55,233 bases of DNA. Origin: Candidatus Cloacimonadota bacterium. Lineage in GTDB: Bacteria > Cloacimonadota > Cloacimonadia > Cloacimonadales > WRIO01. The position numbers and the translations under genes are program-made. The stretch covers positions 1 to 55,233 of the forward strand of contig JAKPKU010000190.1 in the NCBI GenBank assembly GCA_029553545.1. The letters are read 5' to 3'. Under the pieces are notes generated by a model. It was not told where the DNA came from. It saw only the letters and a program-made list of their open reading frames with translations, and made no database searches. Every line of letters starts with the position of its first letter. The first letter of the stretch is position 1. Of this stretch, positions 1 to 55,233 are shown piece after piece.

Positions 1-511
1 GAATTGTATCATTCATAATGTTGTAAGGAGCCTTAAATTTGTTTGTTTTGCTTAGTGCATAGGAGAGGTCTGTCCAAATTTTGGATAGACCAACAAAAGG
101 GAGGTAAAAAAGCTCCAAAATACATAGATTTCTGACAAAAAAGTACAGATTTAGCTTAAATTAGGGTATTATACTCTCACTTTTTTTGTAAATTTCTAAA
201 TCAAAAGTCTCATATTTAGTATACAAGAGCTTTTTAGAATGTCAATATTTTTTTATTTTTTTTAGTATAGAACGTAAACTTTTTTAGAAATAGTTTTTAA
301 TTAATTGCATTTTAACAATATATATCAACCAGGAAGGCATTGTTAATAATAAATTCAATGCACTGTAATATAGCCATCATTATTTGTAGATGCTTAAAAT
401 AGCAAAAAAACGAGAAAAAGTGTAATTTTTAAAAAAAACAATGGACAATATATTTAAGTTTAAAATAATGGTATTTAAATATGAAAAATAACTCTGGGAG
501 ATAAAAAAGAT
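1..511. other. Non-coding left flank
   Basis: No convincing gene is visible in these 511 bases on either strand. The stretch is very AT-rich. It holds the left arm of the terminal inverted repeat (72-211, listed separately) with a 23-base near-perfect palindrome at 68-90. The remainder, up to the Shine-Dalgarno-like GGGAG at about 495-499, presumably contains the promoter of the S1-domain gene, but I cannot place -35 and -10 boxes with confidence. Confidence 0.6.
72..211 (+). repeat. Left arm of 140-bp terminal inverted repeat
   Basis: Bases 72-211 match the reverse complement of 55094-55233 with 5 mismatches in 140 (at about 142, 146, 167, 174 and 206), and the similarity stops abruptly near 211. 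The outer edge is a palindrome at 68-90 with an 11-bp stem (one G-T wobble) around a single T; its core reads TCCAAATTTTGGA. No open reading frame is carried. Because the second copy runs off the window, the element may be longer. It is a dispersed repeat present at least twice, probably an intergenic or miniature mobile element; no transposase is seen. Confidence 0.9.
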
Positions 512-1984
512 ATGTCAGACACAAAGCATGAAAAGAATAATATAGATCAGGAGATGGAAGATTTCGGCGAAATGCTTAAACAAAATCCTAATCTAATGAA
601 AGATGGGATTAAAAAAGGCGATGTAATAGAAGGCGAAATCGTTTCAATTACCGAATCTCATATTATTGTTAATATTGGACAAAAACAAGACGCTAATGCA
701 GAAGTAGGCGATTATTTTGTAGACGGAAAGCTTGAACTGAAAATAGGAGACAAAATAAGAGGTTTTGTCGTAAAACTTAGCGATGAAGAAATCAAGATCG
801 CAAAAAGCTTGAATCAATCACATGGTAATAAAAACTTGGTCCGTGAAGCATTTAATAATAATGTTCCAGTTAAAGGCAAGGTTACTCAAGCTGTTAAAGG
901 TGGATTTTCAGTAGACGTATTAGGTATCAGAGCTTTTTGCCCAATATCACACATTGAAGTGTTTTTGAATGTCAATCCTGAGGACTATATCGGTAAAGTG
1001 TTTGATTTTGAGATTATTGAATTTGAAAAGAATAATAATATTATCGTATCCAGAAAGAATTTAGTTGCTAAAGAATCAGCAGACCTGAAAAATAAGAGAC
1101 TTGATGGGATCAATGTTGGTGATATCATTGAAGGAAAAGTATTTAGATTAACAAGTTTTGGTGCATTTGTCGACTTAAATGGTGTTGAAGGGCTCTTACA
1201 TATCTCAGAATTTGCTTGGGAAAGAATTGAAAAGCCAAGCGATTTTTTGAAAGAAGGCGATACCATTAAAGTAAAAGTAATCCGTAAAGAAGAAGATAGA
1301 ATTTCTTTATCAATTAAAGCAACACTTGAAAATCCTATGGTTACCGCTGTAAATGAGCTTTCAGAAGGCATGGTAGTAACATGTAAAGTGCTTAGAAATG
1401 AGAAATTTGGTGCTTTTGTTGAGATCAACCCAGGCGTGGAAGGATTAATTCCTTTGACTTTTATCACCTACAAGAGAATCAAGCATCCAGCTGATGTATT
1501 AAATGTTGGTGATGTAGTAGAAGCAAAAATAATTAAATTGAATAAAGATGAAAATAAAATATCACTCTCTATTCGTGACTTAGAAAGCAATCCATGGGAT
1601 ACAATTTCTGAACTATTTGCAGTTAATCAAGAAGTTGATGGCACTATTGAATCTGTCAATGAATATGGTGCTTATGTAAAGATTTCAGATGGATTAGTAG
1701 GACTTTTACCAAAGTCTAAAATTTCCAGAGCAAAGATGAAGCTCGATGCAAGCAGTATTGGATCATCAATAACCCTGAAAATATCAAATATTGATGAGAG
1801 CAAACGTAGAATTTCTCTTGACCCTCTTAATATGCCAGAATTTGAAGAAAGACCAGCAAAAACTGAGCCTAAACCAAGAAGAGAAAGAAGACAATCAGAC
1901 AGCGATAACCTTACTCAGAACTACTCCAAGTCAAATGATGAATACCAAGGTGTCCCTGAAGATAATCCATTTAATATTCTATAA
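512..1984 (+). CDS. rpsA: S1-domain RNA-binding protein (ribosomal protein S1-like)
   Basis: This 490-residue protein is built of repeated S1 (OB-fold) RNA-binding domains. I count five, at about residues 36-103, 117-185, 203-272, 288-358 and 375-442; the third to fifth are the most canonical ([24 protein letters not shown] followed by EGLLHIS-like segments). The tail from about 445 is Arg/Pro/Ser-rich and disordered-looking. E. coli S1 has six domains and about 557 residues, so this is a slightly short S1 of the type common outside Proteobacteria. It should bind mRNA on the 30S subunit and help initiation. The ATG at 512 follows a GGGAG sequence. The gene stands alone and ends at a strong terminator (2006-2036). 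A non-ribosomal S1-repeat protein is the alternative, so the symbol is tentative. Confidence 0.85.
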
Positions 1985-2005
1985 GAATTATTATTATAAA
2001 AGATT

Positions 2006-2036
2006 AGCCGGCTTTGTATAAAGGTCGGCTTTTTTT
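2006..2036 (+). terminator. Intrinsic terminator after the S1-domain gene
   Basis: An AGCCG...CGGCT stem with inner CTT/AAG pairing and a TGTATA loop is followed directly by a T run. It lies 21 bases after the stop codon of the S1-domain gene. Confidence 0.85.
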
Positions 2037-2096
2037 ATTGGGGTAGTGTGGAAGAGTAAGATCTTTGCTTGATTCTTTAAAAAAAAGATAGCTGTT

Positions 2097-2211
2097 GTTA
2101 AAAAAACACCTGTAGATCTGCTCCTATTAGGCATCTGCTGTTTTGGGTGAAAATAGTTTTCTAAAAACAGCATTTTGTCCTGCCAATATATATAGTGGGG
2201 GTGTATTTTTT
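2097..2211 (+). repeat. Dispersed intergenic element, copy A
   Basis: This is one of three related copies (also 20593-20707, + strand, and 33612-33733, - strand). Shared blocks are an A-run, a CCGCT/CTGCT box, AGGCATCT, GTGAAAATAGTTTTC (containing the palindrome GAAAA-TAG-TTTTC), CATTTT, and a terminal hairpin before GGGTG. In this copy the hairpin is CCA...TGG around an AT-alternating core. It lies between a terminator and the yfhO-like gene, in no reading frame. Confidence 0.85.
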
Positions 2212-2309
2212 TATTAATGTCATGAAATCTCATTTTTAATAAAAAACTATTGACCAAAAAATGATATTTGATAAAAGTGATTTATCAAGATAGATGGGAG
2301 TTGATTAGG

Positions 2310-4700
2310 ATGAAAAAAAAGCAAAAACAAGTGATATTACAAAAAGCAAACGAGAAAACGATTAATACAAAAACTATGCATTTGATTATGATAGCATCAT
2401 TAGTGATAATTGTGACAGCGATCTTTTTCAAAATAGCTCTTTTGGGATATGCGCCGCCTGCATCGGATACTATACAGTGGAGAGCTTCGGCAGAACAGAT
2501 TATTGAGTACAATAAAGACCATTGGCTTAAAGCGCAATGGACTGATAATATGTTTGCAGGCATGCCCTCTTATCTTATCTCTTTTCCCAATCAATATCCA
2601 TTTATCGAAAGAGTATTTGCGCTATTTCAATGGGTGATAAATTGGCGTATACTCTTTTTATTGTTTGGCGGCATTGGCATGTATATCTTGCTCAATCATC
2701 TAAAATTAGACCCGATGGTGGCACTGCTTGGTGCACTTGCTTTTGCACTCTCTTGCCACTTTATTGGTTTGATAGAAATAGGACATAATACTAAATTTAA
2801 AGCGATTATGTATATTCCGTGGATCTTTTGGGGCATTGATTATCTACGACAAAAAAGAAATATGCTTGGGCTGGGGTTGGCTTCAATGTTTATTATTCAA
2901 CAGTTGAGAGAGAATCACCCACAGATTTCATACTATACCTATCTATTGATAGCTGTTTATTGGGTGGTCTTTGCAATTGAGGCAATAAGAAAAAAAGAGA
3001 TGAAGGCTTTTAGCTTTTATACATTATTATTAGTGTTCTCATTTGTATTGGCAGGACTGGCAGTTAGTAATCCATACCTAAATACAGCAGAATACAGCGA
3101 GTATACGATTAGAGGCGGTAGTGAAGGCTTGAGTAAGGAATATGCAACTGGCTGGTCTTTTGGTGTGGGTGAGGTGCTGAGCTTTATTGTACCAAAGTTT
3201 TATGGTGGTATTTCACCAATGTATTGGGGTCCGATGTCTTTTACACAAACTTCTATGTATGTGGGTATCATTATTCTTTTCTTAGCAATACTATCAGCTG
3301 TTTTTGTGAGAAAGAAATTGGTGCTTGCTTTGGGTATTGGGTCTCTACTGGCAATCTTCCTTTCTTTTGGGAAAGAATTTCCCTTATTATATGATATTTT
3401 CTTTAAATACCTGCCTGGCTTTAATAAGTTCCGTGTGCCAGCAATGATCTTGATTTTGGTGCAGTTTTCTTGGGTGGTAATGGCGGGATTTGGTTTGGAT
3501 TATATAGTTAAAAATCGCGATAATAAGAAGATGTTTGGCTTTCTAAAGTACTCATTATATGCAGCGATTGCTTTTTTTATCATATTTTTAATAGGGAAAA
3601 AGATATTTGCAGGAATGCCTTTTATAAGAGCAGATGAATTGCAACAGTATCAACCCGCTCAGATAGCTTATTTAAAAGAGCTGAGACTTGATTTACTGAT
3701 TAAGAGCGGGATACAGTCATTCGTTGTCTTAATCCTTGCCACTCTGTCTATTATTGCTTTTTTAAGTAAGAAGATTAATAAGTATATAATGCTCAGCCTT
3801 TTAATCGTACTGTGTGTTGTGGACTTGTCATTAGTTAATAAAGATCATTTAAAAGCAGAGGGCTTAGTCAAAGAGAAAACAGTTTATGATGTGCTTGAGA
3901 ATACAGCAGTTGACGATTTTTTACTACAAGATAAAGAAATCTATCGCGTATTCCCTTTGGCAAACGAATTTGGGCAAGCTCGTTGGGCATATAATCATCA
4001 GAGTTTAGGTGGATATCATGGGGCTAAGCTGAAGAGATATCAAGATATACTCGACAAATCATTGCATGCTGAGCTTATCAAAGGAATTCCTCTAAATTGG
4101 AATGTCATCAATATGTTTAATACGAAATATTTGATTTTTGCACATGAGCTACCATTCCCAAACTTAGAAAAAGTATATTTTGATCAGATAAAAGGCTTAT
4201 ATGTTTACAAAAACTTAGAGGCTTTGCCACGTGCATGGTTTGTGCAAAAGAGTGAATTTATTGCAGATGAAGAGCAGATATTCAAGAGACTCAATAGCCT
4301 TGACTTTGATCCAGCAATGACAGTGATCACAGAAGAAGAGATAAAGGAATTTGCTTATTCTGACTCATCCAGCATAAAAATGCTGAAGAGAGATTTACAT
4401 GAGACGCAGTGGGAGACAGATAGCCCCGTAAACTCCTTTATGGTGATTTCTGAGGTGTATTATCCCGCAGGCTGGAAGGTATTTATTGATGGTGCGGAAA
4501 GCAAGATATATCCAGCAAATTATGCGCTCAGAGGAGTCGAAGTACCTGCTGGTAAACATCTTGTAGAGATGAGATTTGTGGCAGAAACATATAAAAAGAG
4601 CATAATAATGGCAGGCATAGGTTTATCTTTATCATTAATATTTACTGTGGTAGGGGCAATTATTGTAATGAAAAAGAGAAAAAAGGTAGAAGATGCCTAA
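2310..4700 (+). CDS. YfhO-family multi-pass membrane protein
   Basis: The protein is 796 residues from the ATG at 2310. A charged N-terminus (MKKKQKQ) is followed by many hydrophobic segments across the first 500 residues, then a soluble stretch of about 240 residues, and a last membrane helix near the C-terminus ending in KKRKK. This matches the YfhO family, whose Gram-positive members act in glycosylation of cell-surface polymers. FCB members are common but biochemically uncharacterised, so the substrate here is unknown. I prefer the ATG at 2310 over an upstream TTG at 2268 because GGGAG precedes it. The gene overlaps rsmI by 8 bases, implying translational coupling and an operon with the next two genes. 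Confidence 0.8.
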   Translation: MKKKQKQVILQKANEKTINTKTMHLIMIASLVIIVTAIFFKIALLGYAPPASDTIQWRASAEQIIEYNKDHWLKAQWTDNMFAGMPSYLISFPNQYPFIERVFALFQWVINWRILFLLFGGIGMYILLNHLKLDPMVALLGALAFALSCHFIGLIEIGHNTKFKAIMYIPWIFWGIDYLRQKRNMLGLGLASMFIIQQLRENHPQISYYTYLLIAVYWVVFAIEAIRKKEMKAFSFYTLLLVFSFVLAGLAVSNPYLNTAEYSEYTIRGGSEGLSKEYATGWSFGVGEVLSFIVPKFYGGISPMYWGPMSFTQTSMYVGIIILFLAILSAVFVRKKLVLALGIGSLLAIFLSFGKEFPLLYDIFFKYLPGFNKFRVPAMILILVQFSWVVMAGFGLDYIVKNRDNKKMFGFLKYSLYAAIAFFIIFLIGKKIFAGMPFIRADELQQYQPAQIAYLKELRLDLLIKSGIQSFVVLILATLSIIAFLSKKINKYIMLSLLIVLCVVDLSLVNKDHLKAEGLVKEKTVYDVLENTAVDDFLLQDKEIYRVFPLANEFGQARWAYNHQSLGGYHGAKLKRYQDILDKSLHAELIKGIPLNWNVINMFNTKYLIFAHELPFPNLEKVYFDQIKGLYVYKNLEALPRAWFVQKSEFIADEEQIFKRLNSLDFDPAMTVITEEEIKEFAYSDSSSIKMLKRDLHETQWETDSPVNSFMVISEVYYPAGWKVFIDGAESKIYPANYALRGVEVPAGKHLVEMRFVAETYKKSIIMAGIGLSLSLIFTVVGAIIVMKKRKKVEDA

Positions 4701-5388
4701 ATCAGTTCTATATGTGGTGGCTACACCTATTGGCAATGTTGATGATATCACACTGCGTGCCATCAAAACGCTTGAATCTGCCGATATAGTGATCGGCGAA
4801 GAGAGAAGGGTGACGGCAAGATTCTTGAAGTCAATAGGGGTAAATAAGCCGATAATCGAGGTGAATGAACATACGAAGAGTGAAGAGATAAAGAGCTTGG
4901 TGAATGAGATGCTTATGAGCGCAAAGGTGTATGCACAGGTATCAGACTGCGGCACACCGTCTTTTGAAGATCCAGGCGTTGAATTGGTGCAAAGGGCAGC
5001 AGAATTTGGCATTAGTGTCATCCCTATACCTGGAGTTTCCAGTCTGATGACTTTGATTATGGTTGCAGGCATACCGATGAAGAAGTTTTATTATGCTGGA
5101 TTCTTATCACCAAAGAAAGAGATTAGGCAGAGTGAGCTGAAGGCGCTTTTCACAAAATACCATGACTCAACAAATATCGTCTTACTCGATACGCCATACA
5201 GATTGCAATCTCTTTTGGATGCTATTGGTGGAGCTTTTCCCAATAAAACAGAGATTATCTTGGGCTATAAAATGACCATGTTAGAAGAGAAGATTTTAAG
5301 GTTTTGCCTTGCTGAGAGAGAGAAGGTTTGCCAGAGCTTACCCAAAGGTGAGTACGTTTTAATCATAAAAATGCGAGAAGGTAGATGA
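4693..5388 (+). CDS. rsmI: 16S rRNA 2'-O-methyltransferase RsmI (short form)
   Basis: RsmI belongs to the tetrapyrrole methylase fold and methylates the 2'-O of C1402 in 16S rRNA using SAM. Recognisable motifs are ATPIGNVDDIT at about residues 10-20, EERR in place of the usual EDTR, SDCGTPSFEDPG near 84-95 (usually SDAGTPxISDPG) and PGVSSLMTL near 112. At 231 residues it is about 50 shorter than E. coli RsmI and lacks the small C-terminal domain. The GTP and DPG signatures are kept, so the SAM site looks intact, although the motifs are divergent. It overlaps the gene before it by 8 bases and the gene after it by 4 (ATGA). Another SAM-dependent member of the tetrapyrrole methylase superfamily is a less likely alternative. 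Confidence 0.85.
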   Translation: MPKSVLYVVATPIGNVDDITLRAIKTLESADIVIGEERRVTARFLKSIGVNKPIIEVNEHTKSEEIKSLVNEMLMSAKVYAQVSDCGTPSFEDPGVELVQRAAEFGISVIPIPGVSSLMTLIMVAGIPMKKFYYAGFLSPKKEIRQSELKALFTKYHDSTNIVLLDTPYRLQSLLDAIGGAFPNKTEIILGYKMTMLEEKILRFCLAEREKVCQSLPKGEYVLIIKMREGR

Positions 5389-6752
5389 AAAGAGCATCTT
5401 TATTATTATTTATGCTTATACTATTTTGCTTTTGCCAAGCTAAAGTGATTGAAAAAGCAGGGAATAAATCTTTAAAGAAGTTAAAAAAGAGAAATGAAGA
5501 TTTCTTTATTGGGGTAAGTGGCGTCAGCGGCGATCTACAGCAAGCATTTGATGCAGCAATATCTCATGCACAGACACAGATTATCCAAAGCCTTGGGACG
5601 CAAATTGCAATCAGCATTCACATTGAGGAACTGGAAAATAGCAATGATACAAAGTTTAAACAAACAACAAGTATAGTCAAGAAAATCGATTATGCAGGTG
5701 TGTTTCGCCTGAGTTTAAAGGCAGATGAAACCTATTGGGAAAAGCATAGAGAGGATAAAATAGAGTACTATATTGCATATGTAAAAGTGCCTTTTTCTAA
5801 AAAAGAATATATACGAGCATTGGAAAGAGATTATATTAGCCAGACAAATAAGCTTGAAAAGCTGACAAAGATGCCAATCTCGTATAATATTGAGCAAATA
5901 ATTGCCATGAAAAATGTGCAAGATGAATTTGCATATATCAATGCAAGCTCTGGTCGCTTAATCAATAAGAGCATATATGATAATTATATGGCAGCTGTTT
6001 TTAAGTATGGCAATCTTTGGGCTGATCTGTGTGGGCATTTGCAGTTAAAACTAATCAATAACGATGAACGTTTTCCTAAAGAGCTTTTTTTTCATCTGGG
6101 CTATAAAGAGTTAGATTTACCAGATATACCTGTATTTGTAAAAGCATCTGATACAAAGAAGTATAAAACAAATCAAGATGGATTCTTTAGCATAAAACCA
6201 GAGTATAGTCGATTTATAGAACAAGATTATCACATATTTCTTGCATCTAATGCAGGCTATGATGAGCAGTTGCCAACATTGAGCTTTACATTAAAATCAC
6301 CACTTTATAATCAGAATCTTAGAATCTTGGTATTAATTCAGTCTGATAATTACAATGAAGAATTGGTTCAGAGTATTGACTCTGCATTTAAAGAGCGGGG
6401 CTTTCAATATCAGGTGGTTTCTGTTAGTCCTGGTGCTGATTTATCATCTTTTGATTACTTATTGAAGGTCGATGTCAAGACGATATTTCAAAGCAAACTA
6501 TCTAATGTCAGTCAGTATTTTTATGATACACAGTTGAGTATTAAACTGAGCGAGATCAGTACAAGTAAGGAATTGAAACAGTGGACGTTCCCTAATAAAC
6601 AATATCCTGAAATAAGAAGCGTGGGTCAAAGTAAAAAGCTTGCTCAAGAAAATGCTCATGCTTTAAAAGGGCTGGTGAACCGTAATGCTTTATGGGCAGA
6701 CCTTTTGCAAGAGATAGAGCAAGAAGTTAAGAAAAAGAATTTTTCTTTATAA
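5385..6752 (+). CDS. Secreted LPP20-like protein
   Basis: This is a 455-residue protein with an N-terminal signal peptide (MKRASLLLFMLILFCFCQA). A clean lipobox is not obvious. Residues about 35-190 resemble the LPP20 lipoprotein domain: an FFIGVSGVSGD start, an alternating helical stretch with repeated Ala and Gln, then YYIAYVKVPFSKKEY. The middle has a short carboxypeptidase-regulatory-like beta segment near 245-280 (PVFVKASDTKKYKTNQDGFF). The last 150 residues are an unassigned alpha/beta domain. It starts inside the rsmI stop codon (ATGA overlap), so it is co-translated with rsmI. A role in the periplasm or outer membrane is inferred from the signal peptide only; the function is unknown. 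Confidence 0.7.
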   Translation: MKRASLLLFMLILFCFCQAKVIEKAGNKSLKKLKKRNEDFFIGVSGVSGDLQQAFDAAISHAQTQIIQSLGTQIAISIHIEELENSNDTKFKQTTSIVKKIDYAGVFRLSLKADETYWEKHREDKIEYYIAYVKVPFSKKEYIRALERDYISQTNKLEKLTKMPISYNIEQIIAMKNVQDEFAYINASSGRLINKSIYDNYMAAVFKYGNLWADLCGHLQLKLINNDERFPKELFFHLGYKELDLPDIPVFVKASDTKKYKTNQDGFFSIKPEYSRFIEQDYHIFLASNAGYDEQLPTLSFTLKSPLYNQNLRILVLIQSDNYNEELVQSIDSAFKERGFQYQVVSVSPGADLSSFDYLLKVDVKTIFQSKLSNVSQYFYDTQLSIKLSEISTSKELKQWTFPNKQYPEIRSVGQSKKLAQENAHALKGLVNRNALWADLLQEIEQEVKKKNFSL

Positions 6753-6812
6753 TAAAGAGATGGTGACTTTTTCAAGCCACCATCAGGAAGAATTATGCGT
6801 TCTGACTAATAA

Positions 6813-7244
6813 TTAGTTGACGATAAATTCGATAGGAGTAGGGTTTAAAAGGTTATCTGAGATTGGGCAGCGAGCATCAATTTCATGCATCATCGCTACT
6901 TTTTCTTCATGGCTGATAGGAGCATCAATGTCCAATATTACTTTTAATCCCAAGAACCCTGGGCGGTTTTCTTTGCTTTTGCCCATGAATACATCGACAT
7001 CTAATTCACCTTCGATTTTAACAGTAAATGCATTTAGATCAATTTTCTTCTCTAATGCAACCATTCTTGCAACTGTGCCAAGGCAGCCAGCAAAGCCAAA
7101 GAGTAAATACTCTACAGGTGATGGACCAGCATTATTGCCCATAGGTTTGCCTTGATCGGTAACAAATGTAAATTCTCTAGCACTTACTTGAACCTCATAT
7201 CTGTTATTGAGTTTGCCGCTAACTTCTACTTTTTTCATTGTCAT
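6813..7244 (-). CDS. OsmC-family peroxide-detoxifying protein
   Basis: This is a 143-residue OsmC/Ohr-fold protein. Both redox cysteines are visible, one in the helix FAGCLGTVARM near residue 55 and one in DARCPISDNL near 128, together with the SPVEYLL segment carrying the conserved Glu. Family members reduce organic hydroperoxides through the two cysteines in the cytoplasm. The start ATG at 7244 is preceded by AAGGAG. It is transcribed alone, divergently from the LiaF-like gene and convergently with the LPP20-like gene. An imperfect hairpin with a GATGGTG/CACCATC stem lies between the convergent genes at 6759-6784, but it lacks a clear T run. Confidence 0.9.
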   Translation of the reverse strand: MTMKKVEVSGKLNNRYEVQVSAREFTFVTDQGKPMGNNAGPSPVEYLLFGFAGCLGTVARMVALEKKIDLNAFTVKIEGELDVDVFMGKSKENRPGFLGLKVILDIDAPISHEEKVAMMHEIDARCPISDNLLNPTPIEFIVN

Positions 7245-7371
7245 AAGGACTCCTTATTTTAAATTTTAATTAAATATAATTAGAATTAGTTCACAATGCA
7301 AATTATTTTTTTAAAATACGGCATGATATTTGCATATTATTTTTCAATTATAAAGAATTGAAGGAGGACAA

Positions 7372-8097
7372 ATGGCTGGAAGAATATTCTTTGGAGTCGT
7401 ATTAATATTGCTTGGTATAGCAGTATTTAGTGGAATGTATGTGGGTTTTAATGTTTGGGACTATTTACCCATAATTTTCATATTATGGGGTTTAGACCGC
7501 ATATTTAGGCGAAAAAACCTGAGTTTTTTATCTTTTTTCATTATTGTCATAGGTTTGTTGTGGCTTATATCAAATATATATGATATCCGCATGAATTGGA
7601 TATATATTACTCTATCATCAATCTTGATCAGTTATGGCTTTATGTTATTAGTGCCTTCAAATTTTAAGAGGAATAGAAAGCTATGTATAAAGAGTTATAA
7701 TAATACTAATTCTGGTGATTTTGATAATAAACAAATCATCGAAGACACCAACATAATAAGTCATAATGTCTTTTCTGGTTCTGAAATTAAGGTAATATCT
7801 CAAACATTTCAGGGTGGTGATGTAAGTGTAATTTTTGGCGGTACAGAACTCGACCTAACTAATGCAAAACTATATGAAAATAGCGCAAAGTTGGTTGTAA
7901 GCATCATTTTTGGCGGGATAGATATCATTGTGCCAGATGGCTGGAAAGTCAAAGTTGAAGGCTTTCCTATTTTGGGATCAATAAGTAATAAAGCGAAAAT
8001 TTCCATTGAGACAGAAAGTGAAGAAATATTATATATCGATGCCAATGTTATTTTCGGTGGACTTGAAGTGGGTAATAAAAACAATAATGATGATTAA
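7372..8097 (+). CDS. LiaF/YvqF-like membrane protein
   Basis: The first 100 residues form about four hydrophobic segments (LiaI-LiaF-type transmembrane region). After a charged linker, the last 100 residues form the C-terminal beta-helix-like domain with repeated IFGG steps: VIFGGTELD, IIFGGIDIIVP and VIFGGLEVG. In Firmicutes, LiaF restrains the LiaS histidine kinase during cell-envelope stress. Gram-negative FCB homologues occur without LiaRS and have no assigned function. No kinase or regulator sits beside it here. A very good GGAGG precedes the ATG. The gene ends at a bidirectional terminator. Confidence 0.8.
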   Translation: MAGRIFFGVVLILLGIAVFSGMYVGFNVWDYLPIIFILWGLDRIFRRKNLSFLSFFIIVIGLLWLISNIYDIRMNWIYITLSSILISYGFMLLVPSNFKRNRKLCIKSYNNTNSGDFDNKQIIEDTNIISHNVFSGSEIKVISQTFQGGDVSVIFGGTELDLTNAKLYENSAKLVVSIIFGGIDIIVPDGWKVKVEGFPILGSISNKAKISIETESEEILYIDANVIFGGLEVGNKNNNDD

Positions 8098-8132
8098 ATA
8101 ACACAGATTCAGAGTGTTAGATTGTAACAAAA

Positions 8133-8158
8133 AAAAGACCCGTTGCGACGGGTCTTTT
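8133..8158. terminator. Bidirectional intrinsic terminator
   Basis: A GACCCGT/ACGGGTC stem (8137-8143 and 8148-8154) with a TGCG loop is flanked by an A run on the left and a T run on the right. It can therefore terminate both the LiaF-like gene (+) and the M16 peptidase gene (-), which converge here. Confidence 0.92.
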
Positions 8159-8179
8159 ATTTCATGTGTCAGTTTATTG

Positions 8180-10972
8180 TTATTCTAATGGTAAAAGTAC
8201 GAATCTCATTCTATTTTTGTCATATTGAAGGTACTTTTGAGCAGCTTTTCTGATGTTCTCAGGTTTTACAGCATTGACATAGTCCATGCTGTTGATAAAG
8301 TCATTTAGATTTAAACTATTTTGATAGTGGCTTTTTAGATTATTTAACCAGTAATTATTTCTCTTAACGCTGGTATTGATATTTTGAGCCATAGTTTGTC
8401 TATAAATCTGCATATATTTCTCATCAGGCAAATTATTTTTCAGTAAGTCTATTTGCTCATATATTGCTGTAGTCAGCTCATCAACACGGTCCGGAGAACA
8501 GCCAAGAATAATGTGAATTGCCAATTGGCTTTTTGGAAAATAGCGTATTTCAGGGTAAGCATATACATAGTAAACGCCGCTTTTCTCTTCTCTGATGTTT
8601 TCTCTAAGCTTTTCATTAAGGATAAGGTTCATAGCTTGGAGGTCATTGTTTGCTTTGACTGAATACTTATAATCGCTGACAAGAGTAATTTGAATCTTTG
8701 ATTTTTGTTCTAAACCAGACTTGATAGAATAATCATGTATGCCTCTTATATAATCAATTTTTAAGTCATTTACTTTTTCTTTTCTTTTAAGAGATGGTAA
8801 GCTGGCAAGATACTTTTCAGCTAAGTCTTCTATAACTTTTGGGTCTATTGAACCAACAAAAAAGAAAGTGAAGTCAGAGGCATCAGCAAAGCGATCTTTG
8901 TATATTTCTAAGGTCTTTTCTAAGTCTAATTCTTTTATATTTTCAGGTTTGTCAACAATAACTCGTGGGTGATTATTGTAAGAATAAATCTCAACAGAAT
9001 CAGCAAAAACATCCTCAGGGTTGAGATGTTTATTCTGTAATAGACCTTCGTATTTGGATTTTAAAGCATTAAAAGCAGTTTGATCTTTTCTGACTTGAGT
9101 AAAATATGAGTAGATTAACTGCATCAAAACTTCAAAGTCCTCAGGGCTTGACGAGCCTCTTATGCCCTCATAATAATTGTTAATGTAGGTTGAAGTGCGA
9201 ACATTTTTACCTGCTAAGTACTTTGTTAAGGCATTAGAATCAAATGCACCAAAACCAGAATTATCAATAAAAGTAGCAGAGTATACTCCATTTAATACAT
9301 CTTGATCATCGACCTGTGATAATCCGCCTGGGCTGTAAGAATCGAATAATATTTCATCATTCTTAAAGTTCGTGACTTTATAAACTACTTTCGCACCATT
9401 TGATAGATATAATTCATATAAGTCAGCTGTTTTATTATATTTTTTTGATATAATCTTGCCTGGCTTATTGAGGTCTGTGATGAGCGGTTCGTCTATAACA
9501 TCATCTTGATATGGTTCAAGTTCCATTTTATCTGCACGTGAAAGGATAGCTAATAAGTCTTCTTTTTTAGGTGCAATATTTCCAGCTTTTTCTGGGTATG
9601 AAGCAGTGATAACTCTATTTTCTTCTTTAGAGTAATCTTTGATGAGGAGATTGACATCTTCAAGGCTGATTAGAGGTAATAATTCAAGGTATAACTGATA
9701 TGATTGCTCTTCGCTCAGTAGGGGAATGTCTCTTAAAAATGTACTTACAATTGACCAGATGATGCGTTCAGACTCTTGTTTGTCTATTTCTTTCAATCTC
9801 TTTTCAGAACTCTTGCTAAATTGTATTTTGGCTCTTTCAAGCTCTGTATTGGTAAAGCCAAAGCGGTCAATTCGTTCTTTTTCAATGGCAATAGCTTCAA
9901 AGCCAGAAAGTATCTCATTATCTTTGACAGCGGCAGTAGTCATTAGTAAGTTTTTTGATCTAACCATAGGATAAGAGAAAGTGATAGCATATAAAAATGG
10001 TGAATTATCTTTTTTGGTCAATTCTTGTAAACGATTATTAAACATTGAGTAGAAGAGGCTCTTGGTTAAATCACGCTTATAATCTTGAATAGTGATAACT
10101 GGCTCAAGTTCCGACTTGATATACAGGGTGACAGATGAATTGCTCAGCTCTTTGTCGCTTTCAATAGAGACAAGAGTCTCAGTGTGGTCGGGAACAGGTT
10201 CTATAACTCTTGTGCGTGGGTTAACACTCTTAGGAATGCTTGCAAAGTACTCAATAATATATGATTCAACTTCGTCAATATTGATATCACCAACGACTAC
10301 AACTGCTTGTAAATCAGGACGGTACCAATCTTTATAAAATTTCTTGATAGTTTGAGGTTTGAATGTGCTGATAATCTCATATGTGCCAATAGGGGATCTT
10401 TCTGCATACTTTGAGTCTTTAAGAATGACCTTACTTTCTTTATTGCTAATACGCTCATTTGCACCACGTCCACCGCGCCATTCTTCAATGATAACACCAC
10501 GTTCTTTTTCAATTTCATCATCATCAAAAGAAACTTTATTTGCCCATTCGCTGAGGATGAAGATAGATTTTTTTAATTGTGCTTTATCATTCGTTGATGA
10601 TTTTAACATATAGACTGTTTCATCCATGCTTGTGTACGCATTTAAGCCGCCTGCAAAGCCAAGACCTATTGACGCTAAATAGTCTGTCATCTCAGACTTT
10701 GCGAAGTTCTTCGTCCCATTAAAAGCCATGTGCTCACAAAAGTGAGCTAAACCTACTTGATTGTCGTCCTCTAATACTGACCCAGCATTTACCACGAGTC
10801 TCAATTCTGCCTTGTTTTCTGGTACACTGTTCTTTTTTAGATAATAGGTAAGCCCATTGTCCAGTTTACCTATTTTCACAGTTGGATCCATAGGTAGTGG
10901 GCTATTTAAGTCAAGTGCATGCAAGCTGAGTAATAAAGTAAACAGACTTGCAAACAATATGAATTTCTTCAT
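8180..10972 (-). CDS. M16 family zinc peptidase (insulinase/pitrilysin type), secreted
   Basis: The protein is 930 residues with a signal peptide (MKKFILFASLFTLLLSLHA). It has the inverted zinc motif HxxEH as HFCEH at residues 77-81 and a glutamate-rich helix with the expected third ligand near E157 (KERGVIIEEW). The length fits a two-repeat M16 enzyme: an active N-terminal half, a linker, and a second half from about 500 without the motif. Such proteins degrade peptides in the periplasm or at the cell surface. It is the last gene of a minus-strand run beginning at coaX, 56 bases after the Mut7-C gene, and ends at the shared terminator. Confidence 0.92.
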   Translation of the reverse strand: MKKFILFASLFTLLLSLHALDLNSPLPMDPTVKIGKLDNGLTYYLKKNSVPENKAELRLVVNAGSVLEDDNQVGLAHFCEHMAFNGTKNFAKSEMTDYLASIGLGFAGGLNAYTSMDETVYMLKSSTNDKAQLKKSIFILSEWANKVSFDDDEIEKERGVIIEEWRGGRGANERISNKESKVILKDSKYAERSPIGTYEIISTFKPQTIKKFYKDWYRPDLQAVVVVGDINIDEVESYIIEYFASIPKSVNPRTRVIEPVPDHTETLVSIESDKELSNSSVTLYIKSELEPVITIQDYKRDLTKSLFYSMFNNRLQELTKKDNSPFLYAITFSYPMVRSKNLLMTTAAVKDNEILSGFEAIAIEKERIDRFGFTNTELERAKIQFSKSSEKRLKEIDKQESERIIWSIVSTFLRDIPLLSEEQSYQLYLELLPLISLEDVNLLIKDYSKEENRVITASYPEKAGNIAPKKEDLLAILSRADKMELEPYQDDVIDEPLITDLNKPGKIISKKYNKTADLYELYLSNGAKVVYKVTNFKNDEILFDSYSPGGLSQVDDQDVLNGVYSATFIDNSGFGAFDSNALTKYLAGKNVRTSTYINNYYEGIRGSSSPEDFEVLMQLIYSYFTQVRKDQTAFNALKSKYEGLLQNKHLNPEDVFADSVEIYSYNNHPRVIVDKPENIKELDLEKTLEIYKDRFADASDFTFFFVGSIDPKVIEDLAEKYLASLPSLKRKEKVNDLKIDYIRGIHDYSIKSGLEQKSKIQITLVSDYKYSVKANNDLQAMNLILNEKLRENIREEKSGVYYVYAYPEIRYFPKSQLAIHIILGCSPDRVDELTTAIYEQIDLLKNNLPDEKYMQIYRQTMAQNINTSVKRNNYWLNNLKSHYQNSLNLNDFINSMDYVNAVKPENIRKAAQKYLQYDKNRMRFVLLPLE

Positions 10973-11028
10973 ATAAATTCCTCCAATCGATTAGATTTAA
11001 TATAAATAATATGCAATTTTAAAGCCAT

Positions 11029-11499
11029 TTATGATAATAGGGTATCAGTCAGAGTAATTCTCATCTTTTGATAGTGCGTCCCTTCCCAATAAAAGTGATT
11101 ACAGTGAGGGCAAATCTTTAAATTGAGCGGATCTTTTGGCATATTTTGAGGTCTTATACTTGGGATAAGAGCGGGTAGCAATTTGCTATTGCAGACTGTG
11201 CATCTCGTATAAATGTCTTCAATATTAAACAATAAGCAATGCCTTATCTCTTTTAATTGTAGGGTAATATTTGTCTCATTTAAGACAAGGTGGGGGAGAG
11301 TTCGAATCTGGGCACTGAGGCGTTTATTTCTGCTGATAAAGAGTCTGTTTTCTCTTTTACACGGGCTAATAATGGCGCCTTCACTTAAATGCTGGGCAGA
11401 TTTACAATCAATACCTGCAAAACGTAAAAGCTTACATAGACGCCCTAAATGAGCGTCTATCATAAGTTTATTATACTTTTTATTACTTTCTTGAGCCAC
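11029..11499 (-). CDS. Mut7-C RNase domain protein
   Basis: This is a 156-residue PIN-like Mut7-C (DUF82) protein. The N-terminus MIDAHLGRLCKLLRFAGID matches the usual start of the domain with its first acidic residue. A second half carries a zinc ribbon with CTVC near residue 99 and CPHC near 134. Family members are predicted RNases; the substrate is unknown. The GTG at 11499 overlaps the upstream peptidase gene by 17 bases, with an ATG at 11463 as an alternative that would still keep the domain. No Shine-Dalgarno is evident, so translation may be coupled to the upstream gene. Confidence 0.85.
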   Translation of the reverse strand: MAQESNKKYNKLMIDAHLGRLCKLLRFAGIDCKSAQHLSEGAIISPCKRENRLFISRNKRLSAQIRTLPHLVLNETNITLQLKEIRHCLLFNIEDIYTRCTVCNSKLLPALIPSIRPQNMPKDPLNLKICPHCNHFYWEGTHYQKMRITLTDTLLS

Positions 11500-12163
11500 G
11501 TAATAATAAAAGTCTGATTAATTGCATTAAAGCCATGAGAGTTGATGCTACATAAGTCATTGCAGCGGCGCTAAGCATGTTCTTGCAGCCATTTATTTCG
11601 CCTTTATCGGTGACAATGCCAAGTTCTCTAAGCTGAGTTATAGCCCTTGCAGAGGCATTGAACTCGACAGGGAGAGTCACGAGATGAAATAATAAAGCAA
11701 TACTGAAGAGAATGATGCCGATATCCATTAGCATGGGGTAAGAAAAGATTAATCCTAAAATGAATAGAGGAAAAGCCATGGATGAACCGAAGTTTGCGGC
11801 AGGTAAGATTTGTGCTCTCAGTACAACAGGATAATAGCCTCTTGCATGTTGAATAGCATGGCCTACTTCATGTGCTGCAATGCTAATAGAAGCCAAAGAT
11901 GAGCCAGAGAAAATTGGTCCAGAAAGATGCACTTCTTTGGTGCTTGGATTGTAGTGATCGGTAAGCTCGCCTTTTTCAGGTAAAACTACTACATCATGAA
12001 TGCCGTTAGCATGCAATATATGTTCAGCTACCTCTGCACCAGTTAAACCACTGTTTGCACGGATACGGGAATACTTGGTGAAATTTGATCTGACTTTAGC
12101 TTGTGCCCAGAAAGCCAGTATTAAAACAGGTATGATTAAAATCATTGTGCCGTCGAAAAACAT
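11483..12163 (-). CDS. YugP-type neutral zinc metallopeptidase, membrane protein
   Basis: This 226-residue integral membrane protein has the zinc motif HEVGH in SIAAHEVGHAIQHARGYYP. Hydrophobic segments lie at the N-terminus, after the motif (about 120-160) and near the C-terminus. This matches the zinc_peptidase_2 (YugP) family, predicted membrane-embedded metallopeptidases of unknown substrate. I start it at the ATG at 12163, which has GGAGG five bases upstream; a TTG four codons earlier is less likely. It lies between the M20 gene and the Mut7-C gene in the same transcription direction. Confidence 0.88.
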   Translation of the reverse strand: MFFDGTMILIIPVLILAFWAQAKVRSNFTKYSRIRANSGLTGAEVAEHILHANGIHDVVVLPEKGELTDHYNPSTKEVHLSGPIFSGSSLASISIAAHEVGHAIQHARGYYPVVLRAQILPAANFGSSMAFPLFILGLIFSYPMLMDIGIILFSIALLFHLVTLPVEFNASARAITQLRELGIVTDKGEINGCKNMLSAAAMTYVASTLMALMQLIRLLLLRGSRK

Positions 12164-12218
12164 TGAATCCTCCAATTTTTAATAATACTTAATAATAAGA
12201 TAATATGTTTTTAGCATA

Positions 12219-13328
12219 TTACAATATTTTTGTTAAAAGATTAAACATTCTTTTATATATTTCAATGCCTATATCTATGGATTTTTCGTCTGGTAAGAAA
12301 TATGCAGAATGTAAGTCTTCAGAGCTGTTTGTGCCAAGCCAGAAGAGTAAGCTCGGATATAAAGTGGAAAAGAAACCGAAGTCTTCGCCAGTTAAAGAGG
12401 GTAAGGTTTCTTGGTATTTTATCTGTTGGTCGCAAGCAGATTTTAGTAAATCGTTTAATTGATGGTCATTTATTACAGGGTCATAAGTATTAGGGAACTC
12501 GACATTTATTTCTAAATCATGAATCAGTGCAATGTGCTCTGCAGTTTTTTTGATTAAATCATTCATTCTTGCCCAGTTCTCTTTCGTGAGAGTTCTTGTA
12601 GTCCCTTTCATCGTGCAGCTATCGGCAAGAGCATTTCTCATAGTACCAGCCTGCATCCAGCCAATATGACAGGCTACAGGATCTAAAGGATGAAAGTGTT
12701 TGGTAATCTGTTGGTTGATTGACTGATAGAATTGAGTTGCGGCGAGGATAGCATCTTTTCCATTTTGTGGTAGCGCGACATGAGCTGATTTTCCTTTAAC
12801 ATGAATATCAAACTCTTGCGGTATGCCAAAGATGATACCAGATTTAGAGGCAATTGTCCCCGTGGGGTATGCGCCAGAAACATGTAAAGCAAAAGCATAT
12901 TTGATGTTGAATTGTTTGAAAATACCTGTTTGAATTATAGCTTGAGCTCCTCCTTCACCTTCTTCAGCAGGTTGAAAAAGGAATAAGAGATTTTGTTGAA
13001 TGTCTTCTTGCAAAACCCAATTCATGAAGCCTATCAGAATAGTCATATGAATATCATGCCCGCATGCATGCATTGCTCCATCGTGCTCAGAGCTAAACTC
13101 ACAATTGGTCTTTTCTTCTATTGGCAAGGCATCCATATCAGCACGGTATAGTAAATATCCGCCACTGTTGACAGTGTATTCAAAGAGAATACCAGTGGTT
13201 TTGAATGTGTGGACTTTGAGTTTTTTATTATCTTGAAATAGACTCAGAATCAAGGCTTGAGTTTTATGCTCTTGATACGCTGTTTCAGGGATTTTATGTA
13301 GCTGTTTACGTATTTCATAAAGATTCAT
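12219..13328 (-). CDS. M20-family amidohydrolase (N-acyl amino acid / hippurate hydrolase type)
   Basis: The protein is 369 residues. The M20D signature is clear: YRADMDALPIEE near residue 60, MHACGHDIHMT near 90, FQPAEEGEGGA near 120, and GEDFGFF near 324. These carry the metal ligands and the catalytic glutamate. Family members cleave acyl or aryl groups from amino acids, or act on related amides, in the cytoplasm. The exact substrate cannot be read from the sequence. GGAG precedes the ATG, and the gene begins 21 bases after sprA, so the two are probably co-transcribed. Confidence 0.9.
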   Translation of the reverse strand: MNLYEIRKQLHKIPETAYQEHKTQALILSLFQDNKKLKVHTFKTTGILFEYTVNSGGYLLYRADMDALPIEEKTNCEFSSEHDGAMHACGHDIHMTILIGFMNWVLQEDIQQNLLFLFQPAEEGEGGAQAIIQTGIFKQFNIKYAFALHVSGAYPTGTIASKSGIIFGIPQEFDIHVKGKSAHVALPQNGKDAILAATQFYQSINQQITKHFHPLDPVACHIGWMQAGTMRNALADSCTMKGTTRTLTKENWARMNDLIKKTAEHIALIHDLEINVEFPNTYDPVINDHQLNDLLKSACDQQIKYQETLPSLTGEDFGFFSTLYPSLLFWLGTNSSEDLHSAYFLPDEKSIDIGIEIYKRMFNLLTKIL

Positions 13329-13349
13329 AATATCTCCTCTCTAATTAAG

Positions 13350-16300
13350 TTAGAACTGGATTTCAACCCAAATATCCAGCCTGAATATAGATATGCTTTC
13401 TTGTCTTCTATTATCGTGTGTAATGTCATAGGTGCCAGTCATGCCGCCTTTAACATTTTGATGGAAATTATAGCTTGCACGTGGTATGACAGATATTTTT
13501 GAAGTGTCTTTGTCTGTTTGCTTGCTGTCACGGCCTTCTGTTGTGGCAAATTCAGTTTCATATTTTATGCCTAACTCTGATTCCATTTGGTTTTTGAGGA
13601 TAAGCTTAGAGCCAATAAAAGGTATTTTGAAGCCATTTTCTGCGGTGAATGAATATGAAACGCTGCCCGCAATGGCGTCTTTCCTGCTATTCTTTACGAC
13701 ATTGTATGTTGATTGATTACTGATATTTTTAGTAGTATTGACACTATAGGAAATGCTGCTTGAAATGTTATTTGCCCAATTGCCTGTGAATCCTAAAAGT
13801 GGTTGAAAAGCAGTGGTAACAATTTCAGTATTAGGTTTTTCCCAATTAATGTCACCTGAAAGCTTTTCTTGAATGATGAAACCTGTGTTTAATCTGGAAC
13901 TTGCTAAATAGTTTTCTGCACCTATTAATGTCTCAAAATTAGTGAGTGTAAGTCTTATATCTGGCCATGTTGTAGTGATCATTTGATTGCTTGCTGAGGC
14001 ATATCTTTTGTTGATTGTTGTTGAATATCTAAAGTCCGAGACAAGGTTTCTAAATAAAGGGAACCCAGATGAAATATCAAAGCTATTGTCGACATTTCTT
14101 TGTTTTAAATCTTCATTTGCCATTGTTGGTATACCAACTTGATATGCTAAGCCTGGTCTTTCTTCAAGCTGTTCATATAAGGTACCATAGGTATTTTCAA
14201 AAGTGACATTAAAGTTTTGTAAACGCGCCATAATGCCAATAAATTCAGCAGTAATATTTCTGATAGATATAGGTTCTTTCTGCTCTAACTCTTTTTCTTT
14301 TGCGCCCTTTTCTTTTTCCTCTTTTTCTCTTTCTTTATCTTTTAATTTCTCTTTCTTTTTGTCATCAATGTCTTTGCCATCAGCTTTCATCTTTTCTTTT
14401 TCTTCAAGCTTTGCTCGTTCATCTTCAGACATCTTCATCTTTTTTTCTTCTTCTAATTTTTTCAATTCTTCTTCTTTTTTCTTGTCTAACTTCTCTTCTG
14501 GCTTCTTTTCTTCAAACCCCTTTTCTTTATCCTTGTAAGATGTATCATCTTTTCCTTCAAAATCATAATCTGAATCAGTAAAGTCTTTACCACTTTCACG
14601 AATATTGGCTTCATAGTGTTTAGCTGGATCTACTGAAATTAAATTTGCCAAGGCAGAGAGCCAGCTACTATTCTTTATTGTAGTCTGAACTTTAAATGCT
14701 CGATTAACATTTCCATCGTATTTGTACTCAAATTGATTGGCATTAGTTTCATTATTTTGTTTAAATGCCCTGCGATTTTCTTTATACTGAACTTGCCCAT
14801 TAACAGTTAAATCAAACAATACCTGGGTATATGTGGGATTGTATGTGGATTGGAGGTTTTGTGTTCTTTCGGTTTCTTCACCTATATTATAACTATACAA
14901 GACATATCTTTGCATCAAATCGCGCTTTGTCATAAGTTTCCAGTCCAGGTTTAAGTCACTAAGTATATCATATTTGATTTCATTAGTTGTTTCAATTTGT
15001 TTAATATCGATAGTTTGTGGTCTGACCGACCATCCAGAAGAATCGGCAGCTTTATAGTAATCCCATCTTTCTGGTTGTTCACCTCTGATAACAAAATCAT
15101 TATTAAAGTATTTTGGGAAATAGTAGAGCTGATAATTCTTCAATAAATTAATCTTTACTCTTTCTTTTGGAAGGTCAAGCTTATAATTAGCTGATCCTCT
15201 CCATGTGACAACAGTATCTGCTCTGGTAGATGTAAGAGTGCTTGTTTGCTTTAGATTCGCTGCAAGATTGATATTTTTTACAGTATAAGCAAGGATCTTA
15301 TTGGTGGGGGTTTTAGATAGGTTAAAAGTGATGTCAACAGATTCAGTTTCAGATATATTCTTTTCTCTTTCTTTATCTTCTTCACTTAAATTTGATCTCA
15401 ACATATCTGAGTTTGCTTTATATCTTGGAATGCCTATACTATTAGATTTTACGAAGCTAAGGGGTAAGTTTACTCCCCATGTTACAGGAAAGAATTTATC
15501 CAAAGCATAACGGTTTGTGATATTAATAGAGGTCTTATCTTCGAGAGCTGTATTTGCTCCTGCGCTTCGCGAGGTAGTTGTGTAGAAATCAGATGTTTTC
15601 CATTCATAATCAATTTTGAAATTTATAAAGTCGGCGAACTTGGAATCAAAAGTGGCTCGAGCAGCAAACCCGACATTTTGGTTGGGGTCAACAACTCTAA
15701 TTTCATTGAAAAACACTGTTCCATTGAAGCCATTTTCATGCTTCGGCACATGAATACCCAGCGCAATTTCACGAATATTACTTAATGTAGCCTGACGAAC
15801 TTTTCTGTATGTAATGCCATTGTGCACATAAAGAGTATCAGTGAGCTCATTTAAGCTTTTTAGATAAGTTAAATCTTTGAAAGAAAAATCAATATCAACC
15901 CATTGATTCTCGGTCATCTTTACCTGCCATGGATTTACTTTTATCTTTTTACTGATCTCATAATAGTTCAAACTGTCTGCGCCAAGTCTAAAAACAACAG
16001 TTAAAGAGTCTGCATTAAATGCATGTTCTAAATCTTTTTCTGGATATACCCAATACTTAATTCCATTGTAATTTAAAAGGTTAAATTGCTCTCTAAATCT
16101 CTGTCTGGCAAGTATTAAGTGTCCTGGTTGGGCATTATAATAGTTTAGTTTCAATGCTTGCTCAAAAGATATTTCGCCATCATTACCTCGCTCAGTAGTA
16201 TGGGGAGGGGCTATATAATGGTTGCTTTTCTGATTATCGGCAGTTTCAATTGCAAAGTACTCACTGTTTTGAGTGATCTGGCTTGCAGGCACAATTTGCT

Positions 16301-19300
16301 CGACTAAATCCAGTTCATCTCTATCTCTTATTGTATATTTTATCCACTTATTTCCCACGATATCGAGGTTTACAAAGTTGAGTTTTACCATATTTTCAGT
16401 TTCAACCCACATTCTCACATAACTAATCTTTTTAAGATCAGCTTCGCTTGTTGCATTAGAAAACTTTTGCATATAGGGGTTGTTTTTCAATGGAATTCGA
16501 TATAAATACCAGCCATTATATTGGTTTTGAAAGAAGGTTGATGTTGTGTCTTTTAATGTGACAGAATAGCGGTAGAATCTCTCTAAAGTGTCAAGGCTAC
16601 CATTGCCATTTAAGTCTTCAGTATCAAGCCGTCCATTGCCTTCTGTGCCGTTAATAAAAGGAAATTCATTATTGATTTCTATAGCACTAAATTGATCTTC
16701 AGGGTCAGATCCTGGATTGATCATTCCACTATTATTCTTACGCGGAATGCCGTCAAGACCTATATCTTCCATGTATTCTAATTGACCGTTTGCATCACCA
16801 CCGTTTTTGCCATCTTCTGTGTTTAAAACGTTTTTGCCACCAAAATCAGTATAAAAGTCCTCTGATGTATCACCTAAATCAAAATGTAGCTTTGGCAGTG
16901 TCTGGTAGGCGCCTAAAGAGTCAACTCTGACGAGTATTTCTATATATTCTTTTTCTGAAAAGTCAACTTGATTACCAACAAACTTCATCAAGCCGCCCCA
17001 ATATGGATTACTAATACCTGGACTGGCAATTTTTGGAGGTAAAGCTTTTAATGAGAGTACACTTACTTTTTCATTGCCTTCCTTTGTGGAGAGGGTACTT
17101 GGATGATAGACTTCGCGAGCGTAGATATTATTAGGGTTAAACCAATTTGTTTTTCCTTTTTGCATATTTGACATGTAAGGCGCACTGGCTGGAGACCATG
17201 TTATACGCCCTGTCCCAAGCGGATAAGTCTCTAATACAGATTCCATATCATCAAGCCACGCCTCATGTTTGTGATAAGAAGATGAGCTATTGTATATGCG
17301 TGGAACATTCATAGCAATCTCGCCTGAAAGTGAGATATTCGAAGGGGTATTTGTTTTGATAAGTGGCAATAAATCGATAGCTTGGGTCATAAATTCAGGT
17401 TGAAATTTTACTTCACCGTCAATGTCTGCCAAAATTAAGCTTCTACTTTCATTACCAATTTTTGGTTTTTTGTCTGATACTTTTTCTGAATGATAGATAA
17501 AAGTGCCACCAAGTTTAGCATTTTCAGAAAACTTCCAGTCAGCACGTAACCCTAAGAGAGTCTTTGATTCAATGGCAAATAGAGGTTTATTTTCATAGTC
17601 AATAGAAATTTTTGCATCTGGGTTTTTTGCTTCTTGGCTTAAGAAAGTGACCATTCCAAAGTCATAATCAACAAGATAGTCGACATTTTCTTTCATTTCT
17701 TTACCATTTACTTTTACTTTGACACTACCTGGGAAGATCATCATGCCAAGATTTATGGACTCACGCCCAACCTTGCCCCTGACAAATATTGAGTGTTTGT
17801 AATACTCATCGCTATATATTTGTTCGGGGTCTTGCTCGTAAATATATGAATCGTGTAATGATCTAAAGGGCTCGATGAACGGGAATGTAATGTAGCCTGC
17901 GGATAAGTTTACTGTTGTATCTTCACCGTTCACAACACCATTGCCGTCACTGTCTAATCTAAGAAAATCATTGAATGTGGAATAACCAGTGTGGGGAATA
18001 GAGTCTGGAACAGTTAAGATTCTCTCCATTGTCGCTGACTCGGTAAAGACTTCCAGTAAAAACCCGTCACTTTTAATATTATTCATATTTAAAGAATAAA
18101 TATTACGGCACTGATACTTCCAAGTAAAGTCATTAACGTCTTGATTTTTAAGCTTTAATGCCTTCAATTGAATGCTATCATCTGAAGTGTGCCCTACTTC
18201 AATATTATCTTTTCTTGTGTATGAAACACCGATAGTATATCTCTTGTCAATTGTTCTCAACATGATGAGGATACCTGTATCATAGTCAAAGGTGTAGTCT
18301 GTGCCTTCCAAAAGTTGTTCAAAAAAGTAAGTACCAGGAAGTAATGTGCCTTGTTCGTTAACTACTTGCCCTTCTACTGCGATGTTTTCATTGTTGCTGG
18401 CATTATCGTCATCGAGAAAAACTTTTAATGTGCCTTCTTTAGGAAAGATATTTGGCATTGCAATATACCATGCCCCATTATTTGTTTTAATAGCATTATT
18501 TACCCAAGTTGGCGGGCAATTATCACCTTCCGAATATATCGAATAAAGAAGCTGTGGGTCGCTTATATAGTAGTGTGTGCGAGGCACATAGTTTTTAATA
18601 TTTATAATGGTTGAATCGGACTGAGATGTTCCCTCAAAGCTCTTTGAGTTCTTTTGTGATTCTTCTTTACTGGCAACAGCAGTGATATCTAAGCTTCCGA
18701 TTTTTAATAAAGATTTTACACCAAACAGTCCCTGAGATGAAGCAGAAAGGGAGATATAACGTGAACCAGATAAGGAAAGAGAGGTATTACCAGCATCTAT
18801 TCTTTGAACAATTTCATCTTCTTCACCTTCATAAGCAATCTTAATATTATTTGGGTCTAAAATACCAGTTTCTTGATTTGAATTATACTTGATATCAACT
18901 TTAATCTTCTCACCAATAGAACCATTCATGGTTAGATTTAAGTCTTGTTGCATAGAAAGATTAAAGCTTTGATTTGACCCACCCTCAATGACAGCCTTTG
19001 TATTTCTTTTTGTTTGTGATGCGCTAATCGTCAGCTTTTGAGTACCGCTTAGATTCAGTCTCCCTGCTTTATTGCCCATGATTTTTCTGATTGTTTTAGG
19101 CATCGCCATGGGAGGAAGTTTTATTACTATTTCTGGTATCAACCCTTGCGTTTTGCCCTTGTTTTGTGGGTTAAATAACTCTTTTTTAGCCTTTTTGAGC
19201 TCGTTTGCATAAGCTGCTTCGAAACTATTATTTAAATAGTCATCAAAACTAATATAAAATGGACCAGCTAAAAGGAGTTTTCCAGATTTTACTTCCATTA

Positions 19301-19532
19301 CCACGTATTTATTTTTATGGTCAACCACATAACTAATAGTTTGATTATATGCTCCAAGATTATATTTATTTGCAATACTGAGAGATACCCCAGGTTTATC
19401 ATTGAAATACGCAGGTTTATTTTGCAATAAAGGGATATAATCAACAAGATAGAAATCGATTTGATAAAAGTTAGCTAAAAGGCTTGATGATAATAATATA
19501 AGGAATATTAAGCATCCATATTTGCGGATCAT
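13350..19532 (-). CDS. sprA: SprA, type IX secretion outer-membrane translocon
   Basis: This is a 2060-residue secreted giant with a signal peptide (MIRKYGCLIFLILLSSSLLA) and a long beta-rich body. The N-terminal third matches the SprA/Sov family: TQKLTISASQTKRNTKA, SGSRYISLSASSQGLFGVKS, and the repeated N-terminal blocks around residues 140-230. SprA forms the very large outer-membrane barrel through which T9SS cargo leaves the cell. The usual length is about 2300-2500, so it is on the short side. Residues about 1664-1754 form a Lys/Glu-rich, coiled-coil-like insertion quite unlike the surrounding barrel sequence. The gene follows coaX by 16 bases and precedes the M20 gene by 21. No strong Shine-Dalgarno is visible at the ATG. 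SprE and GldKLMN are not in this window. Confidence 0.92.
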   Translation of the reverse strand: MIRKYGCLIFLILLSSSLLANFYQIDFYLVDYIPLLQNKPAYFNDKPGVSLSIANKYNLGAYNQTISYVVDHKNKYVVMEVKSGKLLLAGPFYISFDDYLNNSFEAAYANELKKAKKELFNPQNKGKTQGLIPEIVIKLPPMAMPKTIRKIMGNKAGRLNLSGTQKLTISASQTKRNTKAVIEGGSNQSFNLSMQQDLNLTMNGSIGEKIKVDIKYNSNQETGILDPNNIKIAYEGEEDEIVQRIDAGNTSLSLSGSRYISLSASSQGLFGVKSLLKIGSLDITAVASKEESQKNSKSFEGTSQSDSTIINIKNYVPRTHYYISDPQLLYSIYSEGDNCPPTWVNNAIKTNNGAWYIAMPNIFPKEGTLKVFLDDDNASNNENIAVEGQVVNEQGTLLPGTYFFEQLLEGTDYTFDYDTGILIMLRTIDKRYTIGVSYTRKDNIEVGHTSDDSIQLKALKLKNQDVNDFTWKYQCRNIYSLNMNNIKSDGFLLEVFTESATMERILTVPDSIPHTGYSTFNDFLRLDSDGNGVVNGEDTTVNLSAGYITFPFIEPFRSLHDSYIYEQDPEQIYSDEYYKHSIFVRGKVGRESINLGMMIFPGSVKVKVNGKEMKENVDYLVDYDFGMVTFLSQEAKNPDAKISIDYENKPLFAIESKTLLGLRADWKFSENAKLGGTFIYHSEKVSDKKPKIGNESRSLILADIDGEVKFQPEFMTQAIDLLPLIKTNTPSNISLSGEIAMNVPRIYNSSSSYHKHEAWLDDMESVLETYPLGTGRITWSPASAPYMSNMQKGKTNWFNPNNIYAREVYHPSTLSTKEGNEKVSVLSLKALPPKIASPGISNPYWGGLMKFVGNQVDFSEKEYIEILVRVDSLGAYQTLPKLHFDLGDTSEDFYTDFGGKNVLNTEDGKNGGDANGQLEYMEDIGLDGIPRKNNSGMINPGSDPEDQFSAIEINNEFPFINGTEGNGRLDTEDLNGNGSLDTLERFYRYSVTLKDTTSTFFQNQYNGWYLYRIPLKNNPYMQKFSNATSEADLKKISYVRMWVETENMVKLNFVNLDIVGNKWIKYTIRDRDELDLVEQIVPASQITQNSEYFAIETADNQKSNHYIAPPHTTERGNDGEISFEQALKLNYYNAQPGHLILARQRFREQFNLLNYNGIKYWVYPEKDLEHAFNADSLTVVFRLGADSLNYYEISKKIKVNPWQVKMTENQWVDIDFSFKDLTYLKSLNELTDTLYVHNGITYRKVRQATLSNIREIALGIHVPKHENGFNGTVFFNEIRVVDPNQNVGFAARATFDSKFADFINFKIDYEWKTSDFYTTTSRSAGANTALEDKTSINITNRYALDKFFPVTWGVNLPLSFVKSNSIGIPRYKANSDMLRSNLSEEDKEREKNISETESVDITFNLSKTPTNKILAYTVKNINLAANLKQTSTLTSTRADTVVTWRGSANYKLDLPKERVKINLLKNYQLYYFPKYFNNDFVIRGEQPERWDYYKAADSSGWSVRPQTIDIKQIETTNEIKYDILSDLNLDWKLMTKRDLMQRYVLYSYNIGEETERTQNLQSTYNPTYTQVLFDLTVNGQVQYKENRRAFKQNNETNANQFEYKYDGNVNRAFKVQTTIKNSSWLSALANLISVDPAKHYEANIRESGKDFTDSDYDFEGKDDTSYKDKEKGFEEKKPEEKLDKKKEEELKKLEEEKKMKMSEDERAKLEEKEKMKADGKDIDDKKKEKLKDKEREKEEKEKGAKEKELEQKEPISIRNITAEFIGIMARLQNFNVTFENTYGTLYEQLEERPGLAYQVGIPTMANEDLKQRNVDNSFDISSGFPLFRNLVSDFRYSTTINKRYASASNQMITTTWPDIRLTLTNFETLIGAENYLASSRLNTGFIIQEKLSGDINWEKPNTEIVTTAFQPLLGFTGNWANNISSSISYSVNTTKNISNQSTYNVVKNSRKDAIAGSVSYSFTAENGFKIPFIGSKLILKNQMESELGIKYETEFATTEGRDSKQTDKDTSKISVIPRASYNFHQNVKGGMTGTYDITHDNRRQESISIFRLDIWVEIQF

Positions 19533-19548
19533 TTGGATAAAACAGGTC

Positions 19549-20328
19549 CTAATTGGTCTTTTCTAATGCGATTAAATTTAATGCATCTATTGTTAGGTTA
19601 GCGTCAACAATATCAACATTATTAGTGAATTCAGCGATTAATGGGGCAAGCCCGCCCGTCATAATAGATTTAATATTATCAAGGTTATTGTATTCTTTTT
19701 TTATTTTCTCAATAAAACCATCAATAATGAAAGCATGTCCGTAAATAAGACCTGATAATAGAGCATCTTTTGTATTATTTCCTAAGAGCATGTTTGGCTT
19801 TTCAAGCTTAATATTAGCTAACTGAGCAGCTTTTTCAAAAAGACTTGCAGCACCAGATTTAATCCCTGGTAGAATAGCTACGCCAACATATTGCCCCGTT
19901 TTGTCTATTAATTGGATTGTAGTGGCTGTGCCTAAATCAAAGACAATACAGTTTTCTTTGTAGATTTTCCATGCCCCATAAGCATTAGCAACAAGGTCTG
20001 CGCCAATATAGCTTGGATTGTCTGTAAAATATGTTAGTCCAAGTGGAGTATTTCCATTGATAAAAAGATATGGACATGAGAAATACTTGTCAAACATTTG
20101 TTCAAAGACCCTTGTTAAAGTGGGAACAACAGAACAAATTACAAGTTTATTTGCTTTTTTAATATCAATGCTGTGCTCAAATGCCAATGAATTGATTAAT
20201 AGATAAAATTCATCTGGCGTTTTTTGTGGGTCTGACTCAAATCGAAAAGTGCATTTTAGCTCTGTTTTTTCATAAATACCCGCTACTATATTAGTATTGC
20301 CAATATCAAATACTAAATTAAACTCCAT
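19549..20328 (-). CDS. coaX: Type III pantothenate kinase
   Basis: CoaX phosphorylates pantothenate, the first step of coenzyme A synthesis. The 259 residues show the ASKHA-fold motifs of the type III enzyme: FDIGNTNIVAG at 7-17, the YIGADLVANAYGA substrate segment near 107-119, FDLGTATTIQLID near 130-142 and GGLAPLI near 225. Length is normal. AAAGGA precedes the ATG at 20328. It is the first gene of the minus-strand block leading into sprA. panB, in the same pathway upstream of pantothenate, lies at 44502-45314. Confidence 0.95.
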   Translation of the reverse strand: MEFNLVFDIGNTNIVAGIYEKTELKCTFRFESDPQKTPDEFYLLINSLAFEHSIDIKKANKLVICSVVPTLTRVFEQMFDKYFSCPYLFINGNTPLGLTYFTDNPSYIGADLVANAYGAWKIYKENCIVFDLGTATTIQLIDKTGQYVGVAILPGIKSGAASLFEKAAQLANIKLEKPNMLLGNNTKDALLSGLIYGHAFIIDGFIEKIKKEYNNLDNIKSIMTGGLAPLIAEFTNNVDIVDANLTIDALNLIALEKTN

Positions 20329-20953
20329 ATTATTCCTTTAATTCATTCTTAAAATAATTATAACTATAAAACAAAATCAGTATTACAATATATTTAATAC
20401 GATATTTTAGGAGTTTAATTATAAGTCAAGATATTTTTTAATATAAAGGCAAACGATGAAAAAAATAATAAAAAGAGGGTGTTGATTCATGCATAATTCA
20501 GGTTTAAAGACTTGAATAATACTGAAAACTGAGAACAGAGAGATGAAATGTAATGTGATTGATCTGAGCCGATTAAGGATGGTTCTTCGAGCAAAAAAAA
20601 ATCGCATCTAAACCCGCTCGTAGTAGGCATCTGCTTATTTAGGTGAAAATAGTTTTCAAAAAACACCATTTTGTATGCTCTATAATATAGAGGGTGATGT
20701 TTTTATTTGTGATTCTGCTTTGTTCTTTTATAAGTTATTTTGGTTTACCATGCAATAGCTTGAAGAAATATATTGCATTATACACTATAAAAGTCTGAGT
20801 GTTATATCTGTATAAAAAAGAAATTGACAGAATTGATTTTCTGTGTTATAAGATAATAATTATGGAAGTTTTTTAGTAATGTATATTTTTTTATAATTTT
20901 ATGGCAAATGCAATCAAATCAATTATAATATTATTAATAAAGAGGAGGGATTT
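20329..20953. other. Divergent intergenic region with repeat copy B
   Basis: These 625 bases separate coaX (-) from the chemoreceptor gene (+) and carry no convincing gene. The only structured part is copy B of the dispersed element (20593-20707). The last bases (GAGGAGGG at about 20942-20949) are the ribosome binding site of the chemoreceptor. Promoters for both directions must lie here but cannot be placed with confidence in this AT-rich background. Confidence 0.6.
20593..20707 (+). repeat. Dispersed intergenic element, copy B
   Basis: This is the second copy of the element. It shares TAAACCCGCT with copy C, AGGCATCTGCT with copy A, and GTGAAAATAGTTTTC with both. The terminal hairpin here is CTCTATA-A-TATAGAG, a perfect 7-bp stem, followed by GGGTG. 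It sits upstream of the chemoreceptor gene. Confidence 0.88.
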
Positions 20954-22525
20954 ATGGATGCAAGATTTGAGAAATTATTAAAAGAATTGAAGGAATTAGA
21001 AGATTATATTTTGAGAATAAAGAATAAGGATTTATCTTTCAAAATAGCAAGCAAGGATTATGAAGAATCACGACAATTGTATGAGAATCTTGAAGGCATG
21101 CGTGTAAATCTTGCTGATATTATTGCAGATATTACATCTGATTCTGGCTCTTTATTGAACTCTGCTGTTGAATTGCATAAGCTATCTGCTGGAGTCCAGA
21201 AAACATCCAAAGATATGAATGCAAAAGCTGAAGAGGTCGCTCAAGCCACTCACGAGATGACTGAAAATGTGAATAGTGTGTCTGCTTCTGCAGAAGAACT
21301 CAGTATTAATATGTCAACTGTGGCAAATAATGCTAATCAATCCGCAGATAACATTAATAGTGTCGCAGCAGCAACTGAAGAAATGACAGCGACAATCTCT
21401 GAAATTGCATCAAATGCAGATAATGCCAAAACAATAGTAAATACTGCTGTTATGAGTCTTCAAAATGCAAATAGAAAAATTGAAGAACTGAATGTTGCAA
21501 CAAAAGAAATATATACAGTAAGTGCCTCAATTTCTGATATCGCCGAACAAACAAAACTTTTGGCACTTAATGCAACAATAGAAGCTGCCCGTGCTGGCGA
21601 CGCTGGTTTACGTTTTTCTGTTGTGGCAAATGAAGTAAAATCTTTGGCAACAGAGACCAATAATGCAACTATTGAAATCCACAGTAAAGTTAATGCTATG
21701 CTTACCGCTGCCCAAGCTACTTTTCAAGAGATTTCAAATGTCTCGAAAGTAATTAATGAGGTAAATAAGCTTGTAGAAAATATTGCTCTGTCTGTCGATA
21801 TGCAATCAGATACAACAAAAGAGATTTCATCGAGTATCAATTATGCAGCGCAAGGCATAACAGAAGTCACAAATGCTGTAAATGACGCCAATTACGCTGT
21901 ACAAGATGTTGCAAAAAACATTACAGAAGCTGCGAGTTTGGCTAATAATGTATCATCAGCTATCAAGTCTGTTTCTGATGATAGTAATAGATTAAAAGAC
22001 GATGCAACTCTGCTGTATATGGGAGCAATGGAAGTAAATAGTCATGGCTCTGATTTGGATAGAATGGTAAAAATGATCAAACTGCCCGCTGAATTGAATA
22101 TCAAAAAGGCTTCAACAAATGCTTTGTTTAAATTTACAGACCCATTTAGAGTGCACGTAAATGAAATGGACAATCATCATATCCAAATCTTTAATTATAT
22201 AAATGATGTTCACGCTGCAATCAAACAAGGGCAAAACCAACAAACAATACTAAGAATTGTCATTGATTTGCGTAATTATACAGATAATCACTTTAGAGAA
22301 GAAGAGAAATTGATGAAAAAGATAAATTATAAAGACTTATCCTATCAAATTACAGCTCATAAAAACTTAATCAGCAAAGTTGATGAGATTATTCATCAGT
22401 TTAAATCTAATGAAGAAGTTAATTTAATTGAAGTAATGGTATTTCTAAAAGATTGGCTTGTTGTACACATTTTAGGAATGGATCAAAAATACTCAGAACC
22501 TATGCATGAAGCAAATGTTTATTGA
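20954..22525 (+). CDS. Cytoplasmic methyl-accepting chemotaxis protein fused to hemerythrin
   Basis: The protein is 523 residues with no hydrophobic segment, so it is soluble. Residues 1-60 look like a HAMP-type helical segment. A long coiled coil of Ala/Asn/Ser heptads holds the receptor signalling tip near 192-215 (IAEQTKLLALNATIEAARAG). From about 390 a bacteriohemerythrin domain follows (DPFRVHVNEMDNHHIQIF, HFREEEKLM, ITAHKNLI, VVHILGMDQKY), with the His/Glu/Asp ligands for a di-iron site that binds oxygen. It should sense oxygen or redox state inside the cell and signal to CheA-type kinases. No che gene is nearby, so it is an orphan receptor. GAGGAGGG precedes the ATG. Confidence 0.9.
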   Translation: MDARFEKLLKELKELEDYILRIKNKDLSFKIASKDYEESRQLYENLEGMRVNLADIIADITSDSGSLLNSAVELHKLSAGVQKTSKDMNAKAEEVAQATHEMTENVNSVSASAEELSINMSTVANNANQSADNINSVAAATEEMTATISEIASNADNAKTIVNTAVMSLQNANRKIEELNVATKEIYTVSASISDIAEQTKLLALNATIEAARAGDAGLRFSVVANEVKSLATETNNATIEIHSKVNAMLTAAQATFQEISNVSKVINEVNKLVENIALSVDMQSDTTKEISSSINYAAQGITEVTNAVNDANYAVQDVAKNITEAASLANNVSSAIKSVSDDSNRLKDDATLLYMGAMEVNSHGSDLDRMVKMIKLPAELNIKKASTNALFKFTDPFRVHVNEMDNHHIQIFNYINDVHAAIKQGQNQQTILRIVIDLRNYTDNHFREEEKLMKKINYKDLSYQITAHKNLISKVDEIIHQFKSNEEVNLIEVMVFLKDWLVVHILGMDQKYSEPMHEANVY

Positions 22526-22548
22526 TTAGAATAAGTGTATCAGATTAA

Positions 22549-24738
22549 TCAATCTATATTATTGCAAACTCGATAAATATTTATTGTGCCTTTGCCTTTT
22601 ATTTCAACGCTTTGCACCATTTCAAAGCCAAAGTCATCTTTTACTAATTGATATGTCATCTCAGAAATGCTTATTTGCATGGGTTGGCTGCTGTTTTCAA
22701 TGCGGCTGGTCGTATTTATTGTATCACCAAATATATCGTAAATATACTTTTTAACTCCAACAACACCGCCCACTACGCTGCCTGTATGTATACCAATGCG
22801 AATATCCCATTTGATATCATGTATTTCATTGCGTTTTTTCAAGTATTTAATCATACACTGTGCAGCTTTTAAGATATTGATGGCATGGTTTTCGTTTTGT
22901 TCAGGCATTCCGCATACTGCAAGGTATGCATCACCAATGGTTTTTATTCTTTCACAGTTGTTTTCCTCAATAAAAGAGTCAAAATTAGTGAATAAATCAT
23001 TTAATTCTTCTATGACAGTCTCTGGGTGAAGCTCTGATGCTATCTGAGTGAAATTTACCAAATCAGTCAGCATGACAGTGACGTTGTCAAAGCTTTGAGG
23101 GATAGTTTTACCCTTTTCTTTCAGTTGTTTTGCTACTTCAAGCGGCAAAATATTGAGTAGTAGTCTATCAGACTTATCCCTCTCAGACTGAATAATAATA
23201 TTAGCTGATCTTTGTTTTCTATACAAATATATACTCGCCATGACTATTAAAAGCGCAAGAAAGAGGATGAAGATCAAGAAATTTCTGATGTTTTTACTAC
23301 GAACAAGATTGAGTTCATTAATCTGTTTGTCTTTTCTTAGAAGGGCATTTTCACTTTCTTTCTTTTCTGTTTCGTATTTTGTTTGTATCTCGCTTATTTT
23401 GCTACTTCTTTCTATGTTGTAAAGCGAGTCTTTATAATCAAAGTATGTCCTAAAATATATATATGCATTTTTGTAGTTGCCCTGTAGCTCGTAAATTTTA
23501 ACAATTAAGCCATAATTTATTAATGCTTGCTTTTTATCATTTACTTCTTCAATAATAGGTTTTGCTTTGAAGGCATATTCAAGCGCCTTATTGTAATCAC
23601 CTTTATTCATATATATGCTTGCATGATTAATTAAATTACTTGCAAGACCACTTTTATTTTCAAATTGTTTGTAGATAGCGTAAGCTTCTTTAAGATGTTT
23701 TTCTGCCAGTGTAAAGTTTTTCATTGAGCTATATACAAGCGCAATATTGTTATGAGTAGATGCGCTGCTCAGTAAGTCATTGCTTTGGACTTTTAGTTCA
23801 AGTGCTTTATGATAGTATTTTAGAGCCTCTTCATAATCCTTATATTTTCTGTAAATAATAGCAATATTGTTGTATGATGACGCAAGCTTTGCTTTATTAC
23901 TATTATCTGATTCTTTGAAGCTGATTGCTTTTAAATAGTTATCTAATGCTTTGCTGTAGTCCTGCAAATTAAAATATACTGCACCAATATTATTATAACA
24001 ACTACTAATCCATATAGAGTCTTTTTCTATCTCTGCTTGTTTCAATGCCTTAATATGATATTCGAGGCTATTTTCAAGGTTACTTTGCCTCATATATGTG
24101 TTGCCAATGATTGAATAAATTTGGATGATGTATTTTGTTATTTTTTTCTCATTACTGATCTTTAACGATTGCTTCGCCAGAACTAATGCTTTATCGTATT
24201 CGCCTAAATCGTGATTAATAATTGATTGTTTTAAATAAGCAGCCACAATAGTAACATTATTATTAGTCTTTTTTGCGTTTTCAAGAGCCATATTATAGAA
24301 AGTCAAAGCACTAACTTTATCGTTGGTATTATTAAAATAATCACCTTTTGAAGTGTATGCTAAAGATACAATATTTTTATCATTGACTGTGCTGATAAAC
24401 CTATCGAGCTCTACCAGCTTTTGCTCAGCCTCAGTAAATCGCTTTGCATTTAACAGATATTCAATATAAAGAATACTTCTTTGAGCTTTTATATCATTGC
24501 TTTTATCTTTTTTACTTTTTTCATCTAATAAACTCAAAAGATTGTTAAAGGTTAAAGTGTCCTTTATCATCACTTCTTGAGCATAATCAACTATTTCTGT
24601 TACTTGTTGTTGAGTTTTGTATGAAGCTATAGATTTTATAAATTCATTGTACTGTACAGTATTTGCCTGAAGCTTGCTTGCTGATAGCATTATCATAATT
24701 AAAATAATTATTATTAGAATTTTATTATAGCTTTTCAT
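22549..24738 (-). CDS. TPR-repeat sensor with class III adenylate cyclase domain
   Basis: The protein is 729 residues. An N-terminal signal peptide or anchor is followed by about eight TPR units (residues about 85-440), a coiled coil (450-480), one membrane helix at about 484-508 and a class III cyclase domain at about 550-725. Catalytic residues are present: metal-binding Asp in MLTDLVNFTQ, the second Asp in IGDAYLAV, Lys in ERIKTIGD, Asp in DIFGDTIN and Arg in TSRIE. The Lys/Asp pair fits ATP as substrate, making cAMP. The TPR region is predicted to be periplasmic, so it could relay an envelope or peptide signal to cytoplasmic cAMP. It converges with the chemoreceptor gene. GAGGTGTA precedes the ATG. 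No cAMP receptor protein is in the window. Confidence 0.9.
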   Translation of the reverse strand: MKSYNKILIIIILIMIMLSASKLQANTVQYNEFIKSIASYKTQQQVTEIVDYAQEVMIKDTLTFNNLLSLLDEKSKKDKSNDIKAQRSILYIEYLLNAKRFTEAEQKLVELDRFISTVNDKNIVSLAYTSKGDYFNNTNDKVSALTFYNMALENAKKTNNNVTIVAAYLKQSIINHDLGEYDKALVLAKQSLKISNEKKITKYIIQIYSIIGNTYMRQSNLENSLEYHIKALKQAEIEKDSIWISSCYNNIGAVYFNLQDYSKALDNYLKAISFKESDNSNKAKLASSYNNIAIIYRKYKDYEEALKYYHKALELKVQSNDLLSSASTHNNIALVYSSMKNFTLAEKHLKEAYAIYKQFENKSGLASNLINHASIYMNKGDYNKALEYAFKAKPIIEEVNDKKQALINYGLIVKIYELQGNYKNAYIYFRTYFDYKDSLYNIERSSKISEIQTKYETEKKESENALLRKDKQINELNLVRSKNIRNFLIFILFLALLIVMASIYLYRKQRSANIIIQSERDKSDRLLLNILPLEVAKQLKEKGKTIPQSFDNVTVMLTDLVNFTQIASELHPETVIEELNDLFTNFDSFIEENNCERIKTIGDAYLAVCGMPEQNENHAINILKAAQCMIKYLKKRNEIHDIKWDIRIGIHTGSVVGGVVGVKKYIYDIFGDTINTTSRIENSSQPMQISISEMTYQLVKDDFGFEMVQSVEIKGKGTINIYRVCNNID

Positions 24739-24782
24739 TACACCTCATAAATGTCATAGTTTATTTCTTGTAAATAAGTCAA

Positions 24783-24812
24783 GAAAAAAAAGGCTTAGAG
24801 TTTACTAAGCCT
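24783..24812 (-). terminator. Intrinsic terminator after the beta-propeller gene
   Basis: On the minus strand, an AGGCTTAG/CTAAGCCT stem (24805-24812 pairing with 24791-24798) with a 6-base loop is followed by eight T residues. It ends the ATPase-TonB receptor-propeller transcript just before the cyclase gene. Confidence 0.92.
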
Positions 24813-24837
24813 ATATTTATGATGATTAGATAAATAA

Positions 24838-26076
24838 TTACTTTAAATATGTAATTTTTTTTGTAGAAATTGAACCGTCTTTTAACCTTGCAAGAATATA
24901 ATAAATGCCATTTGCACACTGTTGATTTCTCGCATCTCGTCCATCCCATTGATTTGTTATGAGAGTTTTTACTTTTTCGCCTTTGATATTGTAAACTGAT
25001 AGCTCTTCAATATTGTTTTGCTTTGATTTTAACTGAATTTGTGATCTAAATGGATTTGGATAAGCTTCAATTAAGCTTTCTTTAACATGGACAACTTCAT
25101 TATTTGACTGAGGACTTTCTATGAGAACCAAATCAACAGCACCAACACCCAGACTATAATCATATATTTCTACATCATCAGCATCTAAATGCAATAAATG
25201 TGAGTTTGAAAACCAGTCACCAGTATTTAATACTAACTTCTGATCTTCCAAAAATAACATTTTGCTCCCTCCAGGCAGATAAGTATTAGTGCTTGAATGT
25301 ATTATTTCGTGAGTATTTACATCATATGAATAAAACCCCAAACCCATACCATCTGCGAGGTAAACAATTTGGTCTGGTGATTCAATTATCGAATTTGGAC
25401 AACCGCCAATCTCAATAGTGTCAATAATGCCTTTAGAAATTGGGTCTATTATTTGTATTGACCCTGATACATCATAATAATTGCCTGTACACATCAAGTG
25501 AATATTGCCATCAGATGCTAAAATCATTGCCTGTGGATTTGTTGAGGTTAAAATCTCAGTTTGCTTTTCAAATGTATCGAGATTAAATACTGATAATGTC
25601 CCCTGGCTATAGTCTGGATATTGAAATCCAGTATTTGCTACATAAAGCTCATTGCCCACTATCAACATACCTTCAGGACCAACTCCAGAAGTCATTGCAC
25701 TAATTGCATTTGTATTAGTATCAATTCTATATATATCCGAGCTCATCATGCCACTAACATAGATGTAGTCTCCATTTTTTAGCATATTCCATGGATTGGA
25801 TGAATTGGGTAATTGAATTGTTTGCAGTATAGCTCCGCTTTCAATACTGATTTTTTGGATATTATTGTCTCCTGAGTTTACTAACCAAAGCTCATCATCA
25901 TCGAAATATACTTGATTTCCATATAGCCCTGCATTGGCAAAATTGTTTACTGCTACGTGTGTCAATAAGTCAATTTTGGATAATGTTTGGCTGGCTGAAT
26001 TAAGAACAATTAGCTCTGTTGCTCCTAATGTAGCAAATAAGAGTGCTACCATTAGCATAATAGTTGCTTTTTTCAT
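24838..26076 (-). CDS. Secreted beta-propeller with T9SS type A sorting domain; BtuG-like candidate
   Basis: The protein is 412 residues with a signal peptide (MKKATIMLMVALLFATLGA). Residues about 20-325 form YncE/DUF5074-type propeller blades with repeats such as GVGPEGMLIVGNELYVANTG, INLP-like PWNMLKNGDYIYVSG and GGCPNSIIESPDQIVYLADG. The last 75 residues are a T9SS C-terminal sorting domain: AYPNPF, LSVYNIKGEKVKTL, WDGRD, NGIYYILARL. It starts 12 bases after the TonB receptor stop and shares its transcript. In Bacteroides, BtuG is a surface propeller encoded beside BtuB that captures vitamin B12. Position and fold suggest an equivalent role here, with export by T9SS rather than as a lipoprotein. 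That role is inference; fold and sorting tail are read from the sequence. Confidence 0.8.
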   Translation of the reverse strand: MKKATIMLMVALLFATLGATELIVLNSASQTLSKIDLLTHVAVNNFANAGLYGNQVYFDDDELWLVNSGDNNIQKISIESGAILQTIQLPNSSNPWNMLKNGDYIYVSGMMSSDIYRIDTNTNAISAMTSGVGPEGMLIVGNELYVANTGFQYPDYSQGTLSVFNLDTFEKQTEILTSTNPQAMILASDGNIHLMCTGNYYDVSGSIQIIDPISKGIIDTIEIGGCPNSIIESPDQIVYLADGMGLGFYSYDVNTHEIIHSSTNTYLPGGSKMLFLEDQKLVLNTGDWFSNSHLLHLDADDVEIYDYSLGVGAVDLVLIESPQSNNEVVHVKESLIEAYPNPFRSQIQLKSKQNNIEELSVYNIKGEKVKTLITNQWDGRDARNQQCANGIYYILARLKDGSISTKKITYLK

Positions 26077-26088
26077 TTTTATCTCCTT

Positions 26089-28218
26089 TTATTTATATTT
26101 TCTTTCTATATTTAATGATACTTGCCAGTTAAAACCAGGCTCTGGTATATAGTCATATATTTCATATTTCTCATTGAAAATATTGTTTAAAGAACCTATG
26201 AGCTTGAAACTATATGAATTATAGTTATATGAATATGATGTATGGCTATTTACACTCTTGTAAGAGGGTAAAGGTGGTTTTAATTGGTCGCGTGTTGAGT
26301 ATTGCTTGCCTGTGGACAAGAGTTCGAAGTTTTGATTAAAGTTGTGGTAAGAGAAGATATAGTTGGCAAACAGTCGGTATTCAGGAGTATAAATAAGGCT
26401 TTTATTATAAAAATCACCATGAGTCCCATCATCTTTAAGGCTTTTATCTTTAGTTATAGTTTTGGTGTATGCGATGGAAAATGTGTGATATTTCAAAAAG
26501 ACATATTTAAAATGAGTTTCAAAGTTCTGTATTTCAGCATTTGCAATATTTGCAGGCTTCCATGCTGTCAATGAACGAAACCAGTGTATAAGGTTTTTTG
26601 TATCATTTTTCCAATATGCCTGCTCTAAAGATGGATTATCTCCAAGCTTTATTCCAAGTCTATAGCCATTTGACGACTCTGGTTTAAGGTCAGGGTTGCC
26701 AACCGTTTGAGAGTCACCTTTCCAATACAAATCATAAAAAGATGGCAAAGAATACGAGGTTCCATAATTAAAAAAGACTTCTGTTTGTATAAAACTATAA
26801 TACTTAACGCCCTGTTCAAATCGCCAAGAAACATTATTTTTAAAGCTTTCTGAGTAGTCGTTTCTGATCGAGTAACTACTATTAAAATCAAAGAGGTCAT
26901 ATTCAATATCTTTTGAAAAGCTTGCATAAGCTGAATAAGTATTTCTATTGAGCAGGCTGATTGAAGCGCTTGGCTTTAGCTTGTCTTTTGTTTTAAACTG
27001 TTCATTTTTATACTCTATACCGCTTTTATTTTCAAAACCAAATACACTCTGCATGAGCGTCATTTTTGCACCAGAAATCTGCTGGTAATTTTTATTATCT
27101 GCTTTATACATCAAGATTGGCGACTTCAGGTTCTGATAATTATTATTTTCAAGGTTTGAGTAAATAATTGCTTCTGTTTTATTGCTAATAATGTTTATTG
27201 TATTTTTGAAGGAATACCCTTTTATAAAGCTCCCCGCAAAAGCTTGTGCATAATTATAAGTGCCAGGTAAATAGTTTTTGTAATCTATTATGGACATGTG
27301 CGCTTTAATGGTAATATCTCTCATTGCTATAAACCCGCCAACGCTGAGCTGTTCTTGAAATTTATTATTATTCTCTCTTATTTGATCTGTTTTTGTTTGT
27401 CTATTATAAAAGCTAAAATCGTTTTCAGATTCTTGTCTGGAGTATTGCATTTCAAGTTGACTTCTTTCACCCAAGATAGTAGCATTAATGCTGTTTTTAA
27501 TAGAGTTAAATGAGCCAAAAGAATTGTTTACTTGCACTTTGTTTTCTTCTGTCAATCTCTTGCTTCTGATCTTGATCAATCCTGCTATTGCACCAGAGCC
27601 AGCCTCTATACTTGCATTGTTTTTGATTATTTCAACTGATTCGATATTATCTTGATTAATTGTCGATAAATCAATATCTTGCCCAGTTGGATTCAAAACA
27701 ACTCCATCAAGCATAATAATAGTATGCCTCGAAGAATGCCCACCAAGGCTCAGAGTTTTCTTTTCTCCTATTAAATCAAGCCCTTTTACTTGTACACCCT
27801 GCTGATTATTTAGCCAATCAGCGATACTATTGAGATTTTTATTTTCAACACTTTCAATATTTATTGTTTCTTTATGGCGTATTTGGCTGCTAATTTCTTC
27901 TTCTTTTGCTGTTACATTAATAGTCTCTAATAAAAAGTTTTCTCTTTTTAAATAGACTATTTTTCTATTGATAAGATAATCTTTTGTAACTCTTAGTGCT
28001 TTATACCCCGTCTTGGAGAGGGTATAATCTTTTGCTTTTTCTTGTCTATTTACCTTGAAATACCCGAGAGAGTCAGTCATTTGAATATAAGTGCCATTAT
28101 TAATAATTACATCGTTTAGTGGTTTATTATTCTCACCCTCCACTCTCACCTTTATGGTTTGGGCAATAATATTAAGAAAGGTAGTCAACAACGCTAATGC
28201 AATTATTATTTTTTTCAT
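26089..28218 (-). CDS. TonB-dependent outer-membrane receptor (probable cobalamin receptor, BtuB-like)
   Basis: The protein is 709 residues. A signal peptide is followed by a carboxypeptidase-regulatory-like domain (about 20-95), a TonB plug (about 105-230; LGGHSSRHTIIMLDGVVLN and IESVEIIKNNASIEAGSGAIAG) and a beta-barrel to the C-terminus, which ends YIPEPGFNWQVSLNIERKYK, similar in style to BtuB-type receptors. It brings a large substrate across the outer membrane using TonB energy. The start codon overlaps the end of the ABC ATPase gene (ATGA). Cobalamin is inferred from the nearby riboswitch-controlled btuF-btuC pair. Because an iron-sulfur operon intervenes, a siderophore or haem substrate is not excluded. 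Confidence 0.85.
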   Translation of the reverse strand: MKKIIIALALLTTFLNIIAQTIKVRVEGENNKPLNDVIINNGTYIQMTDSLGYFKVNRQEKAKDYTLSKTGYKALRVTKDYLINRKIVYLKRENFLLETINVTAKEEEISSQIRHKETINIESVENKNLNSIADWLNNQQGVQVKGLDLIGEKKTLSLGGHSSRHTIIMLDGVVLNPTGQDIDLSTINQDNIESVEIIKNNASIEAGSGAIAGLIKIRSKRLTEENKVQVNNSFGSFNSIKNSINATILGERSQLEMQYSRQESENDFSFYNRQTKTDQIRENNNKFQEQLSVGGFIAMRDITIKAHMSIIDYKNYLPGTYNYAQAFAGSFIKGYSFKNTINIISNKTEAIIYSNLENNNYQNLKSPILMYKADNKNYQQISGAKMTLMQSVFGFENKSGIEYKNEQFKTKDKLKPSASISLLNRNTYSAYASFSKDIEYDLFDFNSSYSIRNDYSESFKNNVSWRFEQGVKYYSFIQTEVFFNYGTSYSLPSFYDLYWKGDSQTVGNPDLKPESSNGYRLGIKLGDNPSLEQAYWKNDTKNLIHWFRSLTAWKPANIANAEIQNFETHFKYVFLKYHTFSIAYTKTITKDKSLKDDGTHGDFYNKSLIYTPEYRLFANYIFSYHNFNQNFELLSTGKQYSTRDQLKPPLPSYKSVNSHTSYSYNYNSYSFKLIGSLNNIFNEKYEIYDYIPEPGFNWQVSLNIERKYK

Positions 28219-29009
28219 AAATTCTCTCTATTGCAATAAAGGAGATTAGGTTTTTGCGAGTATGGGTTCTGATTAATACAAATGTCTATATTAAAGGCTT
28301 GTTTGATGATGCTTGGAGTAATTATTTCTGCTGCTTGTCCATCTGCAAGGACATTACCAGATTTAAGAATTATTATTCTATCGCTATACTCGATTGAAAG
28401 GTTGATATTGTGCGAGACAATGACAATTGTTTTACGGTACTTATGTTGCAGGTCTCTAAGGATTTGCATGATTTCTATTTGGTGATTTATATCTAAAAAA
28501 GACAGTGTCTCATCAAGAAAAATAAAAGATGATTCTTGAGCAAGTGCTCTTGCTAATAATACTCTTTGTTTTTCACCGCCACTGAGGTTGTTATAATTGC
28601 GATTTAACAAGTTGTAAACATTAAAAGTTTTACTTATTTCTTCGACAATTCTTACATCTTTTGATGTATATGAACCCCAATAATCGATCCATGGAAAACG
28701 CCCCATAAGTATTATTTCTTTAACGGAATAATCAAATTGCATATTATTTTCTTGAGGTATATAAGCCAATAATTGTGCAAAATTCTTACGTGTAAGGCTA
28801 TGTAAATCAATTTTCTCATTATCTTTTAAATAAGAAATACTTCCTTTTTGATAATTCACAATATTGAGAATTGCCTTTAGTAGTGTTGATTTACCTGCAC
28901 CATTGGGTCCCAAAATAGAGATTATTTCATTTTCTCTAATTTGTAGTGAAATATCTTTCAATATTTCATTATTATCCAAAATTACGTTTAAATTATTGAT
29001 TTCTATCAT
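28215..29009 (-). CDS. btuD: ABC transporter ATPase, FecE/BtuD type
   Basis: The 264 residues hold a complete nucleotide-binding domain: Walker A GPNGAGKST near residue 35, Q-loop near YIPQENN, signature LSGGEKQRV, Walker B FIFLDET, and the switch His in VIVSHN. It belongs to the iron-siderophore/cobalamin ATPase group that pairs with FecCD-type permeases. The only such permease here is BtuC at 31470-32387, encoded on the same strand but separated by the rrf2-iscS-iscU operon. The btuD name rests on that pairing. It is divergent from the rrf2 gene, with 116 bases between start codons. A TTGCCA box and a TACTAA box 18 bases apart at about 29068-29098 point towards rrf2. Confidence 0.82.
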   Translation of the reverse strand: MIEINNLNVILDNNEILKDISLQIRENEIISILGPNGAGKSTLLKAILNIVNYQKGSISYLKDNEKIDLHSLTRKNFAQLLAYIPQENNMQFDYSVKEIILMGRFPWIDYWGSYTSKDVRIVEEISKTFNVYNLLNRNYNNLSGGEKQRVLLARALAQESSFIFLDETLSFLDINHQIEIMQILRDLQHKYRKTIVIVSHNINLSIEYSDRIIILKSGNVLADGQAAEIITPSIIKQAFNIDICINQNPYSQKPNLLYCNRENL

Positions 29010-29125
29010 TTTTTAATCTTTCTTAACCTCATGTTATTAAACTATTTAAAAATTAATTAAAAAAAACTTGCCAAAAAAGCTTGCTAATTCCTACTAAATT
29101 ACTATGTTATTATAAAGGAGGAAAA

Positions 29126-29536
29126 ATGCAAATCACATCAAGAACAGAATATTCAGTAAGAGCGCTTTGTGAATTATGCTTAAATGATGAGCCGCAGTCT
29201 TTACGCAAGATTAGCGAAGCTCAAAAATTGCCCATAAAGTACCTTGAGCATTTGTTCCGTCAACTCAAGCAAAACAAGTTGGTATCAAGCGTATCTGGTG
29301 CAAAGGGTGGTTATTTTTTGACCAAGGCAATAAAGGATATCAGCCTTTATGATGTCATTACTGCTGTCGAAGATGTGAGTACGTCTTTAGAATGCGACAA
29401 GAGAGAAAATTCAGAGTATTGCATTGGCAAGCCTTGTGGTTTCCATCAGGTTTGGCAAGAGATTCATGATGACTTAAAAGACTATTATGCAAATATTAGT
29501 CTCGAATATATTTTTATGAAAACAAAGGAGATATGA
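29126..29536 (+). CDS. Rrf2-family transcription regulator, probable Fe-S sensor
   Basis: The protein is 136 residues from the ATG at 29126, which follows AAAGGAGG. The winged helix is typical of Rrf2/IscR: ITSRTEYSVRALCELCL at the start, IKYLEHLFRQLK and VSGAKGGYFL. Three cysteines (LECDK, EYCIG and KPCGF, near residues 90-106) match the cluster-binding cysteines of IscR, so it probably binds a [2Fe-2S] cluster and adjusts Fe-S assembly to demand. It is the first gene of an operon with iscS and iscU and could also control the divergent ATPase operon. Its stop codon overlaps the iscS start (ATGA). Confidence 0.9.
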   Translation: MQITSRTEYSVRALCELCLNDEPQSLRKISEAQKLPIKYLEHLFRQLKQNKLVSSVSGAKGGYFLTKAIKDISLYDVITAVEDVSTSLECDKRENSEYCIGKPCGFHQVWQEIHDDLKDYYANISLEYIFMKTKEI

Positions 29537-30711
29537 TGGAAAGAGTTTACTTAGATAATTGTATAACCAGCAAACCAGATCCAGAAGTTATTGCTGCAAT
29601 GATGCCATATTTTACTGAGAAGTATTATTTCCCAGCAAATTTTGTTTCTACAGGCTCATCTATTCAGGCAGACTTAGATGATTTTAAGCATATTATTGCA
29701 GACTCGATGGGAGCGAAAGTTAGTGAAATTCACTTTACAAGTGGAGGTACATCAGCTAACAATATTGGCATTAAGGGCTATTTAATGGCAAATTCTAATA
29801 AAGGAACGCATATTATTTGTTCAGTTATAGATTATCCAGATATCTTAACAAATGCAGCTTTTTTTGAGAATAGCGGCTTTGATGTTACTTATCTTAATGC
29901 AGATTATGATGGTTTTGTTGACTTGGACGAATTGAAAGCGGCTATACGCCCTGACACAATCATGATGATGACTACCTTTGCAAACCATGTTATGGGTACA
30001 ATTCAACCTATAAAAGAAATGCGTAAGATCTTAGACGACTCAGGGCACAATATTGCATTATTTGTTGATGCAGCTCATGCTTATGGTCGAATTGATATTG
30101 ATGTAAATGAGTATGGTATCGATCTTATGAGTGTTAGTGCACACAAGATACATGGTCCTCAAGGGGTTGGTGCTCTTTATGTAAAGAATGGTATCCAACT
30201 TGTTGCTACAAAACACGGTATTAATCGTCTTGATTCGCTTGATACAGGTGGGATTAGTATTGCTGCTATTGCAGGCTTTGCTAAGGCTGTGCAGTTGCAG
30301 TTTTCAGATTTACAAGTTCATATAGCAAAAATTGTTGCTTTGCGGGAGAGATTGTATGAGGGTATTAAAAAGAATATACCACATATTCTGTTAAATGGAC
30401 CTGACGGCAATAAACGCATAGCACATAATTTAAATGTATCATTTGATTATATTGAAGGAGAGGCAATTTTAATGATGCTGGACGTTAATAATATCACCGT
30501 TGCTACAGGCAGTGCATGTGCCTCACAGGGCTTAAAGCCAAATTACATACTGATGGCAACAGGTAGAAATTTCGTTCAATCTCACGGGTCAATTAAGTTT
30601 ACCCTCAGCCGTTTTACCACAGAAGAAGAGATTGATTATGTGATTGAAAAACTGACTGTTATTGTAAAAGAGCTTCGTTCGCGTAGCCCATTATTCAACA
30701 AAAATAAATAA
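29533..30711 (+). CDS. iscS: Cysteine desulfurase (IscS/NifS family)
   Basis: This is a 392-residue PLP enzyme that takes sulfur from cysteine for Fe-S cluster assembly. The fold-type I signature is clear: TSGGTSANN near residue 70, VDAAHAYG near 177 and the PLP lysine in SVSAHKIHGPQG near 205. The persulfide cysteine lies in ATGSACASQG near 330. The next gene encodes an IscU-type scaffold, and an Rrf2 regulator precedes it, forming a compact ISC operon. The initiation region overlaps the rrf2 stop codon, and AAAGGAG lies just upstream. A second ATG directly follows the first, so the start could be one codon later. Confidence 0.93.
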   Translation: MMERVYLDNCITSKPDPEVIAAMMPYFTEKYYFPANFVSTGSSIQADLDDFKHIIADSMGAKVSEIHFTSGGTSANNIGIKGYLMANSNKGTHIICSVIDYPDILTNAAFFENSGFDVTYLNADYDGFVDLDELKAAIRPDTIMMMTTFANHVMGTIQPIKEMRKILDDSGHNIALFVDAAHAYGRIDIDVNEYGIDLMSVSAHKIHGPQGVGALYVKNGIQLVATKHGINRLDSLDTGGISIAAIAGFAKAVQLQFSDLQVHIAKIVALRERLYEGIKKNIPHILLNGPDGNKRIAHNLNVSFDYIEGEAILMMLDVNNITVATGSACASQGLKPNYILMATGRNFVQSHGSIKFTLSRFTTEEEIDYVIEKLTVIVKELRSRSPLFNKNK

Positions 30712-30730
30712 GATAAATTAGGAGAGAAAA

Positions 30731-31357
30731 ATGCAGTACTCACAAAAAGTCTTAGACCACTTTATGAAACCACATAATATTGGAACAATGGAAAACCCAT
30801 CTGTCACAGCAACTGAAGGCAGCCCAGCATGTGGTGATCAAGTTACTTTTTACTTAAAGATCAATGACGATTCACATGTAATTGAAGATATCTCATTTCA
30901 ATCTTATGGTTGTGCTTCAAATATTGCAACCGCTTCGATAGTTACTGACTTAGTAAAAGGAAAAACAATTGAAGAAGCAAAAGATATTTCTTGGAAAGAT
31001 GCAACTAATGAACTTGACGGCTTGCCTCCTGTAAAGATGCACTGTTCAGTTTTAGCAGTTGACACATTACGTTTAGCTATCAAAAAATACGAGCTTGAAA
31101 AGGGTTTAAAAGAGCCAGAACCATTTTCAAAAGAGGCGATTATTGAAGAACTACGCTCAATAATCTATCCACAAGCTGGAGAAGATATTGTTACCTTGAA
31201 AATGGTTAAATATGTTCGACTTGATGATGATGGCACAGTGGTTATTGATCTTGATATCCCAAGGTTTGACCAAAATAGAGAAAGTGTCGTTGAAGAGGTC
31301 AAAGAACACCTTGAAAAGTATCCTGAAGTCAAAGACATACAAGTAACCCTTGCTTAA
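30731..31357 (+). CDS. iscU: IscU-type scaffold fused to a MIP18/DUF59 domain
   Basis: The protein is 208 residues. Residues 1-125 are an IscU scaffold with the three cluster cysteines in GSPACGDQ, SYGCASN and KMHCSVL. Residues about 138-208 are a MIP18 (DUF59, PaaD/Mrp N-terminal-like) domain: LRSIIYPQAGEDIVTLKMV, then DGTVVIDLDIP. The DUF59 Cys-containing segment appears to be replaced by PRFDQNRE. The fusion suggests that cluster building and delivery are linked in one polypeptide. It follows iscS by 19 bases with AGGAGAG before the ATG and ends at a strong terminator. Confidence 0.88.
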   Translation: MQYSQKVLDHFMKPHNIGTMENPSVTATEGSPACGDQVTFYLKINDDSHVIEDISFQSYGCASNIATASIVTDLVKGKTIEEAKDISWKDATNELDGLPPVKMHCSVLAVDTLRLAIKKYELEKGLKEPEPFSKEAIIEELRSIIYPQAGEDIVTLKMVKYVRLDDDGTVVIDLDIPRFDQNRESVVEEVKEHLEKYPEVKDIQVTLA

Positions 31358-31377
31358 TGCAGGGTTCTATAATTATT

Positions 31378-31413
31378 GCCGGTTTGCATATTATGCAGAT
31401 CGGCTTTTTTTTT
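31378..31413 (+). terminator. Intrinsic terminator after the iscU-type gene
   Basis: A GCCG...CGGC stem with inner TGCAT/ATGCA pairing (31378-31404) is followed by nine T residues. It ends the rrf2-iscS-iscU transcript and separates it from the convergent btuC gene. Confidence 0.92.
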
Positions 31414-31469
31414 GCTCATTTTTTCAGCATAATTCACACTATGTTTATTTCAAAGATCAGTTTTTATGT

Positions 31470-32387
31470 CTATTTTCTTCGTATAAGTAATAAATACAAG
31501 AATATTGGGCATCCAATGAATGATGTTATTATGCCAACAGGAAATTCTACGACAGTTAGATTAAATGCTATTAAATCACAGAATAATAAGAAATTGGCGC
31601 CATATACAACGGATAAAGGGAACACCTTCTTTTGATCTGAACTCACAAGCAATCTCACAAAATGTGGTATAATCAAGCCAATAAAACCGATAATTCCAGC
31701 ATAAGCAACCGACACACCTGTGAGTAATGATCCCACTATAAAGATTCTTAGGCGAAGCTTTTTGACATCTACCCCGATGCTTTGTGCCGCCTCATCGCCT
31801 GTGGTCATGATATTCAGCGCATTTGACTGCATGTACAAGTAAAATAAAAGAATGATTGATATAGCCATGCTGACAAGGAAAATAACCCACTCTGTTGTAT
31901 AAAAAATATGACCGAGGTTACCCATCAATACTTGTAATATTAAGCCAACATCTTTTTGAAAAATATACATTAAAAAAGATATAATTGCTGAGACAAACAT
32001 GCCAAAGATAATTCCTGAGAACAAGAGTTTTGTTTTGTCTAAATAGCCATTTCTTGAGCTCAATGCCCAGACAACTATTATGCTTATCAAGGCACCTACA
32101 AAGCCAAAGAGCGGTGCAAGGATAAAAGCACCAACCAAGCCCGCAATGATACTACCCAATGCTGCTCCAGAAGACACTCCAAGAATATATGGCTCTGCTA
32201 AAGGGTTGTTTAGCAATATCTGAAATACTGAACCTGTGCCTGATAATATCATCCCAGCTAATATAGTTAGAAGAAGACGTGGTAATCTCACATTAAGATA
32301 TATATAGGAATTTGTATAATTAATGGAGCTATAAAGCACAATGAGCGCAATAAAAATCAGTATTGCTAAACTAAAATGTTTATTCAT
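31470..32387 (-). CDS. btuC: FecCD-type ABC permease, cobalamin importer BtuC
   Basis: The protein is 305 residues from the ATG at 32387. About nine to ten membrane helices are visible. Family landmarks are VRLPRLLLTILAG, the GAALGS segment and the coupling-helix GxxxPHxxR motif as GLIIPHFVRLL. It pairs with the BtuF-type binding protein whose stop codon it overlaps by 8 bases, so the two are translationally coupled. The cobalamin riboswitch lies at the head of the same transcript, which gives the substrate. A longer start 11 codons upstream lies entirely inside btuF and is unnecessary. Confidence 0.9.
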   Translation of the reverse strand: MNKHFSLAILIFIALIVLYSSINYTNSYIYLNVRLPRLLLTILAGMILSGTGSVFQILLNNPLAEPYILGVSSGAALGSIIAGLVGAFILAPLFGFVGALISIIVVWALSSRNGYLDKTKLLFSGIIFGMFVSAIISFLMYIFQKDVGLILQVLMGNLGHIFYTTEWVIFLVSMAISIILLFYLYMQSNALNIMTTGDEAAQSIGVDVKKLRLRIFIVGSLLTGVSVAYAGIIGFIGLIIPHFVRLLVSSDQKKVFPLSVVYGANFLLFCDLIAFNLTVVEFPVGIITSFIGCPIFLYLLLIRRK

Positions 32388-33201
32388 AAATCGCTTTCCT
32401 AAGCTGTTTAATACCCTCAATATTCCGTGGTGTTGCTCTGAGAATTAGATCTGGATTAACTTCATCAATGGTATAAATTCTATTGTTTTTAACCGCATTA
32501 ATATGTTCCCAACCTTTACGGCTTTTTATCATTTCTTTTGTCATATCTGGATAAGTAATAATGATAATATCGGGGTTTGCATTGATAATATCTTCATTTT
32601 TAACACGGCAATAATCCCGCTCAAGAGTGGGGAAGATGTTGATGCCTCCAGCAATACTGAGCAAATCACCTACATATGAATCATTAGACACGCTCATAAT
32701 AGGATCATTATATATTTCAACAAATACTTTTTTTGGTGCTGTAGGTGAAAACTCTTTGAGTTCGGAAAGGTCTTTACTCAGTGACTCTACGAGTGCTTCT
32801 GCGTTTTTTTCTGCTTTTGTGATCTTACCCAATTCTGTGATTGTGTTGAGCATTTCATTCACATTTTTTGGATATAGTGTGACAACTTTGATTCCTATTT
32901 TTTCCAGATCTTTAGATATTGCTTCTTGTTCTAAAGATGAGGTGATAACATACTCAGGTCTTAAGCTAACGATCTTTTCGAGGTTTATTTGCCCAAAGTT
33001 GCCTACTTTTTCTTTGTATTGTAAAATCTGTGGGTAGTCACATTCTTCAGCGACGCCAATAATTTGTCCATCACCAGCGATGTTGACTATTATTTCAGCG
33101 AGTTCTGGAGAAATAACTACAATACCTTTTTTGGGAATTTCTTGTTGACATGCAATTATAGTCAGAGCTATTAGGAAGATGATTAAAAAAGTTTTTTTCA
33201 T
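32380..33201 (-). CDS. btuF: Cobalamin-binding periplasmic lipoprotein BtuF-like
   Basis: The protein is 273 residues from the ATG at 33201. A signal peptide ends in a lipobox (LTIIAC, lipidated Cys at 18), then comes the class III binding-protein fold. Landmarks are VVISPELAEII, LEKIVSLRPEYVITS, VFVEIYNDPIMSV, SYVGDLLSIAGG and RATPRNIEGIKQL. It should capture cobalamin in the periplasm and hand it to BtuC and its ATPase. An ATG three codons upstream directly abuts AGAAAGG, leaving no spacing, so the second ATG is the better start. The B12 riboswitch is directly upstream. Confidence 0.9.
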   Translation of the reverse strand: MKKTFLIIFLIALTIIACQQEIPKKGIVVISPELAEIIVNIAGDGQIIGVAEECDYPQILQYKEKVGNFGQINLEKIVSLRPEYVITSSLEQEAISKDLEKIGIKVVTLYPKNVNEMLNTITELGKITKAEKNAEALVESLSKDLSELKEFSPTAPKKVFVEIYNDPIMSVSNDSYVGDLLSIAGGINIFPTLERDYCRVKNEDIINANPDIIIITYPDMTKEMIKSRKGWEHINAVKNNRIYTIDEVNPDLILRATPRNIEGIKQLRKAIYE

Positions 33202-33300
33202 GCTTTGCATCCTTTCTAAATGGGATATTTACCATTGTCTTTAGATGCAGAGCAGGCATTTTATGCCATATTTCTCATCTTCCGCGAGAAATACTCTAAA

Positions 33301-33445
33301 GACATATGGCAGGTTTCCTGACTTTCTGCGGGGCAATTTGACTAAGCCTTCCCATTTAACAGTGGCTTAATCTCCCTCTTTTGCAGATTACAGTGGCGGA
33401 GACCGTTCTCGATTTACACGAGATTCCCTTTCACACCGATATGTC
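33301..33445 (-). promoter_or_regulatory. Cobalamin (AdoCbl) riboswitch
   Basis: On the minus strand the canonical conserved boxes appear in order: GGTG, AAAGGGAA, CGGTC-CCGCCACTGTAA, AGCCACTG, GGGAAGG and AGTCAGGAAACCTGCC (the B12 box). P1 is closed by GACATAT (33439-33445) and ATATGTC (33301-33307). A small TGTCAC/GTGACA hairpin lies just upstream (33446-33461). Downstream, GTCTTTAGA can pair with TCTAAAGAC (about 33242). This stem shares GTC with the P1 3' strand, so P1 and this stem are mutually exclusive. Inner hairpins TATTTCTC/GAGAAATA and GGCAT/ATGCC are also possible. It controls btuF-btuC, presumably repressing when B12 is plentiful. Confidence 0.96.
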
Positions 33446-33875
33446 TGTCACATAAGTGACATCTGCATCAAAAAATATATGGGTTTTTATGTCAAGATTT
33501 TTTTTGATACCAATGCTATATTTTACTTAAGTCTAATAAACACATATTCTTTTACCAGTACATATCTCGAAATTCTTCATTTCATTTTTATCTGTCTAAA
33601 AAAGTGATTATAAAATAAACGACACCCTCTATATATATAGGGCTTAGAAAATGGTGTTTTTTGAAAACTATTTTCACTCAAATCATTAGATGCCTATTAC
33701 AAGCGGGTTTAGAGATGATTTTTTTTATCAATAAATTTAGAAAATCATCTGACCAAGCTTATATTTATTTTTTAATAGATAGTTCAAAGGAGAATAATTA
33801 ACATTATTTGTTCAACAATGTTTTTTATGAAGCTTAGTTATAGATTAATAGTTTTTTATCTGTAAGAATACCAAT
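33446..33875. other. Non-coding region upstream of the riboswitch
   Basis: This 430-base stretch, between the riboswitch and the end of the MBL hydrolase gene, has no supported gene. It should contain the riboswitch promoter near 33470-33600. It also contains copy C of the dispersed element (33612-33733). Confidence 0.6.
33612..33733 (-). repeat. Dispersed intergenic element, copy C
   Basis: This is the third copy of the element, on the minus strand. It shares TAAACCCGCT and CAAAAAACACCATTTT with copy B, AGGCATCT with both, and the GTGAAAATAGTTTTC block. Its terminal hairpin contains the palindrome CTATATATAG before GGGTG. It lies upstream of the cobalamin riboswitch. Confidence 0.88.
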
Positions 33876-34661
33876 TTACACGTCAAATAATGGCGTAGCA
33901 GTTATTTGCGAAGCAATATTCAACTCTGTCTTTGCCTTTATTTGTTGCAATGTTTGCTTCATATTATCCAAAGCGAGTTGCGGGTGATTATTCTGTTTAC
34001 TTAAGTGTGCAAGAATCAATCTATCAAGGTTTTCTGAATATATAGTTGACACAATTTCGGATGCTTGTACATTAGAAAGATGCCCAAGTTTGCTTTTTAT
34101 TCTTTGTTTTAGGTGCCATTCATAAGGACCTTCCATTAACATTGTCAGATCATGATTGCTCTCTAAAACGATTGTATTGGCAGTTTTCAGTTTGTTTAAA
34201 AGAAGCTGTGGTGCATAACCTAAATCAGTAGCAATAGCGAGTCGTCTTTCAGCAATATCTTCATTGTAAACGATAAAATTACAGCTCTCTATTGCATCGT
34301 GAGGTGAAGTGAATGAATTAATCACCATATTCTTGATTTGAAAAGGTTCTCCCACATCAAAATAAACGGGTTCAATAGGGAGTTTACCCACTTTATGAGC
34401 AGATCTCCCAAAGGTTTGTTGAGTAATGTATATAGGAATCTTTAACTTTCTTGACAAAACACCTGCACCACCAACATGATCAGTGTGCTCATGGCTAATT
34501 ACAATAGCATCTATATGAAGTGGGTTCACTCTCAGTTCTTCGAGCATTTCTGCGGTTTTCTTATACGTTATACCAGCATCAAATAGTACAACTGTCTGAT
34601 CGGTTTGCACAAGAGTAGAGTTACCTTTGCTACCACTCGTTAACACAGAGACTTTTAGCAT
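33876..34661 (-). CDS. MBL-fold metallohydrolase (YycJ/WalJ-like)
   Basis: The protein is 261 residues. It opens with VSVLTSGSKGNSTLV, then the metal motif HxHxDH in ISHEHTDHVGG near residue 57. Later metal ligands are in the TDLGY segment, ESNHD and LAHLSKQN. The GSKGNS start is typical of the YycJ/WalJ group, which includes 5'-exonuclease-like enzymes involved in DNA metabolism and cell-wall signalling. It follows the YhaM-like exonuclease gene with 1 base between them, so the pair is an operon. The precise substrate is not readable from the sequence. Confidence 0.87.
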   Translation of the reverse strand: MLKVSVLTSGSKGNSTLVQTDQTVVLFDAGITYKKTAEMLEELRVNPLHIDAIVISHEHTDHVGGAGVLSRKLKIPIYITQQTFGRSAHKVGKLPIEPVYFDVGEPFQIKNMVINSFTSPHDAIESCNFIVYNEDIAERRLAIATDLGYAPQLLLNKLKTANTIVLESNHDLTMLMEGPYEWHLKQRIKSKLGHLSNVQASEIVSTIYSENLDRLILAHLSKQNNHPQLALDNMKQTLQQIKAKTELNIASQITATPLFDV

Positions 34662-34662
34662 A

Positions 34663-35616
34663 TTATCCTTTATAGATATAGCGGTTATTTAGTTTGTCAT
34701 ATTCTGTCCACGATGCTTTTGGGTCATTGGATGCACTAATAAGTTGTGCCACACCTGTAGTTTGAGCATCAAGATTATCAGCAAAGTGTAGCACTACAGC
34801 TTCTATAGTTTGGGGTATTTTTACTGCGCCCTTTTCTAATTCACCATGGTGAGATAGTATCAAATGTCTTATTTTCATTAATGTATTTGCAGGGAAATTG
34901 TTTATCTTATGAGCCTTTTCACAAATTAAATAATCAGCCATAGGAATATGCCCAATCAGTCTCCCTTCGTCGGTAAAATCAATTGAAGGCATACTTTGAT
35001 ACTCATATATTTTGCCAAAATCATGTAATAATGCACCAGTGATAAGTGTGTCGCGATTTAGCTCATATTGGTTTGTACAAAAGTCGCATATTTTTGTTAC
35101 AGACAGGGTATGTTCCAATAAGCCGCCCACATAATTATGGTGCCAACTCTTAGCTGCAGGGCACATTGCAAATTTTGTAAAGAGTTCCTTATCATCAAAG
35201 ATAGATTTCAGTAATTGTGACAAAAATGTATCTTTGATGCTATCTATAAAGGCAAAAAGCTGTTCAGCCATCAAGTCAGTATCTTTATTTGTTTTGGCGA
35301 TATAATCGACAAGGTCATATTCACCGTCTTCAGCTTTCCTAATTTTTGTAATATTGAGTTGGATTTGGTCTTTATAGCTAATCACAGTTGCTTCAACTTT
35401 ACAAACATCAGCCTCTTCAAAAAGATTTACCATAGACGTTGCATTGTTCCAAATATTTCCAACAATAGGACCTGTTTTGTCTTGAAATTGAACACGCACA
35501 AAATAGTCTTTTTTGCCTTCCCTAAGTTCTTTTTGGCTTACCAATAGGTATGTAACAATCTTCTGATTTAAGTATTGATACATATCATGCACAAAGATTT
35601 TTTCAAATGAATCCAT
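34663..35616 (-). CDS. YhaM-like 3'-5' exoribonuclease (OB fold plus HD domain)
   Basis: The protein is 317 residues. Residues about 15-95 form an OB-fold (tRNA_anti) domain, QKIVTYLLVSQKELREGK through VEATVISYKDQIQLNITKIRKAE. Residues about 150-290 are an HD-type phosphohydrolase domain: His in LLEHTLSV, the HD pair in GALLHDFGKIYEY, and a further His pair in LILSHHGELEKG. This order matches YhaM/CBF1, a 3'-5' exoribonuclease family. The gene is directly followed by the YycJ-like gene, both of which may act on nucleic acids. Confidence 0.88.
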   Translation of the reverse strand: MDSFEKIFVHDMYQYLNQKIVTYLLVSQKELREGKKDYFVRVQFQDKTGPIVGNIWNNATSMVNLFEEADVCKVEATVISYKDQIQLNITKIRKAEDGEYDLVDYIAKTNKDTDLMAEQLFAFIDSIKDTFLSQLLKSIFDDKELFTKFAMCPAAKSWHHNYVGGLLEHTLSVTKICDFCTNQYELNRDTLITGALLHDFGKIYEYQSMPSIDFTDEGRLIGHIPMADYLICEKAHKINNFPANTLMKIRHLILSHHGELEKGAVKIPQTIEAVVLHFADNLDAQTTGVAQLISASNDPKASWTEYDKLNNRYIYKG

Positions 35617-35642
35617 TTTTCATCTCCATAATGTGTTTTATC

Positions 35643-37517
35643 TTATTTTAACAAAAGAATTTTTTTGGTTTGGTATTTATTATTATCATAACTAATCCTA
35701 ATAAAGTAAATACCGCTGCTTAAATTATTATTATTATTATCTTTATAGTTCCAATTATAAATATTATTGACACTATTATTAAGTGTTTTTATTTTTTGAC
35801 CTTTGATATTGTATATTTCAATTTTAGTTGTATTTTCAGACTTGATAGAAAGCGGCTCGCTATGTCTTGCTGGGTTGGGCCATATCTCAGCTAAAGGAAT
35901 CGGATTTTGGGGTTGGTTATAGCTTGTTTGAATATTCAATTCAGGCATTTCGTGCACCGATGTAAAAAGAATCTCTTTATTTGGCTTGTAAATTACTTGG
36001 ATGACTAAAGAAATATCTGAAAATGAATTGTTATTATAAAGCACTATTTGGTCGGTTGGAATAGCAAAATCAATGGACTGCTCGAGCCCGTAATTTGCTG
36101 TTAACGCCAAGCCTACTGACATATTTGTTAAATAGTTACTTACTGCCATACACTCTTTTTCATTAAACTGATAAGGTTGAATAAAAAAGGCTTGTATTTC
36201 ACAATTTGAAATATAACTTGAAAATATGCGTGTATTTTCGTTTTGCAAAATAGCTTCGAGTGTAATATTATTTGCGAGCGTGTCTACCATAACTCTACCA
36301 ACAGTCAAAAATGTTTTTTCATCTTCATATTTGTTCAATTGTTCTTCAAATTGATCAGCATAGACATTTGGTAAGTATCCACTAATCTTAGATGCGCCTT
36401 GAATTATTGTATTTGGGTAGCCATAGTTATTATACCATGAGTTTTTATGGGTAAATATTGGTTGATTATACAAATCAGCCAAGTCAGGAAAGTAATCAAG
36501 CCGCAGTACTTTATTAGGTAGGTCTGTTTGAGCCTCCCAGAGGAAATTAGAATTAGAAATATTAGATTGTAAAAAGTTTTCAAGACAAATGTATTCAAGC
36601 TCTTCAGAAAAAACATTATATGTGTTGGAGAAATTATTATTGTCAGATATTTCGTTTTGCATATTATTAGTAAAAACATTAGCATTTATACTATATTGCA
36701 TTGGCTCACGCAATAGACTAAAATCTTTAAAGAGGTTTGGCGAAATATCTACTGTGCTAAAAGGTGCTATTATGCTGGAAAACATGACCGAATCTCTCAG
36801 TGTATATTGATTGTTAGGGGCTCGGTAATCGATAGTGATATAAGGGTTCCAGACCAAGTTAGCACTATTATTTGCCACTTGTATTACTGGCTTAACTCTC
36901 GCTTCAGGGCTTAGTTTGTCAGTAAAAGTAAAAGAGTTAATTACCAAGTCGGTATGGAAGGTTAGCAGTGTACCTTTTAACGAGATTAGCAATTCTGACT
37001 TAAAGCCATTGTTTGCAAAGTTATAATATGCATCTCCAGATTTGTAAAAACTATGACTACCATCACCTTGAGAAGCGCATACATAATTGACTCTGTCTGC
37101 TGTTTGGTCATTTAAAATAACCCATACTTTTTGCTTATTTATCAAATCAAATGAAATCTCATTCCACCCTTGTGTTAAAGAGACTGTTTTCTCTTGAATT
37201 GGTAGTCCTGGCTGTCTTGCATTATCTTCGTAGAGACTAATCTTTACATTTTCCCTATCTTGAAACGAATATAAGTGCACACCTTCTATCTGGCAGAGCA
37301 ATGTGTCTACGCCTGTATACCACTTTGAAAAATCAAAAAAGACAGCCCAATTGTTTGTTCCATAGAAGAGATTATCAGCTGAAGAATTATGGTAAGCTAA
37401 ATAGCCTCCTTTTTCATTTGGAGCTGTTACACTATTATCATTCTTGATATAATTAATTGCCAATAAAGAATTTGCCAGCAGTAAAATGCAAGCAATGAGG
37501 AGCAATGTTTTTTTCAT
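35643..37517 (-). CDS. Secreted protein with T9SS type A sorting domain
   Basis: The protein is 624 residues from the ATG at 37517, with a signal peptide (MKKTLLLIACILLLANSLLA). The body of about 520 residues has a beta-rich N-terminal half and a thioredoxin-like or Omp28-like middle (ENFLQSNISN, YFPDLADLYNQ, NYGYPNTIIQGA), as seen in other surface proteins of T9SS bacteria. The last 75 residues are a clear sorting domain: EIWPNPA, KIEIYNIKGQKIKTL, YNWNYKDNNNNNLSSGIYFIRI. The poly-Asn stretch is encoded by a short trinucleotide repeat near 35726-35742. It should be exported by T9SS. The function is not known. A longer start at 37547 would run through a terminator and is rejected. Confidence 0.82.
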   Translation of the reverse strand: MKKTLLLIACILLLANSLLAINYIKNDNSVTAPNEKGGYLAYHNSSADNLFYGTNNWAVFFDFSKWYTGVDTLLCQIEGVHLYSFQDRENVKISLYEDNARQPGLPIQEKTVSLTQGWNEISFDLINKQKVWVILNDQTADRVNYVCASQGDGSHSFYKSGDAYYNFANNGFKSELLISLKGTLLTFHTDLVINSFTFTDKLSPEARVKPVIQVANNSANLVWNPYITIDYRAPNNQYTLRDSVMFSSIIAPFSTVDISPNLFKDFSLLREPMQYSINANVFTNNMQNEISDNNNFSNTYNVFSEELEYICLENFLQSNISNSNFLWEAQTDLPNKVLRLDYFPDLADLYNQPIFTHKNSWYNNYGYPNTIIQGASKISGYLPNVYADQFEEQLNKYEDEKTFLTVGRVMVDTLANNITLEAILQNENTRIFSSYISNCEIQAFFIQPYQFNEKECMAVSNYLTNMSVGLALTANYGLEQSIDFAIPTDQIVLYNNNSFSDISLVIQVIYKPNKEILFTSVHEMPELNIQTSYNQPQNPIPLAEIWPNPARHSEPLSIKSENTTKIEIYNIKGQKIKTLNNSVNNIYNWNYKDNNNNNLSSGIYFIRISYDNNKYQTKKILLLK

Positions 37518-37532
37518 GATGATGTTTTTTAA

Positions 37533-37562
37533 ATGAAAATTCGGCAAACACCTGTTCGCCGA
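37533..37562 (-). terminator. Intrinsic terminator after the small zinc protein
   Basis: On the minus strand TCGGCGAACA pairs with TGTTTGCCGA (10 bp including one G-T) at 37541-37562 and is followed by ATTTT. It separates the 56-residue zinc protein from the T9SS cargo gene. Confidence 0.8.
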
Positions 37563-37592
37563 TTCAATAATTAATTATCTTTTATCAAAAAA

Positions 37593-37763
37593 TTATGCAT
37601 TATTTGCAATAGTTTTGTGGCATGTTTTGCATAATTTTGTTGTTTGGTCATTAACCTTTGTTTCAAATATTACTTTTACGCCAGTTCTATTGCAGTTTGG
37701 GCATGTTCCTCTACCTTTATTAGCGAGGCTTTTTAATCCTTTTCCACGATTATTCTTTGCCAT
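37593..37763 (-). CDS. 56-residue zinc-finger protein
   Basis: The reading frame encodes a very basic small protein: MAKNNRGKGLKSLANKGRG, then a zinc-ribbon-like CPNC at residues 21-24 and CKTC at 45-48, with an aromatic and basic middle (NRTGVKVIFE). AAGGAG lies before the ATG at 37763, and a terminator follows the stop, so it is an independent gene. Its size, charge and paired CxxC motifs resemble small ribosome-associated zinc proteins seen in spirochaetes and other phyla, but I cannot name the family. A ribosomal or RNA-binding role is a guess. Confidence 0.82.
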   Translation of the reverse strand: MAKNNRGKGLKSLANKGRGTCPNCNRTGVKVIFETKVNDQTTKLCKTCHKTIANNA

Positions 37764-37843
37764 TTTATGACTCCTTAATAAATTTTTAATTGTGTTATTA
37801 CAAATTATTATAAAGGCTTGTTTTGGTCAAGATTATTTTTTTA

Positions 37844-39079
37844 CTAAAGTGTTTTTTCTTCTTTAACGAATTGTAAAAAGATGAACCCTAAGACAAAAAA
37901 GCCAATGACACTGAGGATCGCCGTTCTTTGATCGCCGCTTCTATGGGCGATTTCGCCATATAAGAGAGGACCAACAACCGATGCCAGTCGTCCTGTAACA
38001 CTATAAAAGCCAAAGAACTCGGTCATTTTATCTGGGGGCGTCAACTGGGTAAAGAAGGCACGGCTATTAGCTTGACACGAGCCCATAGCAAATCCAGCTG
38101 CTAAGCCAATGAAATAGTACTCTGTTTTTGAATTGCAGAAATACACCCATAAGACAGTCAGAATCCAAATAATGAGCGTAATACTAATACTTTTTTTTGC
38201 GCCAATTTTATCATACAAATAGCCAAATATCAATGCACCGAGGAAGGATGCTGGCTGAGCAATTATAAAATAGATAATCATTTCGCCTGCATTCATCCCA
38301 AAGCGAAAGGCACCATAAATAGAAGCGAAGCTGATCACTACAGTGATACCGTCATTATATAATAAATATGCAATCAAAAATTTCACTGTTTCTTTGTAAT
38401 GCCTAATATTCATAAATGTATCTTTTAAACGATGATAGGCTATAGTAATGTAAGATTGTTCTCTTTGTACTCTGACAGACTTATCCTTGACCCAAAGCAT
38501 CGTTGGCAAGGCAAATACAGCATAAAAGAGAGCTACAAGTAAAAAGCTTAATCTCAAATTTAAAAAATTATCTAATTTTAGATTCACTACAGGCATTACC
38601 ATGAGCAAGGATGCCAGCCCGCCCAAGTATCCGACTCCCCATGCGATACCAGAGACTTTGCCTATGTTTTTGGGTTCAGCTACCATTGGTAAAAAGGCAT
38701 TATAAAAGACATTTGCACTATTAAAGGAGAAATTCGCTAAGATAAAGATTATCATAGAAATAGCTATCATTCCTGGCTTGGCAAAGTACATGAGTCCTGT
38801 AAAAAACACACATGAATAAGCAAAGATTGTTAAAAGCAGTTTCTTAGAATGCGAGTAATCTGCAATAGCACCTAAAATCGGAGCCAAAACCGCTACCATT
38901 AGCATGGAAATACTCACAGCTCTACCCCAGAGGGCTGTGCCTATCTCTCCTTTATTTACAATTTGATCTTTGAAATACATGCTAAAAAGCACTGTAACAA
39001 TTACTGTGACGAAGGATGAATCTGCAAAGTCATACAAAATCCACCCGATTGTACTTTTCTTTAAATCACGAATCTTCAT
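37844..39079 (-). CDS. UMF1-type major facilitator (Atg22-like) transporter
   Basis: The protein is 411 residues with about twelve membrane helices. The N-terminus IGWILYDFADSSFVTVIVTV is the hallmark of the UMF1/Atg22 branch of the major facilitator superfamily, and a G-x-x-x-D/R loop with AIADYSHSKK follows the second or third helix. Atg22 exports amino acids from the yeast vacuole. Bacterial substrates are not established. It follows recF in the same direction with 15 bases between them. The symbol is left empty because the substrate is unknown. Confidence 0.88.
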   Translation of the reverse strand: MKIRDLKKSTIGWILYDFADSSFVTVIVTVLFSMYFKDQIVNKGEIGTALWGRAVSISMLMVAVLAPILGAIADYSHSKKLLLTIFAYSCVFFTGLMYFAKPGMIAISMIIFILANFSFNSANVFYNAFLPMVAEPKNIGKVSGIAWGVGYLGGLASLLMVMPVVNLKLDNFLNLRLSFLLVALFYAVFALPTMLWVKDKSVRVQREQSYITIAYHRLKDTFMNIRHYKETVKFLIAYLLYNDGITVVISFASIYGAFRFGMNAGEMIIYFIIAQPASFLGALIFGYLYDKIGAKKSISITLIIWILTVLWVYFCNSKTEYYFIGLAAGFAMGSCQANSRAFFTQLTPPDKMTEFFGFYSVTGRLASVVGPLLYGEIAHRSGDQRTAILSVIGFFVLGFIFLQFVKEEKTL

Positions 39080-39094
39080 TGAACCAGATTGTTC

Positions 39095-40264
39095 TTATTC
39101 TGCCTCTGGCATTTGCGGTTCTTCTTCAAAGCCACCATTTTCCAACTCTTTTTCAAGGGTCTCAATTTGTGTGTCTTGCATTACTTTATTTTTGTTTTCA
39201 TCAATTAATTCTTCAAGGTTTAAGATAGGCAAATTAAAATGTGTATAATGCTCCTTATTTGGCGTAGCGATGAAGATCTGATGATTTTTAGCAAGTAATT
39301 CAATCAGGTTTCTTGAGCGATCTTTGTCCAGCTCTGCAAGTGTATCATCAAAAAGTAGAATAGGAAAGGAGCTGGTTGATTTATATATCATCTCAGCAAG
39401 GGCTATTTTTAGAGCAATCACAATGCTTCTTTTTTGTCCTTGAGATGCATACATTATTACTGGATTACCATTTATTTTAATTAAGAGATCATCGAGATGT
39501 GGTCCTACAATCGTTCTTTGCAAGAACTTTTCTCTGTCTTCTTTTTTCTTTAATTCATTAAGAAAGTCTCTTTTTATATGTTTGTGATCAAATTTAAACT
39601 GGCTAATGTACTCAATCTCGATTTTTTCAGAGTTTCCACTTATTGTCTCATAGGTTTTTTGGAATATGGGTGCAAATCTCTCTAAAAACTTAAGGCGGTA
39701 ATCAATAATTTCTGCTCCCATCGAGGCGAGCTGTTCATCCCATGCATTCTTTTCTGCCTTATGATAATCGGTTTTAAAAAGAGCATTTCTTTGAACAAGG
39801 ACATTTTGGTACATTTTCATTATTTCAATATAACCCCAGAAGACTTTGTATATCGATAAATCAAGGAAAGAGCGTCTATTCTTTGGTGTATTGATAATAA
39901 TATTTATATCATCTGGAGAAAAGTAAATAATCTGCAAATACTGATATAGCTCGCTGATTTTTTTCACCCACATATCATTTACTTTAATGCTTTTAACATT
40001 TTGATAAGAGATAGCAAAAGAATTGTCAACTTGGTGATTTTCAAATAATGCACTTATTCTAAAGAATTTTTCATTAAATCGTACAAGCTCATTATCTCTT
40101 GAGTTTAGTATAGATTTTCCATAAGCAAAGTAGGTAATAGCTTCCAGCAGATTTGTCTTACCAATGCCATTTTTACCGACAATAATGCAACCCTCTTTAC
40201 TAAACTCAAAAGAAAATGTTTCATAATTACGAAAATTATTAAGTTTAATACTCTTTATGCGCAA
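39095..40264 (-). CDS. recF: DNA replication and repair protein RecF
   Basis: RecF is an SMC-like ATPase that loads RecA at gaps. Visible motifs are the N-terminal IKLNNFRNYETF, Walker A in GKNGIGKTNLLEAITYF (about 31-47), the signature segment YASQGQKRSIVIALKIA near 275, and Walker B in PILLFDDTLAELD near 302. The length (389) includes an acidic 30-residue C-terminal tail (EKELENGGFEEEPQMPEAE) not typical of RecF. The only suitable start is the TTG at 40264 with GGAGA upstream. A strong terminator separates it from dnaN, so it needs its own promoter or read-through. Confidence 0.93.
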   Translation of the reverse strand: MRIKSIKLNNFRNYETFSFEFSKEGCIIVGKNGIGKTNLLEAITYFAYGKSILNSRDNELVRFNEKFFRISALFENHQVDNSFAISYQNVKSIKVNDMWVKKISELYQYLQIIYFSPDDINIIINTPKNRRSFLDLSIYKVFWGYIEIMKMYQNVLVQRNALFKTDYHKAEKNAWDEQLASMGAEIIDYRLKFLERFAPIFQKTYETISGNSEKIEIEYISQFKFDHKHIKRDFLNELKKKEDREKFLQRTIVGPHLDDLLIKINGNPVIMYASQGQKRSIVIALKIALAEMIYKSTSSFPILLFDDTLAELDKDRSRNLIELLAKNHQIFIATPNKEHYTHFNLPILNLEELIDENKNKVMQDTQIETLEKELENGGFEEEPQMPEAE

Positions 40265-40274
40265 ATAATATCTC

Positions 40275-40309
40275 CTAAAAAAAGAAAAGGAGAAGCCTAA
40301 TGCTTCTCC
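40275..40309 (-). terminator. Intrinsic terminator between dnaN and recF
   Basis: On the minus strand a GGAGAAGC/GCTTCTCC stem (8 bp, ATTAG loop, 40289-40309) is followed by a TTTTCTTTTTTT tract. It lies 10 bases after the dnaN stop and 10 bases before the recF TTG start. Confidence 0.92.
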
Positions 40310-40319
40310 TCAAAAGCTT

Positions 40320-41441
40320 CTATTCAAGTCGAAGTGGCATGACCACAAATCTAATACTCATAGAGTCATCATCGTCATTGTTTAATATCCAAATAGCATC
40401 TGTTGACTTACCGATTTTGAAGAGCACTTCATCTGAGTCAATGACATTCAGAAATGATAAAAGGAATCTTGAGTTGAGTCCTATTACTAATGGCTCGCCA
40501 TCAAAAGAAAAGTTATCAATTGTTTCTTTTCCTGCACCAAGCTCATTATTAATTGCTTCAATTGCAATTTCATTTTGTAAAACAGAAACCTTAATAATAT
40601 TTCTATCGTCTTCTGCATTTAAAAGCGAAACTCTTCGTGTTGCATCTTTCATAAGAACCTTGTCAACTATTAGGCTGTTTTCATGTTCTTTTTTGAATAC
40701 AACTGAATATATAGGGTATTTACCTGCATATTTATTGGTAATAACAACAATGTTATTGTAGACTAATACAACTTTTGTCCCTTCATCGATAAGGGTAATA
40801 TCGTCCACATCATTAGTAAAGAACTTTTCTATAAAGGTGAGTGTTTTGACAGGAATAACAAATTCCATTGGTTCTGCAAGGTTTACTTCTGCAAAAGTTT
40901 TTACTTCTGCGATCCTTTTGCTATCTGTTGCAGCCATTATTTGTTCTGTTGCTGAAAAATTACAATAAACGCCAGAGAACATTGGGTTTGTTGAATCTAC
41001 GCCTGTTGCAAATGATGTGTTTGCGACCATTTTGGCAAAGACATTTTTATCGAATACAATTCTTGACTCGCTATTATATTCTGGTATAATTGGAAATAGA
41101 GAGCTATCAATAATATTTAATGTATAGTTTGATTTTTCGCAAGTTACATCAAGTTTATCATTTATACAATTAAATTGAATCATTGCATCAGGTAATGCTT
41201 GTATAATATCAGAGAATTTCTTTGAAGGGATGCAGATTGATCCAGACTCCAAAACATTAGCCTCTATCGTAGCAATAGCGGTAATGTTTAAATCAGTGGT
41301 GACCAATCTTATTTGGTTTTTTTCGCTATAGGCATCGAGCAAGATGCATCCAGCTATCTGCATTGTCGATTTTTGTGGCACTATTTGTGTAAGGTGTTGA
41401 ACATAATGGACAAAATCTTTTTTATTAATTGAGAATTTCAT
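40320..41441 (-). CDS. dnaN: DNA polymerase III beta clamp
   Basis: The protein is 373 residues, the normal length for the sliding clamp. It shows the three-domain beta fold with the N-terminal MKFSINKKDFVHYVQHLTQIVP, GCILLDAYSEKNQIRLVTTDLNI-like first-domain pattern, PMFSGVYCNF in the second domain and a C-terminus MSIRFVVMPLRLE (classically ending in MPxRL). The clamp tethers the replicative polymerase to DNA and is also bound by repair proteins. HU lies upstream and recF downstream. dnaA is not in the window. Confidence 0.95.
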   Translation of the reverse strand: MKFSINKKDFVHYVQHLTQIVPQKSTMQIAGCILLDAYSEKNQIRLVTTDLNITAIATIEANVLESGSICIPSKKFSDIIQALPDAMIQFNCINDKLDVTCEKSNYTLNIIDSSLFPIIPEYNSESRIVFDKNVFAKMVANTSFATGVDSTNPMFSGVYCNFSATEQIMAATDSKRIAEVKTFAEVNLAEPMEFVIPVKTLTFIEKFFTNDVDDITLIDEGTKVVLVYNNIVVITNKYAGKYPIYSVVFKKEHENSLIVDKVLMKDATRRVSLLNAEDDRNIIKVSVLQNEIAIEAINNELGAGKETIDNFSFDGEPLVIGLNSRFLLSFLNVIDSDEVLFKIGKSTDAIWILNNDDDDSMSIRFVVMPLRLE

Positions 41442-41461
41442 TTCTTACTCCATTTTTGATG

Positions 41462-41743
41462 TTAATCAAGAGATTTAACAAACTTTTTTAGTTCTGCACC
41501 TGCTTTAAAGACAGGCACTTTTCTTGCAGAAATTGTAATTTTTTCTTTGGTCGAAGGATTAATTCCTTGTCTCTCTTTTCTTTCTGTAACTGAAAATGAT
41601 CCAAACCCAACAAAGCTAACTTTTTCTCCTTGGCAAAGTGACTCTGTGATTTCATTAACGAATGAATTTACCACAATATTAGCTTGTTTAATTGTGATTT
41701 TCGCATCTTCTGCTATTTTTCTTACTAAATAATCCTTAGTCAT
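41462..41743 (-). CDS. HU-family DNA-binding protein
   Basis: This is a 93-residue histone-like protein with the full HU/IHF pattern: MTKDYLVRKIAEDAKIT at the start, GEKVSFVGFGSFSV, the RKERQGINPSTKEKITI arm with the intercalating Pro, and VPVFKAGAELKKFV at the end. It bends and compacts DNA. It begins about 80 bases after tsaE and is followed 20 bases later by dnaN. Whether it is HU or IHF-like cannot be settled by eye. Confidence 0.95.
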   Translation of the reverse strand: MTKDYLVRKIAEDAKITIKQANIVVNSFVNEITESLCQGEKVSFVGFGSFSVTERKERQGINPSTKEKITISARKVPVFKAGAELKKFVKSLD

Positions 41744-41825
41744 TTTAATCCTCCCAATTTATTAATTTTAATATTATAAGATATATATTAAAGCCATATT
41801 TTTGTCAATGAAAATTATATAATAT

Positions 41826-42245
41826 TTAAAGTTTTTTTATAATGTGTAGTTTTCTTTGTGTTTTACCGTAGTATTCAAAATGAAAAAACCATGTATTAGC
41901 AGGCAAAATACTTTCTGCTATTTGAGGCCATTCTATAAAAATAATTGTTTTTTCTAAATCTTCAAAAATACCAAGCTCATAAACTTCCTCGGGATATTGC
42001 AGCCTATACAAATCAAAATGCTTGATCAAAAAATCTCCACTATACTGATTTAATAGAACATATGAAGGGCTATTAACTATCTCTTTTATTCCTAATGCTT
42101 GGCATACACTCTGTACAAAAAAGGTCTTACCAACACCCAAGTCTCCGTACAAGGCAATTACATCGCCTTTTTGAAAAAGCTTGGCATATTCTTTAGCAAT
42201 CTTTGCTGTGTCACTTTTTGATTTAATTAAATATTCTTTATCCAT
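41826..42245 (-). CDS. tsaE: tRNA t6A biosynthesis ATPase TsaE
   Basis: TsaE helps TsaB-TsaD make N6-threonylcarbamoyl-adenosine at position 37 of ANN-decoding tRNAs. The 139 residues show Walker A in LYGDLGVGKTFFVQ (about 33-46), the NSPSYVLLNQY switch segment, HFDLYRL and IFIEWPQ. Length is normal. It starts 6 bases after porX; a porX-tsaE neighbourhood is also known in Bacteroidetes. tsaB and tsaD are not in this window. Confidence 0.95.
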   Translation of the reverse strand: MDKEYLIKSKSDTAKIAKEYAKLFQKGDVIALYGDLGVGKTFFVQSVCQALGIKEIVNSPSYVLLNQYSGDFLIKHFDLYRLQYPEEVYELGIFEDLEKTIIFIEWPQIAESILPANTWFFHFEYYGKTQRKLHIIKKL

Positions 42246-42251
42246 TTTATT

Positions 42252-43820
42252 TTACTTTTTGGGTTCACAGACAGACACGGGTATTATCATTTCTTCCATT
42301 GAAATTCCACCATGCTGAAATGAGCCATTAAATTGTTTTAGACAATGATGATAGGTATTTGGATAGACAAAATAATAATCATCTTTGGCAAAAATATAGT
42401 TATCTACGATAGTTTTATAAGGCAGACCATAATCCCTTGGGTTTTTTAAAAAAGAGACATGTTTATCGCTGCACGAGAGGTTTTTCCCTTCTTTATATCT
42501 TATCGTTACTGCCGTATTTCTGTCGCCTATCACTTGGGTAGCACGATTGACCTTGATTGACCCATGGTCTGTGGTAATAATCAAAACAGAGTTTTCTTGC
42601 TTACTGATTTGTTTTATTGCTTTATATAGTGCAGAATACTTAAACCAATGCTTGGTATAGCTTCGAAAAGCCTCTTCGTCTGGTATAATTTCTTGCAAAA
42701 ATGGGTCGCGTGAGCGATTATGTGTTATCAGATCTAAAAAGTTATATACAAGCACGACCAGTCTTTCATTTTTGTAGCTATCTATTTTTCTGAGCACATA
42801 ATTACTCTCTTCTGTATTATAAATCTTTATGTATTTACTTGGAGGATTTAATGTTTGCCCAAGATCTTCAAGTTGCTCATCCAACAATTGATGCTCATTT
42901 CTATTTCGGCTATTTTCAAAATCATTATTATCGCACCAGTATTCAGGGAATCTTTTTGCTATATCTTCGGGTAAAAGTCCACTAAAAAGGCTATTTCTTG
43001 AATATGGCGTTGCGGTTGGCAGTATCGAGTAATAGAGATTGGATTTAACATCAAACAACTTCTTGATTAATGGTTCCATTGAGAGATATTGGTCGTATCT
43101 CATACAATCGATGACTATGAAATATACGGTTTTATTGTCTTCAAGCTGTGGTATAACGTATTTAGACACGATATCATAAGACAATGTTGGTCCTGTATTT
43201 GAGTTTATCCACTTATAATAATTTTCATCAATAAAGTTAGAAAAGAAAGAATTACAATTTCTTTTTTCAAGAAAATGTGTTTGTTTTAGGTTTTCATCAT
43301 TAACATCATCTAAAATCAAGTCCCATTTACACATCTTGTAATATATTTCTGTCCATTTATCATAACAGGGGTTTGAGCTTAGTAGCTGATTGAGCTCTGT
43401 TGAAAACTCTGAGTATTTTTTACCGATTCTATTGAGCCTGATTTTACTTGTATAAAGTATCCTCTTGATTGCTATTATCAGCTGGTTTGGATTGATCGGC
43501 TTGATAAAGAACTCATTAATACAACGGCTTATCGCCCTGTCCATGATTTCGCCATCTTCACTTTTAGTAAGTATGATTATTGGCACATCACTATTGAGGT
43601 ATTCAAACTTTATTAGCATCTCAAATGCATCAATGTCAGGCAAAATTGATTCGGTGATAACTATGTCTATATCAAATCGGTCTTTTGCAAACAATTCAAT
43701 AGCATCTTTACCATTGCAGACATGTGATATTGCGCAATCATAGTTTTGTAAATACTTAATATAGTTTTTAATATACTCACTATCTTCATCAACCCATAGA
43801 ATATTTAAACGCTTATTCAG
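42252..43820 (-). CDS. porX: PorX, T9SS response regulator with PglZ domain; CTG start, Glu at phosphoacceptor
   Basis: PorX couples a CheY-like receiver to a PglZ/alkaline-phosphatase domain and controls type IX secretion. From the CTG at 43820 it has 522 residues, the normal PorX length. The receiver keeps the acidic cluster (LWVDEDSEY, D11-E12-D13), T85 (ILTKSED) and K107 (FFIKPINPNQ). The phosphoacceptor Asp is Glu57 (IVITESILPD). The PglZ half keeps its metal and nucleophile motifs: VIDCMRYDQY, PTATPYSRNSLFSG, ITTDHG and FQHGGIS. No ATG, GTG or TTG lies at the conserved N-terminus. AAGGAAG precedes the CTG by about 11 bases, and an upstream in-frame stop excludes a much longer protein. 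An internal TTG at 43694 would delete half the receiver. Confidence 0.88.
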   Translation of the reverse strand: MNKRLNILWVDEDSEYIKNYIKYLQNYDCAISHVCNGKDAIELFAKDRFDIDIVITESILPDIDAFEMLIKFEYLNSDVPIIILTKSEDGEIMDRAISRCINEFFIKPINPNQLIIAIKRILYTSKIRLNRIGKKYSEFSTELNQLLSSNPCYDKWTEIYYKMCKWDLILDDVNDENLKQTHFLEKRNCNSFFSNFIDENYYKWINSNTGPTLSYDIVSKYVIPQLEDNKTVYFIVIDCMRYDQYLSMEPLIKKLFDVKSNLYYSILPTATPYSRNSLFSGLLPEDIAKRFPEYWCDNNDFENSRNRNEHQLLDEQLEDLGQTLNPPSKYIKIYNTEESNYVLRKIDSYKNERLVVLVYNFLDLITHNRSRDPFLQEIIPDEEAFRSYTKHWFKYSALYKAIKQISKQENSVLIITTDHGSIKVNRATQVIGDRNTAVTIRYKEGKNLSCSDKHVSFLKNPRDYGLPYKTIVDNYIFAKDDYYFVYPNTYHHCLKQFNGSFQHGGISMEEMIIPVSVCEPKK

Positions 43821-43863
43821 TTTCTCTCTCTCTTCCTTTATTAATAACTGACTTTATTTGTAG

Positions 43864-44499
43864 TTATTCATTTTTATTAGCATCTGTAAACATTCCAGCA
43901 AAGTCGCCAGATTGTTCGAGCTGCCTTTGTTTGTCTTTGATATCTTGCTTTACTGATTCAAGATCCATGTCTTGAAAGTAAATAGCCATTTTGAAGTTTA
44001 ACTCTTTTGCTGAACAATTGAAAAAGACCCTCATTTTTTCAACATGCTGTTCGGCAAAAACTTCTTTAAAAGACTTTGATTTCTTATTTTTTTCTTTTTC
44101 TTCTTTAATCAATTCTCTCAACTCAGGTGTGCTTTTTTCTTTTGCTTCTTCAATCCAATCTTCAGCAATAGTGATCTCTGTGTCTTTGACAAAGCTTTTA
44201 ATCATATTCAAGCGATCAAAACCAATTGCATTGAGTGTACTCTCATCGATATCGAGCTCTTCAATATAGAGTTCATAGGTATCGATTAGCTTGGTAGCGA
44301 ATGAAGAAGCGATATTATACTCTTTTTCAATGAATTCTTTAAAGTTTTTATATCCTCTGAGTTTATAAACACCCTTTCTTTTTACATCAGACAAGATTTG
44401 CCCAAAAGTAATAAAGTTCTCTTGTAATGCGTTTTTTAGTCTTTCTATAGCCATGAATTGTTCTTCTGGGCTTTGCTTTGTTTCATTTATATCGAACAT
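43864..44499 (-). CDS. Conserved-looking cytoplasmic protein of unknown function
   Basis: I do not recognise this 211-residue protein. It is soluble, highly charged and mostly helical. Residues about 30-75 (VKRKGVYKLRGYKNFKEFIEKEY) resemble a DNA-binding or phage-type helix-turn-helix motif seen in plasmid and phage proteins of unknown function. A lysine/glutamate-rich linker follows (about 120-150), then a compact C-terminal segment. It is tightly packed between panB (2 bases) and porX (about 43 bases from its CTG start), in the same direction. No hydrophobic segment or signal peptide is present. Confidence 0.7.
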   Translation of the reverse strand: MFDINETKQSPEEQFMAIERLKNALQENFITFGQILSDVKRKGVYKLRGYKNFKEFIEKEYNIASSFATKLIDTYELYIEELDIDESTLNAIGFDRLNMIKSFVKDTEITIAEDWIEEAKEKSTPELRELIKEEKEKNKKSKSFKEVFAEQHVEKMRVFFNCSAKELNFKMAIYFQDMDLESVKQDIKDKQRQLEQSGDFAGMFTDANKNE

Positions 44500-44501
44500 A
44501 A

Positions 44502-45314
44502 TTATTTCCTTTCTTCAATTGGATAGTATACATGATCTATCTCTGGGAATTGCTTGCTTCTAATATCGCTTACAAAGCCTTTTACAGAACTATTTATTGC
44601 GATACTTGCATTGTCCCACACTTTACTAAATTTTGTGTTTTGCGTGCTTAGTCCGAGCATATCATGCCATACTAAAACTTGCCCATCAGTGTATCTTCCT
44701 GCACCTATACCAACTGTAGGAATATGCAATTCTTTGGAAATGCTGAGCCCTAATTCTTCGGGTATACATTCCAAGACGAGCATAAATGCTCCTGCTTTTT
44801 CTACTGCCAAAGCTTGCTGCAAAATCTCTTCTTTCTGTTTTTGCATCTTGCCTTGCACCTTAAAGCCCCCAAATTTAACTATAGACTGAGGTGTAAGCCC
44901 TAAATGTCCAATTACAGGTATTTCACAGTCAATTATTGCTTTAATAGCCTCTATTCTTGAATCAGAGCCTCCTTCGAGTTTTACGCAATCTGCTTTGCCT
45001 TCAAGTATCATGCGCGATGCATTCTGTTTAGTTGTATTAATATCTAAATGATAGCTCATATAAGGCATATCTGCAATAATAAAGGTCTCTGGTGCGCCAT
45101 TTCTCACAGCTTTGCAATGTCTGATAATATCGTCAACAGTCACGCCCAAAGTGCTCTTTTCTCCATAAACCACCATACCTAAACTGTCGCCAACAAGAAT
45201 CATATCAACACTGTTTTCTTCACAAAATTTGGCAGAAATATAGTCATAGGCTGTCAGCATGACAATAGGATCATCATTCTTTTTCATTTTAATAAAGTCA
45301 TTAATATTTTTCAT
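44502..45314 (-). CDS. panB: Ketopantoate hydroxymethyltransferase
   Basis: PanB makes ketopantoate from ketoisovalerate and methylene-THF, the first committed step to pantothenate. The 270 residues show the family motifs: MLTAYDYISAKF near residue 20, VGDSLGMVVYG near 41-51, ADMPYMSY near 82, KLEGG near 113, and HLGLTPQS near 137. The magnesium-binding Asp residues sit in GDSLG and ADMPY. Length is normal. It is 3 bases downstream of tgt. panC and panD are not in the window, although coaX, the next kinase in CoA synthesis, is at 19549-20328. Confidence 0.95.
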   Translation of the reverse strand: MKNINDFIKMKKNDDPIVMLTAYDYISAKFCEENSVDMILVGDSLGMVVYGEKSTLGVTVDDIIRHCKAVRNGAPETFIIADMPYMSYHLDINTTKQNASRMILEGKADCVKLEGGSDSRIEAIKAIIDCEIPVIGHLGLTPQSIVKFGGFKVQGKMQKQKEEILQQALAVEKAGAFMLVLECIPEELGLSISKELHIPTVGIGAGRYTDGQVLVWHDMLGLSTQNTKFSKVWDNASIAINSSVKGFVSDIRSKQFPEIDHVYYPIEERK

Positions 45315-45317
45315 CTT

Positions 45318-46430
45318 CTACTCCATTATCTCATCAAGTATTGGATAATATTTATTAAAGAAAGACTCATAAGTCCCTTCTATTATAGCTTCTCGCGCTC
45401 TTTGACTCAATTCAAGATAAAAATGCAAACTATGAATTGTTGCCAAGCGCATGCCGAGTATCTCTTTCATCGATATTAAATGTCGTATATAGGCACGCGA
45501 ATAATGCCGACACGCATAGCAAGTACATTTCTCGTCGATCGGTCTCAAATCATGTTTATATCGTGCCGCTTTGATTATCATCTTGCCTTGCCAAGTGAAG
45601 ATGCTACCTTTACGTGCATTTCGTGTCGGCATCACACAGTCAAACATATCTACGCCATTACGAATATTTATCAAAATATCAAGTGGTGTGCCTACGCCCA
45701 TCAAGTAACGTGGTTTATCTTGTGGTAAAATATTATTCAAAAAATCAGTCAGTCTAAACATATCTTCTTTGGGCTCACCAACTGCTAAGCCCCCAATAGA
45801 ATAGCCTGGAAAATCCATCTCCATCAATCTTTGTGCGCTTTCGAGTCGTAAATCTTCATAAACGCCTCCTTGCACAATACCAAATAATGCCTGCTTATTG
45901 GTATATTGATGTGCTTGCTTGCCTCTATAAGCCCAATCTAAGGTGAGCTTTAAAGACTTTGCCACATACTCTTTAGTAGCAGGATAAGGGGGACATTCAT
46001 CAAAAGACATGATGATATCTGCGCCAAGATTATTCTCTATTTCAATTACTTTTTCTGGGGTAAAAAAGTGGTATGATCCATCGATATGAGATTGAAAGCG
46101 AACTCCATCTTTTGTTATTTTTCTCAATCCTGCGAGACTCATCACTTGAAAGCCTCCGCTGTCTGTCAAGATCGGATGTTGCCAATTTATAAAGCCATGC
46201 AGACCACCAGTCTGCTTGATAAATTCATCTCCTGGACGCAAGTAAAGATGATATGTATTACCCAAGATAATCTGCGCGTGAATATCTTCAAGTTCATGAG
46301 ATGACATTGCTTTGACTGTTCCTAATGTGCCTACAGGCATAAAAATGGGTGTCTTAATTGTCCCATGTGGTGTGGTAAATTCACCTGCTCTTGCATTGCC
46401 AGATTTCGCAACTAAATTGTATTTAAAAAT
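45318..46430 (-). CDS. tgt: Queuine tRNA-ribosyltransferase, probable ATT start
   Basis: Tgt exchanges guanine 34 for a queuosine precursor in GUN-anticodon tRNAs. From the ATT at 46430 the protein has 370 residues, normal for Tgt. The family N-terminus FKYNLVAKSGNARAGEF is encoded upstream of the first ATG (46340). Catalytic and binding motifs are present: TDSGGFQVMSL, FDCVMPTRNARKG (nucleophile Asp) and the zinc site CTCYACRHYSRAYIRHL. Between the rseP stop (46443) and the conserved N-terminus there is no in-frame ATG, GTG or TTG. GGAGG sits six bases before this ATT. AUU is a known rare start codon, as in IF3. Confidence 0.92.
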   Translation of the reverse strand: MFKYNLVAKSGNARAGEFTTPHGTIKTPIFMPVGTLGTVKAMSSHELEDIHAQIILGNTYHLYLRPGDEFIKQTGGLHGFINWQHPILTDSGGFQVMSLAGLRKITKDGVRFQSHIDGSYHFFTPEKVIEIENNLGADIIMSFDECPPYPATKEYVAKSLKLTLDWAYRGKQAHQYTNKQALFGIVQGGVYEDLRLESAQRLMEMDFPGYSIGGLAVGEPKEDMFRLTDFLNNILPQDKPRYLMGVGTPLDILINIRNGVDMFDCVMPTRNARKGSIFTWQGKMIIKAARYKHDLRPIDEKCTCYACRHYSRAYIRHLISMKEILGMRLATIHSLHFYLELSQRAREAIIEGTYESFFNKYYPILDEIME

Positions 46431-46442
46431 GACAATCCTCCA

Positions 46443-47759
46443 TCATTTTTGATTAATATATTTTTGGTTAATTCTGTTAGAGTGGGCTCTATTAGCCAGT
46501 TTTGAAAAATCATTGGCAAATGCATATACCATCAATAACATCAGTAAAAAAAAGCCTGCTTGTTGAGCATACATTTGTATTTTCATACTTACCCTTTTTT
46601 GCATGATACCCTCAATAAAGCAGAATAGAATATGCCCGCCATCCAAGACAGGAATAGGCAAGAGGTTCATTATCATCAGCAATATACTAATCGCTGCAAT
46701 AAAGTTTAGTGTCTCAGCCAGTCCCTTTTCGCTCGATTCTTTTGTCATGGAAAACACCATTACAGGTCCGCCAATACTGTTTTTAAAGGCTTTAGGGTTT
46801 TTAAATAGCTTATAGATTGCATAATAATTCATTGCCACAAAATTAGCGGTCGAGATGCTGCCATATTTTATAGCTTCAGGTACACTATTTTTTTCAATAA
46901 CTTCTAAAGGCAATTCCTGAGATATTCCCACGATGAAATTTCCTTCTTGTAAAGGGTTTTCTTCTGGTAAAAGTTTTACTTTCAAAGTCTTTTTATCGCG
47001 CTCGATTAGCAGCTCTATTTCGCTATTTTCTTCCTTGATAAAATCACGCACCTCATACCAGGTCGATACAGTTTTACCTTGAATCTCGAGTATTTTATCT
47101 CCCTTTTTCAGTCCTGCTTTCCATGCAGGGAGCCCAGGAGACACCTCGCCAATAACCGTATTTGTGATGGGAGAAAGTCCATTGTAAAAGTCTTGCATGT
47201 CTTTAGGTGCAATGCTGATCTGGCGCTCTTCGGCATCATTTATTACAGAGTATTCATTATTCTCATTGATATTCGTATATCTAAAAATATCTGACCATGA
47301 CTTCACTTCACTACTATTGACCGATTTTACTTGATCATTTTGTTGAAAATAGGCGTCAAATGGGGCTTTTGCTTCGTGTATTATGGGATAATAATCCCTG
47401 TATGTTCTACTTATTCCTGAGGCAAAAATGAAGAGAATAAGAGCGAAAATGAGGTTTGCAAAAGGACCAGCAAAGACGATAAAGGCACGCTGATACCACT
47501 TTTTGGCATAATACTCATCAGGCTCCCCTTCTTGTTTTTCAAGATCAGGGTCATCACCCTTCATCTTGACATAGCCACCTAAAGGGATTAAAGAGATTGT
47601 AAATTCAGTTCCGTGTTTAAAAAATGAGAATAATTTAGGACCAAATCCAATGGAAAACTTTAGAACTGCGACTTTACAAAGCCTTGCAGCTAAAAAATGT
47701 CCGCCCTCATGTATTAAAACCAATAAACCTAAAGCAATAACTGCGATAACAATACTCAA
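46443..47759 (-). CDS. rseP: RseP-family site-2 membrane protease (M50)
   Basis: The protein is 438 residues. The zinc motif HEGGH is at residues 17-21 in the first membrane helix, and the second metal segment LLPIPVLDGGHILF is near 385. Between them are two PDZ regions: a degenerate one at about 125-165 and a clear one at about 205-270 (GLPAWKAGLKKGDKILEIQG). RseP cuts membrane-anchored anti-sigma factors and leftover signal peptides within the membrane. It starts with TTG (47759) preceded by GGAGGG. A 13-residue tail beyond the last helix ends in NQK. It is the first gene of the run rseP-tgt-panB-unknown-porX-tsaE. Confidence 0.93.
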   Translation of the reverse strand: MSIVIAVIALGLLVLIHEGGHFLAARLCKVAVLKFSIGFGPKLFSFFKHGTEFTISLIPLGGYVKMKGDDPDLEKQEGEPDEYYAKKWYQRAFIVFAGPFANLIFALILFIFASGISRTYRDYYPIIHEAKAPFDAYFQQNDQVKSVNSSEVKSWSDIFRYTNINENNEYSVINDAEERQISIAPKDMQDFYNGLSPITNTVIGEVSPGLPAWKAGLKKGDKILEIQGKTVSTWYEVRDFIKEENSEIELLIERDKKTLKVKLLPEENPLQEGNFIVGISQELPLEVIEKNSVPEAIKYGSISTANFVAMNYYAIYKLFKNPKAFKNSIGGPVMVFSMTKESSEKGLAETLNFIAAISILLMIMNLLPIPVLDGGHILFCFIEGIMQKRVSMKIQMYAQQAGFFLLMLLMVYAFANDFSKLANRAHSNRINQKYINQK

Positions 47760-48292
47760 TATTTCCCTCCTTTAATATATTTAATTACATCTTTCAAGAA
47801 TGCTCTTTTTGGTCAAGCATTTTTTATAGATATTTAATAATTGAGCGATTATGCATAAAATGAAGCTTTTGAAAAGAAGATGGAACACTTGATAAAATAT
47901 TTATCCAAATAAAAAAGACTCTTTTGACTTCAGTTCAAAAAATAAGTGCTATTTAATTAATAAAATAATTTGGCAAAAAGCGAATATCTACTTAAATTAT
48001 TAATATAGCTAAAAACAATAATGTTTGATTTAGCTAATAAATTATTAAGAAGTCCTTTACGTTCCTATTTGATCTCCTTTAGATCTCCTTATGTTCTCCA
48101 AGATAGGAAGAGGAATGTAAGGGGAATGTGAGGGAAAAGAATGATGAGTTTTTTAGAAAATGATGGAGAAAAGGGTGAGATTTAAGGCAGTATTTTTTGT
48201 AGATTGCGTGTTGTATATAAATAAGGGGTAGGATGTTATGAGAGCATATTTTTTAGCTTGTGTAATAGACAAAGAAAAGTGGAGGGATAGTA
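47760..48292. other. Intergenic region with a pyrimidine/purine inverted structure
   Basis: These 533 bases lie between rseP (-) and the orphan gene (+) and hold no supported gene. At 48054-48135 there is an unusual strand asymmetry. A pyrimidine-rich half with two copies of GATCTCCTT is followed by a purine-rich half with two copies of a GGAATGTRAGG unit. CCTTATGTTC (48087-48096) can pair with GAATGTAAGG (48113-48122) as a 10-bp RNA stem with two wobbles. It could be a leader structure for the downstream gene. Confidence 0.6.
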
Positions 48293-48871
48293 TTGCGAGT
48301 ATTTTTAAAGGGTGATCATAAGTTTCCAAAGAGAATTGATGATAATATCTTGGCATACTATGCTAATAACACCGTAGTTATCATGCGTAGGCCAGTGAAG
48401 AGGGTATTGCTTCCACAGAATATTGCGATTAGGAATAATCAACCATACTTATGTGCATTATGGGGAGAGATGAGTCTGAATATCAAGAGCATATTTGCCG
48501 ACTATGCAAAGGGTTATAAGATCTGTAGTAGGCAAAAAAGGACACAAGGAGTGTCTGCATTTAGTATGTTTATTTATTTTTTATACAGATTACAGAGGCG
48601 TTATTTGGTGCAAATAAAGGAAATGACAGTAACCTTTGTGATGAGTATTTTCAGCCAATTTAATACAATAAAAAAACTAATGAAGAATTCTCTTTTATAT
48701 TCTTTAAACAGAAGGTTTTATCAACAAAACTGCAAACTAATTGAGATAGTAAAAACGCCTGAATCGCCCCAAAAAGCTAATATAAATGTTTGTGCAAAAG
48801 AAGAAGATGCAAATGCGTGTGCTCATGATAAGATTGGCTTTTTAGGCGATGATGATGGGGGAGATCCATAA
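48293..48871 (+). CDS. Orphan basic protein of unknown function
   Basis: I do not recognise this 192-residue protein. It starts at a TTG (48293) preceded by GTGGAGGG. The N-terminal 140 residues are strongly basic (RRPVKRVLLPQ, RRYLVQIKE, LNRRFYQQN) with a motif-like core LWGEMSLNIKSIFADYAKGYK. The C-terminus is acidic and Cys/Asp-rich, ending GDDDGGDP. No signal peptide or membrane segment is clear. It is flanked by long non-coding stretches on both sides. The arrangement recalls cargo-like or phage-derived orphan genes, but no function can be given. It could also be a false gene; the well-placed Shine-Dalgarno and length favour a real one. Confidence 0.6.
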   Translation: MRVFLKGDHKFPKRIDDNILAYYANNTVVIMRRPVKRVLLPQNIAIRNNQPYLCALWGEMSLNIKSIFADYAKGYKICSRQKRTQGVSAFSMFIYFLYRLQRRYLVQIKEMTVTFVMSIFSQFNTIKKLMKNSLLYSLNRRFYQQNCKLIEIVKTPESPQKANINVCAKEEDANACAHDKIGFLGDDDGGDP

Positions 48872-49171
48872 CTCTTCTTGGCAAATTTAAGGGTTTTTAA
48901 AATAAATAACTGTATTTCACCTTTTTTTTAAAGGGGTGGCTCCTTATTGTAAAAAATATCCAATAAAGATAAAACAAATATAATACTTAGCGAAAACTAT
49001 CCCTATTTGTTCAGCGAAGTGTACTGTAAATGGCTAATAGTATTTGCTTCAAAAAGTTCTTGACAATATTTGCCTGCAAAATACTCTAACGAATCATATT
49101 CAAACATAGTAGCTAACTTGACAATTACTATGGGTTTTGTTGTATGAAATACTCAATTAGAAAGGGTGAAT
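48872..49171. other. Intergenic region upstream of the efflux operon
   Basis: About 300 bases without a gene. A weak hairpin made of CACC and GGTG around a long T run lies near 48919-48943. Two TTGACA boxes are visible (near 49061 and 49119). The first is followed after 16 bases by TACTCT and the second after 19 by TATGAA, so promoters for the efflux operon are possible. AAAGG precedes the ATG at 49172. Confidence 0.5.
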
Positions 49172-50491
49172 ATGAAAAAGATAAGCTTGATTATACTGCT
49201 TATTTTGATGATAACAACAATATATGCAGAGACAATTAGTTTACAAGAGAGTATAGATTTAGCCAGAAAGCAAAACAAGATGCTTGTCAGTAGTGATAAT
49301 CTGGAGCAGGCTGCCAAGTGGCAAAAGAGAAATGCTATTACTCAATTCTTACCCCATGCAAGCTTTAATGAAAGATGGCTGAGATTAGAGGAAGATCAAG
49401 TGATGAGTATCCCTGTTTTAGGCGATATGATATTGCAAAAGAAAAATAATTATACAAGTGAGATATCTGTTAATCAGCCCTTATTTGCCAGTGGAAAGCT
49501 GTATTTGAACTACAAAATAGCAGATTTAAGCTTAAAACAAGCGAGTAATCAGAATGCCCTAAAAGTGAAAGAGTTAGATTGGCAAACTGCTGGGCTATAT
49601 TTTCAAATACTCAAGCTCAATGAAATTAATAAGATTAGTCAAAAGACGGTTGATTCGTATCAATCACACTATGAAAAAGCACAAATAAAGCGTGAGCAGG
49701 GTATTGGTTTGCTGACAGAATTGCTGCAGTGGAAAGTGAAATATGAGACAGCTCAAAGTGATTTGGCAAGCTTGAGCAATAGTTTTGCTGTCTTATTAGA
49801 TAGCTGGTATCAGCATTTGGGTATAGTCAATGATGGTAAAGAGTTGATGCCTGTCGAGATAAATCTTGATGAGGTTAAACAAAATGCACAGTTAATAGCG
49901 GATTTGAGTGCTGAGCAAAAGACAGAGCAATTGAATGCTTTTCTTGAAAGCTTTATGCAGACAAATAGAAATAAGCAGAACCTTGCAATTAGCAAAGATA
50001 TGCTGGATTATCAAATCAAATTCGCTAAAACAGAGTTTTTACCAACTCTTGGCTTAAACTTTACTTATCAGTTTGATAATGACGACAAATTGAACCTTAA
50101 AGGCGCTGATAATTGGACTTTAGTGGCAATGTTTTCAGTTCCTTTGTTTTACTCAGGATCAAATTATACTCAGTACAAAGCTCAGTATTACAAGACCAAA
50201 CAACAAATTGATGAATTAGACAATATTGATGAAATGCTGGCAATACAAGCGAAGAAGACTTATCTTGATTATTACGATCTGGCATTGAAGATCAAGACAA
50301 ATACTATTAATCTTGAATTGGCTCAAGAGAATATCAATCAGGTTACTGAGTTGGTCAATCAAGGTATGTTGACTTATAGTGATTTAATGGATGCAGAGAT
50401 AATGCTGCAGAGCGTGACAATGAGCTATTACTCAGACTTGTATGACTTTATGATAAAAGAATATGAATTAAAACTTTTTAGGGAGGAATAA
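49172..50491 (+). CDS. TolC-family outer-membrane efflux channel
   Basis: The protein is 439 residues from the ATG at 49172, with a signal peptide (MKKISLIILLILMITTIYA). It then shows the two-fold OEP repeat of long helices and short beta strands: ISLQESIDLARKQNKM at the start of the first repeat, and LNQ-like LDYQIKFAKTEFLPTLGLNFTYQF, where the second half begins near 270. TolC-type trimers form the outer-membrane exit duct for RND or ABC pumps. The next two genes encode the adaptor and the RND pump, so the three form one tripartite system. A GTG two codons upstream is a less likely start because AAAGG is well placed for the ATG. Confidence 0.92.
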   Translation: MKKISLIILLILMITTIYAETISLQESIDLARKQNKMLVSSDNLEQAAKWQKRNAITQFLPHASFNERWLRLEEDQVMSIPVLGDMILQKKNNYTSEISVNQPLFASGKLYLNYKIADLSLKQASNQNALKVKELDWQTAGLYFQILKLNEINKISQKTVDSYQSHYEKAQIKREQGIGLLTELLQWKVKYETAQSDLASLSNSFAVLLDSWYQHLGIVNDGKELMPVEINLDEVKQNAQLIADLSAEQKTEQLNAFLESFMQTNRNKQNLAISKDMLDYQIKFAKTEFLPTLGLNFTYQFDNDDKLNLKGADNWTLVAMFSVPLFYSGSNYTQYKAQYYKTKQQIDELDNIDEMLAIQAKKTYLDYYDLALKIKTNTINLELAQENINQVTELVNQGMLTYSDLMDAEIMLQSVTMSYYSDLYDFMIKEYELKLFREE

Positions 50492-51517
50492 ATGAAGAAA
50501 AATATTATTCTATTGATAATCGTCTTATCACTTGGATTAGTTGGTTGTAAAAATAAAGAAAAAGTAGCTGTAAAAGAGACAGAAGATTTTACAGGCTCGA
50601 AATATGTAAGTGTTGCAGAGGTAGTAAAGGCCGATATTGAAGCTTATGCCGAATATACTGGCAGATTAGCGGCAATTGAAATGAATGATATTGCACCACA
50701 AATTCCTCAAAGAATAGATAAGATTCATATTAATGAAGGAGATTTTGTCAATAAAGGGCAATTGCTCGTCTCTTTTGATAAAAACACTGTAGATCAGCTT
50801 AAGGCTAATTATGATAATGTGAAAAAGAATTATGACCGCTCAAAAGAACTGCTAAAAAGTGGCGTGATTGACCAGAAGACTTTTGATGATATAGAAGTCT
50901 TGTATACCAGCACAAAAGCAAGCTATGAAACAAGTATGAACAACTTGGAGATTAGAGCACCCTTTGCTGGAATCGTAACAAATATTACCCAAAAAGAAGG
51001 CGAAAACTATACACCAATGATGAGTGCATCTGGCGTGATGGGACTGTTGAGAATTGTGAATCTTGCAAATATGAAGGCTGACTTATCAGTAACTGATATT
51101 GATCTTCATAGAATAAAGAAAGGTCAAGCAGTATATATCTCCTCAGATGCAAACCCTGGTACAGTGTATCATGGCGTGGTATCTTTAATCTCTGCTTCAG
51201 CAAATGCAATGACAGGCTTGTATCAATGCGAAGTCAAGGTTAATAATAGTAAACAAGAATTAAAACATAATCAGTTTGGACGATTTAATATAGTAACTCA
51301 AAAAGCAAAGAATGCCCTAATAATACCACTTTCAGCAGTAATAGAATCCAATATTGTATATGTGGTTGAAGATGGCAAAGCAATTAGACGCGAGGTTAAA
51401 ACAGGTATTTCAAGCAAAGACTCAATACAGATTATTGATGGTCTATTCTTGGGAGAAACTGTGATAGTTGATGGTAATATTGGCATTGCAGACGGCATTT
51501 CTGTGGTTGTGAGGTAA
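50492..51517 (+). CDS. RND efflux periplasmic adaptor (membrane fusion protein), lipoprotein
   Basis: The protein is 341 residues. The lipobox LGLVGC places the lipidated Cys at 19, anchoring the protein in the inner membrane. The HlyD-like order is a lipoyl half (PQIPQRIDKIHINEGDFV), an alpha hairpin (about 95-145), the second lipoyl half (LEIRAPFAGIVTNITQKEG), a beta-barrel and a membrane-proximal domain ending with GNIGIADGISVVVR. It bridges the RND pump and the TolC-like channel. GGGAGG precedes the ATG, which shares one base with the stop codon of the channel gene, so translation is coupled. Confidence 0.93.
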   Translation: MKKNIILLIIVLSLGLVGCKNKEKVAVKETEDFTGSKYVSVAEVVKADIEAYAEYTGRLAAIEMNDIAPQIPQRIDKIHINEGDFVNKGQLLVSFDKNTVDQLKANYDNVKKNYDRSKELLKSGVIDQKTFDDIEVLYTSTKASYETSMNNLEIRAPFAGIVTNITQKEGENYTPMMSASGVMGLLRIVNLANMKADLSVTDIDLHRIKKGQAVYISSDANPGTVYHGVVSLISASANAMTGLYQCEVKVNNSKQELKHNQFGRFNIVTQKAKNALIIPLSAVIESNIVYVVEDGKAIRREVKTGISSKDSIQIIDGLFLGETVIVDGNIGIADGISVVVR

Positions 51518-51519
51518 TA

Positions 51520-54500
51520 ATGTTTTTAAGTGAATTATCGATCAAGAGGCGCATCACAGTCTTGATGATGACAATTCTTGTTGTAATCTTTGGTATTCTT
51601 GCCTATATGCGTATAGGTTTAGAGATATTTCCTGAGATGGATATGCCTATCATTTCTGTAATTACTCGTTATGAGGGTGCATCACCAAAGGAAGTTGAAG
51701 AAATTGTGACAAAGCCTCTGGAAATGACTTTGTCAACAGTTAAAGGCTTGAAATCAATCAAATCTGAGAGTATGGAAAGCTATTCTGTGATAAAGGTAGA
51801 GTTTGATTGGGGATCTAATCTTGATGCAGCAACTCAGGATATGAGGGATATGATAGATCAAACTTTGTCTTATTTGCCTGCAAGCGTGTCCAGACCAATG
51901 GTAATGAAATTTGATACATCACAAATACCTATTTTAATTTATGGTGCCTCTGGTATGGCAAATACGTATGAGCTGCAAAAAGTAATGAAAGATGATGTGT
52001 CAAATCGCCTCAAGAAGCTCGACGGTGTAGCATCAGTAAGGATTATGGGCGGCGATGAATTAGAAGTGCAAATAAATATTGATCGTTCGAAAATCGAACA
52101 GTATCAGCTTTCATTTGAACAGATACAACAGGCTATTGGTCTGCAAAATATCAATATCTCTGGTGGGCATATTGAACAGTATAAAAATGACTATTTGATA
52201 CGCACATTAGCAGAGTTTAAGAGCATTGAGGAGCTTGCAGACTCACCTATTAAGTTTAATGCAGATGGCTCTGTATTGCGTTTAAAAGACATTGCAGAGG
52301 TTAAAAAGGATTTTAAAGAAAGACGATATGAGCTGAGAACAAATAAGTTGCCAACAGCTACTTTTATGATTCTTAAAGAGTCTGGCAAAAACACCTTGAC
52401 TGTAGTCAAAAATGCAAAAAAAGAGCTTGAGGCTATTGAGAAATCAGGGCAATATGATCTCAAATTTTATGAGATTAATGATATGGGGAAAATAATAGAG
52501 GGTACCACTAATGATGCGACTTCCAATGTGATTTTTGGTAGTATTTTGGCAATTCTGATTATGTATGTTTTCATGCGTAATTGGCGCCCTACATTGGCGA
52601 TCTCCTTGGCTATACCTCTGTCTGTGATAGCTACTTTTATCCCTATTTATTTGATGAAATTCTCTCTTAACCTGATGACTCTTGGAGGCTTGGCACTCGG
52701 CGTTGGTATGCTGGTGGATAATGCTGTTGTGGTGATAGAAAACATCTATCGGCATGTGGAACTTGGGCATGATAAAATGAAATCAGCAAGTATTGGCGCA
52801 AAAGAAGTGGCTATGGCAATAACTGCATCTACATTGACAACTACCGCAGTGTTTTTACCAATGGTTTTTAGTAATGGTATGACAGCTATCTTGGTAAAAG
52901 GTTTAGCATTAACGGTTGCTTTTTCATTATTTGTATCTCTGGTCGTGGCGCTCACAATAGTGCCCGTGATGGCAAGTATCTTCTTTCAAAGAGATTCTAA
53001 GATGATAGGCAATACAAGCTGGTTTGATAAAGTTCGCGACCCGTATATACGATTGCTAAAAGCCGCTCTGAATCACCGTATAATGGTTATTTTGATAATA
53101 ATCGCTGCGATAATCGTATCCATAGGTTTGATGTTTACATTGGGCGCTGAGTTTATGCCCGAAGGCGATATGCCTTTTATAATGATGAAAGTAAAAATGC
53201 CCAAGGGAACTGTTCTTTCTGAAACAGATAATACAGTAAAACAGATTGAAGATGTTTTGGGAACAATTGAGGGCGTTGAAAATTATATGGTCTTGCTTGG
53301 GACCACCGACGATGAGGGTATGAGTGGTGATGGATCAATGCCATCATCTACAGCAGAAGGCGTTGTTTGGACAAAACTAAAAGCCAAAAAGGATAGAAAG
53401 CTTTCTCAAAATGAAATAACAGAGTATATTAGAACAAAAATACCTGCTATCACAGGTGGAGAAGTGATATTTATAAAGCAAGGTATGGGCGGCGGAAGCG
53501 CAAATGCTGTAGAATTAAAGATTTTTGGAAAAGACTTGGATGTTATAAAAGAACTCTCTACGCAAGTGCAGGAGAAAATAGCTAATGTAGAAGGAATTAG
53601 AGATATTCAAAACTCTATCACAGAGGGAAATCCTGAGGTTCATGTTAGAGTTGATAGACAAAAGGCTTTTCAATTAGGCATTACACCAGCTCAGACTGGA
53701 ATGAATCTAAGAACCGCAAATCAGGGCGCTACTATCGCACTTTACCGTGAAGGTGGGGAAGAGTATAATGTGAAATTGCGCTATAAAGAGGAAAACCGTG
53801 AAGTGATGGATGATTTGCAGAAGGTTGCTATCCCAAGTCCTTTAGGGGGTAGCGTGCCACTTGCTCAGTTAGCTACTATCGAAAAAGGTGAAGGACCAAG
53901 TGTAATATCTCATGAGAGACAAAATAGAAAAGCGACAATTACTGCAAATGTTACGGGCAGGGATATTGCCAGCCTTTCAAATGATGTAAAAAAGGTGATC
54001 AAACCTATTCAAGATGATTTGCCAATCGGCTACTCAATCGAGATGAGTGGTGCTTATGAAGATATGAAAGAGAACTTCAAAACACTATTTTTAGGGCTTA
54101 TTTTGTCAATTATTCTTGTTTATATCGTCATGGCATCGCAGTTTGAATCACTAAAGCAACCATTTGTCGTCATGTTTACTGTACCGCTTGCCTTTATCGG
54201 AGTGGCTTTTGCTCTCTTTATTACACGAACGACAATTTCTGTAACGAGCTTTGTCGGACTTATTGTTTTGGGCGGTATAGTTGTCAATAATGGTATAGTG
54301 CTAATCGACTATGTTAATCAGTTGAGAGAACAAGGAATGGGTAAACACGAGGCATTGATTAAGGCAGGTTATGATCGTATTCGCCCTGTTTTCATCACAT
54401 CTTTTACTACGATTATCGGTATGCTACCAATGGCATTGAGCCGTGGTGAGGGCTCGGAAATGAAGTCACCTATGGCTATTACAATTATTGGTGGACTATT

Positions 54501-54567
54501 GAGCGCTACATTCTTGACTTTGATAGTGATACCCGTCATTTATAGCTTGACTGATAGGTGGAAATAA
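51520..54567 (+). CDS. RND-family efflux pump, AcrB-like
   Basis: The protein is 1015 residues with twelve predicted membrane helices and two large periplasmic loops. It starts FLSELSIKRRITVLMMTILV, and helix 4 carries GMLVDNAVVVIENIYRH. Compared with AcrB, the proton-relay pair is DN instead of DD, and the helix-10 lysine segment reads VNNGIVLIDY, so K940 is replaced by Asn. That pattern is typical of a large AcrB-related subfamily in FCB bacteria. It should export drugs, bile-like compounds or lipids using proton or sodium energy; the substrate is not readable. It is the third gene of the efflux operon, and no repressor gene is adjacent. Confidence 0.94.
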   Translation: MFLSELSIKRRITVLMMTILVVIFGILAYMRIGLEIFPEMDMPIISVITRYEGASPKEVEEIVTKPLEMTLSTVKGLKSIKSESMESYSVIKVEFDWGSNLDAATQDMRDMIDQTLSYLPASVSRPMVMKFDTSQIPILIYGASGMANTYELQKVMKDDVSNRLKKLDGVASVRIMGGDELEVQINIDRSKIEQYQLSFEQIQQAIGLQNINISGGHIEQYKNDYLIRTLAEFKSIEELADSPIKFNADGSVLRLKDIAEVKKDFKERRYELRTNKLPTATFMILKESGKNTLTVVKNAKKELEAIEKSGQYDLKFYEINDMGKIIEGTTNDATSNVIFGSILAILIMYVFMRNWRPTLAISLAIPLSVIATFIPIYLMKFSLNLMTLGGLALGVGMLVDNAVVVIENIYRHVELGHDKMKSASIGAKEVAMAITASTLTTTAVFLPMVFSNGMTAILVKGLALTVAFSLFVSLVVALTIVPVMASIFFQRDSKMIGNTSWFDKVRDPYIRLLKAALNHRIMVILIIIAAIIVSIGLMFTLGAEFMPEGDMPFIMMKVKMPKGTVLSETDNTVKQIEDVLGTIEGVENYMVLLGTTDDEGMSGDGSMPSSTAEGVVWTKLKAKKDRKLSQNEITEYIRTKIPAITGGEVIFIKQGMGGGSANAVELKIFGKDLDVIKELSTQVQEKIANVEGIRDIQNSITEGNPEVHVRVDRQKAFQLGITPAQTGMNLRTANQGATIALYREGGEEYNVKLRYKEENREVMDDLQKVAIPSPLGGSVPLAQLATIEKGEGPSVISHERQNRKATITANVTGRDIASLSNDVKKVIKPIQDDLPIGYSIEMSGAYEDMKENFKTLFLGLILSIILVYIVMASQFESLKQPFVVMFTVPLAFIGVAFALFITRTTISVTSFVGLIVLGGIVVNNGIVLIDYVNQLREQGMGKHEALIKAGYDRIRPVFITSFTTIIGMLPMALSRGEGSEMKSPMAITIIGGLLSATFLTLIVIPVIYSLTDRWK

Positions 54568-54593
54568 AGAATAGGGTCTACACTTTGCTGAGG

Positions 54594-54940
54594 GTGAGGA
54601 CCAAATAATGTAGGGGCGAGCTGTGCTCGTCCGCCAGCGACGAAGTCGCATGCATCTCTTCCGGCTACCTTTAAAAAAACCTTTCACGAATGTGAAAGTA
54701 CCTCACCTTCGACGAAGTCGAAGTACCTAACTTTTCACGGAGTGAAAATACCTAACCTTTACGGAGTAAAGTGCCTAACCCGCAACGAAGTGAGGACCAG
54801 ACAGTTATTTGTATTTACAAAGCTATATTATTGTGAATGAGAGATTTTTAAAATAAGGACTTATCCTTATATATTTCTTTCTACCAGAAAGAAATACCAA
54901 ATGTAAAATTCACGAGCAGCTAATTGTAGGTACAATTAGC
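54594..54940. repeat. Array of hairpins with covarying stems
   Basis: Ten or more short inverted repeats stand in a row. Most clearly: GCGAC-GAA-GTCGC (54637-54649), CTTTCAC-GAAT-GTGAAAG (54681-54698), CTTCGAC-GAA-GTCGAAG (54707-54723), TTTTCAC-GGA-GTGAAAA (54732-54748) and CTTTAC-GGA-GTAAAG (54757-54771). From the third to the last of these the spacing is about 25 bases, with TACCTCAC or TACCTAAC-like linkers. Others are GGGCGAGC-TGT-GCTCGTCC (54614-54632), TTTGTA-TT-TACAAA (54808-54821), ATAAGGA-CTTA-TCCTTAT (54853-54870), ATTTCTTTCT-ACC-AGAAAGAAAT (54873-54895) and GCTAATTGTAGGTACAATTAGC-type pairing (54919-54940, 10 bp). A 10-base direct repeat GTGAGGACCA is at 54594 and 54790. Stems differ but stay paired. 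Confidence 0.9.
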
Positions 54941-55093
54941 CTTAATTGTACACCTTCGCATATCAACTTGTAAAGACAAAAAACCTATAATGAAAAGCTA
55001 CGACTTAAAGCTGGTCAAAACCCTCCTATGTCAAACATCTCGTGCATGAAAAAGGCTCCACTTACCTGTTCGTAGTTGTCCATCTCACATATA

Positions 55094-55233
55094 GAGACCT
55101 TTGATTTAGAAATTTACAAAAAAAGTGAGAATATAATGCCCTAATTTAAGCTAAATCTATACCTTTTTGTCAGAAATCTATGTATTTTGGAGCTTTTTTA
55201 CCTCCCTTTTGTTGGTCTATCCAAAATTTGGAC
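55094..55233 (-). repeat. Right arm of 140-bp terminal inverted repeat
   Basis: This is the reverse complement of 72-211 with 135 of 140 identical bases. It runs to the last base of the window, stopping in the middle of the outer palindrome, so the true element continues outside. The window very probably ends here because an assembly broke at this repeat. Confidence 0.9.

Follow-up and report, generated by a model that had tools for sequence, protein, structure and literature searches.

A near-ordered array of DNA hairpins in a Cloacimonadota genome as a candidate REP/BIME-like repeat with a probable link to a RAYT-type transposase

How can neighboring hairpins share the same loops and linkers and yet carry stems of different sequence, each of them perfectly self-complementary? 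The question is raised by a short region close to one end of the window, that is, the whole 55,233-nucleotide stretch of DNA analyzed here, which lies on contig C40 of a 2.88-Mb genome assembled in 268 contigs. Read directly and by script, positions 54637-54799 contain five perfect hairpins with constant loops, followed by a sixth, terminal unit (T), confirming the arrangement described in an earlier sequence-only reading (Table 1). The common plan of hairpin plus linker holds for four of the five hairpins, each followed by a TACCTMAC-like linker, and fails for the hairpin with the GCGAC stem (g), which has no such linker and is part of an upstream REP section. The proposed continuation of the array into AT-rich hairpins was likewise only partly borne out: these hairpins are real, but they belong to another dispersed repeat (K), which places the end of the array proper at 54799. 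The array region folds better than 100 of 100 dinucleotide shuffles (z -5.6). From sequence comparison we infer, with a probability of roughly 0.6, that the array belongs to the REP/BIME-like repeats, is non-autonomous, and spreads by transposition as single-stranded DNA with the participation of RAYT1, a transposase encoded on another contig of the same genome.

Table 1. Features of the hairpin array and the adjoining repeat (window coordinates)
Feature	Positions	Strand	Remark
Composite element R + g + A + hairpins 1, 2, 3a + T	54606-54799	+	194 bp, copied whole
GTAG-type REP (R), GTAG GGGCGAGC-TGT-GCTCGTC	54610-54631	+	Repeat copies in own genome
Hairpin g, GCGAC-GAA-GTCGC, partner of R	54637-54649	+	
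Head A: CCTTTAAAAAAACC + hairpin CTTTCAC-GAAT-GTGAAAG (54681-54698)	54668-54698	+	
Linker TACCTCAC	54699-54706	+	
Slot-1 hairpin CTTCGAC-GAA-GTCGAAG	54707-54723	+	
Linker TACCTAAC	54724-54731	+	
Slot-2 hairpin TTTTCAC-GGA-GTGAAAA	54732-54748	+	
Linker TACCTAAC (second occurrence)	54749-54756	+	
Slot-3 hairpin CTTTAC-GGA-GTAAAG	54757-54771	+	
Linker TGCCTAAC	54772-54779	+	
Terminal unit T, CCCGCAACGAAGTGAGGACCA	54779-54799	+	Common to elements flanking RAYT1
K element, separate dispersed repeat with AT-rich hairpins 54872-54896 and 54919-54940	54806-55093	+	

The linker-hairpin pattern has 57 matches in the genome and the terminal unit has 84 copies, and strict linker-hairpin-linker units number 70, versus 0 in a reversed control. 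From ~293 kb of loci around the pattern matches, 116 internal units and 51 arrays were parsed; about fifty copies of the cassette lie between genes in this one genome, with 50 of the 51 arrays located outside mechanically called open reading frames of at least 110 aa. The order of the hairpins is near-fixed across the 51 arrays: a head (A or B-P), sometimes a T unit, then slots 1, 2, and 3, and T. Each slot accepts only certain stems, namely, CTTCGAC or CTTTCAC in slot 1, TTTTCAC, CTCTGAC, C[AG]TTGC, or CTTTGC in slot 2, and CTTTAC or CTTTTC in slot 3. The units, which are 23-25 bases each with nothing in between, can be absent, yet the order is almost always preserved, the exceptions being a repeated slot 1 or two heads in a few arrays (L016, L022, L028, and L031). 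Thus, the expectation of further loci that combine the same loops and linkers with new stems was correct with respect to the loci, whereas the stems come from a short recurrent list. The cassette is a short palindrome present in many intergenic copies, as is typical of REPs, and the arrays are mosaics of several palindromic units per cluster, as in BIMEs. The composite element that contains the window array matches loci L014 and L025 over its full length, with identical ends (89.7%), and L028 and L029 over nearly its full length; given full-length matches at ~90% elsewhere, R, g, and the cassette were copied together there. No consistent target-site duplication was seen at the left ends of the composite copies inspected by eye. 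Repeat runs containing GTGTGTTGTTAAAAAAA adjoin cassettes at two loci (L026 2560-2900 and L024 1890-2400).

The alternative stems of each slot are few and recurrent and differ by paired changes. When distinct variants are counted, 95.0% of the cells of 17-base hairpins and 97.0% of those of 15-base hairpins are paired, versus 85.7% in shuffles in both cases; two-sided cells number 15 versus 4.5 and 7 versus 1.8, respectively, substantiating the compensated stem changes proposed from the sequence. Perfect pairing together with a C-GNA-G loop characterizes 11 of the 13 variants that occur two or more times, compared with 2 of 18 singletons (Fisher p 1e-4), a contrast that does not in itself demonstrate selection at each site, because a single random mutation usually breaks a hairpin. 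In most singletons, one side of the stem is disrupted. Because the recurrent variants are intact and the singletons mostly are not, it follows that intact hairpins are copied and the copies then decay. Stem pairing is not maintained at each locus separately; rather, the masters are intact and the copies drift, so that the idea of selected pairing survives as a statement about which copies multiply and is abandoned for individual loci. Half-and-half hairpins, such as CTTCGACGCAGTCAGAG and CTTTACGAAGAAAAG, found once each, look like recombinants of two stem types at the common core.

C-GNA-G loops are found in 110 of the 116 internal units (GAA in 75, GGA in 21, and GCA in 14). The core of the T unit reads GC-GAA-GC in 50 copies and AC-GAA-GT in 13, with 4 half-changed copies, and GTA and GCA loops also occur. 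Among triloop hairpins with a stem of at least 5, this loop accounts for 4 of 5 in the array versus 0 of 101 in the rest of the window; with a stem of at least 6, it is present in 0 of 56 in 134 kb of unselected contigs of the same genome and in 2 of 191 in 400 kb of a same-genus genome, a sample in which no hairpin clusters were detected. In passages of one source, C-G-closed GNA loops are described as extraordinarily stable DNA mini-hairpins, with d(GCGAAGC) melting at 78 C (PMC4686876, citing Hirao 1994 and Yoshizawa 1997); there they are in vitro DNA hairpins that serve as aptamer tools, and these passages claim no natural repeat family. The cassette resembles such mini-hairpins in its G-N-A loops closed by C-G, with N variable, and in the exact GCGAAGC core of T, but its stability is expected to be lower because A-T is the second pair in most stems. 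A strict C-GNA-G loop, in which only N varies among the recurrent variants, would mean that a DNA motif known chiefly from in vitro work is also used in nature, and would argue for folding as DNA. Computed DNA folding energies did not tell the two strands of the cassette apart because the parameter set includes no bonus for GNA loops.

The genome encodes two REP-type HUH transposases. RAYT1 (contig C113:15449-16096; 216 aa) reaches the cut-off of the NCBIfam RAYT family NF047646 (80.5 bits versus 80), matches the PDB entry 4ER8 (TnpA-REP; 6e-8), and contains the HUH-type motif NHVH (NHVHILL) along with the YI-NPVKAGLV motif with the tyrosine (NYILNNPVKAGLV); the cut-off, the HUH motif, and the YI-NP tyrosine together place this protein among the RAYTs. 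RAYT2 (contig C20:945-1547; 200 aa) resembles RAYTs but scores below the cut-off (60.3 versus 80); five GTAG REPs lie to one side of its gene, and two in inverted orientation lie to the other. The R-type REP, GTAGGGGCGANCNNNGNTCG, is present in 74 copies in the genome. The presence of two RAYT-type genes, along with the dispersed, intergenic, and palindromic character of the cassette and its mosaics with true GTAG REPs, supports the REP-like identity that had been considered for the array. RAYT1 is flanked on both sides by inverted C elements with the layout GCTTCGCTG-CACAACTA-NNNN-TAGTTGTG-GGTAC-(GTTTAAA hairpin)-TACCCGCAGCGAAGC, the end of which is the core of the cassette T unit and runs on as GAGGACC in other copies. 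A cassette is present at a distance of ~0.6 kb on just one side of RAYT1, with the T core on both sides inside the C elements; the canonical REPtron arrangement, in which cassettes lie to both sides of a RAYT gene, does not occur. The proposed link between the two is this terminal unit, common to the cassette and the flanks of RAYT1.

Judged by eye, the C element (L068 and other copies) could fold into a three-way junction, with the outer stem GCTTCGCTG/CAGCGAAGC, the arm CACAACTA/TAGTTGTG, and a long GTTTAAA arm. Again by eye, some C elements were seen to have B-P-slots inserted at the T unit and others to lack them, possibly a filled/empty pair; in an empty-site search inside the genome, the matches were swamped by other repeats. 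The flanks of RAYT homologs of the order contain perfect hairpins, with GTA on the 5' side of 25 of 40 distinct stems, versus 9.6% by chance. On the opposite strand, the cassette linker (GTTAGGTA) places GTA directly 5' of each stem. The terminal unpaired GTAG is present in the adjoining R and absent from the cassette hairpins, which have GTTAGGTA ahead of them on one strand, and the tag before the cassette stem is GGTA, not GTAG, when the outermost stem pair is counted.

Under the mechanism that we propose, RAYT1 would bind hairpins folded in one strand of the DNA during replication, cut beside them, and paste copies at other sites. Multiplication would continue only for copies with intact stems and loops, and copies that have landed would decay through one-sided mutations. 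Whole hairpin-plus-linker units would be lost or swapped through recombination between identical linkers and loop cores, so that the order would be kept and several stem alleles would be found per slot. To our knowledge, REP multiplication has so far been inferred, not watched. In an extended version, which we consider unlikely, a RAYT-type enzyme would read the hairpin alleles in their near-fixed order as one composite substrate, with the ultrastable C-GNA-G mini-hairpins serving as folding nuclei and the constant linker (opposite strand, GTTAGGTA) as both the guide and the cutting site. The two RAYT-type genes, the three linked kinds of repeats, and the approximately fifty cassettes provide natural variants for testing what RAYTs require of a hairpin.

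Movement of the cassette by an enzyme other than RAYT1, be it RAYT2 together with the GTAG REP, the IS200/IS605-like TnpA encoded on contig C186, or a lost transposase, is conceivable, if doubtful. About one third of the arrays are joined to a GTAG REP or its partner hairpin, both of which go with RAYT2, and the IS200/IS605 TnpA gene is at hand in the genome, but many arrays have no adjoining GTAG REP, and the terminal unit is common to the cassette and the elements flanking RAYT1. Alternatively, template-switching repair (quasipalindrome correction) in replication could make the hairpins and keep them perfect without any transposase, a process compatible with stem types that differ on both sides and with the half-changed intermediates that were found. 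Yet, the half-changed forms are almost all unrepaired singletons, the small recurrent list of stems in near-fixed order points to copying of cassettes, and dispersal to about 50 sites is left unaccounted for; regeneration of stems by this route, raised in the sequence-only reading, is not needed and appears quite improbable. Hairpins with variable stems and constant spacers are also reminiscent of attC sites, but the short units of the cassette, with no genes between them and in near-fixed order, make an integron-like array of recombination sites hardly credible. The double-hairpin elements of fungal mitochondria were considered for comparison as well.

The array could also act as RNA, with the transcribed hairpins stabilizing or terminating mRNAs of the upstream gene. 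The window array is located 3' of the RND pump gene in the sense orientation, its hairpins also form as RNA, and secondary RNA roles are possible for REPs of other species (PMC3733652). However, individual loci show one-sided decay, and the 39 arrays with both neighbors known lack orientation bias (11 tandem sense, 9 tandem antisense, 13 with divergent neighbors, and 6 with convergent neighbors), which does not favor the proposed mRNA 3' stabilizer, even though a generic RNA effect is compatible with orientation alone because hairpins form from either strand. Overall, we find it improbable that an RNA function accounts for the array.

A mobile REP/BIME-like repeat thus being the preferred reading, the class is already known, and it is the form that is unusual, in that several hairpins with C-GNA-G loops are combined in one cassette, in near-fixed order and with a constant linker. 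The cassette shares with GTAG REPs and BIMEs mobilized by RAYT (TnpA-REP) the short perfect palindromes, the intergenic location, the many copies, the mosaics of different hairpins, the complementary stem changes between subfamilies, and the RAYT genes in the genome (PMC3733652, PMC8266576). It differs in comprising 2-5 different hairpins in near-fixed order and one orientation, with an 8-base linker, and in hairpins that have C-GNA-G loops and no GTAG tag. In TIRYTs/TIRtrons, RAYT genes lie between long inverted repeats, some of which form repeat families (PMC3733652); similarly, long inverted, multicopy elements that share the terminal unit flank RAYT1, whereas the cassette is a separate multi-hairpin unit, distinct from the repeat that borders the RAYT gene.

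The sequence-only reading had staked itself on further loci in this genome or in its relatives; many exist in the former, and none was found in the latter. Among 125 genomes of the phylum, the general linker-hairpin-linker pattern was present in this genome only (124 others negative), and a narrower exact-array pattern had 0 matches in GTDB species contigs, own genome left out. In viral contigs, the general pattern had 12 matches, attributable to chance only, with 0 hairpin arrays. RAYT1 homologs within the order were found in 64 of 99 genomes of relatives. The same-genus genome G001 contains neither the cassette nor a RAYT1 homolog, and the correlation between the two is one of two genomes only, the cassette being known from one species. 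An RND homolog from the same genus, only 38% identical, was not accepted as an ortholog of the pump gene.

Several additional features were observed. On contig C186 (L051 254-1869), the IS200/IS605 TnpA adjoins a 419-aa RRXRR plus HNH protein that is IscB/IsrB-like by domain content. Related-looking proteins of ~200 aa (GDHKFPKRI...LAYYANN), with no match to an NCBIfam or Pfam family, are encoded in the window (48293-48871) and near RAYT1 (L026 3-641). At the Rfam gathering score, the array has no match, and the sole match in the window is a cobalamin riboswitch elsewhere (RF00174; 33291-33456, minus strand; 83.2 bits). Finally, positions 72-215 and 55089-55233, near the window ends, contain a 145-bp sequence in opposite orientations (95.9% identity), which is present once more in L061 and in part in L020; these copies may be the termini of an insertion sequence where the assembly is interrupted.
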